From: Actinomycetota bacterium
GTDB lineage: Bacteria > Actinomycetota > Acidimicrobiia > Actinomarinales > Actinomarinaceae
NCBI GenBank assembly: GCA_014239265.1
Contig: JAAZZH010000005.1
Location: 1 to 64,000, forward strand
Direction of reading: 5' to 3'
DNA: 64,000 nucleotides
Shown: positions 1 through 64,000 of the stretch, one piece after another
Layout: each line of letters opens with the position of its first letter
How positions within the stretch are numbered: position 1 is the first letter of the stretch
The notes under the pieces: model-generated
Databases searched by the model: none
Seen by the model: only the letters and a program-made list of their open reading frames with translations
What the model was told of the DNA's origin: nothing
Translations under genes and position numbers: made by a program

Positions 1-462
1 ATAATATAAGAGTATCTAAATTGTTCTATTTCAAGAAAATCGATAATTTCTTCAGCATTTTTTCTTGCCTCAATTTCATTTTTTTTAACCTTTTTACTAA
101 ATAGCAAACTTGATACAGGTCCATAATTTAATTGTCTGTGGCACCCAATTAGGATATTGTCTAGTACTGTCATATTTTCAAATAATTCTATATTCTGAAA
201 AGTTCTTGCAATCCCCAGCGAAGCAACTTCATCTGGTCTTAGTTCGTTAATGTTGTTATCTCCATATTTTACTGTTCCAGTAGTTGGTCTATATATGCCA
301 CTTATACAGTTGAAAATTGATGTTTTACCAGCACCATTTGGTCCTATTATTGAATATAGCTTTTTTGGCTTAACTTCAAAACTTATCTCATTCAACGCTG
401 TGATACCACCAAATTTTAATGTCACATTCTCAAACTTTAAAGATTCTATGACAACCACCTTT
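1..462 (-). CDS. livG: Branched-chain amino acid-type ABC transporter ATP-binding protein (LivG-like), truncated by window edge
   Basis: Manual reverse translation gives ...LKFGGITALNEISFEVKPKKLYSIIGPNGAGKTSIFNCISGIYRPTTG...GIARTFQNIELFENMTVLDNILIGCH...; Walker A and LivG-type signature. Start codon uncertain (GTG near 462). Confidence 0.8.
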
Positions 463-1234
463 TCTTTCTCTTGTAATGCTTTACATCTTTGAAAGATTTT
501 CTTTTTGTTCCCTCAGCATTCAAACCTAAATAAAACTCTCTTACATCCTCATCATTAAGCAACATATTGCTTTTATTATCCATTACAACATTGCCAGTTT
601 CCATAATGTAACCGTGATCAGAAATATTAAGGGCCATATTTGCATTCTGCTCAACAAGTAAAACTGTTACTCCTTGAGAGTTTATTTCTTTAATCAATTC
701 TGCAACCTCATCAACAAGTTTTGGAGCTAGTCCGAGACTTGGCTCATCTAAAAGAAGATAGCTTGGATCAGACATTAATGCTCGTCCAATTGCTAACATT
801 TGCTGCTCTCCCCCAGATAGGTAGCCAGCTTTCCCTTTTGATCTCTCTTTAAGAATTGGGAACAGATCTAAAATTTTATCGATATTATCTTTAATATCAT
901 TACTATTTGTATGTCCACCAAGTCTTAAGTTTTCAATAACAGTTAGCTCAGAAAAGATTCTTCTTCCTTCGAGAACCTGTGCTATACCTTTTTCCACAAT
1001 TTTTGAAGGATCTAAGTTTGTAATATCCTCTCCGTCTACTGAAATTGACCCTTTTGTTATATCACCATTTTGAACATCTAAAAGACCAGTTATTGAACGA
1101 ATAACAGTAGTTTTTCCTGCGCCGTTGCTGCCGAGCAACGCAACAATTTCTCCTTTTTTGATTTCTAAAGAAACTCCTCTTAGGACGAGGATTACGTCTT
1201 GGTAAACTACTTCTAAGTTTTCAATAGCTAACAT
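446..1234 (-). CDS. livF: Branched-chain amino acid-type ABC transporter ATP-binding protein (LivF-like)
   Basis: GSNGAGKTT Walker A, LSGGEQQMLAIGRALMSDPSYLLLDEPSLGLAP; start trimmed to MLAIENLEVVY from the longer ORF (to 1309). Confidence 0.9.
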   Translation of the reverse strand: MLAIENLEVVYQDVILVLRGVSLEIKKGEIVALLGSNGAGKTTVIRSITGLLDVQNGDITKGSISVDGEDITNLDPSKIVEKGIAQVLEGRRIFSELTVIENLRLGGHTNSNDIKDNIDKILDLFPILKERSKGKAGYLSGGEQQMLAIGRALMSDPSYLLLDEPSLGLAPKLVDEVAELIKEINSQGVTVLLVEQNANMALNISDHGYIMETGNVVMDNKSNMLLNDEDVREFYLGLNAEGTKRKSFKDVKHYKRKKRWLS

Positions 1235-1392
1235 GTACCTTATTACTCTAACTGATGATTTATTGAATTCACAATCCAAATTTAAGATGACTAAAAAAAT
1301 AGAAACCAAAATTGTATGATTTAGTCACATCATAAAATTTCAAAATAATCTCCCTTCTACATATACATCACTACATTTGAACTACATATAAG

Positions 1393-2610
1393 ATGATGTA
1401 TATGGATAGTGAAAATTTCGAGCAACAAGAATTATTTAAGCAGGAAAAGTATATTTCTGATTTACTGGAGCAAAAAACTCCAAAAAATAAATCTTCCCTA
1501 AATACAATTTTTGGAAGCTCAATACTTACAAGCATGATTGTTTTATCTTTTTTGTATGTTTACGGAATATTTGATGAAAATGAAATTATTATTCCTGACC
1601 CTGTAACTATCACCGAAACGGTTACTGAAACAGAAGTGATCATGCCAAGAATTGATTCAACTGAAATTGTTTCAATTGCTGAAATTGCTACAAAAACTAT
1701 AGTTCAAATTCAAGTTGGACAAGTTAACGAAAATGATGAATTCATTTCTTTAGGTGGTGGTTCTGGAGTAGTTATATCGGCAGAGGGGTTAATCATAACA
1801 AATCATCATGTAATTGATGAGGCTTCTTCCGTTAGAGTTATTTTTGAAGATGGACGGATGTATAAAGCTGAAATTATAGGATCAGATAAACTTACTGATA
1901 TTGGTTTAGTCAAAATTGAATCAAGTAGCTTAACGCCAATTGTTATTGGAAACAGTGACATACTACTTGTTGGAGATCTAGCAGTAGCTATTGGTCATCC
2001 ACTTACGTTAGGAGCAGCCCCAACTGTTACTACTGGTATCGTTTCTGCACTAGAGAGAAGACTCGATGTTGGTGGACAGGATATGAACTCGTCGGTTACT
2101 TTATTTGGACTCATACAAACTGATGCACCTATAACTAGAGGATCAAGTGGTGGGGCTCTTTTAAATCAAAGAGGTGAATTAATTGGTATTACTACAGCTA
2201 TCGCTACAGCTGATGTCGGCGCCGAGGGTCTCGGATTTGCAGTGCCAATAAATTTAGCCTTAAACATAAGCCAGGACTTAATTGATGATGGAAAAGTTTA
2301 TCATTCATTCCTTGGAATTTTAGGCGCCCAACACTTTGAAGTAGCTGAAGATGGAGCAAGAATTTTCTCAGGAGTCGAAATCCAGGAATTGTACGGACCA
2401 GCTAACGATATATATGCAATTGGTAAAGCTGGTGCATTACCTGGTGATATTATTAAAAAAGTTAATGGCAAAAATATTAAAACCTTAGACGGACTGATAA
2501 GTTTTTTGAGAGGTAAAAAAGCTGGAGATGAAATTTCTATTGAAATAATCAGAAATGGCCAAACCATAACTTTGGAATTCTTATTAGACCTAAGACCATC
2601 TGATGTCTAA
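1393..2610 (+). CDS. HtrA/DegP-like membrane-anchored serine protease with PDZ domain
   Basis: N-terminal TM segment; catalytic triad contexts NHHVID, LTDIGLVKI, TRGSSGGALLN; C-terminal PDZ (GALPGDIIKKVNGKNIKTLDGL). Confidence 0.93.
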   Translation: MMYMDSENFEQQELFKQEKYISDLLEQKTPKNKSSLNTIFGSSILTSMIVLSFLYVYGIFDENEIIIPDPVTITETVTETEVIMPRIDSTEIVSIAEIATKTIVQIQVGQVNENDEFISLGGGSGVVISAEGLIITNHHVIDEASSVRVIFEDGRMYKAEIIGSDKLTDIGLVKIESSSLTPIVIGNSDILLVGDLAVAIGHPLTLGAAPTVTTGIVSALERRLDVGGQDMNSSVTLFGLIQTDAPITRGSSGGALLNQRGELIGITTAIATADVGAEGLGFAVPINLALNISQDLIDDGKVYHSFLGILGAQHFEVAEDGARIFSGVEIQELYGPANDIYAIGKAGALPGDIIKKVNGKNIKTLDGLISFLRGKKAGDEISIEIIRNGQTITLEFLLDLRPSDV

Positions 2611-3650
2611 TGTCTGAGGATATTTTCTCTCAATTCTTTAATTTGTTTAATAACAATGACTCAGATGTGAATTGGGAGCTTTCAAAACAAATTAACAAAC
2701 ATTTAAACAAAGATAGCTCGGAAGATATTCTTAAACTCTCTAATGATCAACTTGACTTGAATGAAATATTTAGGTTCCTAGAGCTAAATATTCATAATGC
2801 AGGTAATTTTGATTCAGAGCAAACAAGTATTCAAGTACTTGAGCCAAGTCTTTATGGTGAATGGTTCTTGAACTCAATACAACATTTTGACTTTTCAAAA
2901 TTTAGTATTGGAGAGCTTCCTGGAGGGCTACAAATAGGAAATATCCAATCTTCCATAATTGGTATGCAACTAGGTAACTTGGCTGGAATGATTAGTAAGA
3001 ATATGTGGGGACTTAGCCAGTTTGGAATTATTCTTCCACAATCAAATATTCTCGCTATTAATAAAAATAAATATTTTGAACGAATAGATCAATTTGAAAC
3101 CGATATAAATGAACTTGCTCTTTCACTACTAACTTTGGAAGTTGTCGCTTTAACTCTTGGTAAATATACCTCCCCTTTTGAAAAAATAATTGAGAATCTT
3201 GAAAAAGCAAGTAAAGAGATGATGGAAGGATTTAAAGACTTAGATTTAGATCCTTCAAAGATGGCAAACCCTGAGGATATGTTGCAAAACTTCTCTGGAC
3301 TTGAAGGGTTTGACTCTTCAAAATTAATTGAAGAGATTATTGCACCACTAAGTTTTTATAGGGGTGTCATAAAATCAAAAGCTAAAAGTTTAAATTTAAT
3401 TCAAGACAATACTACATATGACCTTCTGATGGATCTAAGTTTTACAATTAGTGAAAGTCCTCTTGGTGAAATTGAAAAAAGTATAGATGAGCTTGACGAG
3501 TCAACATCACTTTTCTTTGATTTCCTAGTATCGTCTAATAGTCAATACTCAATTGATGACATACTTTTGGATAAGGAATTGATACCAAGTAGAAGTGAGA
3601 TTGAAGACCCAATCTCTTGGGCTGCTAGAACTTCTTTACCGCCTATTTAA
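2610..3650 (+). CDS. DUF2342 / zinc-dependent metalloprotease-family protein (active-site motif degenerate)
   Basis: IGMQLGNLAGMISKNMWGLSQFGIILP resembles the GxQxGxxxGxLSxxxLGQYDxxLP motif of actinobacterial DUF2342; HExxH replaced by LEVVA. Confidence 0.65.
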   Translation: MSEDIFSQFFNLFNNNDSDVNWELSKQINKHLNKDSSEDILKLSNDQLDLNEIFRFLELNIHNAGNFDSEQTSIQVLEPSLYGEWFLNSIQHFDFSKFSIGELPGGLQIGNIQSSIIGMQLGNLAGMISKNMWGLSQFGIILPQSNILAINKNKYFERIDQFETDINELALSLLTLEVVALTLGKYTSPFEKIIENLEKASKEMMEGFKDLDLDPSKMANPEDMLQNFSGLEGFDSSKLIEEIIAPLSFYRGVIKSKAKSLNLIQDNTTYDLLMDLSFTISESPLGEIEKSIDELDESTSLFFDFLVSSNSQYSIDDILLDKELIPSRSEIEDPISWAARTSLPPI

Positions 3651-3688
3651 AAAAAGTTACTAAAGTATTAAAAAAAGGAGAAAAACAA

Positions 3689-4144
3689 ATGAGCTTACAA
3701 GTTGGAGATACGATACCTGAATTTAAATTATACAACTATGATAAAAATGCCTACGAAGATAAGGATTTTTTAGGTAAGAAAACAATGTTCGTGTTCCTTC
3801 CGTTTCCATTCAGCAGTGTCTGTGACAAAGAAATATGTGAACTTAGGGACAATAAAGCTTCTTTAGAAGAAAATGGAACTGATACGGTTTTAATAACAGT
3901 AGGTGCGAGTCCAACGAATAGAGCATGGGCTGCACATTATGGTATTGAGTTTCCAATCCTTGCAGATTTTTGGCCGCATGGAGCAGTGTCGCAAAAATTT
4001 GGTTGCTTCCACGAAAAAGCAGGAATTTCTTTAAGGTACTCTTACATAACTGATGAAAATAACGTAATCACTGAAATAATAAAAAGTGATGAAATTGGTG
4101 TTGAGAGAGACTTTAGTGAATATAAAGAAAGTTTTGGCTTTTAA
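3689..4144 (+). CDS. Peroxiredoxin (AhpC/TSA, AhpE-like)
   Basis: FPFPFSSVCDKEICELRD peroxidatic Cys motif; thioredoxin-fold length. Confidence 0.85.
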   Translation: MSLQVGDTIPEFKLYNYDKNAYEDKDFLGKKTMFVFLPFPFSSVCDKEICELRDNKASLEENGTDTVLITVGASPTNRAWAAHYGIEFPILADFWPHGAVSQKFGCFHEKAGISLRYSYITDENNVITEIIKSDEIGVERDFSEYKESFGF

Positions 4145-4422
4145 CTAACTTCCCTAATATCAAAACTTTGTACTCTTTGTCTTTTTATACGTCTACGTTC
4201 TCTTTCAGAGAGTCCGCCCCATATACCAAACTTTTCAGATTGTTCGATAGCAAATTCTAGACAATCTTCCTGGACGCTGCAGGCTCTACAAATAGACTTG
4301 GCTTTTCTTGTTGAAGCACCTCTCTCGGGGAAAAATATATCGGCGTCTGCACCCTTACAGTTTGCTTCCTCAGTCCATGAAGGCATCCCTCCAATTAGAT
4401 CTTCCATTTTTGAATTTTCCAC
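4141..4422 (-). CDS. WhiB-family transcriptional regulator (Fe-S)
   Basis: Four Cys (C..CRACSVQEDC), GIWGGLSERERRRIKR signature; actinobacterial hallmark. Confidence 0.95.
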   Translation of the reverse strand: MENSKMEDLIGGMPSWTEEANCKGADADIFFPERGASTRKAKSICRACSVQEDCLEFAIEQSEKFGIWGGLSERERRRIKRQRVQSFDIREVS

Positions 4423-4447
4423 CCTTGCTCCTTATATAGAAAACTAA

Positions 4448-4463
4448 ATTACATGTGTGTAAT
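4448..4463. promoter_or_regulatory. Perfect inverted repeat ATTACA-TGTG-TGTAAT in the whiB/sdhC divergent intergenic region
   Basis: Seen directly: ATTACATGTGTGTAAT. Operator function is inference. Confidence 0.35.
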
Positions 4464-4545
4464 CTATATAGTTTTACAACAATTGTCAAGGGGCTAATTC
4501 TTCATTTAATTTAGCGTAATTTTAGATATGTAGGATAATTAAATA

Positions 4546-5001
4546 ATGCCTAATCAAAAATTAGTTTCCTCCGGAGGAATTTACAAAGGTAAAACAAGCA
4601 TGTGGCTCTACATTTTTCATAGAGTTACTGGTGTAGCTTTATTTGGATATCTTTTACTGCATATCATATCAACAGCTTTAATTCTTTTGGGACCTGAAGT
4701 TTACGAGGGTGCTGAAGCAATATACAAGAATTTTTATTTTAGAGTAGCCGAAATAGGCTTATTTGGAGCAGTGCTAGCTCATGCGATAAATGGTCTTAGA
4801 ATAATTACTGTAGACCTATGGAGAAAAGGTTCTGATTATCAAAAACAACTTAATTTAATATCTTTAGTAATTTTTATCGGTGTTTTTGTCCCCTCTACAT
4901 ACAAAATGGTAGATTCATATTTTGATTTATGTTTAGAGAAAAGTTCACCAGGAACAACAGTCACTGATTGTATTGTAAGACCTATTCCGGATTGGAAGTA
5001 G
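4546..5001 (+). CDS. sdhC: Succinate dehydrogenase cytochrome b556 subunit
   Basis: SMWLYIFHRVTGVALFGYLLLHI heme-binding motif; first gene of sdhCDAB. Confidence 0.93.
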   Translation: MPNQKLVSSGGIYKGKTSMWLYIFHRVTGVALFGYLLLHIISTALILLGPEVYEGAEAIYKNFYFRVAEIGLFGAVLAHAINGLRIITVDLWRKGSDYQKQLNLISLVIFIGVFVPSTYKMVDSYFDLCLEKSSPGTTVTDCIVRPIPDWK

Positions 5002-5005
5002 AGAT

Positions 5006-5401
5006 ATGAAAACTCAAAGAACAGACTGGGGCCGAAGACAGCCACCTCTAGTGGGTTCAAGTTTCGAATTGTATGCATGGTTTTTTATGAGAGTGAGTGG
5101 ACTACTGCTTGTACTTCTGGCAGTTGGACATATGTTCATAATGCATGTGTTCAATGATACTCTTAACCTTGATTACGAATTTGTTGCTGCAAGGTGGGAT
5201 ACACCTTATTGGCGAGCTTTTGACTGGTTGCTTTTAGCCTTAAGCCTCCTTCATGGTACAAATGGACTCAGGGTAGTTCTTCATGATAATATATCAGATC
5301 AAACTGTTAGGAAAATCTCATTAACAGCTCTTTATGTGACTAGCACTGTTTTCTTTATTTTAGGAACTTATGTTATTGTTGTTTTTGTGAGTGAATTATG
5401 A
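5006..5401 (+). CDS. sdhD: Succinate dehydrogenase membrane anchor subunit
   Basis: Hydrophobic helices with RVSGLLLVLLAVGHMFIMHV; between sdhC and sdhA. Confidence 0.9.
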   Translation: MKTQRTDWGRRQPPLVGSSFELYAWFFMRVSGLLLVLLAVGHMFIMHVFNDTLNLDYEFVAARWDTPYWRAFDWLLLALSLLHGTNGLRVVLHDNISDQTVRKISLTALYVTSTVFFILGTYVIVVFVSEL

Positions 5402-7140
5402 AGATAGTTAAACATTCCTTTGATGGGATAATTGTTGGAGCTGGTGGAGCTGGTCTTAGAGCTGCTATTGAAGCGGCACCCACAATGAAGCTCGCCGTAA
5501 TCACCAAACTTTATCCTACAAGATCCCATACCGGTGCAGCTCAGGGTGGAATGAGTGCAGCTTTAGCAAATGTTGAAGAAGATAATTGGAACTGGCATGC
5601 TTTTGATACAGTAAAAGGTTCTGACTATCTAGCAGATCAACCAGCTGTGGATATCCTATGTAAAGAAGCTATCGATGCAGTTGTTGAATTAGAACATTGG
5701 GGACTCCCATTCAGTAGATTAGATAGCGGAAAAATTGCTCAAAGAAGATTTGGGGGTCACACAATAAAAGAAGGTGCTGCGCCTGCTTTTAGAGCATGTT
5801 ATGCAGCTGACAGGACAGGCCACATGATCCTCCAAACTTTATATCAGAAATGTGTGTCTATGGGTGTCGAGTTTTTTGATGAATTTCAAGTTTTAGATAT
5901 AAAAATTGAAGATGGAGTATGTAAAGGTGTAGTGGCATATGAGATCTCTACTGGAGATCTACATGTTTTTGAAGCAAGAGCGGTAACTTTTGCAACTGGT
6001 GGATTTGGGAAAATATTCAAAGTTAGCTCTAATGCACACTCTCTCACTGGAGATGGACCTGGCATGCTGTACCAAAAAGGTATACCTCTTGAAGATATGG
6101 AATTTTATCAATTTCACCCAACTGGAATCTACAGACTCGGAATACTGCTATCTGAAGCTGCTAGAGGTGAAGGGGGTATTCTTCGAAACAAAGATGGTGA
6201 AAGATTTATGGAAAGATACGCTCCTTCTATTAAAGATTTAGCTCCAAGAGATATGGTTTCACGAGCAATAGCAACTGAGATAAGTGCAGGTAACGGTGCT
6301 GGACCTAATAGTGACTATGTATACCTTGACTTAACTCATTTAGGTGAGGAGGCTATTATGAAAAAACTTCCTGATATAACAGACTTTGTTAGAACCTATG
6401 TAAAAATAGAACCAATAAACGACCCTATTCCAGTTCAACCAACAGCTCACTATGCAATGGGAGGTATCCCAACAGACGTTAATGGTAGAGTACTTAGTGA
6501 CCACAAAGGTGGGGTCATTGAGGGAGTCTATGCTGCAGGTGAAGCTGCATGCGTTAGTGTCCATGGAGCAAATCGTCTGGGTACTAACTCTTTGTTAGAT
6601 ATTGTTGTTTTCGGAAAAAGAGCTGGTCAAAGTATGGTGGACTATGTATCTAGTACTAAGGCCTCCCCCTTGAGTGAATCAGCAGCAGATGATTTATCGA
6701 ATAAAATTTCTGGCTTAATGGAGAAAGAACATACTACAGAATTTTCAGTTGCAAAAATCCGATCAGAACTCCAAGATTCAATGGAAGAAAATGCCAAAAT
6801 TTTTAGATCTAAAGAAACTTTAGACAATCAAACAGAAATACTTTCTGACCTAAGAGAAAGATATAAAAATGTAACTATTTCTGATAAAAGCAAGGTATTC
6901 AACAGTGAACTTCTTGAAGCAATTGAGCTTGATTATCTTCTTGATATGGCCGATACGACCGTAGCTAGTGCTTTAGCAAGAAAAGAATCAAGAGGAGCTC
7001 ATTCAAGAGAAGATTACCCAGATAGAGACGATACAAAGTTTATGAAACACTCGTTTGCATTTAAAAATGGGGATTCTGTAAAACTGGAATACAAGGATGT
7101 TGAACTTGGAAAATACGAACCAATGGAAAGAAAGTACTAA
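5398..7140 (+). CDS. sdhA: Succinate dehydrogenase flavoprotein subunit
   Basis: GAGGAGLRAA, RSHTGAAQGGMSAAL, HPTGIY, HYAMGGIPTD, GEAACVSVHGANRLGTNSLLD. Confidence 0.98.
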   Translation: MKIVKHSFDGIIVGAGGAGLRAAIEAAPTMKLAVITKLYPTRSHTGAAQGGMSAALANVEEDNWNWHAFDTVKGSDYLADQPAVDILCKEAIDAVVELEHWGLPFSRLDSGKIAQRRFGGHTIKEGAAPAFRACYAADRTGHMILQTLYQKCVSMGVEFFDEFQVLDIKIEDGVCKGVVAYEISTGDLHVFEARAVTFATGGFGKIFKVSSNAHSLTGDGPGMLYQKGIPLEDMEFYQFHPTGIYRLGILLSEAARGEGGILRNKDGERFMERYAPSIKDLAPRDMVSRAIATEISAGNGAGPNSDYVYLDLTHLGEEAIMKKLPDITDFVRTYVKIEPINDPIPVQPTAHYAMGGIPTDVNGRVLSDHKGGVIEGVYAAGEAACVSVHGANRLGTNSLLDIVVFGKRAGQSMVDYVSSTKASPLSESAADDLSNKISGLMEKEHTTEFSVAKIRSELQDSMEENAKIFRSKETLDNQTEILSDLRERYKNVTISDKSKVFNSELLEAIELDYLLDMADTTVASALARKESRGAHSREDYPDRDDTKFMKHSFAFKNGDSVKLEYKDVELGKYEPMERKY

Positions 7141-7835
7141 TGGAAATTGATTTAAAAATTCTAAGGTATGACCCTGAGAGCGATAAAAAGGGACATTGGG
7201 AATATTATAAAGTTGATGCGGAACCAGAGGAAAGAATCCTAGATTTACTCCACAAAATAAAATGGTTTGAAGATGGATCTCTTTCATTTAGGAAGTCTTG
7301 TGCACATGGTGTGTGCGGTTCAGATGCAATGGTAGTAAATGGTGAAAACATGCTTGCATGTCAGGTTTTGGTAAAGGAAGTAAGCAACCCAATAAAAATA
7401 GAACCCATAAGAGGCCTTCCAGTGCTGAAAGACTTAATAGTAGATATGAAGCCATTTTTTGATAGCTACAAAAAGGTTATGCCATTTTTAATTAATGATG
7501 ATGAGCCTGGAGATAGAGAAAGACTTCAATCTCCTGAAGATAGAGATAAGTTCGAAGACACAACAAAATGTATTCTATGCGCTGCTTGTACGACAAGCTG
7601 TCCTGTATTTTGGACTGCTGACTCATATATTGGTCCAGCAGCAATTGTTAATGCACACAGATTTGTAATGGACTCACGAGACCAGGGATCTAAGCAAAGA
7701 TTAGAAATCATGAAAGATGTGAACGGTGCATTTAGGTGTCGTACTGCTTTTAACTGTACAAGTGCATGTCCAAGAGGCATACAAGTAACAAAAGCAATTG
7801 AAGATGTTAAAAGAGAAACTCTACTAAATAATTGA
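7140..7835 (+). CDS. sdhB: Succinate dehydrogenase iron-sulfur subunit
   Basis: SCAHGVCGSDAM, CILCAACTTSCPVFW, CRTAFNCTSACPRGI Fe-S motifs. Confidence 0.97.
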   Translation: MEIDLKILRYDPESDKKGHWEYYKVDAEPEERILDLLHKIKWFEDGSLSFRKSCAHGVCGSDAMVVNGENMLACQVLVKEVSNPIKIEPIRGLPVLKDLIVDMKPFFDSYKKVMPFLINDDEPGDRERLQSPEDRDKFEDTTKCILCAACTTSCPVFWTADSYIGPAAIVNAHRFVMDSRDQGSKQRLEIMKDVNGAFRCRTAFNCTSACPRGIQVTKAIEDVKRETLLNN

Positions 7836-8122
7836 ACAAAGAAATAATCGACTATCTCGAAAATTTTACACAGAATTTAAAGTTAAATAATAAAGAAAAT
7901 CTAAATAAAATATATCTACAAATAACATCAAAAGATAACATATGGAGTATAAATTTAGGAACTCTCGAAGAGAATACAAATTTAGAAAATAATGTGGATA
8001 ACTTGATAATAAAAATAGAAGAATCAACTTTCTTTATGCTTAGGGATAATATAAAGCATCCAGAAGACTTGATGTTCGATGAGAAAATTAAAATTAAAGG
8101 TAATTTAGATTTACTTAAATAA
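7832..8122 (+). CDS. Small SCP2 sterol-binding-domain-like protein
   Basis: VDNLIIKIEESTFFMLRDNIKHPEDLMFDEKIKIKGNLDLL resembles the SCP2 C-terminal pattern; overlaps the sdhB stop codon. Confidence 0.5.
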   Translation: MNKEIIDYLENFTQNLKLNNKENLNKIYLQITSKDNIWSINLGTLEENTNLENNVDNLIIKIEESTFFMLRDNIKHPEDLMFDEKIKIKGNLDLLK

Positions 8123-8127
8123 AAAAG

Positions 8128-8150
8128 AAAAGACGGCTAAGCCGTCTTTT
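8128..8150. terminator. Bidirectional rho-independent terminator between the sdh operon and hup
   Basis: AAAAGACGGC-TAA-GCCGTCTTTT perfect 10-bp stem with A/T tails both sides. Confidence 0.9.
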
Positions 8151-8170
8151 CAATAAGGTTTTAAGATGTC

Positions 8171-8443
8171 TTAGTTTAGACTATCTTTTAATCCTTTTGC
8201 AGCTTTAAATGCTGGTGCATTTTTAGCAGCTATTTGGATTGTTTCACCTGTCGCAGGATTTCTCCCTTGTCTTGCAGCCCTGTATCTTGATTCAAACTGT
8301 CCGAAACCAGCAATACTTACTTTGTCGCCATTTTTCATTCCGTTTGTTATTCCGCCAAACACTGCTTCCACAGCTGCTTTAGCGTCTGTCTGTGACAACC
8401 CTACTTCTGCTGCTACAACGCTTGCTAATTGATCTTTATTCAT
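8171..8443 (-). CDS. hup: HU-family DNA-binding protein
   Basis: MNKDQLASVVAAEVGLSQTDAKAAVEAVF...GFGQFESRYRAARQGRNPATGETIQIAAKNAPAFKAAKGLKD. Confidence 0.97.
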   Translation of the reverse strand: MNKDQLASVVAAEVGLSQTDAKAAVEAVFGGITNGMKNGDKVSIAGFGQFESRYRAARQGRNPATGETIQIAAKNAPAFKAAKGLKDSLN

Positions 8444-8552
8444 AGCTGTTTTGCCTTTCTTATTGCGTTTTACTATATATTAATTATAGTTTTTTTAAAT
8501 AAATTATCTTATTAATCAATAATTAATGGCTTTTTTTATTAAAAGTCTGATT

Positions 8553-9491
8553 TTATTGACTATTTATGCTATTAAGCTCGGAAACCTTGTCTTTTACGGC
8601 TTTTGAAGCTTCTCTTAATGCATCTAGCTCAGTTGTGGTTAAGTCATACTCCACAATTTCAGTGACTCCCCCTTTACCAAGTTTTGCAGGGACTCCAAGA
8701 TAAACATCATTTATTCCATACTCCCCTTCAAGCCATGCACATACTGGAAAAACTTCATTTGAATCAGAGATTATTGACTTTACCATAGTTGCTGCAGAGG
8801 ATGCTGGAGCAAAATAAGCACTTCCTGTTTTGAGAAGCCCAACTATTTCAGCTCCACCTTCCGAAGTTTTTTTCACAAGTTCATCAATATCTTTTTCAGA
8901 TAAAATATCAACTAGTGGCTCACCACTAACTGTGCAAAGAGACGGTACTGGGACCATTGTCTCACCATGGCTACCAAGTGTTAGAGCATAAACGTCACTC
9001 ATCTTGACATTTAGTTTTTCAGATATGAAGTATGCAAACCTAGAAGAGTCAAGAATACCTGCTTGACCTATAACTCTGCCTTTAGAGAGTTTTGAAACTT
9101 CAGCAGTTAGAGTTGTCATCTGATCTAAAGGATTTGTAACTACAATTATTATTGGATCTTCGGAATGCTCTAATATTTGTTTAGTAACATCAGTAACAAT
9201 TCCAGCATTTACTTCTAATAAGTCCATACGTGACATGCCCGGTTTTCGAGGCAAACCTGCAGTAATAACAACCACATCACTTTCAGCTGTTTCTTTATAA
9301 TCATTGGTACCAGAAACCTTAGTATCAAATTTTTCAACGAATCTTGACTGATTTATGTCTAAAGCAAGCCCCTGGGGTAAGCCCTCAACTATATCTGTCA
9401 TTACAACTTCGCTTGCTAAATTATATTCTGCAACCCGTAAAGCGGTCATCGAGCCATATTTACCTGCGCCAACTACTGTAACTTTTTTCAC
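8553..9491 (-). CDS. mdh: Malate dehydrogenase
   Basis: VTVVGAGKYGSMTALRVAE, VVVITAGLPRKPGMSRMDLL, VTNPLDQMT, LGSHGETMVP. Confidence 0.95.
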   Translation of the reverse strand: MKKVTVVGAGKYGSMTALRVAEYNLASEVVMTDIVEGLPQGLALDINQSRFVEKFDTKVSGTNDYKETAESDVVVITAGLPRKPGMSRMDLLEVNAGIVTDVTKQILEHSEDPIIIVVTNPLDQMTTLTAEVSKLSKGRVIGQAGILDSSRFAYFISEKLNVKMSDVYALTLGSHGETMVPVPSLCTVSGEPLVDILSEKDIDELVKKTSEGGAEIVGLLKTGSAYFAPASSAATMVKSIISDSNEVFPVCAWLEGEYGINDVYLGVPAKLGKGGVTEIVEYDLTTTELDALREASKAVKDKVSELNSINSQ

Positions 9492-9509
9492 AACTTCCTT
9501 TCAATAATC

Positions 9510-10739
9510 TTATTGTATGTTTCGGACAAGAGAATCTGCAAATTCAGAGGTAGATAGAATAGTTGCATCTTCTCTTCCTCTTGCAAGATCATAAGTAACA
9601 TTTCCTTCAAGAATTGACTTTTCCATACTAGTAATTATTAAGTCTGCAGCTTCGTTCCATCCCATATACCTGAACATCATTTCCCCTGATAGAATTAATG
9701 AGCCAGGATTTGCTTTATTCATTCCAGCATATTTTGGAGCTGTACCATGTGTTGCCTCAAAAACTGCTTTCCCATTTTCATAATTAATATTCCCACCTGG
9801 ACTTATACCTATTCCCCCTATTTGTGCTGCTAATGCATCGGAAGCATAGTCTCCGTTTAAGTTGGTAGTAGCAATAACGTCAAATTCTTGGGGTTTAATC
9901 AATATCTGCTGCAAGAAAGCATCAGCTATAACATCTTGCACCAATATTTTGTCACCTGGATTACCATTTGAATCCTCCCATGAAACAGCAACATCTGAAA
10001 ATTCTCGCTCTATTAACTCATAGCCCCATTTTCTGAAAGCTCCTTCTGTAAATTTCATAATGTTGCCTTTATGAACAATAGCAAGATTTTTCTTTCCATT
10101 TTCTGCAGCAAAATTGATAGCAGCTCTGATAAGTCTTTCTGATCCAGTGTTGGAGATTGGCTTTATGCCGATTCCGCTATCTTTTCGAATTTTCCAACCG
10201 AATTCATCTTCAAGAAAGCTATTTAATTTTAAAACTTCATCACTACCCTCTTCTAATTCTTTACCTGAGTAAACATCTTCTGTATTTTCTCTGAAGAGCA
10301 CAATATCTACGTCTTGAGGACTTTTCGTTGGTGTTTCAATTCCCTTAAAGTACTTTATTGGCCTTAAACATACATAAAGGTCCAGTTCTTGTCTTATTGC
10401 AACATTTATTGACCTTATACCTTCTCCAACTGGAGTTGTTAAAGGACCTTTTATTCCCACTCCATGTTCATCAAAAGTATCTAATGTCTTTTTTGGTAAC
10501 CATTCTGATACAGTATCGTAAGCTTTTTGCCCAGCTAAAACTTCAATCCAATTAATTTTTCTTTCACCATTGTAAGCTTTTTCTACAACTGCATCAAAAA
10601 CTGATTGTGATGCTGGCCATATATCTATTCCAATTCCATCACCTTCTATAAATGGAACCGTTGGATTATCTGTATCAAAAGACTCTCTAGTTTTATTAAT
10701 TGCAATATTTAATTCGCTTCTATTCAAATTTTCAACCAT
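9510..10739 (-). CDS. icd: Isocitrate dehydrogenase (NADP-type, E. coli-like)
   Basis: [59 protein letters not shown]. Confidence 0.95.
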
Positions 10740-11608
10740 TACATTACTTCCTTTACCGCTTTTCCAATCTTTGTTGGATTGCTAACAACTAATACGCCTG
10801 CTTCCTCTAATGCTTCCATTTTTGCTTTTGCCGTACCTTTATTACCAGAAACAATTGCTCCCGCATGACCCATTTTTTTACCTGGAGGGGCTGTTACACC
10901 TGCAATATATGAAACTACTGGCTTAGATATGTTATTTTTTATATACTCAGCCGCTTCCTCTTCAGCAGTTCCTCCTATTTCACCAATCATTACTATGGCA
11001 TTTGTTTCGTCATCTTCTTGAAATTCTTTAAGAATATCTATAAATGACATTCCTGGAACTGGATCTCCACCAATCCCGATACATGTTGATTGGCCAATAT
11101 TTAATTGAGTTAATTCGTGTACAGCTTGATAAGTTAGTGTTCCTGACCTAGATACAACCCCAACATTTCCAGGGAGTGTAATTTCATGAGGCATAATACC
11201 AACGTTTGATTTTCCAGGAGAAATTAATCCAGGACAATTAGGTCCAAGCAATTTAGATTTTGTGTTGTTTTTAATTAGATTGTACATTGCAGCTTCATCT
11301 TTGGCAGGAATTCCTTCCGTTATGCAAACAATTAACTGACAGTCTGCATAAGCAGCTTCAAGAACAGCATCTTTTGCAAAAGCTGGTGGTACGAAAGTTA
11401 GAGCAACATTTGCACCTGTTTCGTCAATTGCTTCTTGTACTGTATTAAATATAGGGATTGACTCTACTTGCTCTCCGCCTTTGCCAGGACGTGTTCCTGC
11501 GACTATCTTTGTTCCATAATCTCTATTTCTGAGAGCATGAAATTGACCCTCTCTTCCAGTTATTCCTTGAACAACCACCTTTGAATTTTCATCTATGAGT
11601 ATTGCCAT
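10739..11608 (-). CDS. sucD: Succinate-CoA ligase alpha subunit
   Basis: [42 protein letters not shown]-like, [17 protein letters not shown]. Confidence 0.97.
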
Positions 11609-12741
11609 TATCTATTTCCTTTCACAGATAACTCAGCTGCTTCATTCATAGTTTCTGTAATAATTATTTTTTCATTAGGGTTATCTCTGAGAATCTTTAA
11701 TCCCTCTGTAGCATTTGTGCCATCAAGTCGAATCACTATTGGCCATTTAAGATCTTTTCCTTTAGTTGCTTCTACAATTCCTTGCGCAACAAGATCACAT
11801 CTCGTTATTCCCCCAAATATATTTATAAAAACACTGGATACGGAGTCATCTGTTTCAAGAACTTCAAGAGCCGCACTCACAGTTTCTGCTTTTGCTCCAC
11901 CTCCTATGTCTAGGAAATTAGCAGCACTGCCGCCATATTCAGCTACAACATCAAGAGTTGACATAACAAGTCCTGCCCCATTGCCAATAATGCCTACTGA
12001 GCCGTCCAGTTTAATAAAATTTAAACCCTTTTCTTTAGCAGACTTTTCTGAAGGAGGAATTGGTATATCTTTTTCAATTTGATCAAAGTCTTCGTGCCTA
12101 TATTTTGCATTCATATCCAATGAAACTTTAGAATCTAATGCCATTACACCGCTACTAGTTATAGCTAATGGATTTACCTCTACTAAGTCACAATCACCAG
12201 AAATAAATAGTTCAAATAATCTAGTTATTATTGTCACTAAATCAGATTGATAATCCTGGTTTAACTTGGAGTTAGTTATTGCGTCAATTAACACGTCATC
12301 ATCTAATTCTTTAGAAGGATCTATGTGAATCATTGTTAGATCGTCTGGATTTTCTTCAGCAACAGCCTCAATATCCATTCCACCCTTTGCGCTTAACATC
12401 ATTAAATATTTTTTTTCTGACCTATCAAGAGTAAATGATAAGTAGTACTCCTCTTTTATATCAGAAGCCTCTTCAATCAAGATTTTTTCAACAGTGTGGC
12501 CTTTGATGTCCATTCCAAGAATTTCATTAGTGTAAGTAATGAGTTCATCATTATTAGTGGCTAATTTGATACCACCAGCTTTTCCCCTACCCCCAACTTG
12601 AACTTGGGCTTTAACAACAACAGGATAATTTAGATTAAAACCATGTTCTAAATCTTCAATTTTATTTACAAGAAAAGAATTTGGATGTGCAATATCATAG
12701 TTTGCATAAAGTGATTTTCCCTGATATTCAAATAAATCCAT
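11608..12741 (-). CDS. sucC: Succinate-CoA ligase beta subunit
   Basis: [52 protein letters not shown]. Confidence 0.97.
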
Positions 12742-12793
12742 AATTTAACTTACAAATTATATATAGTTCATTAATTTATGCATGGTAAGAATT

Positions 12794-14929
12794 TCAATCA
12801 AATTTTAACGGGGCCCACTCTATATCTAGATATTTAACACCCCATTCACCACCAAAATTGATAGTAATTTCATTGCCTGAAATTTCTTCAATTATTCCTT
12901 TTCCATATTTTTCATGTGTGACAGTATTTCCTACTTTTCCAATCCCATGTGAAGTTGCTGAAGTGGTACTTAAATCTTTAACTTTAATTTCTTTAAAAAA
13001 GTTTTCTGATTCTTCTAAAAATCGACTTTTTAAGTTGTACGTAGTACCTCCCCATAATGTTCTTGTTTGAGAGTAGGTTAAATAAAGTTTTTGCTCAGCA
13101 CGAGTCATTCCCACATAACATAATCTTCTCTCCTCTTGTACTTCAAATTCACTTTCTGATTTTTGACTAGGGAAAATATTTTCTTCCATACCAGTCATAA
13201 AAACATAAGGGAATTCAAGACCTTTTGCGTTGTGTAAGGTCATCAATAAAACATTGTCTTCGTCTTCTATACTGTCAGTGTTCGTAAACAAAGCTAGAGA
13301 TTCTAAATAATCTCTAAGAACTATATAAGGATCATCAACATCTTCTTCATAAAGGTTTTCAAATTCGAAAGCTGAGTTAATTAGTTCATCAAGATTTTCA
13401 ATTCTCATTTGGGATTCTAGTGTGCCATCTTTAATTAGCTGATTTTTGTATCCCGTTAGTTCTAAGGTTTTAATAATGGCTTCTGAAGGACCTTTTATTG
13501 CGTGCCCTTTTAAATCTATTATTAGGTCTTTAAATTCTTTAAGCTTATTAAGAATTCGTGCTGATAGGAAATCTAAACTTTCAAAATCATCTAGTGCATT
13601 TGAAACCGATAATTCTTTTGAACTTGAGAAATCTCTTAATTTTTGTAAAGTAGATTCCCCTATCCCTCTTTTTGGAACATTGAGAACTCTTTCAAAGGAA
13701 ACCGTGTCGTCAGGATTTACTAAATAGTTTAAATACGAAAGTATATCTTTTATTTCTTTTCTATCGTAAAATCTTACATTTCCAACAATTTTATAATTAA
13801 TGCTATTTCGTCTTAACTCTTCTTCAAATATTCTTGATTGATTATTTGTTCTATAAAAAATAGCAATTTCCATTTTTTTATCCTTTTTTAAAATCTCTTG
13901 TATTTCAGAGGTAATCCACTTTGCTTCATCTCTTTCGGAGCTGAATTCTGCTACATTTACATCCATTCCGCTTGAATTGTCAGTCCATAACTTTTTATCC
14001 TGAGTTCTTGGATTATTTGAAATTACTGCATTTGCAATATCTAGAATATTTTGAGAAGATCGGTAGTTTTTATCTAGAGTAATAATTTTTGCATTTTGAA
14101 AATCTTTTTCAAATTCTTGTATGTTTCTTATATCTGCACCTCTGAAGGCATAAATACTTTGATCCGAATCCCCCACTACACACAAATTTTTGTGCCTAGA
14201 AGATAGAAGTTCTATCAACTTATACTGAACAAGATTTGTATCTTGATATTCATCGACCATAATATATTGGAACTTCGATGACCAAAAATTTAATGCTTCT
14301 TCATTTGTTTCAAGTAAATCTACTGTTTTAATTAGCAAATCATCAAAATCCATTGAATTAGCTAACATTAATTTTTTTTCATAAGAAGTATAAATTTCGG
14401 CAACTTTCACATCAAAAAAAGTTTCAGCAAATTCAATTGCTTCCCCTGGGCTTGTTCTCATATTTTTTAATCCAGAAATAGCGGCTTGAAATCTTCTAGG
14501 TGAATATTGTTTAAGATCCACATTATTTTCCCTCATGCAATTCCTTATCAGTTTTGAAGAATCTGATTGATCATAGATTGTAAAATTATTTTTATATCCA
14601 ATTAACTGGCCGTGTGTGCGTAAAATTTTGACGCAAGAACTATGAAATGTAGAAATCCATTTAGGTGAAACATCTAAACCTAAGAGCTTACTAATTCTTT
14701 CCTTCATTTCATTTGCTGCTTTATTCGTGAAAGTAATTGCTAATATATTCGAGTAGTTTATTGAACAGTTCATGACTAAGTGCGCGTACCTATATGTTAA
14801 TACCCTTGTTTTACCCGATCCCGCTCCAGCAACTATAAGTAACGGTCCATCTGTATATTCAATTGCTTCTTTTTGCTTTTCATTAACTAAACTCTTCCAC
14901 TCTTTTGGAATAGGTAGATTATTAACCAT
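12794..14929 (-). CDS. pcrA: UvrD/PcrA-family DNA helicase
   Basis: LNEKQKEAIEY, VAGAGSGKTRVLTYR, VDEYQDTN, VGDSDQSIYAFRGAD, TLHNAKGLEFP; C-terminal Tudor-like tail. Confidence 0.95.
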   Translation of the reverse strand: MVNNLPIPKEWKSLVNEKQKEAIEYTDGPLLIVAGAGSGKTRVLTYRYAHLVMNCSINYSNILAITFTNKAANEMKERISKLLGLDVSPKWISTFHSSCVKILRTHGQLIGYKNNFTIYDQSDSSKLIRNCMRENNVDLKQYSPRRFQAAISGLKNMRTSPGEAIEFAETFFDVKVAEIYTSYEKKLMLANSMDFDDLLIKTVDLLETNEEALNFWSSKFQYIMVDEYQDTNLVQYKLIELLSSRHKNLCVVGDSDQSIYAFRGADIRNIQEFEKDFQNAKIITLDKNYRSSQNILDIANAVISNNPRTQDKKLWTDNSSGMDVNVAEFSSERDEAKWITSEIQEILKKDKKMEIAIFYRTNNQSRIFEEELRRNSINYKIVGNVRFYDRKEIKDILSYLNYLVNPDDTVSFERVLNVPKRGIGESTLQKLRDFSSSKELSVSNALDDFESLDFLSARILNKLKEFKDLIIDLKGHAIKGPSEAIIKTLELTGYKNQLIKDGTLESQMRIENLDELINSAFEFENLYEEDVDDPYIVLRDYLESLALFTNTDSIEDEDNVLLMTLHNAKGLEFPYVFMTGMEENIFPSQKSESEFEVQEERRLCYVGMTRAEQKLYLTYSQTRTLWGGTTYNLKSRFLEESENFFKEIKVKDLSTTSATSHGIGKVGNTVTHEKYGKGIIEEISGNEITINFGGEWGVKYLDIEWAPLKFD

Positions 14930-14933
14930 GAGT

Positions 14934-15905
14934 TCAGAGACCTAGAATATTATTTACTTCTTGTATAGTTAATTCTGCAGAAGCTTGGGCCTCTTGAAGA
15001 TTGATTTTGACTATTTCCGAAATATTTTCTTTTTCAAGTTCTATAAATTTAAGATTAATTGGGTTTAAGTATTCTGCGACACATTCACCAACTGCCATTT
15101 TAAATTCTCCATACCGGGAGTCCATAAAAGTTTTTTCAACTTCCTTATGAGACATCCCATTTATAGAAGCATATATGTCTATGAGATTGCTAATCCCTTT
15201 TTTTTCACTTAAATTATATTGAATAATATCGTCCGAATCTGTAACCGATGATTTAAATTTTTTCATTATTGTATCCTTATCATCATCAAAATAAATTGTG
15301 CCATTGATATCATCTGAACTTTTAGACATTTTACTATCAGGATGTTTCAATGACATTAACCTAGCCCCAGATTTTCCAGAAGATTTTTCAGGTAAGGGGA
15401 AAACATCTCCATATTTATTATTAAACCTTTCAGCGATATTTCTAGTTAACTCTAAGTGTTGTGTTTGATCATCTCCTACGGGTACTTCATTAGCTTTATG
15501 AATTAATATATCAGATGCCATAAGTACAGGATATGTAAAAATCCCTGCATGACTTCCAAGACTGTCAGCTTTTTCTTTGTATTGTGTCATTCTTTGAAGT
15601 TCTCCAACCTGACAAAAACTTGAGAGTATCCATGATAAATATGCATGTTGAGGGACACTACTTTGTGCATAAATAATTGAATTATCTAAATTTATACCCG
15701 CAGCAATTAGCAACTTAAGAGTTTGTTCAATATTAGATTTTAATTCCATGGGATCAGGGTGTGTTGTGATGGAATGAAGATCTACAACACAAAAAAAGTT
15801 TTTATTTTCTACATTTGATAGATGGACCCAATTTTTTATTGCGCCCAAAAAGTTTCCTAGGTGAACTTTTCCTGTTGGCTGTATGCCAGAAAAAACAGTT
15901 TTCAT
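14934..15905 (-). CDS. trpS: Tryptophanyl-tRNA synthetase
   Basis: FSGIQPTGKVHLGNFLGA, KMSKS motif (SKMSKSSDD). Confidence 0.97.
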   Translation of the reverse strand: MKTVFSGIQPTGKVHLGNFLGAIKNWVHLSNVENKNFFCVVDLHSITTHPDPMELKSNIEQTLKLLIAAGINLDNSIIYAQSSVPQHAYLSWILSSFCQVGELQRMTQYKEKADSLGSHAGIFTYPVLMASDILIHKANEVPVGDDQTQHLELTRNIAERFNNKYGDVFPLPEKSSGKSGARLMSLKHPDSKMSKSSDDINGTIYFDDDKDTIMKKFKSSVTDSDDIIQYNLSEKKGISNLIDIYASINGMSHKEVEKTFMDSRYGEFKMAVGECVAEYLNPINLKFIELEKENISEIVKINLQEAQASAELTIQEVNNILGL

Positions 15906-15945
15906 ATCTGCTATTCTAATGTCTTAAATCGATTTGGAGTAGCTT

Positions 15946-16860
15946 ATGAAACCTGAATATACGATGTCTCCATACTCAGGATTAAGAAATATTATATTAA
16001 TTGGCTCACTATTTGGTTTTCACGGATTGCTTAATAGAAGTCTACTTATTGATGGTATGGAGGAAATTTATATTGTCACATCTCGTATCACGATTGTTAC
16101 ACTGATTCTTTTTCTCTACTGCTTTAGGGAATTTAAATCTGAAATAAATTTTAATTATTTGTTAAGAGGTAGTTGGACCGGCTTTCTTGCGATATTTATT
16201 CCAGGATGGACTTTTATATATGCTTTAAAAAATATCTCGTCTGGATTACAAAGTATTTTTATTTCAACAATTCCTATGTTTACAGTATTTTGGGTATATT
16301 TTTTTTACAAGGAAGAAAAAATTACTAAATTAAAAGTTTCTTCTGTTGTAATAGGTTTACTAGGGTTGATTGCATTATTTTTATCTGGGGTAACAGGACT
16401 ATCTGAGGAAGGTAGTCTTTTAATTGGTGGATTGTTAGCATTACTTGGGGTTCAGGGTCTAGCAATAAGTAATATTACAAATAAAAAAGATTCACAAATT
16501 ATTCCGGCAAAAACTTACCTCTTAACACAGTGGATTGCTGCAACCTTTATCTCAATAGTATTATTCAATTTCCTTGGTGGAAGAGTGGTCCTTTTAACCC
16601 AGCCAGAGATTTTGAAGCTTCTTGGTTTAGTTTTTATAGATATTTTCAACTACTCTTTATTTTTTTACACCATCAAAAGACTTTCCGCTACGTTTACGAC
16701 TCTTGTTGATTACGTTGTTCCAATTGTTGGAATAATAGTTGGATACATTTTTCTAGATGAAGTTATAAGTAATATATTTTTTGTCACACTGACAATGATA
16801 TTTATCTCTCTTTATCTAGCAGTAAAAGATGAACTAGCTAATTCACGCCAAGCCAAGTAA
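15946..16860 (+). CDS. EamA/DMT-family transporter
   Basis: About 10 TM helices; two EamA-type repeats (LFLSGVTGLS..., DYVVPIVGIIVGYIFLDE). Confidence 0.8.
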   Translation: MKPEYTMSPYSGLRNIILIGSLFGFHGLLNRSLLIDGMEEIYIVTSRITIVTLILFLYCFREFKSEINFNYLLRGSWTGFLAIFIPGWTFIYALKNISSGLQSIFISTIPMFTVFWVYFFYKEEKITKLKVSSVVIGLLGLIALFLSGVTGLSEEGSLLIGGLLALLGVQGLAISNITNKKDSQIIPAKTYLLTQWIAATFISIVLFNFLGGRVVLLTQPEILKLLGLVFIDIFNYSLFFYTIKRLSATFTTLVDYVVPIVGIIVGYIFLDEVISNIFFVTLTMIFISLYLAVKDELANSRQAK

Positions 16861-17358
16861 TTCCCGAGTCATTTTTGCTGTTGCGCCCCAGAGAGTCTCA
16901 TTACGGATTTTAAATATCCAATCATTAGGATAAATTCCTCTAAACCTCCAATTTTGTTGATTACTTAATTCATCAATGGAGACGAAAAAAATTTCCTGTA
17001 CTTCTGACCTGTTGAATGATTCCGGTTTCTTATGCAGCCTACATAGAATAGGAAAAACATTGTATTTAAATTCTATTGTGTCGACTGGTTCTAGGATACC
17101 AAAGGGTTCAACATCATTTTTTAAAATTAATAGCTCTTCAGATGCTTCCCTCACAGCAGTTTCTACAATATTTAAATCGCTTTGTTCTTTTTTTCCTCCA
17201 GGAAAAGCTATATGACCCTTATGGGTTGGCATATCATTTGATCTTTTGATAAAAAGAACTTCTTTTTCTTTGTAAACTAAAATCGAGACAGCTGCATAGG
17301 GCTCGTCGTGTATTTTGTAAGGAAGTTTTAACTCTTCATATACGAGGTTTGATTTCAA
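16843..17358 (-). CDS. NUDIX hydrolase (CoA pyrophosphatase-like)
   Basis: HIAFPGGKKEQSDLNIVETAVREASEEL Nudix box. Confidence 0.87.
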   Translation of the reverse strand: MKSNLVYEELKLPYKIHDEPYAAVSILVYKEKEVLFIKRSNDMPTHKGHIAFPGGKKEQSDLNIVETAVREASEELLILKNDVEPFGILEPVDTIEFKYNVFPILCRLHKKPESFNRSEVQEIFFVSIDELSNQQNWRFRGIYPNDWIFKIRNETLWGATAKMTRELLGLA

Positions 17359-17361
17359 TTC

Positions 17362-18069
17362 TTATTTTTCAGCTACTATCGATATCTTTATACCGATAGG
17401 GTTCAAAACTTCCCATGCGTTAAATTTTGTAGGTGCATCAAACCCAAACCAGGTTGTATCAATTTCAGTTACACCTGAAACATAAATCTTATCATCCTCC
17501 ATAAAAGCTGTTATTGAAAAAGGTACGTTTATCTCAATATTTCTGATGCTGAGAACGCCTACTATTGTCTCGTCTATTTTGGAGTCAAAATTATTATTTG
17601 GTAATACAATTTCATCAATACTGTAAACCGCATTTGGGAAGATCTTTGACTCTAGCCATTTAGTCTTGATAGCACCATCTCTTATACTGCTACTACTTTT
17701 TAATGTCGATAAATCAGCAGTTATAGACAAGTTTCTAACCTGTAAACAAGAATCGGCTAAATCACACTCTCCTAGGGTTAATTCGAAATCTCCAGAAACT
17801 TCATTGGTTATTCCCTCTACTATCTCTAAATTTGCATTAAGAAATTGTTTAGGTGCAAGGTAGCTAACTGTACTTAATTCTTTATTCACTGTATATATGG
17901 CTCCATCAAAGGATTCAAGTTGAGTAACCTCAATACTTGTTGTTGTGGATGTATCCTCAGTTTCTTGAATCTCTAAAATTGTAGTTTTAACAGATGTCTC
18001 CTCATCTGATACTGTATCTTGAGATGAGCAGAATGAAAAGAATAGAATTAAAATTATTAATTTTTTCAT
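17362..18069 (-). CDS. YceI-family lipoprotein
   Basis: Lipobox-like MKKLIILILFFSFCSSQ; YceI pattern (TVNKELSTVSYL...FPNAVYSI...VPFSITA...WFGFDAPTKFNAWE). Start trimmed. Confidence 0.72.
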   Translation of the reverse strand: MKKLIILILFFSFCSSQDTVSDEETSVKTTILEIQETEDTSTTTSIEVTQLESFDGAIYTVNKELSTVSYLAPKQFLNANLEIVEGITNEVSGDFELTLGECDLADSCLQVRNLSITADLSTLKSSSSIRDGAIKTKWLESKIFPNAVYSIDEIVLPNNNFDSKIDETIVGVLSIRNIEINVPFSITAFMEDDKIYVSGVTEIDTTWFGFDAPTKFNAWEVLNPIGIKISIVAEK

Positions 18070-18105
18070 ATTTTTATTGTAGTACTGATTCTTTAAAGAC
18101 ATAAA

Positions 18106-18699
18106 ATGCTAGATTTGAATATGGATTTAACCTCAAGAAAAGTAATACAAGTATTAGTAGGAACAACTTTAATCGGTACAGGCGTTGCGTTAAATTTTTC
18201 ATCAAAATTGGGGCTTGGTCCGTGGGGAGTCTTTCATGAAGGTATCTCCCTTAATACAAACCTCACCTTTGGGAATGCAATCATAGCTACAGGCATTTTT
18301 GTAACCCTTCTATGGATACCGCTAAAGCAAAAACCTGGAATTGCAACACTTGTTGACATTTTCTGGATAGGGACTGTTGCCGATTTAGTAATTGGTTTAG
18401 ATCTTAATGCAGAAACTTTGGTCCTTAAGTGGATATTTGTCTTTTTAGGAATACTGTGTATTGGCTCTGGAACCGCAATATATGTTGGAGCAGACATGGG
18501 TTCTGGACCAAGAGACGGCGTAATGGTTGGTCTTGAAAGCAAGGGGTTAAAAATTGGAATGGCTAGGAATGTTATTGAAGTCACAGCACTAACTCTGGGT
18601 TGGTTACTTGGTGGAACTGTGGGGTTGTCTTCAGTCGTAATAGCCATATCAATTGGACCCGTTGTCCAGTTAGTTATTCCTTATTTTGACCTCAGGTAA
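18106..18699 (+). CDS. YczE/YyaS/YitT-type membrane protein
   Basis: GTGVALNFSSKLGLGPWGVFHEG and GTAIYVGADMGSGPRDGVMVGL repeats. Confidence 0.7.
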   Translation: MLDLNMDLTSRKVIQVLVGTTLIGTGVALNFSSKLGLGPWGVFHEGISLNTNLTFGNAIIATGIFVTLLWIPLKQKPGIATLVDIFWIGTVADLVIGLDLNAETLVLKWIFVFLGILCIGSGTAIYVGADMGSGPRDGVMVGLESKGLKIGMARNVIEVTALTLGWLLGGTVGLSSVVIAISIGPVVQLVIPYFDLR

Positions 18700-18753
18700 A
18701 TTGTTATAATTACTTATTAATAGAAAATTAAAATATATGTATAAGATAGTTTT

Positions 18754-19479
18754 ATGAGTCTTGAAATAACTCCCAAAGACATACTCCGGACATTTATGTT
18801 ATTTCCTTTATATATAACCTTTTTTGTAATTCTTTTATTAGTAATTATTTTCGCTTCCTTTTTACCTAACGGTAAAATCTTGGGTACAAAACTATATAAC
18901 ATTTTTGGTTTATCGGGATTGATAGCCGCAGGGATTGATTTAAAAGTCACTGGTGCTGAAAAAATAGATTTATCTCAGAGTTATGTTGTTATTTCTAATC
19001 ACCCTTCTACTCTTGATATATTTACTCACATTACCGCCTTACCAGTTTCGATTAGATTTCTTACTAAGACTGAGTTGTTTAGAATACCAATATTAAGTCG
19101 TGTTCTTAAAATTCTTGGTCTACCAAGAATAGATAGAAAAAATGCTCAAATGAATCTTCCAAAGATTAATGAGTCAATTCAAAGAGTTATTGACAATAAA
19201 AACTCCATAATGATCTTCCCAGAAGGCACAAGGAGTAACCAAAAAGACTTGCTTCCTTTTAAAAAAGGGGCAGCACATGTTGCTAAACAGTTTAATTTAC
19301 CAATTATTCCTGTTGTCACACACAATTCACACAACTTAATGATTAAAGGATCAGTTTGGTTTAAATCTGGAAAAATTCATGTTCAAATATTGGATCCAAT
19401 TACAAATATAGGAGATTACGATATTGATGAGCTAACTGATTTAATTTATTTGAAAGTAAGTGAGAACTTAACTTCCTAA
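18754..19479 (+). CDS. plsC: 1-acyl-sn-glycerol-3-phosphate acyltransferase
   Basis: SNHPSTLD (HxxxxD-type), FPEGTRS. Confidence 0.9.
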   Translation: MSLEITPKDILRTFMLFPLYITFFVILLLVIIFASFLPNGKILGTKLYNIFGLSGLIAAGIDLKVTGAEKIDLSQSYVVISNHPSTLDIFTHITALPVSIRFLTKTELFRIPILSRVLKILGLPRIDRKNAQMNLPKINESIQRVIDNKNSIMIFPEGTRSNQKDLLPFKKGAAHVAKQFNLPIIPVVTHNSHNLMIKGSVWFKSGKIHVQILDPITNIGDYDIDELTDLIYLKVSENLTS

Positions 19480-20007
19480 ATACTCATCTAAGAAAGTATT
19501 AAATTCTGGATGCTGTGTGCTTTCTTCAAGCTTTTTATCTAGGTTATTTTCTGAGGAAAATAAATAAAAGTCTTTAAAGACGTTTAAACCATAATTCTCA
19601 AGTTGGCTCGAAAGTGAACTATAGGCATCATAAGAATTTCCCCCTTTACCAAGTACCGCAGATACAATTGCAACTTTTTTATTTTGGAAAAGTTCATTGT
19701 ATTTATAATCATTAAATGCAAGAGATAGCCAATCTAATGTATTTTTAAGATGAGACACATAGCCACCATTAAAAACTGGACTAAAAATTATTATTTGATC
19801 ACATTCAATTAAGGCATCTCTTATCTCAATAATTTTATCTGGTTGGACTATTCCCCCCTCTAATATGAAAGGTATTTCGCTGTAAAGATTATCAAATAGA
19901 TATGTTTTAATTTCTTTTTTTTCTAAATATCCTAATGCATACTGGGCTGCCTTTTTATTACCAGAATTTTCTGAAGTACCAGCTGAAAGTAATAGAATTT
20001 TTGACAT
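19468..20007 (-). CDS. NADPH-dependent FMN reductase-like flavoprotein
   Basis: LLLSAGTSENSGNKKAAQYAL, SPVFNGGYVSHLKNTLDWL. Confidence 0.8.
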   Translation of the reverse strand: MSKILLLSAGTSENSGNKKAAQYALGYLEKKEIKTYLFDNLYSEIPFILEGGIVQPDKIIEIRDALIECDQIIIFSPVFNGGYVSHLKNTLDWLSLAFNDYKYNELFQNKKVAIVSAVLGKGGNSYDAYSSLSSQLENYGLNVFKDFYLFSSENNLDKKLEESTQHPEFNTFLDEYLGS

Positions 20008-20035
20008 CCCTTAATTATGTAATTAACTTTAAATT

Positions 20036-20371
20036 ATGGGACAGGATAACCTAAAAAATTTTACTTCACTAGATATTCGAGTTGGCGAGATTCTTGATGT
20101 TCTAGACTTTCCTGAAGCAAAAAATCCTTCCTATATTATCAAAATAAGTTTTGGAAAAGAAATTGGAATTAAAAAAACTAGTGCTCAGGTGACAAATTAC
20201 ACTAAAGAGTCACTCCTTGGTAGAAAATGTATCGCAATAATTAATCTTGGTGACAGACAAATTGGTCCAATAATGAGTCAATGCTTGGTGTTGGGTTCAA
20301 TTTCTAAAGATCGTACGGTTGAACTATTGTCACCAGAAAAAAATGCATCTGTTGGGGACAAAATAGCTTAA
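20036..20371 (+). CDS. CsaA-like tRNA-binding domain protein
   Basis: FTSLDIRVGEILDVLDFPEAKNPSYIIKISFG...TSAQVTNYT...QIGPIMSQCLVLG. Confidence 0.85.
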   Translation: MGQDNLKNFTSLDIRVGEILDVLDFPEAKNPSYIIKISFGKEIGIKKTSAQVTNYTKESLLGRKCIAIINLGDRQIGPIMSQCLVLGSISKDRTVELLSPEKNASVGDKIA

Positions 20372-20845
20372 TTAAGTTGTAAGGGATGTGAATTTTTCTG
20401 GTTTGAAATTACCGACTCTTTTATAAATTTTTTCAGCATTGTTATCAACAAGAACATAAGTTGGTGTAAATTCTAAACCATACTTCTCAACTATTTCGTT
20501 ATAGTCTTTTTTTGAAGCATTAACAGAGACTATTGGGATTTCTGGTTTGTTTTTTTTGAATTCATTAACTATGAATTTCGAAGCAGTACATCCAAGTCAA
20601 TAATCAGAATAATACTCAATAATTGTAAATGGACTTGCTGCAAAGTCATGATCATCTATAACTGTCCCTCTATTTGAAGTAAATAAATAGAGACCAAAAA
20701 ATGAACCCAGTACTACAAAGCTTAAAAAATATAAGATAGCAATAGGCTTATAAGCAATGAAAATAACTGCTAGGCCGACAACCCATCCAAATGGTAAATA
20801 AATTAAGCTATATCTGTTTATTATCCTAATAATTGAATTTTTCAT
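20372..20845 (-). CDS. Candidate selenoprotein: membrane-anchored thioredoxin-like protein with UxxC (in-frame TGA at 20597-20599)
   Basis: Manual translation: MKNSIIRIINRYSLIYLPFGWVVGLAVIFIAYKPIAILYFLSFVVLGSFFGLYLFTSNRGTVIDDHDFAASPFTIIEYYSDY[U]LGCTASKFIVNEFKKNKPEIPIVSVNASKKDYNEIVEKYGLEFTPTYVLVDNNAEKIYKRVGNFKPEKFTSLTT*. Trx fold hallmarks (xYSDYUxxC, cis-Pro TPTYVLVD) lie on both sides of the TGA. The track ORF ends at 20597, but the reading frame stays open and homologous to 20372, abutting the neighbouring gene. Confidence 0.72.
20558..20579 (-). promoter_or_regulatory. bSECIS-like hairpin downstream of in-frame UGA
   Basis: mRNA GAA(A)UUCAU-AGUUA-AUGAAUUC: 8 bp with one bulged A, 5-nt loop with G at loop position 2 (GU); stem begins 17 nt after the UGA, loop 26 nt after. 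Confidence 0.6.
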
Positions 20846-20884
20846 AAATTTTATTTTGTTGTTTAAGTAAATTATACTTTGAAC

Positions 20885-21295
20885 ATGGAATTGATAAGTC
20901 ATATTAAGAAAAAGGGTCATAGAGTAACGCAATCAAGAGAACTTATCTGTAAAATTCTTGAAGATTCTGGACATGCACACTTCACTGTTGACGAAATATA
21001 TAAGAAGGTAACTAAAAAAAATACAAATATAGACCTTGCTACTGTTTACAGAACTTTAGAACTTTTGGGAGAAATAGGCTTAATAGCACACCTTCATCAA
21101 GCGCATGGTTCAGGAATTTATTTTTTAAAAAATGATGAAAATACTATGCACATAATATGTGTAAATTGTAATAAAATTTTAGATGTTAGCTCTAAGACCT
21201 ACAATAAAATTAATAGCCTGTTGACCAAAGAGACACAGTTTACAAAAATTCATAATAATTTTATTTATTCTGGAACTTGTGGAAACTGTAAATAA
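20885..21295 (+). CDS. Fur-family metalloregulator (Fur/Zur/Nur-type)
   Basis: KKKGHRVTQSRELICKILE...DLATVYRTLELLGEIGLI...MHIICVNCNK...GTCGNCK. ATG at 20885 preferred over TTG at 20879. Confidence 0.92.
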   Translation: MELISHIKKKGHRVTQSRELICKILEDSGHAHFTVDEIYKKVTKKNTNIDLATVYRTLELLGEIGLIAHLHQAHGSGIYFLKNDENTMHIICVNCNKILDVSSKTYNKINSLLTKETQFTKIHNNFIYSGTCGNCK

Positions 21296-21305
21296 TTATT
21301 CTATT

Positions 21306-21320
21306 TGCAAACTGTTTGCA
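21306..21320. promoter_or_regulatory. Perfect 7-1-7 palindrome TGCAAAC-T-GTTTGCA (Nur-box-like operator) upstream of the ECF transporter genes
   Basis: Direct reading; also fits tTGCAA-N5-TTGCAt; immediately 5' of the -10-like TAATAT at 21322-21327. Confidence 0.6.
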
Positions 21321-21333
21321 TTAATATGAACCT

Positions 21334-22095
21334 ATGCAAACAACACATTCTCACCATTTATCTCTTCATGGTAAGTCACAACTTCATGGCATAAGCCCTC
21401 AACTTAAAATTCTTTCTGTGTTGTTGATTGTCATTTCAATTGCTTTTTCAAAAATTATTAATCCCATTCAAATTCTATCCCATGCTCTCATAGTTTTTCT
21501 TATTATCAGATATTCAAAAATTCCGATCAAGACTTATCTCAAGAGACTAACTATTGATATTCCCTTCATCTTATTTGCCCTATTTTTGCCCTTTTTAAGC
21601 AGTGGTAATAATGATGTAGTAACAACAATCTTTACCCTCGATATCTATAAAACTGGCCTATTGGAGATGTTTGCAATACTCTTTAAGGCCACAGCTGGTC
21701 TTTCAATGGGAATTGTCCTTACTGCCACAACTACTAATATTGAAATAATTTATGGACTTCAGAAGCTTAAATTGCCCTCAATAATAATTGCAATAATGTC
21801 CTTTTCTATCAGGTACATTGATGTTTTTATAGATGAATTTAAAAGAGTGAAAGTTTCAATGCAATCTCGAGGCTATATAGAGAAGGGTATTAAGACTTTA
21901 CTCCCCATAGCCTATGCTTCAGGAGCTATGCTAATTAGAGGCTACGAACGTGGTGAAAGAGTTTATCTTTCAATGATTTCAAGAGGTTTTACTGGTGTGA
22001 TTGAATTACAAGATAGAGAATATACTAAATCAAATTATCTAATCTTTCTTACAACAATATCAGTCTTCGTTTTGGTCTTGGATATTAGCTTATGA
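21334..22095 (+). CDS. Energy-coupling factor transporter transmembrane protein (EcfT/CbiQ-like)
   Basis: His-rich N-terminus MQTTHSHHLSLHGKSQLHG; SMQSRGYIEKG and ERVYLSMISRGFTG (Ala-Arg-Gly-like coupling motifs). Confidence 0.88.
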   Translation: MQTTHSHHLSLHGKSQLHGISPQLKILSVLLIVISIAFSKIINPIQILSHALIVFLIIRYSKIPIKTYLKRLTIDIPFILFALFLPFLSSGNNDVVTTIFTLDIYKTGLLEMFAILFKATAGLSMGIVLTATTTNIEIIYGLQKLKLPSIIIAIMSFSIRYIDVFIDEFKRVKVSMQSRGYIEKGIKTLLPIAYASGAMLIRGYERGERVYLSMISRGFTGVIELQDREYTKSNYLIFLTTISVFVLVLDISL

Positions 22096-22838
22096 GTAAG
22101 TATTTAGAAATCACTAATTTAACCTACGAATATCCAGATGGCTATAAAGCTCTTAACGAAATTAGCTTTAACCTTGAAGAGGGTGATTCTCTCGGAATAC
22201 TTGGACCAAATGGTGCAGGAAAAACTACATTAATACTCCATTTAAATGGCATCCTTGGTGAAATGGACGGTTCTATTAAATTAAATAATTTAGAGTTTGT
22301 TGAAGATAATTTAGCTGAAATTAGAAAAACAGTTGGCGTTGTTTTTCAAGATCCAGACGATCAGTTGTTCATGCCTACTGTCTTAGAAGATGTTATGTTT
22401 GGGCCAAAGAATTTTGGGTTTTCAGAAGAGGCCAGTAGAGAAAATGCCGAAGAAGCATTGAAAATGGTTGGAATGAATGATTATCAGGAGAAAGCTCCAC
22501 ATCACCTAAGCTTTGGGCAAAAAAGAAAAGTCGCTATTGCTAGTGTCCTTGCATCTAAGCCACAGCTTTTGGTGCTTGATGAACCCAGCTCTAATCTTGA
22601 CCCCTCTTCGCGAAGAGAATTAATTGATATATTACTGTCATTAGAAATCTCTATAGTTCTTGTTACTCACGATTTGCCGATGGCCTTAGAAATTTGTCCA
22701 AAAAGTATTGTTGTTAATAGTGGATTAATAACAGAAAATGGAAAAACAAAAGATTTGCTTACTAACAATAAGGTAATGAAGGAAAATCGATTAGAGCTCC
22801 CCTACGGTTTTGCATTACATCATTTAGATGAAGAGTAA
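22092..22838 (+). CDS. Energy-coupling factor ABC transporter ATP-binding protein (EcfA/CbiO-like)
   Basis: LGPNGAGKTTL, VGVVFQDPDDQLFMPTVLEDVMFGPKN, LSFGQKRKVAIASVLA, LLVLDEPSSNLDP. Confidence 0.93.
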   Translation: MSKYLEITNLTYEYPDGYKALNEISFNLEEGDSLGILGPNGAGKTTLILHLNGILGEMDGSIKLNNLEFVEDNLAEIRKTVGVVFQDPDDQLFMPTVLEDVMFGPKNFGFSEEASRENAEEALKMVGMNDYQEKAPHHLSFGQKRKVAIASVLASKPQLLVLDEPSSNLDPSSRRELIDILLSLEISIVLVTHDLPMALEICPKSIVVNSGLITENGKTKDLLTNNKVMKENRLELPYGFALHHLDEE

Positions 22839-23818
22839 GATTCTGTATTAATAAATTTTGTTATCTTTTCCCTTGCATCTTCTGCTTCCTTAATAGGGAA
22901 GAACTGCCAAGCATGCCACAAATCATCCCAAACTTGTAGCTCATGATTGCTGTTAATCAATTCTAGTTTTTTCGAGAATTCAACTGCATCATTATAAAGC
23001 AACTCATTAGAGCAGACTTGAATTAGAACATCTGGAAATGATTTTATATCTGCAAAAACAGGTGAGAGAATTGGATTTGACGGATCATGATCTCCTGAAT
23101 AATACTCCCCCATCATATGCATCCCATCTAATAAAATTAAAATATCTTTATTTTTGAGAAAATTTCTATCTTTATTTTTATCAGATAAATCTAGCCATGG
23201 CGACATAAGTACTAGTTTTTTAGGTCTTAGAGAGAATTTGTCATCGACACATAATCCAGTTGCTAATCCACCACCAGCAGATTCACCTATCCATATTGAA
23301 TTCTTACCTTCTTCAATATTATCTAGAAAAGTAACTATTTCTTTTGCATCATCGTGAGCATTTGGAAATACTGCTTCAGGGGAAAGTCTATATTCAAATA
23401 TATAAGTAACCATATTTATTGATGCTGTAATTTGAGATAACAGATTCTTGTGAGAGATTACACTTCCAGAATAATAACCTCCTCCATGAAAATATATTGC
23501 ATATGCATCTTTTTTAGGATTCTTTGGACTTAGCTTGTGGGTATTGAATTTAGCATTTTCCATCTTTGTAATCTCGATATCTGGATGAAATTCATTTAAT
23601 TTAATACCCGAATAATTTATACCGTCACGAGAAACTTTTGCGAATTCAACTCTTTCTTGGTAGGTTACCTGATTAACTGGTTTGCTCATACGGATCTTAT
23701 CTCTATATTTTCTGAGAGGCAAAATTATATAAAATAAGCGTGTTCTCATAGAAATTGGGAACTTAGGTATGTAATCCAAAGTAAAAACTTCAAGAATCTT
23801 GATAATAAGTTTTAACAT
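22820..23818 (-). CDS. Alpha/beta hydrolase (HSL/family IV esterase-like)
   Basis: YFHGGGYYSGS oxyanion motif, WIGESAGGGLATGL nucleophile elbow, DDLWHAWQ. Confidence 0.87.
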   Translation of the reverse strand: MLKLIIKILEVFTLDYIPKFPISMRTRLFYIILPLRKYRDKIRMSKPVNQVTYQERVEFAKVSRDGINYSGIKLNEFHPDIEITKMENAKFNTHKLSPKNPKKDAYAIYFHGGGYYSGSVISHKNLLSQITASINMVTYIFEYRLSPEAVFPNAHDDAKEIVTFLDNIEEGKNSIWIGESAGGGLATGLCVDDKFSLRPKKLVLMSPWLDLSDKNKDRNFLKNKDILILLDGMHMMGEYYSGDHDPSNPILSPVFADIKSFPDVLIQVCSNELLYNDAVEFSKKLELINSNHELQVWDDLWHAWQFFPIKEAEDAREKITKFINTESYSSSK

Positions 23819-23870
23819 ACTTTAATTATACATTTTATGGAAGATTCCAGAAATCCCTATAATAGTTTAA

Positions 23871-24947
23871 ATGGAAATAGTTAAAGGTAGCATTGCAATC
23901 ATGGGTTCAGGAGAAACTAGTCCTGCGCTTGTTTCTGTTCATAGAAAGTTTGTTGAAATGTTGGATAACCAGGTAAAGGCATTTTTAATAGATACTCCCT
24001 TTGGATTTCAAGAAAATGCAGATGTACTCGTTGATAAATTACAACTCTTTTTTAAAAAAAGTGTCCAGATAGAAATTAAATTAGCAAGTTTAAGAAATAC
24101 TAACAATATTGACTCAGTTGAATATTTTGAAATGCTTGAACAGCTCAAAAGCTCAAATTTCATATTTTCTGGTCCTGGTAGCCCTAGCTATGCTTCTAAA
24201 ACCTGGTTACATTCAGAGATTCCAAATGTACTTACTAATCATCTAAAGGATGGTAAGCACGCCGTATTTTCAAGCGCAGCTGCTTCTACTATGGGAGAGA
24301 AAACAATCCCAGTTTATGAAATATATAAAGTTGGCATGAATCCTTTTTGGGAAGAAGGTCTAAATATACTTGAGCTTTATGGATTAAGTTGTACAGTTGT
24401 ACCTCATTTTAATAATAAGGAGGGTGGTAATCACGATACAAGCTGTAGTTATATAGGTAAAAATAGATTAAATAGCCTGATTGATAAAGAGTATACAAAT
24501 ATTTTAGGAATTGATGAACATACTGCACTTGTTATTAATGGTGAAAAAGAAATATTCCGTATCGAGGGAATCGGATCAGTTACAGTTAAGACAAGAAATG
24601 GACAAACAATTTTTGAAGCAGGTAACGAATATTCACTTTCAGAATTACAAAGCATTCTTCAAGAAACAAATAAAAAAGTTCTGGAACCTAAAAAAACCTC
24701 TTCAGACAATATTGACGTAAATTCTCTCAAAAAAGAAATAGCAAAACTCAACTTGGAGATAAAAAATAATAATGACTTTACAACTCTATTTGATAAAACA
24801 ATATTAGAAATCATTAATTTAAGAAATAAATTTAGGACTGAAAAGAAATATAGTGAATCTGATGAAATTCGCGATTTACTCGATAACCTTGATATAACAA
24901 TTGAAGACAATAAAACAGATTCAAGCTGGAAATTTAAAGGTCAATAG
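23871..24947 (+). CDS. Peptidase S51/type-1 glutamine amidotransferase-like protein fused to a CysS C-terminal-like domain
   Basis: N-term MGSGETSPALVSVHRKF...FSGPGSPSYA...VFSSAAASTMGEKTIPVYEIYKVG; C-term IINLRNKFRTEKKYSESDEIRDLLDNLDITIEDNKTDSSWK resembles the cysteinyl-tRNA synthetase tail. Confidence 0.65.
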   Translation: MEIVKGSIAIMGSGETSPALVSVHRKFVEMLDNQVKAFLIDTPFGFQENADVLVDKLQLFFKKSVQIEIKLASLRNTNNIDSVEYFEMLEQLKSSNFIFSGPGSPSYASKTWLHSEIPNVLTNHLKDGKHAVFSSAAASTMGEKTIPVYEIYKVGMNPFWEEGLNILELYGLSCTVVPHFNNKEGGNHDTSCSYIGKNRLNSLIDKEYTNILGIDEHTALVINGEKEIFRIEGIGSVTVKTRNGQTIFEAGNEYSLSELQSILQETNKKVLEPKKTSSDNIDVNSLKKEIAKLNLEIKNNNDFTTLFDKTILEIINLRNKFRTEKKYSESDEIRDLLDNLDITIEDNKTDSSWKFKGQ

Positions 24948-25752
24948 TTCCGTATCTACCTATTATTTTAAACTTTTTTGTTACCAAATCTAATTTATCT
25001 TTCAATTGAGTATCAATATAACCATCAGAGTTTTGATAATCAATATAAAATTTATACTCCCAGGGACTTCCAATGATTGGTCTAGATTCTAATTTTGTTA
25101 AATTAACATTAGTCTCCTCAAATATTTTCAGAGCAGACAGTAACGAGCCGGGCTTGTCATCTGCTATCAATATTGCGGATCTTTTATTTTTTGATATCTC
25201 AAGTTTAGTATCTTGATCTCCGACAAGAAAAAAACGAGTGTAGTTTTCTACATGGTTTGAAATGTTTTTTTTCAGAACTTTAAAACGACTATCACCTTCA
25301 AAATGCTCTCCTGCAATTCCAGCGATAGTTTCAGATTCTTCATCTAATAAACTTAAGACACTTCCAGCTGTGTCAAACACTGGTTGAAGTTGTACATTCA
25401 TCTCTTGTAAAAAGTTGCTACATTGTTGAAGAGCTTGTGGGTGTGAAATAACTCTTTCAATATTTTCAAGTTTTGAATCTTTTAATCCGATGAGCGCGTG
25501 TGTAATTTTTTTCTTAAACTCTCCGTATACAGTTAATTCACTCTGGATTAAATTTTCGTAAGAATCTACAACAGTCCCAACTAGTGAATTTTCAACAGGG
25601 AGTAAACCATAATCGTCTCCACCTGCCTGGGCAACAACCTCTCTGAATGTCTGACATTCAACATACTGCTTATTAGGAAAATAGCTCTTTAAAACAGACT
25701 CTGAATAAGAGCCTTTTGAACCTTGATAATATATTTTATTAATATTTTTCAT
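24934..25752 (-). CDS. pheA: Prephenate dehydratase with ACT domain
   Basis: YYQGSKGSYSE, GLLPVENSLVGTVVDSYENL, NYTRFFLVG, ACT ESRPIIGSPWEYKFYID. Start trimmed. Confidence 0.95.
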   Translation of the reverse strand: MKNINKIYYQGSKGSYSESVLKSYFPNKQYVECQTFREVVAQAGGDDYGLLPVENSLVGTVVDSYENLIQSELTVYGEFKKKITHALIGLKDSKLENIERVISHPQALQQCSNFLQEMNVQLQPVFDTAGSVLSLLDEESETIAGIAGEHFEGDSRFKVLKKNISNHVENYTRFFLVGDQDTKLEISKNKRSAILIADDKPGSLLSALKIFEETNVNLTKLESRPIIGSPWEYKFYIDYQNSDGYIDTQLKDKLDLVTKKFKIIGRYGTIDL

Positions 25753-26170
25753 ATAAATAATCGATTGCCTCAATGTAGCCGTCGATACCTTTTCCAGTGA
25801 TAGTCAAGTCACAAAAATCTGATATTAAGTTTACTTGTCTAAAATCCTCTCTGTTTTTTATATTACTAATGTGTACTTCAATTGACGGTATCTTAAGTAT
25901 TGCTAGGGCATCTCTAATTGCAATACTGGTATGTGTATAGGCTCCTGGGTTAATTATTAGGCCATCAATATCCTCTTGTATTGCTGTATGAAGCTTGGAT
26001 ACGATTTCCCCTTCAACATTTGATTGATAGGTTTCTAGGTGAAATTTATCAATCGAATAATCTTGTATGATCTCCTTTAGTTCTTGATAAGAAGTTTTTC
26101 CATACTTATCTAGCTCTCTAATTCCTAACATATTAATATTTGGACCATTAACCACAAGTATTTTATGCAT
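25739..26170 (-). CDS. aroQ: 3-dehydroquinate dehydratase, type II
   Basis: LVVNGPNINMLGIRE, QSNVEGEIVSKLH, INPGAYTHTSIAIRDAL, EVHISNIKNRE. Confidence 0.96.
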   Translation of the reverse strand: MHKILVVNGPNINMLGIRELDKYGKTSYQELKEIIQDYSIDKFHLETYQSNVEGEIVSKLHTAIQEDIDGLIINPGAYTHTSIAIRDALAILKIPSIEVHISNIKNREDFRQVNLISDFCDLTITGKGIDGYIEAIDYLYEKY

Positions 26171-27170
26171 AGGTTACCTCATTAAGTAAATCATCTAGAT
26201 TGAAATCAACTAAAACTGGATTTCCAATATTTTTTAGAAGAACGTACTTTACAACATCCTTAGAAAATTTTTTATCGTTAAACAACAGTTCTTTAAGCTG
26301 CTCTGGATTACCGCTGAATTTATAGTCAATATTAAGGTCTAACTTTTTTAGAAAATTTTCAAAATTGTCAGAAACATTTATATCTAAATTACACATTTTT
26401 TCCGATATTTTTAGGGCTTTTAAAATTCCTATGCCTACTGCTTCTCCATGGGGAATACTATGTTTAGAATCTATCTCAATTAGATGTCCAATAGTGTGAC
26501 CAAAGTTTAAATACATCCTCTCAGAACTTTCTTTAAAGTCATTTTTTATTATTTCGTTTTTAATGTCTATAGCTGCTTTTATAAGTTCAATATTAACTTT
26601 AGAAATATCAGTTTCATAAACCTGTTGAACTAATTCAGGACTCTTTAAGAATCCTGCTTTTATCAACTCAATCAGCCCATTTTTAATTTGTTTATCTGGT
26701 AATTCTCCTAAAAACTCTGGGCAAATTAATACCTGATCAGGCATCATAAAAGTCCCGATTTGATTTTTTCCATGTGTGGTATTAATTCCATTTTTTCCAC
26801 CGTGTGCAGCGTCGACCATTGATAAAAGTGTTGTAGGGATTATTACGAGACCAGTACCTCTTTTATAGGTACTTGAAGCAAATCCAACAGCATCGGATAA
26901 TACTCCTCCCCCGATGCATAAGACAGTTGAGCTTCTTTGTATTGACTTCTCAAACATATCTTCCCAAATTTTTGATACGGTATCGAGATTTTTTTTCTCT
27001 TCTATAATTTCAATCTCTTTATAGTTTTCGGATAATTTTTTAAGTTGAGGAAATTTAAATAAAACTTGTTTATCAATGTAGATCCGGGAGATTTTATCAT
27101 CAGTTAATTTATCACAATAAATCAATAACTCATTTAAGTTTTTAAAGTATTTGACATTAGATTCTTGCAA
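26163..27170 (-). CDS. aroB: 3-dehydroquinate synthase
   Basis: CIGGGVLSDAVGFASSTYKRG, PTTLLSMVDAAHGGKNGINTTHGKNQIG, NFGHTIGHLIE. Confidence 0.97.
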   Translation of the reverse strand: MQESNVKYFKNLNELLIYCDKLTDDKISRIYIDKQVLFKFPQLKKLSENYKEIEIIEEKKNLDTVSKIWEDMFEKSIQRSSTVLCIGGGVLSDAVGFASSTYKRGTGLVIIPTTLLSMVDAAHGGKNGINTTHGKNQIGTFMMPDQVLICPEFLGELPDKQIKNGLIELIKAGFLKSPELVQQVYETDISKVNIELIKAAIDIKNEIIKNDFKESSERMYLNFGHTIGHLIEIDSKHSIPHGEAVGIGILKALKISEKMCNLDINVSDNFENFLKKLDLNIDYKFSGNPEQLKELLFNDKKFSKDVVKYVLLKNIGNPVLVDFNLDDLLNEVTYA

Positions 27171-27171
27171 T

Positions 27172-27684
27172 TTATACCCAACCTAGTCGATTAATGATTA
27201 TCTCCGAAGCTTCTTGAAGGCTATGTTTAGACATATCGATTGTATTTTTACAGTGCTTATATGTATGAAGTCTTTCAAGATAAATTTTCATTACATTATC
27301 TTTTCCAGTAGAGACTAACGGTCTTTTACTATCTTTAATATTTTCCCATAGATTTTCAAATTCATTTTTTAAGTAAAAAGTATGTTCTGATTTCAATACC
27401 GCAGATTTAATAGGTTTAGATATCATTGATCCTCCACCAAGAGAAACCACTGTATTAGAATTTTGATAAATTTTCTGAAAAGCTTTAAGTTCACAATCTC
27501 TAAAATATTCCTCCCCGTATTTTTCAAACAATTGCTCAATACTTTCTATATCATCTTTACTTTCACTCAAAACAATATCATCTAAATCAAAAGTATGTAT
27601 TTCTGTATTCAGTTTTAAGATATTCAAAACAGAAGATTTTCCAGAACCCATAAACCCAGCTAAAAATGCTGTCTTATTCGACAT
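27172..27684 (-). CDS. aroK: Shikimate kinase
   Basis: FLAGFMGSGKSSVLNIL, FDLDD, SLGGGSM, RPL. Confidence 0.94.
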   Translation of the reverse strand: MSNKTAFLAGFMGSGKSSVLNILKLNTEIHTFDLDDIVLSESKDDIESIEQLFEKYGEEYFRDCELKAFQKIYQNSNTVVSLGGGSMISKPIKSAVLKSEHTFYLKNEFENLWENIKDSKRPLVSTGKDNVMKIYLERLHTYKHCKNTIDMSKHSLQEASEIIINRLGWV

Positions 27685-28846
27685 CGTATTTCATACTCCA
27701 TAATTCATTTTTTATATTGAATTCGTTAATTTCAAGTTTTGGAATATTGTTAAAACTTTGAGTTATTTCTTTTTTATGATCTCCTCCTGTTTTGATTAGT
27801 AGATTATTTAATATTTCAAATGCCATGATTGCTTCAAATATTGGTATGGCCCTTGGCACAGCACATGTATCAGAACGTTCATAGACTGTTTCCGTTTCAA
27901 TTTTTTCGGCTAAGTCTATGCTATTAATTGGGGTTAAAGTAGTACTGATTGGTTTTAAATATGCCGTAATGTGTAACTCTTCACCATTTGTCATACCTCC
28001 CTCGAAACCACCGAGGTTATTTGAAATCTTGGTTATTTTTTTTCCATCTAGAGAGTACTGATCTTGAACTTCTGTACCAAATTTTTTAGCAATATCAACT
28101 CCTTTTCCAATCTCGACAGCCTTTACGCTTTGAACAGACATAAACTGTTTTGCAAGAATTGCATCAAGTTTTTTATCCCAGTGTACGAAGCTACCAATTG
28201 TAGCTGGAACTCCTGTTGCTACACATGTTATAGAGCCCCCAAGGGTATCCTTATTTTTTCTCGCTGAAAGAATCTCTTCTTCCATCAATTTACTAGTTGC
28301 AACTTCAGGACATCCAACTTCAGACTCTGTAACTTTATCCCTCTCGATTTTATCTTTAATTTTATTTTTATAGGAAATGCCTCCTATTGCTGATACGTAT
28401 CCTGTGACTTCAATCCCCAGTTCTTCAAGCACCTCTGATGCAATCGCCCCTATTGCAGTTCTCATAGCAGTTTCTCTCGCACTTGCTCTTTCTAAAACTA
28501 ATCTGATATCTTCATGGTTATACTTTGCTGTTCCAACTAAATCTGCATGTCCCGGTCTCGGCACTACATAGGGATCTATTTCCTTATCTTTCCAGTTTTT
28601 CCAATCTTTATTTAATATTCGTAAAGCAATTGGCGCTCCAGTAGAAACTCCATTGACGACACCTGAGCTAATTAAAACTTCATCTTGTTCAATGTTCATT
28701 CTGCCCCCGGAACCAACACCTTTTTGTCTCCTTTGTAAAAAGCTATCTATATATTTTTTTGAAATATTAAAACCAGCCGGTATGCCTTCTAAAATTCCAG
28801 TTAACTCGGGACCATGGCTTTCGCCGGCGGTTAGATATCTAATCAC
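27674..28846 (-). CDS. aroC: Chorismate synthase
   Basis: MIRYLTAGESHGPELTGILEGIPAG, RRQKGVGSGGRMNIEQD, RASARETAMR. Confidence 0.98.
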   Translation of the reverse strand: MIRYLTAGESHGPELTGILEGIPAGFNISKKYIDSFLQRRQKGVGSGGRMNIEQDEVLISSGVVNGVSTGAPIALRILNKDWKNWKDKEIDPYVVPRPGHADLVGTAKYNHEDIRLVLERASARETAMRTAIGAIASEVLEELGIEVTGYVSAIGGISYKNKIKDKIERDKVTESEVGCPEVATSKLMEEEILSARKNKDTLGGSITCVATGVPATIGSFVHWDKKLDAILAKQFMSVQSVKAVEIGKGVDIAKKFGTEVQDQYSLDGKKITKISNNLGGFEGGMTNGEELHITAYLKPISTTLTPINSIDLAEKIETETVYERSDTCAVPRAIPIFEAIMAFEILNNLLIKTGGDHKKEITQSFNNIPKLEINEFNIKNELWSMKYDVE

Positions 28847-29628
28847 TTTTCACCTTCCAATTTGTTTAATACTTCACCATAAATACTACTTATACTTACT
28901 GCCGCAGATGTCCATATATTAAAAGACTCTATGGCCTGACAGATTAACATTCCTAATCCATCATATTTTAAGATTGAATCATCAAAATTATTTAAAAAAG
29001 TATTTTCTGATCCATAACCAAGATTTATTACAGTTTTTAAATTAACTAATTCATGCCACTTTATTGGTAGTTCGACATTTTCATATGGTGACATCCCTAC
29101 AGGGGTTGTATTTATGACCATTCCTATTTTAGAACTTAGATTAGGAACATCATTATACGAAATAGTATTATCTCTAAGTGATCGACTCACAATGTGATAT
29201 TTAATATTTAATAGTTTTAAAGAGTATGCTATTGCCTTTGAACTTCCACCAGAACCAAGAATTAAAACTTCCATTTTGTTAAAGTTATGATCAATCAAAT
29301 CTAGAAAGTCCATAAAGCCAGAAAAGTCAGTATTAAATAAATGCATTCTTGAATTTTTAATTAAAACCGTATTGCAAGCTCCAATTTCTAAAACACTTTT
29401 ACTTAGGATTGCAGTATCATCAAAAGCCAGTATTTTTTCTTTGTGTGGAATTGTAATGTTGTATCCATGAAAGTCCTGATTTATTTTTAAAATTGTTTCT
29501 TGATTAATATTTTCTTTTCTGATTGAACTGTAAGAACCTTTAATACCAGTGTGATCAAATAATAATTCATGTATCTGTGGTGAAAATGTCTTCGTCAGAG
29601 GCCAACCAAGTACTCCAAATTTATTCAA
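28843..29628 (-). CDS. aroE: Shikimate dehydrogenase
   Basis: FGVLGWPLTKTFSPQIH, GYNITIPHKE, LILGSGGSSKAIAYSL. Confidence 0.95.
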   Translation of the reverse strand: MNKFGVLGWPLTKTFSPQIHELLFDHTGIKGSYSSIRKENINQETILKINQDFHGYNITIPHKEKILAFDDTAILSKSVLEIGACNTVLIKNSRMHLFNTDFSGFMDFLDLIDHNFNKMEVLILGSGGSSKAIAYSLKLLNIKYHIVSRSLRDNTISYNDVPNLSSKIGMVINTTPVGMSPYENVELPIKWHELVNLKTVINLGYGSENTFLNNFDDSILKYDGLGMLICQAIESFNIWTSAAVSISSIYGEVLNKLEGEK

Positions 29629-30898
29629 TTATCTCACCACCTATTTTGTTTATATCATCAAAGAATGAAGGATATGAGTCGTTAATACACTGAATATTAT
29701 CAGGAAGGATTTTCTTACTAAGGGTTAAGTTAGCTACTAAAGCTGTCATTGAAATCCTATGATCATCTTTTGTTTTTATGACTCCCGCATCTAAATTTTG
29801 CTTCCCTATTATTTTAAATCCATCAGGATACATTTTAATTTTTCCATTTAGCGCTTGTATAAACTCTTTCATAGATTCAAGACGATCCGATTCTTTTATT
29901 CTCAACTCTTCGGCACCCCTCAAAGTTGTCTCTCCTTCCGCTTGAGATGCTAAAAAGGTCAATAAAGGAATCTCATCAATTAGGTCGGGAATTTCATCAG
30001 GCTCTATCCGTGTAGCTATTAATTCTGACTTAATAACTTCAATATCTCCTATTAGTTCATTTCCAACTTCAGTGATATTGCTTATTGTGATGTTTCCATT
30101 CATTCTTTTTAGAATTTTGAGAAAACCAATACGCCTTTCATTGATAAGAACTTTTTTGAGAACTATTTTATCTGACGACAAAATACCTATTGCAATAAGA
30201 AAGGCTGCTGATGATATGTCTGAGGGTATCCTAAAACTGCTAGGTTTCAAAACCTGGTTGGGAGGAACAGTGATAGAGGAACCCATCCTGACTAACCCCA
30301 CTCCCATGTGTGAAAGCATCCTCTCTGTATGGTCTCTTGTGGGAACGTTCTCTGTTATTACAGTTGGTTCTTGGTGATATAAAGAAGCTATAATTAACGC
30401 GCTTTTTACCTGTGCGCTAGGAACAATTGTATTTATAGTGTTGAATGCAGATTCTGTTTTTTCGAACTTTATTGGTAAATATCCTTCATTGGACTTAATA
30501 CCTGAACCATGCTCAGTTAAAAGATTAATAACTCTTCCCATTGGTCTTTTGCTTAATTGACTACTTCCGATCAACTCTGAGGAAAAGTTTTGCCTGGCAA
30601 GCAAACCTGTTAGAAGACGGGCAGTGGTTCCTGAACTTTTTGCATCTAAGGCCTGTTTTGACTTAGATAAACCGTTAAGCCCTACTCCATGAATAACAAG
30701 AGTATTGAGTTCTTTAACCTCTATGTTTACGCCTAAAGAGTTGAAGATTTCAATAGTTGCAGTTGTATCTCCAGATATTAAAACATTAGAAAACTCAGAT
30801 ACTCCCTCAGCTATTGATCCAAATATTATTGATCTATGAGAAATTGACTTATCACCTATTAAGGAAATTTCACCTGAAAGCTTTTTTTCAGGATTCAA
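29621..30898 (-). CDS. aroA: 5-enolpyruvylshikimate-3-phosphate synthase
   Basis: GDKSISHRSIIFGSIAEG, SSGTTARLLTGLLA, LRIKESDRLESM. Confidence 0.97.
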   Translation of the reverse strand: MNPEKKLSGEISLIGDKSISHRSIIFGSIAEGVSEFSNVLISGDTTATIEIFNSLGVNIEVKELNTLVIHGVGLNGLSKSKQALDAKSSGTTARLLTGLLARQNFSSELIGSSQLSKRPMGRVINLLTEHGSGIKSNEGYLPIKFEKTESAFNTINTIVPSAQVKSALIIASLYHQEPTVITENVPTRDHTERMLSHMGVGLVRMGSSITVPPNQVLKPSSFRIPSDISSAAFLIAIGILSSDKIVLKKVLINERRIGFLKILKRMNGNITISNITEVGNELIGDIEVIKSELIATRIEPDEIPDLIDEIPLLTFLASQAEGETTLRGAEELRIKESDRLESMKEFIQALNGKIKMYPDGFKIIGKQNLDAGVIKTKDDHRISMTALVANLTLSKKILPDNIQCINDSYPSFFDDINKIGGEIIE

Positions 30899-31725
30899 CT
30901 TAGTGGCCTTTCCCCAAATTTGTCAGATAATGCCCTTCTCCAATGAACAGAATTATTCAAATAACTAATAAGTTCATCTCTTTCTTGTAGGTCAACTAAT
31001 TCCATTAATTCACTTAAGAAATATTTAAGGAATTTATTAATATTTTCAGAATTAGTGTCATACATATCTTTTATCATCTCAGGATTAGTTCTAGTGAGTC
31101 TTGTAGCTCCGTCAAAACCACCAGCTGCCATACCCATAATTTCATTTATCTCATAGTTATCTCTAGCAGTACCAACTAACGCTGTACTTATTAAGTGTGG
31201 AAGGTGGCTTGTTATCGAAATTATCTCATCATGATGAGTTCTATCAATCCAGACTTCCTTAGAGTTTAATAATTGAATCATCTCAAGAACAATCTCTTTT
31301 GACGTTTGGTCCATTGACTTGGTTTCGCACAATAAAAATGTAGCTCCATTGTAAATCTCCGGGTCAGGTTCCCATGAACTATTATCCGAAATACCACACA
31401 TTGGATGGCCACCAATTGATGGAACCTCGTAACTATCCATTAAATTGCAAATCTTCTCCTTTGTCCCGCCTATATCAATTATTGCTTTAGTATTAGCAAT
31501 TAATTTATCTGAACTAAGAGTTGATAAAATACTATTTATAGGCATAGCAAGAATAGTTAAATCAACTGCCTGTGATGAATTAACTACATTAATTCCCAGG
31601 TTAGATGCTCTCTCGAGTGATTCAGTATTAACATCCTCACCGTAGACTTTTATCCCTTTACTAAGTAATTTAAGCCCAAGATTTGTTCCCATAAGGCCAA
31701 GCCCATAAACTCTTACTGACTTCAT
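30895..31725 (-). CDS. tyrA: Prephenate dehydrogenase
   Basis: VYGLGLMGTNLGLKL, GGHPMCGISDNSSWEPDPEIYNGATFLLC, MAAGGFDGATRLTRTNP. Confidence 0.93.
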   Translation of the reverse strand: MKSVRVYGLGLMGTNLGLKLLSKGIKVYGEDVNTESLERASNLGINVVNSSQAVDLTILAMPINSILSTLSSDKLIANTKAIIDIGGTKEKICNLMDSYEVPSIGGHPMCGISDNSSWEPDPEIYNGATFLLCETKSMDQTSKEIVLEMIQLLNSKEVWIDRTHHDEIISITSHLPHLISTALVGTARDNYEINEIMGMAAGGFDGATRLTRTNPEMIKDMYDTNSENINKFLKYFLSELMELVDLQERDELISYLNNSVHWRRALSDKFGERPLS

Positions 31726-31727
31726 TT

Positions 31728-32744
31728 CTAGTTAAGTGTTCTTCCTACTACTTTTGCGATAGAGCTAACTTTTTTGCTTAGCTCATTTAACTGAGAGGGA
31801 ACTAATGCTTGTGGGCCATCACAAAGAGCTTCATCTGGTCTCGGGTGAATCTCAATTAAAAGTCCGTCAGCCCCTGCTGCAATAGCTGCTAGGGCAACAG
31901 GCTCAACAAGCTTACTGTCTCCTGTAGCATGACTTGGATCGGCAATAACTGGTAGATGTGAGTTTATTTTAAGAAAGGGTATAGCATTTACATCAAATGT
32001 ATTTCTTGTTGCTGTCTCATAAGTTCTTATACCTCTTTCACACAACATCACATTTTCATTTCCCCTAGCTAAAATATATTCAGAAGCAAGTAAGAGTTCT
32101 TCTAAAGTCGCACTCATTCCCCTTTTAAGTAGAACCGGTAGCTTTGATTCCCCTACTGCCTCTAGCAACTTAAAGTTTTGCATGTTTCTAGCTCCAACTT
32201 GAAGAACATCAACATATTTTTCCATCATTGATAAGTGCTGAGTATCCATTATTTCACTAAATAAAGGAAGGTTATTTATATCTGAAGCTTCTTTGAGCAT
32301 TTTTAAACCATCTTCACCTAATCCTTGAAAGCTATAAGGAGATGTTCTTGGCTTAAAAGCACCTCCTCTTAATCCATTACCTCCAGCAGCTACAACAGCC
32401 TCAGCTGTTTCAAGAGTTTGTTCCATTGTTTCGGCGCTGTCTGGTCCTGCAATAAGAGCCAGTTCACTTCCTCCGATAATTAAGTCCTTGATCTTAATTT
32501 GAGTATTTTCTTCTTTATAACTGCGGCTTGCTAGCTTGTAGGGCCTACCTATAGGAATTACCTCATGAACGTTATCTAAAAGTCTCATAATGGCTCTATT
32601 GTCTTCAATAACTTTTCCGCTCACGGCAACGACAGTTCTTTCGACGCCAAATATAGTCAAAGGTTCATGACCTTGTTCTATAGCTTTACTTTTAACCTTA
32701 TCAACATCTTCCTCAGAAGCTGCTTGTTTCATTACGATTATCAT
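31728..32744 (-). CDS. aroF: 3-deoxy-7-phosphoheptulonate synthase (DAHPS type I-beta with N-terminal regulatory domain)
   Basis: GGNGLRGGAFKPRTSPYSFQGLG, VGARNMQN, LLKRGMSATLEE, IADPSHATGD; GPDSAET in place of the usual GPCSxE. Confidence 0.95.
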   Translation of the reverse strand: MIIVMKQAASEEDVDKVKSKAIEQGHEPLTIFGVERTVVAVSGKVIEDNRAIMRLLDNVHEVIPIGRPYKLASRSYKEENTQIKIKDLIIGGSELALIAGPDSAETMEQTLETAEAVVAAGGNGLRGGAFKPRTSPYSFQGLGEDGLKMLKEASDINNLPLFSEIMDTQHLSMMEKYVDVLQVGARNMQNFKLLEAVGESKLPVLLKRGMSATLEELLLASEYILARGNENVMLCERGIRTYETATRNTFDVNAIPFLKINSHLPVIADPSHATGDSKLVEPVALAAIAAGADGLLIEIHPRPDEALCDGPQALVPSQLNELSKKVSSIAKVVGRTLN

Positions 32745-32762
32745 TTCTTCTCCTAAATAAAA

Positions 32763-32784
32763 AAATCGGGCTTTTGCCCGATTT
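32763..32784 (-). terminator. Attenuator terminator upstream of aroF
   Basis: AAATCGGGC-AAAA-GCCCGATTT perfect 9-bp stem followed by U7 on the minus strand, just before the aroF Shine-Dalgarno (AGGAG). Confidence 0.9.
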
Positions 32785-32808
32785 ATTACAACACAACTTT
32801 AGGGCAGC

Positions 32809-32853
32809 TTATATGTGCTCACTAAAGTAAAAAAAAGTATTGTTTAATTTCAT
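32809..32853 (-). CDS. Candidate attenuation leader peptide MKLNNTFFYFSEHI
   Basis: 15-codon ORF (with stop) containing Phe-Phe-Tyr-Phe; overlaps strand 1 (ACTTTAG) of a 7-bp stem with downstream CTAAAGT. Confidence 0.75.
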   Translation of the reverse strand: MKLNNTFFYFSEHI

Positions 32854-32894
32854 TGTGATTATCTTACCATCTTTATTTGCTTTGCCAATTACTT

Positions 32895-33236
32895 TTATCT
32901 ATCAGGACGAAGTTTTTTTGCTTCTCCTAAATAAACATGTTTAATGTTCACATTATCTTCGTAGTGAATCAATATTCGTATGCAACCTTTTAAGTCATAT
33001 TCTACATTGGGAGCCAAAGTGTCTATTGCAGGAATAGAAGTATGCCCAAGTTCTCTTAGTGCTTTAGCTGGGAATGCTTCTGTTAAATCATGAGTTAGTG
33101 TAAATAAAACTGAAATGATTTTATCAATTTCTAAATTATTTACTTTAAGGATTTCAGTAAAAAGATCTTTACTTGATTGAATAATGTTCTCTGAAGTATT
33201 TTGTACCTCAGCAATTGCTCCTCTAATTCCTATCAT
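32895..33236 (-). CDS. aroH: Chorismate mutase (AroH type)
   Basis: MIGIRGAIAEVQNTSENI, FTLTHDLTEAFPAKALRELGH, CIRILIHY. Confidence 0.93.
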   Translation of the reverse strand: MIGIRGAIAEVQNTSENIIQSSKDLFTEILKVNNLEIDKIISVLFTLTHDLTEAFPAKALRELGHTSIPAIDTLAPNVEYDLKGCIRILIHYEDNVNIKHVYLGEAKKLRPDR

Positions 33237-33252
33237 ATTTTTAGCTTACTAT

Positions 33253-33285
33253 AAAAAAAGAGCGGACCTAAATCCGCTCAATTTT
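33253..33285 (-). terminator. Terminator downstream of groL
   Basis: GAGCGGA-loop-TCCGCTC stem with U-run on the minus strand. Confidence 0.85.
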
Positions 33286-33301
33286 TAAATTTTTGATGTA
33301 A

Positions 33302-34933
<1,632 letters not shown>

Positions 34934-34945
34934 TTATATCTCCTA

Positions 34946-35239
34946 TTACTTAGTAATTTTTGCAAGAATATCTCTACTTGATAAGATTAAGTATTCTTGT
35001 CCATCGACTTTGATTTCTGTTCCACCATATTTTGAATAGACAACTTTGTCTCCTGTTTCAACATCTGGCTTTACTTTTTCTCCAGCATCGTTAGGCTCTC
35101 CTGGCCCTACAGCTACAACTTCACCTTCTTGTGGTTTTTCTTTAGCTGTGTCAGGAATGTAAATTCCTGATGCTGTTTTCATTTCATCTTCAGACATAGC
35201 TTTGACTACAACTCTGTCTCCTAAAGGTTGAAGATTCAT
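34946..35239 (-). CDS. groS: Co-chaperonin GroES
   Basis: [57 protein letters not shown]. Confidence 0.98.
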
Positions 35240-35315
35240 TTACAATACCTCCTAAATATTTTTTTTGTACATAAGAAAATTTAATACTGTTGCGTTTATA
35301 AATGTATTTTAATTA

Positions 35316-36317
35316 TCAATTAATTATCGAAGAAAGCCTTACGTCATTGATGTTAAGGTCTTTCGTAGTTAAATTCATTTGTGCTGCACTACATATCATT
35401 GCTGCATTATCAGTCGACAGTACTGGTGATGGAATGTATAAGTTTTTACTCTCTTCTTCAGAAAAAGTACTTAATTTTTCCCTTAACCTTTTGTTTGCCA
35501 TTACTCCACCGCCGCCGGATATTGTTGGTACTTTTGTTTCTTTTACAGCTTTTTTAAATACTCCCATTAAAGAGTCAACTATTGCTTCTTGATATGAAGC
35601 AGCAAAATCTTTCCTTGAAACCTCATCTTCTTGTTTCAGATCCTGAAGGTAGTAAATAGCTGCTGTTTTAAGCCCTGAAAAAGAATAATCAAACTCTCCT
35701 GAAGGTTTTGGCCTTGGAAGAGATACCTTTGATTCATTTCCACCCTCGCTTATCTTTTGTATTGCAGGTCCTCCCGGAAAGCCAAATCCACAATATCTTG
35801 AGAGTTTATCAAAAGCCTCCCCTGCAGCGTCATCAATAGTGGTTCCTAAAAGTTCATACTTTCCCCACTCTTCAACTAAAACAATTTGCGTATGACCACC
35901 GGAAACTAGTAAAGAGAGAAATGGGGGTTCTAGTTGTGGGTGTTCTATCAACGGAGCACTTAAATGCCCCACCATGTGATCTACTGGTAAAAATAACTTA
36001 TCTAAAGACCACGCAACTGATTTTGCAAAATTGTAGCCAACAACAAGACTACCTACTAGGCCTGGGCCATCTGTAGAAGCAACAATATCAATATCTGAAA
36101 GTTCTAATTGTGCTTCGTTGAGTGATGTGTGAAATAAGTTGCGTATCATTTCTGAATGTGCGCGAGATGCAACTTCTGGAACTACTCCCCCAAATTTTTC
36201 ATGTATATCTACCTGTGAAGATATTTTATTGAGTAGTAATTTGCCATCTTTCATAATCGCAATAGCCGTTTCGTCACAACTTGTTTCAAAACCTAAGATA
36301 ACTTTATCTTTATACAT
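35316..36317 (-). CDS. tsaD: tRNA N6-adenosine threonylcarbamoyltransferase
   Basis: LGFETSCDETAIAI, GVVPEVASRAHSEMI, VDHMVGHL, VSGGHTQIV. Confidence 0.97.
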   Translation of the reverse strand: MYKDKVILGFETSCDETAIAIMKDGKLLLNKISSQVDIHEKFGGVVPEVASRAHSEMIRNLFHTSLNEAQLELSDIDIVASTDGPGLVGSLVVGYNFAKSVAWSLDKLFLPVDHMVGHLSAPLIEHPQLEPPFLSLLVSGGHTQIVLVEEWGKYELLGTTIDDAAGEAFDKLSRYCGFGFPGGPAIQKISEGGNESKVSLPRPKPSGEFDYSFSGLKTAAIYYLQDLKQEDEVSRKDFAASYQEAIVDSLMGVFKKAVKETKVPTISGGGGVMANKRLREKLSTFSEEESKNLYIPSPVLSTDNAAMICSAAQMNLTTKDLNINDVRLSSIIN

Positions 36318-36753
36318 AGACCTTTTCCTTTAAATAAATATCAGCATCCTCGTTTTTATAATAATTTTTTCTTTTAGATATTTTGTTAAAACCCAATTTC
36401 GTATATAGGTTTTTTGCTGTGTCATTTGATTCACGTACTTCTAATACTATTTTTAGGTAAGAAGACTTATTAAAATAGTCTATGAGCTCATTCATGAGTT
36501 CTCCAGCAATTCCATTCTTTCTATATTCTTTAATTACGCCAATACCTAATATCTCTATAAAATCATTAATAAACTGAACTCCTAAATAAGCAACTACCTT
36601 GTCATTTTTTTTATATAACCAATACTTAAATTCTTTATTATTAATTTTTTGCTTTATAGTTTCACTTGGCCAGGCTGTAGCGAATATCTCATTTTCTATT
36701 TCTTCAAGCTCTTTTGCCATTTTTAAATCACAAACAGATACGCTCTCAATCAT
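36310..36753 (-). CDS. rimI: GNAT acetyltransferase, RimI-like
   Basis: GIGVIKEYRKNGIAGELMNELIDY, VRESNDTAKNLYTKLGFNKI; between tsaB and tsaD. Start trimmed. Confidence 0.85.
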   Translation of the reverse strand: MIESVSVCDLKMAKELEEIENEIFATAWPSETIKQKINNKEFKYWLYKKNDKVVAYLGVQFINDFIEILGIGVIKEYRKNGIAGELMNELIDYFNKSSYLKIVLEVRESNDTAKNLYTKLGFNKISKRKNYYKNEDADIYLKEKVYV

Positions 36754-37450
36754 TAAATTCAACCTTTTTTTCAAGTGATGTTTGTGAAAGTGAAATATCT
36801 GGCTCGCGCATATAGCTAATAGGTATTTCATTGAAGTTTGGATACTTATTATTTTGAAATATTCTTTCGCCTACAGCGTAGATTGTCTCTGCTGTTACAA
36901 TTTTTGGATCGGCCAATTTTGTATTGCTATCATTGGGTAAATCATTTTCAGATATTAAGTCCCAGTTGCCAACTAAAAGTTTTTTTTCAACATCCTCGGC
37001 AAACTTTAGTTTAAGAGTTTCAGTGTCTAAAATTTCGGGCTCAGTTTCTCTGACTACCCCACCAGGAACTGGTTTATAGGTACAAAATGCAAATTCATTC
37101 CTTTTGATATCTATTATGGCGCAAATCTTTCTATGACTTGTATGTGCCGAAAATGCAAGTGAATCAAGGCCATTTACTGGTACTAACGGAATCCCAAGTG
37201 TTCCTCCTATTCCTTGAGCCACTGAATAGCCTATTCTGAGTCCAGTGTAATAACCAGGTCCTGTATCTAAATAAATTGCTCCAAGATCACTCTTGTCTAC
37301 ATTTGTTTTTACTAATAACTCATCTACTTCATTTAGCAACAAATTGGTAGATCCTTGATTAGATTTAAATATTAAGCTCCCAACTAACTTCTCTTCATGA
37401 AGACAAGCAGAAATAAAAGAACCTGAGGTTGAGATTGATAATTTATACAT
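36746..37450 (-). CDS. tsaB: tRNA threonylcarbamoyladenosine biosynthesis protein TsaB
   Basis: LSISTSGSFISACLHE, DTGPGYYTGLRIGYSVAQGIG. Confidence 0.92.
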   Translation of the reverse strand: MYKLSISTSGSFISACLHEEKLVGSLIFKSNQGSTNLLLNEVDELLVKTNVDKSDLGAIYLDTGPGYYTGLRIGYSVAQGIGGTLGIPLVPVNGLDSLAFSAHTSHRKICAIIDIKRNEFAFCTYKPVPGGVVRETEPEILDTETLKLKFAEDVEKKLLVGNWDLISENDLPNDSNTKLADPKIVTAETIYAVGERIFQNNKYPNFNEIPISYMREPDISLSQTSLEKKVEFND

Positions 37451-37452
37451 AT

Positions 37453-37863
37453 TTAATATCTTACTTTCCTTGTTATTTCATCAACAATCTCTATCTCTAA
37501 AAATCTCCACTCTTTAGATTTTGATTCCGGAATCATATCAGACCACTCAATAAAAAATAACGTATCATCCTCATTTAATGGAAGGTCTAAATCATAAAAT
37601 TCATGTATGGACGATAATCTATAAAGGTCTACATGATAAATAGTCAATTCTTCTTTCTTATAAGTTCTAACTATATTGAAGGTTGGTGACGTAACTTTTT
37701 CCTCAACTCCCAATGCCTGGATAAAGCTCTTAACAAGAGTAGTTTTGCCAGCACCCAGATTTCCTTTTAGTCCAAGTACTGACGGGACTGCTAAGTCTAA
37801 AATAAACTGTTCAGCAAATTTTTTTAAATCATCTTGTTTTAACTCTTTAGTTCTCAATTTCAA
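37453..37863 (-). CDS. tsaE: tRNA threonylcarbamoyladenosine biosynthesis ATPase TsaE
   Basis: LKGNLGAGKTTLVKSFIQALG, VTSPTFNIVRTY, HVDLYRL, FIEWSD. Confidence 0.95.
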   Translation of the reverse strand: MKLRTKELKQDDLKKFAEQFILDLAVPSVLGLKGNLGAGKTTLVKSFIQALGVEEKVTSPTFNIVRTYKKEELTIYHVDLYRLSSIHEFYDLDLPLNEDDTLFFIEWSDMIPESKSKEWRFLEIEIVDEITRKVRY

Positions 37864-38935
37864 CTCGATTTAATCGATTGTCTTTAATATTGGTAAGTAT
37901 TTCCCACTCGATGGTGTTATTCCATTCTGCAATGTCTTTAATTGAAATCTCAATATTGCTATCAAGCGATGCTCCTAAAATAGTGACCTCGTCATTAATT
38001 TCTACTTCCATTCCTGTTACGTCAAATAGAATTTGATCCATTGTGACCCTGCCTATCAACCTACAAAACTTGTTATTGACTATTACCTTCCCATCCGGAA
38101 AAGAGTTCCAAGGATATCCATCTCCATACCCAATCGGAGCGGTAGCGATTAGAGAATCTTTTTCTAGAATGAGTGCCTTACCATATGAGACAGATTCTCC
38201 TTTTTTTCTAATTTGGATATTTGATATTCGAGTTTTGATTTCCATTACTGGTTTTAATTCACTAGCAACACTAACAGGAGAGATGCTGTACCCATAAGCA
38301 GCTAATCCTACCCTTGTCATATTAAAAATCTTTTCATTATTGTAAGTGGTAGATGCTGAGTTATCAGCATGTATTAAAAGGTTTTTAATATCAACAGCTG
38401 AGATTGTATCCTTAAATATTTTCACGGAGTGATTCGTTTGTCTTTCATCCGTATCCGCAAGGGGGAAATGTGTACAGATACCCTCTAGAGCTAGGTTGTT
38501 AAAAGATGAAATTTTTTCATATAATCTATCAAATTTATCAGGACTGCACCCAACTCTATGCATGCCAGTATCAATTTTAAGGTGAACCTTAAATGAGTGC
38601 TGTGACTCACCTAAAGCCTCGATAAAGGTTTGGTTATATACAGTTGTGTCAATATCGTAAATGGCTAATTTTTCTAATTCTGAAATAGATGGTTCTGAAA
38701 GTAGCAGAATTCTTATATTGTCTGAAATACTTCTAACTAAAATGGCTTCGTCTATTGTTGCGACAGCAAACCATACTACTCCTGAATCTACAGCAGTATT
38801 GACAGTCCAATCTATACCGTGACCGTATGCATTTGCCTTAACAACAATACAAAGTTCACTGTCTGTGAGGTTATTCAAATAGGCAATATTATGTCGAAAA
38901 TTTTTTTTATTGACATAAATGTATCCTCTATCCAT
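37847..38935 (-). CDS. alr: Alanine racemase
   Basis: VVKANAYGHG, KIDTGMHRVG, MTRVGLAAYG, IGYGDGYPW. Confidence 0.96.
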   Translation of the reverse strand: MDRGYIYVNKKNFRHNIAYLNNLTDSELCIVVKANAYGHGIDWTVNTAVDSGVVWFAVATIDEAILVRSISDNIRILLLSEPSISELEKLAIYDIDTTVYNQTFIEALGESQHSFKVHLKIDTGMHRVGCSPDKFDRLYEKISSFNNLALEGICTHFPLADTDERQTNHSVKIFKDTISAVDIKNLLIHADNSASTTYNNEKIFNMTRVGLAAYGYSISPVSVASELKPVMEIKTRISNIQIRKKGESVSYGKALILEKDSLIATAPIGYGDGYPWNSFPDGKVIVNNKFCRLIGRVTMDQILFDVTGMEVEINDEVTILGASLDSNIEISIKDIAEWNNTIEWEILTNIKDNRLNRVEIEN

Positions 38936-38938
38936 AAA

Positions 38939-40735
38939 TTATTCTACTGTTACTGATTTAGCTAAGTTACGAGGTTGATCAATAGACTCACCGTTCAAAT
39001 TTGCAACATGATATGCAATGAATTGAAGTGGGATAATTGACACTATTGTTGATAACATTTCACTTGCTTCTGGGAGGGTCACATAATCATTAGAAATATC
39101 TTGCAATTTCTTTGATGAGTTGTCTCCTATTGCGATCACATATGCTCCTCTTGCTTTGACCTCCTGAACATTACTTGTTGTCTTATCAAGAAGGTGATGT
39201 TGACTGGCGGTAACAATTACTGGTGTGCCATTCTCTATCAAAGCTAAGGTGCCATGTTTAAGTTCACCAGCCGCAAGAGCTTCTGCATGTAGATAGGAAA
39301 TTTCTTTTAATTTTAATGCGCCTTCTGCTGCTAATGCATAGTCCAATCCTCTACCAATGAAATAAATGTCTTTTTTCTCATTAATTGATTTTGATATTTC
39401 TTTAATTTGGGATTCACATTTCAAAGTTTCTTTGATCAATAATGGTAACTGTTTAATCTCATCAAAAGTAGTTTCAAGATTCTCAGATTCATCCCAGTGC
39501 TTAGCTAAAAGAAGTTGCCCAACAAGCATTCCAAGATAAGCTTTTGTTGAGGCTACACCGATTTCTGGCCCCACATGAAGATACAACACACTGTCAGCCA
39601 TCCTAGCAAGAGAGCTTCCAACAACGTTAACTAGAGCGAGAACGTGAGCATCGTTCTCTTTAAGGAGTTCCGTTGCTGCAATTGTGTCCATAGTTTCTCC
39701 AGATTGAGAAATAACAATGCCTAAATCATTTTCTCCGACTATAGGTTCCCGATATCGAAATTCTGATGCTAGCTCTACACTAACTGGAACTCCTAAGACT
39801 TTTTCAAACAAGTCCTTACCGAATAATCCAGCATGGTAAGCTGTACCGCACGCAACAATCCATATTTTTTCAAATTGTTTGGCCATGTTTAAATCGACAG
39901 GGATTTCCTCTGAGCCAATCTCTAAACGTCCAGTTATTGTCCTTTCAATTACTTCTGCTTGTTCAAGTATTTCTTTGTACATGAAATGATCATGGCCTGA
40001 TTTTTCTGCTTCAGAAACTTTCCAATCAATCTCTTGAATTTCTCTTGATATTTTATTCATGTTGATGTCAAATAATTGATAACTGCCATCTTTAATCTCA
40101 ACAAAATCTCCATTCTCTAGGAAGATCATCTTATTTGTGTGCTCTAGTATTGCTGCTGAGTCTGAAGCAAGAAATACTTCGCCCTCTCCCACCCCAAGAA
40201 CTAATGGGCTCATCATTCTTCCTGCGACTATGGTGTCAGGCTGCTTTGTTGTGGTAACTACAAGTGCATAAGTTCCAACAAGTTCTTTAGCTACCTTACA
40301 GACTGTTTCCAAAAGATTACCTGTCCATTGATTACTCAATTCAACTGCTACAACTTCTGTATCTGTTTCAGATTCAAATTGATAATTATCTCTTTGTAGT
40401 TCTTCTTTCATTTCGGCATAATTTTCGATTATACCATTATGTATTATTGCAAAATCTTTATTGCGATCATAATGGGGGTGAGCATTTTCATCACTTGGAA
40501 CACCATGTGTTGCCCATCGAGTATGACCAATTCCAATATTCCCATTAATTTCTTTATTAAGTAAATGATTTTTTAAAACTTGTAATTTACCTTCTTTTTT
40601 TTCTATAGTTAGATTTTGGCCATCTGTTATTGCAATACCGGCTGAATCGTAGCCACGATACTCTAGTCTAGATAGTCCATCCAATAAAATAGGTAAAGGT
40701 TGTTTAGGGCCTGAATACCCAATAATGCCACACAT
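38939..40735 (-). CDS. glmS: Glutamine-fructose-6-phosphate aminotransferase (isomerizing)
   Basis: MCGIIGYSG, LEYRGYDSAGIAI, GHTRWATHG, SIS domains (SQSGETMDT), DQPRNLAKSVTVE. Confidence 0.98.
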   Translation of the reverse strand: MCGIIGYSGPKQPLPILLDGLSRLEYRGYDSAGIAITDGQNLTIEKKEGKLQVLKNHLLNKEINGNIGIGHTRWATHGVPSDENAHPHYDRNKDFAIIHNGIIENYAEMKEELQRDNYQFESETDTEVVAVELSNQWTGNLLETVCKVAKELVGTYALVVTTTKQPDTIVAGRMMSPLVLGVGEGEVFLASDSAAILEHTNKMIFLENGDFVEIKDGSYQLFDINMNKISREIQEIDWKVSEAEKSGHDHFMYKEILEQAEVIERTITGRLEIGSEEIPVDLNMAKQFEKIWIVACGTAYHAGLFGKDLFEKVLGVPVSVELASEFRYREPIVGENDLGIVISQSGETMDTIAATELLKENDAHVLALVNVVGSSLARMADSVLYLHVGPEIGVASTKAYLGMLVGQLLLAKHWDESENLETTFDEIKQLPLLIKETLKCESQIKEISKSINEKKDIYFIGRGLDYALAAEGALKLKEISYLHAEALAAGELKHGTLALIENGTPVIVTASQHHLLDKTTSNVQEVKARGAYVIAIGDNSSKKLQDISNDYVTLPEASEMLSTIVSIIPLQFIAYHVANLNGESIDQPRNLAKSVTVE

Positions 40736-40744
40736 ATTATCTCC

Positions 40745-40905
40745 ATTCCAACGAGCAAGTTGAAATTAGACTACGTTAATTTGCTTCTGTTCAAAGATTT
40801 CTCTCTGTTTTTAAACAATTTATTACGACTGTAGAGCCGAGTATGCATCCGCCGAATTTTCGATAACACACTTCCTCGTCACCTTTTTCAAGGTCTGGCG
40901 CTATA
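40745..40905 (-). ncRNA. glmS ribozyme (GlcN6P-responsive self-cleaving riboswitch)
   Basis: Minus strand: ATATAGCGCCAGACCTTGAAAAAGGTGACGAGGAAGTGTGTTATCGAAAATTCGGCGGATGCATACTCGGCTCTACAGTCGTAATAAA...ACAGAGAGAAATCTTTGAACA; matches the conserved glmS ribozyme core (AGCGCC cleavage site, GACGAGG, TTATCGA, TTCGGCGGATGC, CGGCT) directly upstream of glmS. Confidence 0.93.
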
Positions 40906-40938
40906 TTTGCTCGTTAATATAATTATAACGAAGATATT

Positions 40939-42243
40939 TTAATTGAGGTAGCCATTAATTTTAATAAGTAATTCATCGAGGAAAGCATCCATCTCATCAC
41001 TATTTTTAGCTTCAACTAAAACTCTTAACAAAGGTTCAGTTCCAGAGTTTCTTATAAGATATCTACCATCCAAATCCCTCTTATTGGATAGTTCAAATGC
41101 AATCTGATTAATGAACTCAAGCTCTTCTTTATTTAGTTGATTTTGTAACTTTATATTTACTAATTTTTGTGGATATTCTTGAATATTTTGTTTTCTAAAT
41201 TCTGCAAGTGTTGTATTGAAGTAATTGAGTGCCTTCAAGGCAAGAAGAAAAGTTACTAACCCATCTCCTACTGGTAAATATTTAGAAAAAATAATGTGCC
41301 CAGACTGTTCTCCTCCAAGAACTGCATCATGTTTCTTCATAGATTCGGCTACATATTTATCTCCAACAGGAGTTTCAATCAAATTAAGATTTTTATTTTT
41401 CATAGCTACTTTAAATCCATAGTTGGACATAACCGTACTTACAACACTTTGATTTTCTAATTGTTTAGTTTCTGAAAGATAATTAGCTAGTAACGCAATG
41501 ATGACATCTCCATTTGCAACTTCTTTATTTTCATCAATCATAATTAATCTATCTGCATCGCCATCAAAGGAGATACCCAGTTGTCCGTCTTTCATAGTAT
41601 TTATAAGATTCTTGGTATTTGTTGCACCAGAATGTTCGTTTATATTTTCACCATTTGGTTCACTTGCAATAAAGGTTGCAGTAGCGTTTTGATTTAAAAC
41701 TAAATCTTTTATTACCTTGTAAGCAGAACCATTAGCTGAGTCAATTACTAAATTGAACTGTAAGAAATCTATGTCATTTATTGAATCAAGAAAGTTTTTA
41801 TATTGCTCATAACCTAGGTGCGAGTCCTCTATTTGTGAAGATTTATTTGGCAACCCAATCGTCTCCATTGTCTCTTCAATTGAAATTTCAACTTCATCTG
41901 CTAATTTAGAACCATTCTTATCAATCAACTTTATTCCATTGTATTCACTTGGATTGTGCGAAGCAGAAATGATAATTCCCATATCATGATTGAGCTCATT
42001 AAGTAGTATGGGCATAGATCCCGATGGTAGAATTCCATAGTTAAGAATATTTACTTCACTGCTGAAACCATTACTTATCCACTTAGTAATTATTTCACAA
42101 GAACTTCGAGTGTCAGTAATTAGAGCTATTGATTTAGGCTGTAATATTTTTTCGACAGAAGCACTAACTTTTGAGACTATTTCTTCAGTAAGGGATACTT
42201 CAGGGATACCCCTAATGCCATCGGTACCAAAATGTTTTTTCAA
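40939..42243 (-). CDS. glmM: Phosphoglucosamine mutase
   Basis: KKHFGTDGIRGIPEV, IISASHNPSEYNGIKLI, SFDGDADRLIMID; start at TTG (42243) after the rpsI stop instead of the overlapping ORF start at 42312. Confidence 0.95.
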   Translation of the reverse strand: MKKHFGTDGIRGIPEVSLTEEIVSKVSASVEKILQPKSIALITDTRSSCEIITKWISNGFSSEVNILNYGILPSGSMPILLNELNHDMGIIISASHNPSEYNGIKLIDKNGSKLADEVEISIEETMETIGLPNKSSQIEDSHLGYEQYKNFLDSINDIDFLQFNLVIDSANGSAYKVIKDLVLNQNATATFIASEPNGENINEHSGATNTKNLINTMKDGQLGISFDGDADRLIMIDENKEVANGDVIIALLANYLSETKQLENQSVVSTVMSNYGFKVAMKNKNLNLIETPVGDKYVAESMKKHDAVLGGEQSGHIIFSKYLPVGDGLVTFLLALKALNYFNTTLAEFRKQNIQEYPQKLVNIKLQNQLNKEELEFINQIAFELSNKRDLDGRYLIRNSGTEPLLRVLVEAKNSDEMDAFLDELLIKINGYLN

Positions 42244-42250
42244 TGAGCGA

Positions 42251-42649
42251 TTATCTTTTAGTGAACTGCTCGGCTCTTCTAGCTTTCTTAAGTCCGTATT
42301 TCTTTCTCTCAACTTTTCTGGAGTCTCTTGTGAGTAACCCTGCTTTTTTGAGTTTTGCTCTTAGCTCTGGATTAAATTGTATTAAAGCTCTAGAAATTCC
42401 TAAGGCAACCGCATCAGCTTGTGCAGACAATCCACTTCCGTTTAGAGTTACGTGTAAGTCAAACTGTTTATCCATTTCTACAACATTGAAAGGTTTGTTT
42501 ACCCTCATTCTCATATTTGGACTTGGGAAGTATTGTTCCATTGTCTTGCCATTAAAGGTATACTCTCCAGTACCTTCGGTGAGTCTTACTCTTGCCACGG
42601 AGCTTTTTCTTCTCCCTGTGCCTAATATTGCTTCACTCATTATCTGCAA
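42251..42649 (-). CDS. rpsI: 30S ribosomal protein S9
   Basis: LGTGRRKSSVARVRL...RDSRKVERKKYGLKKARRAEQFTKR. Confidence 0.98.
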   Translation of the reverse strand: MQIMSEAILGTGRRKSSVARVRLTEGTGEYTFNGKTMEQYFPSPNMRMRVNKPFNVVEMDKQFDLHVTLNGSGLSAQADAVALGISRALIQFNPELRAKLKKAGLLTRDSRKVERKKYGLKKARRAEQFTKR

Positions 42650-43094
42650 CCTTCTTTATATTGAAACTTAATTCTACGGGGTTTTGACTTTCATGAGGAT
42701 GGGTATCTGTGGAATATACATGAAGTTTTTTAATAATTGCTCTTCCTAGCCTATTTTTTGGAAGCATTCCCCAAACAGCTTTTTCAATGATTAATTCAGG
42801 TTTACGTTTTTTGAGTGCGTTAAAGGATTCTTCTTTTATTCCGCCGGGATACCCTGAGTGTCTATAGTACATTTTTTGTTCTGGCTTTTTAGATGTTACT
42901 TGAATTTTATGTGCGTTAATTACAACAACATGATCTCCTACATCTAAGTGCGGTGCATACTGTGGCTTGTGTTTACCTTTTAAAATTTGCGCAATCTCAC
43001 TAGCTAATCTACCGACTGGAAGATTGCTCGCATCAACTACATGCCAACTTCTATCAGAAGCTTCTATTCCTTTGAATGTCGTTTTTGTACTCAT
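42633..43094 (-). CDS. rplM: 50S ribosomal protein L13
   Basis: WHVVDASNLPVGRLASEIAQILKGKHKPQYAPHLDVGDHVVVINA. Confidence 0.98.
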   Translation of the reverse strand: MSTKTTFKGIEASDRSWHVVDASNLPVGRLASEIAQILKGKHKPQYAPHLDVGDHVVVINAHKIQVTSKKPEQKMYYRHSGYPGGIKEESFNALKKRKPELIIEKAVWGMLPKNRLGRAIIKKLHVYSTDTHPHESQNPVELSFNIKKVADNE

Positions 43095-43154
43095 TTATAA
43101 ACCTATTGGATTGTAACGAGCTTTAAGTATAAAGGTTACTGATATTTATGAAAA

Positions 43155-43880
43155 CTAGTATTTAATATTCCAAAGATACAAACCATCTGACGGTGCAACA
43201 TGTTTGAATCTTTGTTCAAGTGGAGTTTTTAGAGATGTATTGATAGATTTGCTTTCCAATTTTCCATCAAATGCGGCTAACTGTACGCCTACTATAGACC
43301 TAACCATGTTGTGTAAAAAAGAATTTCCAGTGATAGTATAAGTAAAATACTGACTGTTCTTGGTCCATTTACTTAGAGCAATTTCACGTAATGGATTCTG
43401 ATCAGTTCTTAATTTTGAATAATTAGTGAAGTTATTTATTCCTGTAAATGAATTTGCAATAAGATTCAGTTCTACAATACTTAATTCCTTCTTTACAAAA
43501 TAACTATAACCCAGGTTATAAGCTTCATAATTACTGGGAGTGTTTACAAAATATTTGTACGTTCTTTGTTTTGCATCGTATCTAGGATGAAAATTCCTAT
43601 TAGCCAATGTAATCTTTTTTATATAAATATGCTTGCCTACTAATGCATTAAATGATTCTTTGAAAGAATCTTTTAATGGGTCACTTGTGATAATGCTTAA
43701 AACTTGATGCTTAGCATGAACTCCCGTATCTGTTCTCCCAGCATAAGTTAGTTGGTATTTAGTTAAAAGCTTATTTAATGCTGTTTCCAAGGCTTCTTGA
43801 ACCGTAAAGTCTTTTGGCTGCTTTTGGAAACCATGAAAATTATTTCCATCATATGAAATTACTATCTTATAATTCTTCAA
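43155..43880 (-). CDS. truA: tRNA pseudouridine synthase A
   Basis: ISYDGNNFHGFQKQP, YAGRTDTGVHAKHQV, FLHNMVRSIVG. Confidence 0.95.
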   Translation of the reverse strand: MKNYKIVISYDGNNFHGFQKQPKDFTVQEALETALNKLLTKYQLTYAGRTDTGVHAKHQVLSIITSDPLKDSFKESFNALVGKHIYIKKITLANRNFHPRYDAKQRTYKYFVNTPSNYEAYNLGYSYFVKKELSIVELNLIANSFTGINNFTNYSKLRTDQNPLREIALSKWTKNSQYFTYTITGNSFLHNMVRSIVGVQLAAFDGKLESKSINTSLKTPLEQRFKHVAPSDGLYLWNIKY

Positions 43881-43881
43881 G

Positions 43882-44427
43882 TTAGAAAAATATTTTTAGA
43901 GGACCTGAAGTCCAAATAAGTATAACAATAAAGACGGAGGCAGCAATTCTAGAATTTCGTTTTTCAACAAAAAACCCAATTTCTAAACTTCTTGAAATTG
44001 TATAGAAGAGCCACAAAAAAATACTCAATATTAAAATTTCAATAATTCTTGCACTTATATTCAAGTAACTTTGAAGCAATATAACAAAAGAGATTCCAGC
44101 AACAATTCCGTGTGCATAACCTGTCATTGTTGAAACGCTGTTTATGTCTAAATTTTCCTTAAAAACTCTGGATAAAATAAACCACATTCCTAAACTCGAT
44201 ATTATCCAGGCGAATGCACCATCTAATATTCCATAAAAAACAATATCAAAGAAGTTTGAAAATCTAGTTGTAATAAAAAGTGCAGTATATATTGAGGTAA
44301 GACTTGTAATAACAATTAAAAAGGCATTGCCACTTTCATATCTGTCGTTAACAATATTTTGTATCAAGGAGGGATTGAACCTTAGAAATGCTTGAAACTT
44401 TTTCCAGACATCTCTGAAAGTACTCAA
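43882..44427 (-). CDS. Multi-pass membrane protein (Yip1-domain-like)
   Basis: Several TM helices; GYAHGIVAGISFVILL; family assignment tentative. Confidence 0.5.
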   Translation of the reverse strand: MSTFRDVWKKFQAFLRFNPSLIQNIVNDRYESGNAFLIVITSLTSIYTALFITTRFSNFFDIVFYGILDGAFAWIISSLGMWFILSRVFKENLDINSVSTMTGYAHGIVAGISFVILLQSYLNISARIIEILILSIFLWLFYTISRSLEIGFFVEKRNSRIAASVFIVILIWTSGPLKIFF

Positions 44428-44428
44428 T

Positions 44429-44779
44429 TTAAACTAGTTCTAGTACAGCTAGCTCTGTACCGTCACCCTTTCGGTAAGTTGTTCTTGTAATCCTTGTGTA
44501 TCCGCCATTTCTCTCTTGATACTTAGGGCCAATTTCTTCAAATAATTTAGCAACAACAGCTTTATCCTGAATCATTTTTAAGACTTGTCGTCTATCGTGT
44601 AATGTTCCTTTTTTTGCTTTTGTTATAACTTTTTCTGCATAAGGTTTAACAACTTTAGCTTTAGTTATAGTTGTTTCAATCTTTTCGTGCTGAATAAGTG
44701 ATCTTATTAAATTACTAATAATTTGATCTTCATGCGAGGCAGAGCCACCTAGTCTTTTTCCCTTTGTTGGTTTAGGCAT
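44429..44779 (-). CDS. rplQ: 50S ribosomal protein L17
   Basis: [37 protein letters not shown]. Confidence 0.97.
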
Positions 44780-45731
44780 CCGCGTTTTCCTCAGAGTCCA
44801 AATCAGAGCTAGTTGGTAAACTTAATCCTAATTCATCTAACTTTGCAACAAGCTCATCAAGGCTTTTCTGACCAAAGTTTGTTAGATTCAAAAGATCATC
44901 TTCCGTGTATTCTAAGATTTGTCCGACAGTAGTAATATTTTCTCTGCCTAGACAGTTCATTGGTCTTTCTGATAAATCTAATGCATCAACAGAAATTGAT
45001 AAATCTGGAGAGCTTCCTTCAGATACTGTTAGCTCGCCTAACTCAAGACCAATTCCTTCATCAATGTCAGCGAAAAGTTTCCATAATTCACCAAGAGTTT
45101 TCCCTACAGATGAGATTGCCTCACTAGGTGCTACTGATCCATCAGTCTCAACGTCTAAAGTAAGTTTGTCATAGTTTGTTACTTGACCAACTTGTGTTGG
45201 AGAGACTCCGTAACTTACTTTTACTATTGGAGAAAATATCGAGTCAATAGGAATGAAACTTGAATCGCTAGTTTTATTTTTATCAGCTAAACGATATCCT
45301 ACTCCATGGGCAATCGAAACTTCCATATCTAAAGTTGCATCACCAGAAAGGGTACAAATTTTTAGGTCGGTGTTCACAACCTCCACGCCAGCTGGGCATT
45401 GTATTTGTGCGGCTGTAACATCTCCTGGTCCTTTTGCCTTAACGGTTAAGGTATGGCTTTCTTGATCTTCCACATGAAGAACAAGTCGTTTTAGATTTAA
45501 TAATAAATCTAAAACATCTTCCACTACACCAGGGACTGATGTAAATTCATGGTTCACACCTTGAATTTTGACTCCAGTAACAGCGACGCCCGGAACTCTG
45601 GACAATAAAGCTCTTCTCATGGTGTTACCAAGAGTTAAACCAAATCCTGGTTCTAGTGGTTCAATTATAAACTTTGCTCTGTTTGTACTCAATTCTTCTT
45701 GAGATATTTCAGGTCTTTGTAGTATTAGCAA
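44772..45731 (-). CDS. rpoA: RNA polymerase alpha subunit
   Basis: [29 protein letters not shown]; alpha-[24 protein letters not shown]. Confidence 0.98.
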
Positions 45732-45752
45732 TTTAATTCTCCTCTCTAATTT

Positions 45753-46367
45753 TTATTTTGAATAAAGCTCTACTATTAATTGTTCTTCTATTTGATGACT
45801 TATGTCTCCCCTTGAAGGTAGAGATAAGACTTCAATAGTCTTCTTATTGTTATCAACTGACAACCATGAAGGTATTTCATTATCTTGACCGGTATCAATT
45901 GTGTGTTGAACAATGATCATGTTTTGACTATTGTCTTTTAATTCTATTTTATCTCCAGGCTTTACTTGAATGGAAGGGATGTCAACTAGTGAACCATTAA
46001 GTTTTAGATGTCTATGAGAAGCTATTTGTCGTGCTTGTGGCCTCGTGGAAGCAAATCCAGCTCTATAAATGACATTATCTAATCTTGACTCCAAAAGTAC
46101 TAATAAATTTTCTCCAGTGATACCTCCCATTCGAGAAGCTTCTTTATAGTAATTTCGGAACTGTTTTTCTAAAATTCCATACATATATCTTACTTTTTGC
46201 TTTTCTTTTAGCTGTGTACCATAGTCAGTTTCCCTAACTCTTTTTCTGCCATTTTCTCCAGGTGGATAAGGTCTGTCCTGGAGAGCCTTGTCACCTTTTT
46301 TATTCTCGAATACATTAAATCCAATTCTTCTTGATATCTTTACTCTAGGTCCTGTATATCTAGCCAT
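45753..46367 (-). CDS. rpsD: 30S ribosomal protein S4 (zinc-free C- type)
   Basis: [20 protein letters not shown] (no N-terminal Cys cluster), LESRLDNVIYRAGFASTRPQARQIASHRHLKLNG. Confidence 0.98.
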   Translation of the reverse strand: MARYTGPRVKISRRIGFNVFENKKGDKALQDRPYPPGENGRKRVRETDYGTQLKEKQKVRYMYGILEKQFRNYYKEASRMGGITGENLLVLLESRLDNVIYRAGFASTRPQARQIASHRHLKLNGSLVDIPSIQVKPGDKIELKDNSQNMIIVQHTIDTGQDNEIPSWLSVDNNKKTIEVLSLPSRGDISHQIEEQLIVELYSK

Positions 46368-46750
46368 TATCCTCTCCTGCGTTTTTTTGGCCTGCAGCCA
46401 TTGTGAGGGGTGGGAGTTATGTCTTTGATGGTTCCAACATCCATACCCATGTTTTGTAAGGTTCTTACGGCAGTTTCTCTTCCTGCACCTGTGCCACTAA
46501 TTATGATATCTAATTTATGCACACCAAATTCTGTTGCTCTTCTTACTGCTTCTTCCGCTGCAACTTGTGCTGCATACGGTGTAGATTTTCTTGATCCTTT
46601 AAAACCCACTGATCCACCTGAAGTCCAAACAATTGTTTCACCATTTGAGTCCGAAATATTTATGATTGTATTGTTAAAGCTAGCTTTTATATGAGCTACT
46701 CCTGAAGGTATATTCTTTTTATTTTTTTTCTTGGATTTTGTTTCAACCAT
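46367..46750 (-). CDS. rpsK: 30S ribosomal protein S11
   Basis: [35 protein letters not shown]. Confidence 0.98.
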
Positions 46751-47127
46751 TATTTAGTCACCTTTTTCTTACCTGCTATCGCAAATCTAGGACCCTTACG
46801 TGTCCTGGCATTTGTATGTGTTCTTTGACCTCTTACAGGTAAACCTGTCCTGTGCCTTAAACCTTGATATGTACCTATTTCTGTTTTTCTACGAATGTTT
46901 TGAGAAACGTCTCTTCTAAGGTCTCCCTCTACTCTGAAGTTCGCTTCAATATATTTTCTTATTTGTGCAACTTCATCATTTGTTAAGTTACTAACTCTTG
47001 TACTTGGATCAATTTTTAGATCTGTGCAAATGTCGACAGATCTTTTAGCTCCAACACCGTGAATGTATCTTAAGGATGCAATAACCCTTTTGTCTCTTGG
47101 AATATCAATTCCAGAAATTCTTGCCAT
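46750..47127 (-). CDS. rpsM: 30S ribosomal protein S13
   Basis: [51 protein letters not shown]. Confidence 0.98.
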
Positions 47128-47130
47128 TCT

Positions 47131-47247
47131 TTAGCCTTGCCTTTGTTTATTACGAGGATTTTTTTTGTTAATTACATAAAGCTTACCTTTACGCCTAACA
47201 ATCTGGTCGCCAGGACCCCTCTTTTTAATACTTGATTTAACTTTCAT
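47131..47247 (-). CDS. rpmJ: 50S ribosomal protein L36 (zinc-free C- type)
   Basis: Manual translation (absent from ORF track because short): [38 protein letters not shown]. Confidence 0.95.
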
Positions 47248-47474
47248 TTATGTCTCCAAGTTATCCTACCCCTTGTAGGATCGTATGGCGATACTTCCAT
47301 ATCTACCATGTCTCCAGGAAGTATTCTTATGTACCTCATTCTCATTTTTCCTGAAACGTGTGCAAGAATTTCTGCACCGCTTTCAAGCTCAACCTTAAAA
47401 GATGCGTTTGGTAAAGTTTCAGTAACTTTTCCCTGAACCTTTATTATATTTTTTTCTTTTTCTACCAAAATCAC
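47244..47474 (-). CDS. infA: Translation initiation factor IF-1
   Basis: [64 protein letters not shown]. Confidence 0.97.
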
Positions 47475-47539
47475 CTTGTAATTAGGACCGATAAATCAGA
47501 ATAGTGCGATTAAAAACTATTACCAACATGTTTTTAAAA

Positions 47540-48286
47540 TTACTTTTCTGTAAATATTCGTACCTCATCGTCCATTATCCCTATCGTGTGCTCCCAATGA
47601 GCCGAATTACTTCCATCAAAAGTTCTGACTGTCCAATCATCATCGTCAACTTTCGTTTGAGCAGAACCTATATTGAACATTGGTTCTATACATATAGCCA
47701 TCCCCTTTTTCAGAGTAAATCCTTGATTCTTCTTTCCATAGTTTGGCACCTGAGGGTCTTCGTGCATTTCAAGACCTATTCCATGTCCAACATATTCTTT
47801 AACAACTCCATAGGAAAATTTGTTCCCAATTTTTTCTATTTTATTTCCGATTGTTCCCAGCTTTTGTCCATCTGCAACTAATGCAATTCCCGCATATAGG
47901 GCATCTCTTGTTGCGTCGATTAATGCTTGGTTTTCATCAGAAATTTTTCCAATACCGTAGGTGAGTGCAGCGTCAGCGTGATAGCCGTTAACTGAAACAC
48001 CAACATCTATAGATAAGATATCTCCCTCATCTAATATGTATTTACTAGGTATTCCATGGACAATAACATCATTTGGAGATGCGCAGATATAAGCCGGATA
48101 TCCCATATAACCTAAAAAGCTTGAAGTAGAGCCGCTTTTTTCTACGATACTTTTAGCTAGTTCATCAAGAGTAGTAAGTGGTACGCCTGGAGTTGATGCT
48201 TCACGCAACTCAGAATGTATAGTTGCAACGATATGTCCTGCTTTCTCCATATTTAAAAAATCTTCTTGTGATTTAAAAGTAATCAT
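47540..48286 (-). CDS. map: Methionine aminopeptidase, type I
   Basis: GYPAYICASPNDVIVHGIPS, DGDILSIDVGV-like, YVGHGIGLEMHEDPQVPNYG. Confidence 0.97.
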   Translation of the reverse strand: MITFKSQEDFLNMEKAGHIVATIHSELREASTPGVPLTTLDELAKSIVEKSGSTSSFLGYMGYPAYICASPNDVIVHGIPSKYILDEGDILSIDVGVSVNGYHADAALTYGIGKISDENQALIDATRDALYAGIALVADGQKLGTIGNKIEKIGNKFSYGVVKEYVGHGIGLEMHEDPQVPNYGKKNQGFTLKKGMAICIEPMFNIGSAQTKVDDDDWTVRTFDGSNSAHWEHTIGIMDDEVRIFTEK

Positions 48287-48290
48287 TTAA

Positions 48291-48848
48291 CTAAAACTCT
48301 TTAGATATGAGATTGTATATATCATCAACTTCTCCTACAGCATTAATTTTTACTGTTAAGCTACTTTTGTTGTAATACTCAATCAAGGGCTCAGTATCTT
48401 CTTTGTAAACATCCAAACGAACACTAATCGACTCTTTTGTGTCATCACCTCGTCCAGAAGTTTCACCACGATGCAAAATTCTCTTTATCAATTCATTTTG
48501 TTCAGCTTCAAATACGATAACTTTGCTTATGGAGAAGTTTTCATTCAGCGTTTCAAGACTTTTGGCTTGAGCTAAAGTTCTTGGAAAGCCATCAAGGATT
48601 GCGCCATTTTTACAATCATCTGCATTTAATCTTTCAATAAGCATCTCTATAACAAGTGAATCTGGAACAAGTTTCCCTTCATCTAATAACGATTTTGCTG
48701 TTTTACCTAATTCTGTATTATTAGAGACGTGACCTCTTAACATATCTCCAGTAGAGATGTGTGCAAGGTTGTTATCTTCAGCCAATCTTGATGCTTGAGT
48801 TCCTTTCCCGGCACCTGGAGGTCCCAGAAAAATAATGATATTGGTCAA
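48291..48848 (-). CDS. adk: Adenylate kinase
   Basis: IIFLGPPGAGKGTQASRLAE, HISTGDMLRGH, LDGFPRTLAQA. Confidence 0.97.
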   Translation of the reverse strand: MTNIIIFLGPPGAGKGTQASRLAEDNNLAHISTGDMLRGHVSNNTELGKTAKSLLDEGKLVPDSLVIEMLIERLNADDCKNGAILDGFPRTLAQAKSLETLNENFSISKVIVFEAEQNELIKRILHRGETSGRGDDTKESISVRLDVYKEDTEPLIEYYNKSSLTVKINAVGEVDDIYNLISKEF

Positions 48849-50158
48849 TCAATAAACCCTTCATAATTTCTCATGCTTAATTGACTTTCTATTTGTTTCA
48901 TAGTTTCTAATGCAACACCTACAGTAATTAATATTGATATTCCTCCGAACCCAAGTGGGATATCCCAAATAGCTGATGCAATTGAAGGGAGAACTGCAAC
49001 AGAGGCAAGAAAAACTGAACCAGGAAGAGTAATTCTACTAACAATATGTGAAAGGTAATTTGTTGTAGAAATACCAGGTCTAACTCCAGGTACGAAACCA
49101 CCCTGACGCCTAATCATGTCAGATTGTCTCACTGGATCAAATTGAATTGTTGTATAAAAGTATGTAAAGAAGATAATTAACATTCCAAGAAAAAAGATAT
49201 AGAACCAACTTGTTCCCTGTGAGTTGGCAAGATTAACATCAATCCAATTTCTAATTCCTGCAGTTATTGAGTTGTCTTGGGGTAAAGATGTAGCAATCAG
49301 TGCCGGAAAGAATAAAACGCTTGTCGCAAAAATAACCGGAATAACACCAGCACTATTTACCTTTAATGGGATGTATGTGCTTTGGCCACCCATAACTTTT
49401 CTTCCTCTTACTCTTTTTGCAAACTGTATTGGGATTCTCCGTTGCCCTTGTTCAACATATATGATTCCAACAATCATCAATATAAACATCAAAACTAAGA
49501 ATGAAAATTGTCCTAACCTACCCTGGCCCGCTGTAACTTGATATGCTCCACCAAAACTGGCTGGCAATTGTGAAATTATACTTGCAAATATAATTAGGGA
49601 CATTCCATTTCCAATTCCACGTTGTGAAATTAATTCTCCTAGCCACATAATAAATGCTGTACCAGCAGTCATGGTCAGTACTATTAACCCTACTCTTGAT
49701 GGAGTGTAGTTAGGTATAAGTGAAATTCCTCCGGTTAAACTTCCTCTGGAGAAAATATAGGTCAAGCCTGTTGATTGGAGCAATGCTAAAACAACTGTTA
49801 TGTATCTTGTCCACTGTGTAATTACTTTTCTTCCTGACTCCCCTTCTTCTTGAAGTTTTTGGAGTCGTGGAATAACTACTGTGAGGAGTTGTAAAATAAT
49901 ACTAGACGTGATGTAAGGCATAATTCCCAGCGCAAATACAGAAAAAGTTTCTAGTGCACCACCTGAAAATAAGTTGAGTAATCCATAAATTCCAGCCTGC
50001 GAACCTGAATCTGTTAATCTTTGAACTGCCTCAAGATCAACACCAGGTACTGGGACAGAAGCGCCTAATCTATAAACACCGAACATGGCTAATGTAAACA
50101 AAATTCTCTTCCTTAGATCTGGAATCTTGAACATATATTTAAAGATAGATAACTTCAC
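48845..50158 (-). CDS. secY: Preprotein translocase subunit SecY
   Basis: RLGASVPVPGVD, LFSGGALETFSVFALGIMPYITSSIILQLL, RRQGGFVPGVRPG. Confidence 0.98.
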   Translation of the reverse strand: MKLSIFKYMFKIPDLRKRILFTLAMFGVYRLGASVPVPGVDLEAVQRLTDSGSQAGIYGLLNLFSGGALETFSVFALGIMPYITSSIILQLLTVVIPRLQKLQEEGESGRKVITQWTRYITVVLALLQSTGLTYIFSRGSLTGGISLIPNYTPSRVGLIVLTMTAGTAFIMWLGELISQRGIGNGMSLIIFASIISQLPASFGGAYQVTAGQGRLGQFSFLVLMFILMIVGIIYVEQGQRRIPIQFAKRVRGRKVMGGQSTYIPLKVNSAGVIPVIFATSVLFFPALIATSLPQDNSITAGIRNWIDVNLANSQGTSWFYIFFLGMLIIFFTYFYTTIQFDPVRQSDMIRRQGGFVPGVRPGISTTNYLSHIVSRITLPGSVFLASVAVLPSIASAIWDIPLGFGGISILITVGVALETMKQIESQLSMRNYEGFID

Positions 50159-50160
50159 AA

Positions 50161-50610
50161 CTAACCTTCGATGATCTCTACTGTACCGCCTGCTTTTTCA
50201 ATTTTAGTTTTTGCAACTTCACTAATGGAATGTACTTTCAAATTTACTGCATTAGTAATTTCACCATTTCCAAGTATTTTGACTAAACCTTTTTTTCTTG
50301 TTAAACCTAGATTCCTTAATGTATCAGGGTCTACCTCACCAGAAATGTCTTTTTCTTGAAGGTCTGAAACATTAACAACGACGTAGGCCATTTTAGGTCC
50401 ATTGCTAATACCTTTTAATTTAGGAATTCTTCGATATAGAGGTATTTGTCCACCCTCAAAATAAGCGGGTACTGTTTTACGTGCTCCGGTACCCTTAGTA
50501 CCTCTACCAGCAGTTTTTCCCCTTTTACCAGCTTCACCTCTACCTTTTCTTAACTTGTTTTTTGTAGAGCCAGGAGTTGGTTTTAGATGATGAAATCTTA
50601 ATTTATCCAT
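50161..50610 (-). CDS. rplO: 50S ribosomal protein L15
   Basis: HHLKPTPGSTKNKLRKGRGEAGKRGKTAGRGTKGTGAR. Confidence 0.97.
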   Translation of the reverse strand: MDKLRFHHLKPTPGSTKNKLRKGRGEAGKRGKTAGRGTKGTGARKTVPAYFEGGQIPLYRRIPKLKGISNGPKMAYVVVNVSDLQEKDISGEVDPDTLRNLGLTRKKGLVKILGNGEITNAVNLKVHSISEVAKTKIEKAGGTVEIIEG

Positions 50611-50612
50611 TA

Positions 50613-50792
50613 TTAAACCTCTTCAATACTTACTAGATGATTTACAACTCGTAACATTCCCTGTAGAGAGTCATCCATATCTCTTTCAACAGAAGAATTT
50701 ATTTTCTTTAATCCCAATGACTTGATGGTTTCACGCGACTTGTGACCTTGACCAATAAGGCTTCTTTTAAGGGTGATTTTTACTTTAGACAT
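50613..50792 (-). CDS. rpmD: 50S ribosomal protein L30
   Basis: Manual translation (absent from ORF track): MSKVKITLKRSLIGQGHKSRETIKSLGLKKINSSVERDMDDSLQGMLRVVNHLVSIEEV*. Confidence 0.95.
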   Translation of the reverse strand: MSKVKITLKRSLIGQGHKSRETIKSLGLKKINSSVERDMDDSLQGMLRVVNHLVSIEEV

Positions 50793-51333
50793 CTTGTGAT
50801 GCTACTTTTCTTTCAGCTTTAGTTTTTTCATAAGCATCAACTAATCCTTTTGGAGCAATTTCGGAAGGTTTTTTTCCTCTTAATTTTGCGACTGAATCAG
50901 GTGTTCTTTGTCCAAGTAAACCATTGATAGTTGCTTTTGCGACATTCAAGTGAGTTGGTGAACCTAAAGACTTAGCAAGAATATCTTTAATTCCTGCGAC
51001 TTGTAATACCTCTCTTGCAGCACCTCCTGCAATAATACCTGTTCCTGGAGAAGCTGGCTTAAGAAGAACTTTTGATGAGCCATGTTCTCCTGTAATTGTA
51101 TGAACTATTGTTGAGCCTGCCATAGGAATTTGATGTATATCCTTTTTTGCATTTTCAATTGCTTTCTGTATAGCTAGAGGAACTTCTGAACCTTTTCCAT
51201 AACCTATACCGGCACTACCATTTCCATCCCCAACAGCTACCAAGGCTGTAAAAGCAAAGTTCCTACCACCTTTAACAACTTTGGCCACTCTGTTTATGTG
51301 AATAACACTCTCTTGTAATTCTGATTCAACCAT
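50785..51333 (-). CDS. rpsE: 30S ribosomal protein S5
   Basis: VIHINRVAKVVKGGRNFAFTALVAVGDGNGSAGIGYGK. Confidence 0.98.
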   Translation of the reverse strand: MVESELQESVIHINRVAKVVKGGRNFAFTALVAVGDGNGSAGIGYGKGSEVPLAIQKAIENAKKDIHQIPMAGSTIVHTITGEHGSSKVLLKPASPGTGIIAGGAAREVLQVAGIKDILAKSLGSPTHLNVAKATINGLLGQRTPDSVAKLRGKKPSEIAPKGLVDAYEKTKAERKVASQDV

Positions 51334-51686
51334 TAAAACTTAATTCCTTTTTCTCTTATGCCTTCAGCTACAGCTTGTACTCTTCCATGATAAATATATC
51401 CGCCTCTATCAAAAACTGCTTCTTTGACACCAATTTCATTAAGTGCTTCACCTAATTTTTCTCCAACTTTTTTTGAGATCTCTACAGTTAAATTCTGATT
51501 CTTAAGTTCACTAGATAAAGTACTGGCTGTTGCTATCGTGCTTTGACCTAAATCATCTATTGCCTGTACATAAATATTTTTATTACTTTTAAACACAGCC
51601 AATCTTGGCTTTGTAGCAGTTCCATAAATTTTTTTTCTTATTCTAATTTTTCTTTTAATTCTAGGATTCTTTGTTTTCATAACCAT
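51333..51686 (-). CDS. rplR: 50S ribosomal protein L18
   Basis: PRLAVFKSNKNIYVQAIDD...FDRGGYIYHGRVQAVAEGIREKGIKF. Confidence 0.97.
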   Translation of the reverse strand: MVMKTKNPRIKRKIRIRKKIYGTATKPRLAVFKSNKNIYVQAIDDLGQSTIATASTLSSELKNQNLTVEISKKVGEKLGEALNEIGVKEAVFDRGGYIYHGRVQAVAEGIREKGIKF

Positions 51687-51687
51687 C

Positions 51688-52245
51688 TTACGCTCCTGCT
51701 GTCACAGCAGCTTTACCTGCTTTTCTTCGAACATATTCATCTTTGTAACGAATACCTTTACCCTTATATGGCTCTGGAGGCTTAATAGCTCTTATGTTTG
51801 CAGATACCTCTCCAACTAAAGCCTTATCAATACCAGAAACTATTATTGTATTTTGATCTGGAACTTCATATTTTATGTTTTCAACTTTTTTAAATAATAC
51901 CGGATGCGAGAAACCACATAATATTTCTAAATCATTACCTTTCATTGACACTCTGTGACCAACTCCAACAAGTGTAAGTGTTTTTGAATAACCTTCTAGA
52001 ACACCCTCTATGTTATTTGAGACAAGAGATCTATACAAACCATGTAAACTTTTAACAAATTTGTCTTCACTTGTTCTTGAAAATGTAAGAATTCCATCAT
52101 TTATTTCAAAAGTTATTCTGTCATCAATAATTGTTGTTGCCAAATCTCCCTTTGGGCCTTTTACTGAAATTGTCATATCTTTTATTAATACTTCAACTTT
52201 TTCAGGTATTGTAATTGGTTTATTGCCAATACGACTCATGACCAT
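51688..52245 (-). CDS. rplF: 50S ribosomal protein L6
   Basis: MSRIGNKPITIPEKVEV...RAIKPPEPYKGKGIRYKDEYVRRKAGK. Confidence 0.98.
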   Translation of the reverse strand: MVMSRIGNKPITIPEKVEVLIKDMTISVKGPKGDLATTIIDDRITFEINDGILTFSRTSEDKFVKSLHGLYRSLVSNNIEGVLEGYSKTLTLVGVGHRVSMKGNDLEILCGFSHPVLFKKVENIKYEVPDQNTIIVSGIDKALVGEVSANIRAIKPPEPYKGKGIRYKDEYVRRKAGKAAVTAGA

Positions 52246-52634
52246 ACCTCACAAATTAACTCTCCACCTAGTTTTCTTTTTCTAGCTTCTGAGTCAGTAA
52301 GTAGACCACGTGATGTGGAAACTATTACTGTACCTAAACCACCGTTGTTTCTTGGCAACTTATCAAAACTTGAATAAACTCTCTGGCCTGGCTTTGACAA
52401 TCTGTTCATACCAGATATTACTGACATACCCTCATCTGAATATTTCATATCGATATCAATGAGCTTTTCAACTCCCTCACCAGATATTTTTACATCTGAC
52501 ACATAACCCTCATTTTTTAAAAGCTTTGCTAATTCGAACTTAAAGTTTGAGTGGGGTATAGAGACACTAGGTTTTGAGACCATAGATGCATTTCTAAGTC
52601 TTGTAAGTAAATCGGATATTGGATCAGTGACCAT
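52236..52634 (-). CDS. rpsH: 30S ribosomal protein S8
   Basis: MVTDPISDLLTRLRNASM...GLGTVIVSTSRGLLTDSEARKRKLGGELICEVW. Confidence 0.98.
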   Translation of the reverse strand: MVTDPISDLLTRLRNASMVSKPSVSIPHSNFKFELAKLLKNEGYVSDVKISGEGVEKLIDIDMKYSDEGMSVISGMNRLSKPGQRVYSSFDKLPRNNGGLGTVIVSTSRGLLTDSEARKRKLGGELICEVWS

Positions 52635-52637
52635 TTT

Positions 52638-52943
52638 TTACCACGAAGCTTTCTTTATTCCAGGAAGCTCGCCTTTGAGTGCTAAGTCTCGAAATGTATT
52701 TCTTGACATGCCAAATTTCCTGAGTGTACCTCTTGGTCGGCCAGTTACTTGGCATCTGTTTCTATGTCTAGTTGCAGAGGCATCTCTTGGCATTTTTGCT
52801 ATCTTCTTTTGAGCCTCTCTTTTTTCATCATAAGTAGAGGCCGGATCTTTAATTATTGCTAGTAATTCTTTACGTTTTTCATTGTAAAAATTTACAGTGT
52901 CTAATCTTTTGTTGTTTTTAACTATTTTACTTGTTTTTGCCAT
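52638..52943 (-). CDS. rpsN: 30S ribosomal protein S14 (long, zinc-free C- type)
   Basis: [13 protein letters not shown]...[49 protein letters not shown]; 101 aa, no CxxC pairs. Confidence 0.97.
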
Positions 52944-52946
52944 TTT

Positions 52947-53492
52947 TTAATTCTCTCTAAAAGGAAACCCTAGCGAATGTAATAATACATATCCTTTTTT
53001 ATTATCGTTAGCGGTTGTACAAATTGTAATGTTCATGCCTCGAATGTCTCTAACCTTATCGTATTCGACTTCAGGAAAGACTAACTGCTCGTTTAACCCG
53101 AGTGAGTAATTTCCATTTCCATCAAATGATTTCTGGCTAAATCCTCTAAAGTCTCTAATCCTAGGGACTACTACTTGAATGAATCTATCATAGAATTCCC
53201 ACATTCTATCTCCGCGAAGGGTTACGGCTACCCCCACTGGCATTCCCTCTCTTACCTTAAAACCTGCTATGGATTTTTTAGCTCTTTTAATAACTGGTTT
53301 TTGACCTGAAATTGCAGTGAGCTCATCAACAATTGACTCTAAAGTTCTACCATCTGTTGCAGCTTTACTAGATCCAATATTAAGAACAATTTTTTCAAGG
53401 GTGGGTATTTGATTTACATTCTCCAGACCTAACTCTTTTTTAATCTCTTCATTTAACCCAGTATTAAATGCTTCTTTTAACCTTGGAATCAT
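52947..53492 (-). CDS. rplE: 50S ribosomal protein L5
   Basis: [40 protein letters not shown]-like, [17 protein letters not shown]. Confidence 0.98.
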   Translation of the reverse strand: [181 protein letters not shown]

Positions 53493-53791
53493 ACTTCATC
53501 TCCTGTTTGAGCTAGAACTCTATACTTTTGACCATTTTTATCAAATTTATAAGCAACCCTTCCACTCTTCTTTTTAACGACTAGGGCTACATTCGAAATG
53601 TGAACTGGCATGGTGATGTCAATTACGCCACCTTGCATTGTTTGGCCTTGCGGTTTTTGATGTTTTTTAGCTATGTTGATGCCTTCAACAAGTACTTTAT
53701 CTTTTTTAGGAAAAACTTGTAATACTTTACCTTCTTTTCCATTATCTTTCCCAGCAATAACTTTTACTAAATCACCCTTTTTAATTTTCAT
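53489..53791 (-). CDS. rplX: 50S ribosomal protein L24
   Basis: IKKGDLVKVIAGKDNGKEGKVLQVFPKKDKVLVEGINIAKKH. Confidence 0.97.
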   Translation of the reverse strand: MKIKKGDLVKVIAGKDNGKEGKVLQVFPKKDKVLVEGINIAKKHQKPQGQTMQGGVIDITMPVHISNVALVVKKKSGRVAYKFDKNGQKYRVLAQTGDEV

Positions 53792-54159
53792 TAGATTACC
53801 TCCGGTGCTAGCGATACTATTCTCATAAACTTTTTCTCTCTTAACTCTCTACCAACTGGTCCAAAAATTCTTGTACCTCTTGGCTGTTCTTGCTCATTAA
53901 TAATTACACAAGCATTTTCATCAAACCTTATATAGGTGCCGTCTTTCCTTCTTGTCTCTTTACTTGTCCTGACAACTACGGCTTCAACGATATCCCCTTT
54001 TTTTATTTGGCCACCTGGTATTGCATCTTTGACAGTAGCAGTGAAAACATCCCCTAGTCCTGCATACCTAATTCTAGAACTACCTTTTACTTTGATACAT
54101 AACACTTCTTTTGCACCAGAGTTATCAGCAACCTTAAGACGAGATTCCTTTTGTATCAT
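53791..54159 (-). CDS. rplN: 50S ribosomal protein L14
   Basis: [24 protein letters not shown]...[28 protein letters not shown]. Confidence 0.98.
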
Positions 54160-54422
54160 CTTGCCCTCTCAATTACTTCAGTGACTCTCCATCTTTTGGT
54201 CTTAGAGATTGGTTTTGTCTCCATAATTTTCACTGTGTCGCCCATTTTTGCTTCAAAACTTTCATCATGAACATGAAGCTTTCTAGTTTTTTTAACAATC
54301 TTTCCATATTTTGGATGAGGATACTGTAGCTCGATAGCTACGGTAACTGTATTTTGTCTTTTATCTGAGACAACTACACCAGTTTTAACTTTTCTTGACG
54401 ATCTTTCTATTTGGTCACTCAT
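54156..54422 (-). CDS. rpsQ: 30S ribosomal protein S17
   Basis: [19 protein letters not shown]...[32 protein letters not shown]. Confidence 0.96.
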
Positions 54423-54633
54423 TATTATCAGCCTTCATCATATCTTCTCTTTTTTTTTGGTTTAAAACTGTGTTTGCTTGTGCAATTTGTTTTTTAATTT
54501 TTTTAAATATAGAAGTGTCCTCAATCTGACTTGTTGCCAAAGAAAATCTTGATTCCATTAGTTCTTTTTTTAATTCAGATACTTTAGTCTCAAGCTCCGA
54601 AATAGACAGTTCTCTTAGGTCGTTTATGCTCAT
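54415..54633 (-). CDS. rpmC: 50S ribosomal protein L29
   Basis: [41 protein letters not shown]. Confidence 0.95.
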
Positions 54634-55034
54634 GTGTGCCTCATAACAAATTTTGTACTTATTGGTAATTTATGTCCTGCTTTTCTAAAAGCTTCTCTTG
54701 CAACTTCCTCGGAAACACCAGAAATCTCGAACATTATTCTTCCGGGCTTAACAACAGCTACGTAGTATTCAACAGCTCCTTTTCCAGAACCCATTCTTAC
54801 TTCTGCAGGTTTTGTGGTTATAGGTTTATGAGGAAATATATTTATCCAAACTTTACCTTTTCTTTGCATGGTACGAGTAATTGTTATTCTTGCAGCTTCA
54901 ATTTGACGTCCAGTAATGTAAGAAGTTTCTATAGCTTGTAAACCAAAGTCCCCAAAATGAACTTCTGTTCCACCTTTGGACATGCCTTTTCTTCTCCCTC
55001 TATGGGATTTTCTATACTTTGTTTTTTTAGGCAT
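54630..55034 (-). CDS. rplP: 50S ribosomal protein L16
   Basis: [22 protein letters not shown]...[25 protein letters not shown]. Confidence 0.98.
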
Positions 55035-55043
55035 TAACATAAA

Positions 55044-55934
55044 CTATTCTTCTTCCAATATTGATTTTTCTTCTTCAAATTGTTCTTGTGCTTTTACGGG
55101 AGTTATTTTTTTGCCGCCTCCAGCTTCCACTATTTTAGAAGTTTGTTCTCCAGCTTTTTTACCGCCTCCAGCTTCAAGGATTCTTGACTCTTTTGCTTCT
55201 CCTACCGCAGCTTCGACTCTTGATTTTACAGATTTAACTCTTCCGCTTGCTGGACCTCCACTAGCTAAAGATGCTTCCGCAGCAATTTTTTCTTGATGTA
55301 ATTTATTTGTTGCCACTACATCACCTTTGTAAACCCACACTTTTACACCTATAGCTCCAACTGTTGTATGAGCTGCTGCTCTACCAAAATCTATATCTGC
55401 TCGGAGTGTGTGTAGAGGTACTCTTCCTTCACGGTACCATTCCCTTCTACCCATTTCTGCTCCACCTAAGCGACCAGAACATTCCACTCTAACTCCTTCT
55501 GCTCCCGCCTTTAATGCAGATCCTACTGCTCTTTTCATAGCTCTCCTGAAAGCAACCCTATTTTCTAACTGATCAGCTACAGCTCGAGCTAAAAGCTGAG
55601 CATCTAATTCAGCTTCCCTAACTTCAATGATATTAAGTTTTACTGGTTGGCTTGTGAGTTCTTCAAGACCTTTTCTTAAACGATCTGCTTCAGCACCTTT
55701 TCTACCTATTACAACTCCTGGACGTGCAGTATGGATATCTACTTGAACTTTATCTCTAGTTCTTTCAATATCAATTCTTGAGAGAGCACCTTTTAAAAGC
55801 TCTGCTGTTAAAAATTCTCTAATTCTGTAATCTTGATTTACTAGTTTCGTATAGTCTTTATCGCTAAACCATCTAGATTTCCAATCATTGACTATTCCTA
55901 TCCTAAATGCATATGGATGTGTTTTTTGACCCAT
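55044..55934 (-). CDS. rpsC: 30S ribosomal protein S3 with C-terminal extension
   Basis: [23 protein letters not shown]...[17 protein letters not shown]...[32 protein letters not shown]; tail contains repeated EAGGGKK. Confidence 0.98.
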
Positions 55935-55936
55935 CG

Positions 55937-56284
55937 TTATCCCTCTACACTTTCTAATTCAATTAATATGTGGGAAGTTCTTTTATTAATTCTTCCAGCA
56001 CTTCCTCTAGCTCTAGGTCTAAATCTTTTTAAAGTTGGCCCTTCATCTGCAATGGCTTTTGTAATTTCTAGATTTGCGGATGACATGCCAAAATTATTTT
56101 CAGCATTAGCAATTGCGCTTTCTAAGAGCTGTTTAATATCTGTTGCGGCTTTTCTTTTTGTAAAAGTCAATATGTTGAGTGCTTCATTAACATTCAATCC
56201 TCTTATGAGATTCAAAACTAATCTCACTTTGTATGGAGATTGTCTAATATACTTACTTTTTGCTGTAACTGTTTGTTTTTCCAT
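55937..56284 (-). CDS. rplV: 50S ribosomal protein L22
   Basis: [29 protein letters not shown]...[24 protein letters not shown]. Confidence 0.97.
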
Positions 56285-56547
56285 TAGTTTTGTCCCGGAT
56301 GACCTTTAAAGGTACGTGTTGGAGAAAACTCTCCAAGTTTGTGACCAACCATTGCCTCAGTAATAAATATAGGAAGGTGTTGCCTTCCATTATGGACTGC
56401 TATTGTCAATCCAACCATTTCAGGAACTACTGTTGACCTTCTACTCCAAGTCTTGATTACTGTTTTGTTACCACTATTTTTTGCATCCTCTACTTTTGAA
56501 AGTAAATGATCGTCAACAAATGGCCCTTTTCTCAAACTTCTTGACAT
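56284..56547 (-). CDS. rpsS: 30S ribosomal protein S19
   Basis: [16 protein letters not shown]...[20 protein letters not shown]. Confidence 0.97.
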
Positions 56548-56549
56548 AA

Positions 56550-57383
56550 TTAACCTCTACCCTTTTGGGATCGTCCTCTAATAATTGATTTGTTACTATA
56601 TTTCTTTTTATTTCTAGTCTTTTTCTCTGGCTTACCCCAAGGGCTCACAGGAGTTCTACCTCCAGATGATTTACCTTCTCCACCACCAAGTGGGTGATCA
56701 ACTGGGTTCATTGCAACACCTCGAGTTTGGGGTCTAACACCCTTCCATCTTTTACGTCCTGCTTTTCCAAGTTTTGTTAATTCTGCTTCAGCATTACCTA
56801 CAGTTCCAATTGTTGCCCTGCAATCCATGGAAACAGTTCTCATTTCGCCAGAAGGTAGTCTTAAAAGTGCTAATCCTCCCTCTTTGCTCATAAGCTGTAC
56901 AGATGAACCTGCTGATCTTGCCATTTTTGCGCCACCTGCGGGTCTTAGTTCGACATTATGGACAAATGTTCCTGCTGGAATATTTCTAAGTGGAAGACAA
57001 TTACCATCTTTTATGTCAGCTTTTGGACCTGAAATTATTTCTGCTCCAGGAAGAATTCCATCTGGTGCAATAATGTATGCTTTTTCTCCATCAACATAGT
57101 GAAGAAGAGCTATACGGGCATTTCTATTTGGATCATATTCAATCGCTGCTACTTTTGCAGGTATATTATCTTTTGTTCGCTTGAAATCTATAATTCTGTA
57201 TTTTCTTTTGTGCCCTCCACCACGATGCCTCGAGGTAATTCTACCTTTATTATTTCTACCACCGGATGAATTTTTAGATTGAAGTAATGACTTTTCTGGT
57301 TTACTTTTTGTAATTTCTTTAAAGTCTCCCGATACTTGTCCTCTCATTCCAGGTGTTACTGGTCTAATTTTCTTTTGACCCAT
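56550..57383 (-). CDS. rplB: 50S ribosomal protein L2
   Basis: [30 protein letters not shown]...[31 protein letters not shown]. Confidence 0.98.
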
Positions 57384-57386
57384 AAC

Positions 57387-57674
57387 CTATACCCCAAATG
57401 CCTCAATAGTATCTCCCTCTTGAAGGGTGATTATTGCAATCTTCTTTGTACTTTGTTGACCTAAGATATAGCCAAATCTTTTTTTCTTGCCTTTTCTATA
57501 CATTGTATTAACTGACAACACTTCGACATCAAATAGCTCTTGGGCAGCTCTTTTTATTTCAGGCTTATTAGCATCTGAATGAACAAAAAAAGTGTAAGCA
57601 TTAGAATCTGAAATTCTGTCATATGACTTTTCAGATATTACAGGCGAAATTAGTACATCTTCTAAATACTTCAT
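57387..57674 (-). CDS. rplW: 50S ribosomal protein L23
   Basis: VLISPVISEKSYDRISDSNAYTFFVHSDANKPEIKRAAQELFDVEV. Confidence 0.96.
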   Translation of the reverse strand: MKYLEDVLISPVISEKSYDRISDSNAYTFFVHSDANKPEIKRAAQELFDVEVLSVNTMYRKGKKKRFGYILGQQSTKKIAIITLQEGDTIEAFGV

Positions 57675-58294
57675 TTAACTTCTCCTGTTAAGTAATCCAT
57701 TGCGTTTTTTGATAGAACTGTATTATCTGTTGAGACGACGTCATAAGTAGAAAGTTTTTTTACAGAAACTATTCTTGAGTTTTCTAGGTTCCTAAATGAT
57801 TTTATTAAATTGTCATCACCTTCGCCGTAAACAAATATAAATGACCGTTTTATATTAAATTCACTTAATACTGTAGAAGCTAACTTTGTAGAGGGTACGT
57901 CTACCGATTGACCATCAATGACAAATAAAGCTTCCTCTTTTATCCTTTGAGAAATTGCCATATTTAATGATTTCTTTTTCATTTTTTTTGGAGTTCTGTC
58001 AAGGTACACTCTTCCACCTGGACCATGTGCAATACCTCCACCAACAAACTGTGGCGAACGTAAAGAACCCTGTCTTGCTCTACCTGTTCCTTTTTGTGCC
58101 CAAGGTTTTGCACCTGTTCCTGAAACTTGTGATCTTGTTTTCACAGAAGCTGTGTTATTTCTATAATTTGTTCTATTTGATTTTACAACTTGATGTAAGA
58201 GTCCAATATTGATATCCTCAATTACTTCAAAATTAAATTGACTCTTAGTGACTTTATTGTCAGCTGTATTATAAGTTTCTAGTTTGATACTCAT
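57671..58294 (-). CDS. rplD: 50S ribosomal protein L4
   Basis: SVKTRSQVSGTGAKPWAQKGTGRARQGSLRSPQFVGGGIAHGP. Confidence 0.97.
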   Translation of the reverse strand: MSIKLETYNTADNKVTKSQFNFEVIEDINIGLLHQVVKSNRTNYRNNTASVKTRSQVSGTGAKPWAQKGTGRARQGSLRSPQFVGGGIAHGPGGRVYLDRTPKKMKKKSLNMAISQRIKEEALFVIDGQSVDVPSTKLASTVLSEFNIKRSFIFVYGEGDDNLIKSFRNLENSRIVSVKKLSTYDVVSTDNTVLSKNAMDYLTGEVK

Positions 58295-58923
58295 TATGAA
58301 ACCTTAACTGCTGACTGAATTTGGACTATATTTCCTTTTTTACCCGGAACTGGTCCATTAACTAAAATATAGTTTTTTTCTGCATTGATTTCAACAATAG
58401 TTACAGATTGGATAGTCTTTTTTTGGTTACCCATTCTACCAGCCATTTTTTGACCTTTGAAAACATGTCCTGGGTATGAGGCATTACCAATTGAACCCCC
58501 GGCTCTATGCACCTTATGAACACCATGACTAGCTTTTTGTCCGGAAAAGTTATGACGTTTCATTACACCTGTAAAGCCGTGGCCTTTTGAAAATCCTGTT
58601 ATATCAATTTTTTGTCCTACTTCAAAATACTCGCTTACATTTAATTCTGTTCCAGATTTAATTTTAGAATCTTCATCAAGAGGAACTTCATAAAGACATT
58701 CTCCTGGTTCGACTTTGTATTTGTCGTAATGTTGTTTAGTTGGTCTGTTGGCTTTTTTGTTAGACCCTATTGTTAGCTGAGCTGCAGAGTAACCATCTTT
58801 TTCAGCTGATTTAATCTGTACTACTCTACACCCTGAAATGTCTAATACTGTTACACCTTTTGCATTTGACTCTTCATCAAATATTTGAGTCATACCTACT
58901 TTTTTAGCGATTAATGTTTTCAT
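58294..58923 (-). CDS. rplC: 50S ribosomal protein L3
   Basis: [15 protein letters not shown]...[19 protein letters not shown]...[12 protein letters not shown]. Confidence 0.98.
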
Positions 58924-59234
58924 AACTTAATCTCTACTTCTACACCGGCCGGTAAATCAAGTCTCATTAATGAATCTACAGTTTTTGGAGTAGGTTCAAT
59001 AATGTCAATAAGTCTCTTATGAATCCTCATTTCAAAATGTTCTCTTGATTTTTTAAAAACATGTGGTGATCTTATTACACAATATCTGTGTATTTGAGTA
59101 GGTAGAGGAATTGGACCCTTTACTTTTGCTTGAGTCTTAATAACAGTTTCTGCAATTTTACGTGCAGACTCATCAACAACGTAGTTGTCATAAGCCTTTA
59201 ATTTTATTCTTATTTGCTGTTGTTGCTTTGCCAT
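58920..59234 (-). CDS. rpsJ: 30S ribosomal protein S10
   Basis: [31 protein letters not shown]...[37 protein letters not shown]. Confidence 0.98.
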
Positions 59235-59243
59235 TTCTTCCTC

Positions 59244-59278
59244 AAAAAAAACCGGGAGCAAGTAGTCTACCCCCGGTT
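59244..59278 (-). terminator. Rho-independent terminator between tuf and rpsJ
   Basis: Minus strand AACCGGG...CCCGGTTTTTTTT hairpin plus U-run. Confidence 0.85.
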
Positions 59279-59286
59279 GATTTTTA

Positions 59287-60471
59287 TTACTCTATAACTT
59301 TTGTTACTTGTCCTGCTCCTACAGTTCTGCCACCTTCACGGATAGCAAACTTCACTCCTTCTTCCATCGCAATTGGGGAGATTAGTTCAACTGTTACGGA
59401 GACGTTGTCACCAGGCATTACCATTTCGGTACCCTCTGGGAGACTAACTTCACCGGTTACATCAGTAGTTCTAAAATAGAACTGCGGTCTGTATCCTTTG
59501 AAAAATGGATTGTGACGTCCACCTTCTTCTTTTGTCAAGACGTATACTTCACCCTCAAATTTTGTATGAGGTGTAATTGAACCTGGTTTTGCGATAACCT
59601 GTCCTCTTTCAACATCTTCTTTATCGATACCTCTTAAAAGTAGACCAACGTTATCTCCAGCTCTACCTTCATCAAGTAGTTTTCTGAACATTTCAACACC
59701 AGTACACACTGATTTTTGAGTATCTCTAATACCAATAATTTCAACTTCTTCGTTTACATTAACGATTCCTTGTTCGATTCTTCCAGTAACAACTGTACCT
59801 CGACCTGTAATAGAGAATACGTCCTCTACAGGCATTAGGAATGGTTTATCAACGATTCTTGTTGGTTCCTCGATATAATTATCAACTTGCTCCATCATTT
59901 CTAAGACAGCTTTCACACCAGCTTCATCACCCTCAAGTGCTGCTAATGCTGAACCTCTGACTACTGGAACGTCGTCTCCAGGAAAATCATATGCTGAAAG
60001 AAGTTCTCTTACTTCCATTTCAACTAGGTCAAGAAGTTCCTCGTCATCAACTTGATCAACTTTATTAAGGAATACTGCTATTGCTGGTACTCCAACTTGT
60101 CTTGCCAAAAGAACATGTTCTCTTGTCTGAGGCATTGGACCATCAGCTGCTGATACAACTAATATTGCACCATCAACTTGTGCTGCACCTGTAATCATAT
60201 TTTTTACATAGTCAGCGTGACCAGGCATGTCCACATGAGCATAATGTCTATTCTCAGTCTCATACTCTACGTGAGCAATCTGAATTGTGATTCCTCTTTC
60301 CCTCTCTTCAGGGGCTTTATCTATATCTTCAAAAGCTGTCGCGTCACCATCACCGGCTTCAGCTAAAACTTTTGTTATTGCGGCCGTCAATGTGGTTTTA
60401 CCATGGTCAATGTGGCCCATTGTACCGATGTTCACATGAGGCTTGCTGCGGTCAAATTTTTCCTTTGACAT
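59287..60471 (-). CDS. tuf: Elongation factor Tu
   Basis: [55 protein letters not shown]. Confidence 0.99.
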
Positions 60472-60493
60472 ATTTTTCTCCTTTTTTAAAAAA

Positions 60494-60516
60494 CCTTAGC
60501 TTGAAAACAAGCTTAG
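60494..60516 (-). terminator. Weak or partial terminator hairpin between fusA and tuf
   Basis: AGCTTG-AAAA-CAAGCT with flanking pairs and U6 downstream on the minus strand; overlaps the fusA stop codon. Confidence 0.5.
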
Positions 60517-62603
60517 ACTTCAACCTCTACTCCACGAATACTCGCAGTTATCTCCTTAGTTATTGCGTCGGGGACGTCTTCATAACTATCAAACTGCATC
60601 GTAAATGTTGCACGGCCTTGAGTTCTTGAACGCAAATCAGTTGCGTACCCAAACATCTCTGAAAGTGGAACAGTAGCGTTGATGACCTTTGCAGATCCTC
60701 TTTGTCCCATCTCAGCAATCTTTCCTCTTCTTGAGGATAGATCTCCGACAACATCTCCCATAAAATCTTCTGGTGTCACTACTTCTACTTCCATAACTGG
60801 TTCAAGTAGTTTAATTCCAGCTTTTTTAGCCCCATCTTTTAGAGCCATCGATCCAGCAATTTTAAATGCCATTTCCGAAGAGTCAACATCATGGTAGCTT
60901 CCATCAATTAATGTTGCTTTAATATTTTCAAGTGGATAACCAGCTAAAACTCCAGATTCCATTGCTGCTTCAACCCCAGCATTTACAGATGGTATATACT
61001 CTCTTGGAATCCTTCCACTCTTAATTAGGTCTACAAATTCGTAACCTTCTTTTATCGGCTCAAGTTCCATAACTACGTGGCCATACTGACCTCTACCACC
61101 ACTTTGGCGAATGTATTTTGCTTCTATCTTTACTTCTTTTTTAAGAGCCTCACGATATGCAACTTGTGGCTTGCCAATGTTAGCTTCTACTCTAAATTCT
61201 CTTTTTAATCTATCTACAAGAATATCTAAGTGTAATTCACCCATTCCTGAAATAATTGTTTGACCAGTTTCTTCATCAGACTGGACTACAAATGTAGGAT
61301 CTTCTTCTGCAAGTTTTTGTAATCCCTCAGAAAGTTTTTCTTCATCAACTCTAGATTTTGGTTCAATTGCAACAGAAATTACTGGTTCTGGAAATGTCAT
61401 CGACTCCAGCTGTATTGGATTTGAAGAGTCAGCAAGTGTATCTCCTGTTTTAGCATTTTTAAGTCCCACTCCTGCGACAATATCTCCAGTCGAAATAGCA
61501 TCGATATCTTCTCTACTATTTGAATGCATTCTTAAAATTCTTCCAAGTCTTTCATCTTTGCCTGTAGTTGTATTTACAACTTTGTCACCTTTTTTAAGTG
61601 TCCCTGAATAAACCCTAAAGTAGGTTAATTTTCCAACATGAGGGTCACTTACAACCTTAAAAGCAAGAGCAGAAAATGGTTCTTCATCAGAGTGTTCTCT
61701 AACTATTTCATTCTCTTCATCTCCCGGTTTAAAACCAGTTGTAGGTTCAATGTCAAGTGGAGATGGAAGGTAATCTATTACAGCATTAAGAAGTAACTGT
61801 ACACCTTTATTTTTAAATGCACTTCCAGCAAGAACTGGGACAAAGAGACCTTCTAGTGTACCTTTTCTAATAGCTTTCTTGATTTCTTCTACGGTTAGCT
61901 CTTCCTCGCCTAAATATTTTTCAAGAACTTCATCATCTGCCTCAGCAATAACGTCTAATAATTCTTGTCTTTTTTCATTTGCCTCATCGAGCATATCTTC
62001 AGCAATATCACTTATATCCCACTCAGATCCGTCATCTTTAGACCAAGTATGTGATTTCATTTCCACTAAATCGACTACACCAACAAAATTTTCTTCAGCT
62101 CCAATAGGAATATGTAAAACTGCTGGTTTAGCTTCTAGTCTTTCAACGATAGATTGCACGTCAAAATCAAAGTCTGCACCTGTTCTATCTAGTTTATTAA
62201 CAAAGCAAATTCTTGGAACGTTGTATTTGTCTGCTTGTCTCCATACTGTTTCAGATTGAGGCTCTACCCCAGCTACTCCATCAAATACTGCAACTGCTCC
62301 ATCTAAAACTCTAAGTGATCTTTCTACCTCTACTGTGAAGTCAACGTGACCTGGTGTGTCAATAATATTAATTGTGTGACCTTCCCACTCACATGTGGTT
62401 GCAGCCGAGGTGATTGTAATGCCTCTTTCCTGCTCTTGCTCCATCCAGTCCATAACCGCAGCTCCGTCATGAACTTCACCAATCTTGTATGTTTTACCGG
62501 TGTAGTACAAGACTCTTTCAGTAAGAGTTGTTTTTCCTGCATCAATATGAGCCATTATTCCAATGTTTCTAAGTTGTTTTAAATCTATAGCTCTTTCTGA
62601 CAT
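60513..62603 (-). CDS. fusA: Elongation factor G
   Basis: [59 protein letters not shown]; start trimmed to MSERAIDL. Confidence 0.99.
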
Positions 62604-62605
62604 CT

Positions 62606-63073
62606 TTACCACCTATAGTGAGCAAAAGCTCTATTTGATTCGGCCATTTTGTGAACATCTTCCCTTTTCTTGACGGATGCTCCTGTATTTTTACTTGCAT
62701 CAAGAATTTCTCTGCCTAAACGTTCAGCCATTGTTTTTTCTCCTCTTTTTCTTGAGGCTGCAACCATCCACCTGATTGCTAGTGTTGTACTTCTTCTATG
62801 TGGGACTTCCATTGGTACCTGATAGTTAGTTCCACCAACTCGTCTTGATTTTGTTTCAACTTGGGGTTTTACGTTTTCAAAAGCTTCTTTTAATACGGCT
62901 AGTGGATCTCCTCCAACTTGTTTTTCAACTAACTCAAGAGCACTGTAGACAATGTTCCTAGCTGTATCTTTTCTTCCATCTAATAAAATTTGATTCGTGA
63001 GTTGAGATACCAAAACACTGTTGAATAAAGGGTCAGGTTCTGGTTTACGTTTAAGTGATGGTCCTCTTCTCAT
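62606..63073 (-). CDS. rpsG: 30S ribosomal protein S7
   Basis: [47 protein letters not shown]. Confidence 0.98.
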
Positions 63074-63075
63074 GA

Positions 63076-63444
63076 TTAACCTTTTTTACTTCCATATCTT
63101 GATCTAGCTTGTTTTCTATCAGTCACACCGGAAGTATCTAATGCTCCTCTTATGACTTTATACCTCACGCCAGGAAGGTCTTTAACTCTACCACCTCTTA
63201 CTAATACAATTGAATGCTCTTGAAGGTTATGTCCTTCACCAGGTATGTATGCGGTAACTTCTGTACCAGTAGATAATCTAACTCTACAAACTTTTCTTAA
63301 AGCAGAGTTTGGTTTCTTAGGTGTAACTGTATACACACGAGTACAAACCCCTCTTCGTTGAGGTGAACCTTTTAGGCCAGGTGTCTTTTCTTTAGACACT
63401 TTAGACTTGCGTCCTTTTCTGACTAACTGTTGCGTAGTAGGCAT
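63076..63444 (-). CDS. rpsL: 30S ribosomal protein S12
   Basis: [13 protein letters not shown]...[34 protein letters not shown]. Confidence 0.98.
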
Positions 63445-63534
63445 TAATTTTCCAATCTAAATAGTGTTATTGACTTACCGAGAAAGAAGTATATGAGAGT
63501 TTTGAACTTACAACAACCAAAAATTTATAAGTTT

Positions 63535-64000
<466 letters not shown>

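Follow-up and report, generated by a model that had tools for sequence, protein, structure and literature searches.

The window analysed here, a 64,000-nucleotide stretch of DNA, carries at positions 20372–20845 a minus-strand reading frame that meets an in-frame TGA and, as the earlier note had observed, stays open beyond it (Table 1). The continuation comprises 74 sense codons before the TAA, rather than the 75 counted in that note, and the gene ends exactly beside csaA, as described there. The joined product reads MKNSIIRIINRYSL...FTIIEYYSDY-U-LGCTASKFIVNEF...LEFTPTYVLVD...SLTT with U at position 83; the TGA stands where the first Cys of a CxxC motif would be expected (SDY-[TGA]-LGC), and the cis-Pro segment described previously is present as TPTY. 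A spacing of 39 bp separates the start of this gene from that of the divergent Fur-family gene.

Table 1. Features of the locus and of the predicted product in window coordinates.
Feature	Position	Strand	Basis or remark
Complete gene, putative selenoprotein, 157 residues	20372–20845	minus	ATG 20843–20845, Sec codon UGA 20597–20599, TAA 20372–20374
In-frame TGA, putative Sec83, first position of UxxC	20597–20599	minus	TGA in genus homologues; TGC in Cys homologues
Predicted resolving Cys86 of UxxC	20588–20590	minus	Invariant in alignment A5
Membrane hairpin, TM1 (residues 13–31) and TM2 (residues 36–57)	20675–20809	minus	AlphaFold2 helices, hydropathy, N-x-[YFH]-S motif
Thioredoxin-fold domain, residues 72–155	20381–20632	minus	Pfam PF00085, AlphaFold2, Foldseek
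cis-Pro128 codon	20462–20464	minus	Within the thioredoxin-fold domain
SECIS-like hairpin, 7 bp stem AAUUCAU/AUGAAUU, loop AGUUA	20559–20577 (loop 20566–20570, GU 20568–20569)	minus	22–40 nt after the U of UGA
TATAAT promoter-like −10 box	20871–20876	minus	Sequence inspection; between the divergent starts; kept in most genus members
Fur-family regulator, divergent	20879–21295	plus	PF01475, 96 bits; neighbour in all assembled genus loci
CsaA-like tRNA-binding-domain gene, convergent, outside the mechanism	20036–20371	plus	PF01588; synteny

Near-identical loci are found in Candidatus Actinomarina single-cell genomes and metagenome assemblies; together with the WhiB gene beside the Sec operon described below, they assign the host genome to Candidatus Actinomarina. 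Candidatus Actinomarina is an uncultured lineage that is streamlined to about 1 Mb and is among the smallest free-living ocean actinobacteria; the host assembly measures 1.05 Mb. Over the length that each of them covers, all Actinomarina loci have an identical gene order, and in the window the stretch 20879–22838 holds the Fur-family regulator followed by CbiQ and the ABC ATPase of an ECF-type transporter, in an order fixed across the genus. No redox partner was found in this neighbourhood, the Actinomarina loci consisting of Fur, CbiQ, ABC and CsaA genes. A match on a contig filed as Saprospiraceae (L060) was rejected: its gene order is identical to that of Actinomarina, in line with its similarity, which marks it as a misbinned contig of that genus. 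Elsewhere in the window, a glmS ribozyme (RF00234, 89 bits) lies at 40767–40913 on the minus strand, upstream of the ORF at 38939–40735, in this marine actinobacterium.

A Pfam search with the window protein placed it in the thioredoxin fold superfamily, the PF00085 domain scoring 24.8 bits against a gathering score of 23.5, with both a CxxC-like motif and the cis-Pro present. In the AlphaFold2 model (mean pLDDT 88.5) a thioredoxin fold comes after a two-helix hairpin, the architecture that the earlier note had read from the letters; thioredoxins were matched by Foldseek with this model at an E value of about 1e-6 and also by a profile search with the protein. Charge bias would place the domain inside in the Actinomarina protein, with an N-terminal charge of about +4, and outside in most of the Chloroflexota members described below, where the loop is more basic, so that the topologies suggested by charge contradict each other.

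All four components of the Sec machinery that the proposal of Sec insertion calls for, SelA, SelB, SelD and tRNA-Sec, are present in the host genome. The selA and selB genes form an overlapping operon (L003) adjoined by a WhiB gene. The selA match, at 384.6 bits, clears its cut-off of 267.9; SelB, of 556 amino acids (L003, 1495–3165), reaches 194 bits, under the NCBIfam cut-off of 242, yet it overlaps selA and is the sole candidate with an additional match to the C-terminal region of SelB. With SelB under the curated cut-off, automatic annotation may miss Sec use in the Actinomarina lineage. A tRNA-Sec with the anticodon TCA was found by ARAGORN and scores 75 bits with the Rfam model; across the genus, tRNA-Sec exceeds the family cut-off in 41 of 42 genomes, 40 of them with at least 71 bits, and G002 gives only 48-bit matches to the model, a score at which serine tRNAs also lie. 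The selD gene is above the cut-off in 40 of the 42 genomes. Every full-length selD match, among the matches listed, contains one in-frame TGA, and the host selD itself carries one.

Downstream of the TGA, the genus shares a hairpin of the form AAUUCAU-AGUU[AG]-AUGAAUU, with a stem of 7–8 bp, a five-base loop and 26 nt from the UGA to the loop. The bacterial SECIS model asks for a loop of 3–9 nt, a stem of 4–16 bp, a G in the first two loop positions, a distance of 16–37 nt from the UGA and a minimum free energy of at most −7.5 kcal/mol (PMC13188914). The window hairpin passes the loop, stem, G-position and spacing rules, with G second in the loop and U next, and fails the energy rule at −3.5 kcal/mol against −7.5 kcal/mol; an alternative fold also competes with it when the region is folded alone. 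G23 and U24 in the loop of the E. coli SECIS are conserved, G23 being a SelB binding site (PMC8659212). The hairpin positions encode F-I-V. Wherever these residues are retained, their codons TTC, ATA and GTT are fixed in 100% of 30 genus sequences, while the codons of conserved Ile and Val residues at other places in the gene vary. Within the genus alone the covariation is slight, amounting to one two-sided pair. Among background codon positions, a fraction of 1.6e-4 has a hairpin with the AGUU[AG] loop and at least 7 bp at this distance, for a motif that was defined after its sighting.

Members of the family were also found in another phylum. Among 353 Acidimicrobiia genomes no match lay outside the genus, and a search of viral contigs found none. 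A Cys homologue of the same architecture, IEFYSDYCAGC with TGC, is present in L084 (Anaerolineales UBA6663), and the family occurs in many genomes related to it, most full-length copies having one in-frame TGA; the label Chloroflexota used for these members rests on the classification of L084, the other members coming from relatives of that genome. In a whole-length alignment of Actinomarina and Chloroflexota members (A5), N10, S13, S80, Y82, U/C83, C86, P128 and G145 are invariant, and the N-x-[YFH]-S motif in the membrane hairpin is common to both. No redox partner was found near the Chloroflexota members, whose neighbours, named by inspection only, are EF-G-like, methyltransferase and phosphomutase-like genes.

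Both codons are met at the Sec position in these relatives, the TGA at the UxxC position in 14 of 14 TGA members checked and TGC in six homologues (L248, L251, L252, L253, L260 and L264). The stem is kept in all 14 TGA members checked, nearly always with 6 bp and in each case with at least 5 bp, with a loop of GUG or GUC and in the same register as in Actinomarina (i+j=62 for paired positions, counting from the U of UGA), and it is lost in all six Cys members checked; by permutation, the chance of this split is 1/38760 = 2.6e-5. Five pairs are shared across both phyla, with 99.3% of cells paired, and four of the five have changed on both sides. The covariation score is 0.70 against 0.35 for shuffled alignments, with no shuffle reaching it; the shuffles ignore relatedness, and slid controls give at most 0.32. 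A SECIS-like element of the kind that Sec insertion would need is thus seen with covariation in the Sec members and is lost in the Cys members checked. A tRNA-Sec was detected in 13 of 15 tested TGA genomes, G407 showing it at only 53 bits; G402 and G501, TGA-bearing relatives of G395, show none, perhaps from genome incompleteness. Of nine genomes tested whose copy is free of TGA, three (G395, G396 and G397) lack a tRNA-Sec.

A scan for TGA-bridged genes compared about 60% of the host genome with parts of two other Actinomarina genomes, with frames lying over a longer ORF removed because antisense frames of real genes gave hundreds of false matches. About 30 candidates remained, of which three were judged by eye to be selenoproteins, the others being gene-end overlaps or noncoding frames. 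The three convincing conserved genes, a minimum at this coverage of the genome, are the gene at 20372–20845, SelD and a TlpA/ResA-like protein. The TlpA/ResA-like candidate (L094 near 5107, minus strand; G000:C11:180344-180802) has a lipobox-like start and the motif WADY-U-GIC; it is present in 35 of 42 genus genomes with one TGA each (G040 with an extra TAA), and the TGA lies at the active site in all copies read. The AGUU[AG] loop recurs in its hairpin, where it falls in another reading frame than in the gene at 20372–20845; two pairs of this hairpin have changed on both sides, and its covariation lies above all 500 shuffles. In the SelD gene the hairpin is short, has GU in its loop, is less uniform and was assigned by eye. 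The Sec apparatus of Actinomarina thus seems to be kept for few proteins, of which SelD, the TlpA-like lipoprotein and the product of 20372–20845 were found.

The TGA might instead be decoded by a near-cognate tRNA rather than by SelB, giving mixed products, with the hairpin as a readthrough enhancer and Sec entering only under a supply of selenium. Bacteria are in general known to read through UGA, and the thermodynamic weakness of the window hairpin would suit such a reading. We nevertheless consider it unlikely: the TGA falls exactly at the catalytic Cys, the genomes keep SelA, SelB, SelD and tRNA-Sec, the same kind of GU-loop hairpin recurs in the two other genes, and the Cys homologues checked have lost it.

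Selenocysteine decoding also agrees with the conservation of the codon and of what follows it. The gene was found in 33 of 42 genus genomes with exactly one in-frame TGA in all 33, and the TGA column is identical in all 30 aligned sequences; the Cys codon TGC stands at this place in homologues of the other phylum. CbiQ, the neighbouring gene, is likewise missing from eight of the nine genomes without the gene, and the ninth, G002, has a contig that starts 92 bases ahead of CbiQ, so that the absences are assembly gaps. The median omega in the genus alignment is 0.205 before the TGA and 0.217 after it, so there is no loss of purifying selection downstream. Standard gene-calling programs would close the ORF at the TGA, leaving an 82-residue two-helix membrane peptide with the remainder a decaying pseudogene or an assembly error. 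Such a true stop is very improbable and is refuted by conservation, since selection is equal on both sides, the TGA stands in 33 independent assemblies including single-cell genomes, and in another phylum the homologous thioredoxin domain has either Cys or TGA at this codon. A genome-wide code change, with TGA read as Trp or another residue as is known elsewhere in AT-rich, streamlined genomes like this one, deserves practically no credence and is refuted because TGA is an ordinary stop elsewhere, 13 of the window's 58 long non-overlapping ORFs ending with it, and because the scan of about 60% of the genome left only three convincing TGA-bridged genes, all with a UxxC or SelD motif.

Selenoproteins with a UxxC thioredoxin fold are the commonest kind. 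The earlier note saw no obvious named family for the two-helix and thioredoxin architecture, which holds in that no NCBIfam model reaches its cut-off with the tested Actinomarina or Chloroflexota members and that, in the table of a 2026 review covering 119 families, none is named with this architecture; its novelty was nonetheless overrated, both for the commonness just mentioned and because a described marine group may include the family. This group, ‘Trx-like 3’ of the Global Ocean Sampling study, comprises 212 UxxC sequences, is commoner in marine samples and weakly matches cd02950 (PMC2398784). By description, it resembles the present family in its UxxC motif, thioredoxin fold and marine abundance; the searched text of that study mentions neither a membrane architecture nor an organism for it, nor Actinobacteria. 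By domain and motif the family could be filed under ‘Thioredoxin, PF00085, UxxC’ of the 2026 review: the window protein shares with Sec-containing thioredoxin a domain above the gathering score, a putative Sec at the nucleophile position and the cis-Pro, but has a two-helix membrane hairpin and YU in place of the usual WC, and it scores 25.1 bits with the thioredoxin equivalog TIGR01068, whose cut-off is 96.8. The TlpA/ResA/DsbE-type selenoproteins (cd02966, UxxC) are likewise membrane-associated thiol-disulfide oxidoreductases with UxxC; however, the window protein gives no match to them above the cut-off, and a separate TlpA-like selenoprotein candidate is present in the same genome. GOS_C (NF045500), SaoT (NF040730) and the HUIPC thioredoxin-like protein (NF047660) are also thioredoxin-like with UxxC, and the window protein gave no match to any of these models, even with E allowed up to 1. 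Among the open-access papers searched, none joins Actinomarina with selenoproteins or selenocysteine.

In conclusion, the gene at 20372–20845 very probably encodes a genuine selenoprotein, a membrane-tethered thioredoxin domain with a SelB-decoded UGA83. At the level of sequence, the conserved TGA and its Cys homologues, the Sec machinery, purifying selection on both sides of the codon, the covarying SECIS-like hairpin and the Sec/Cys exchange tied to hairpin loss support the view put forward in the earlier note that Sec is inserted here, from which we infer both the insertion and the redox chemistry of the product. SelB with Sec-tRNA(Sec) would recode UGA83, guided by the hairpin 22–40 nt downstream with GU in its apical loop, and the N-terminal two-helix hairpin would tether the thioredoxin domain to the membrane. 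Sec83 would act as the attacking nucleophile and Cys86 as the resolving thiol, which makes membrane-located thiol-disulfide (or peroxide) reduction the most likely function. Selenoproteins of this sort are probably under-counted in AT-rich genomes, because the gene ends at the TGA under the standard code and the hairpin is too weak for the usual SECIS energy threshold. We lean towards an unnamed, old family of membrane-hairpin selenothioredoxins that spans Actinomarina and Chloroflexota and in which compensatory changes have maintained the SECIS hairpin at the same codons; a very streamlined free-living ocean lineage would then keep the whole Sec apparatus for some three proteins, of which two are UxxC oxidoreductases, so that selenium would be a genuine requirement of redox balance. 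The six hairpin-less Cys relatives beside TGA relatives that keep the hairpin offer a natural experiment on Sec/Cys exchange. The retention of selA, selB, selD and tRNA-Sec for few targets despite a genome of about 1 Mb makes selenium a testable growth requirement of this lineage and raises the question of what advantage a membrane-tethered Sec has over Cys.
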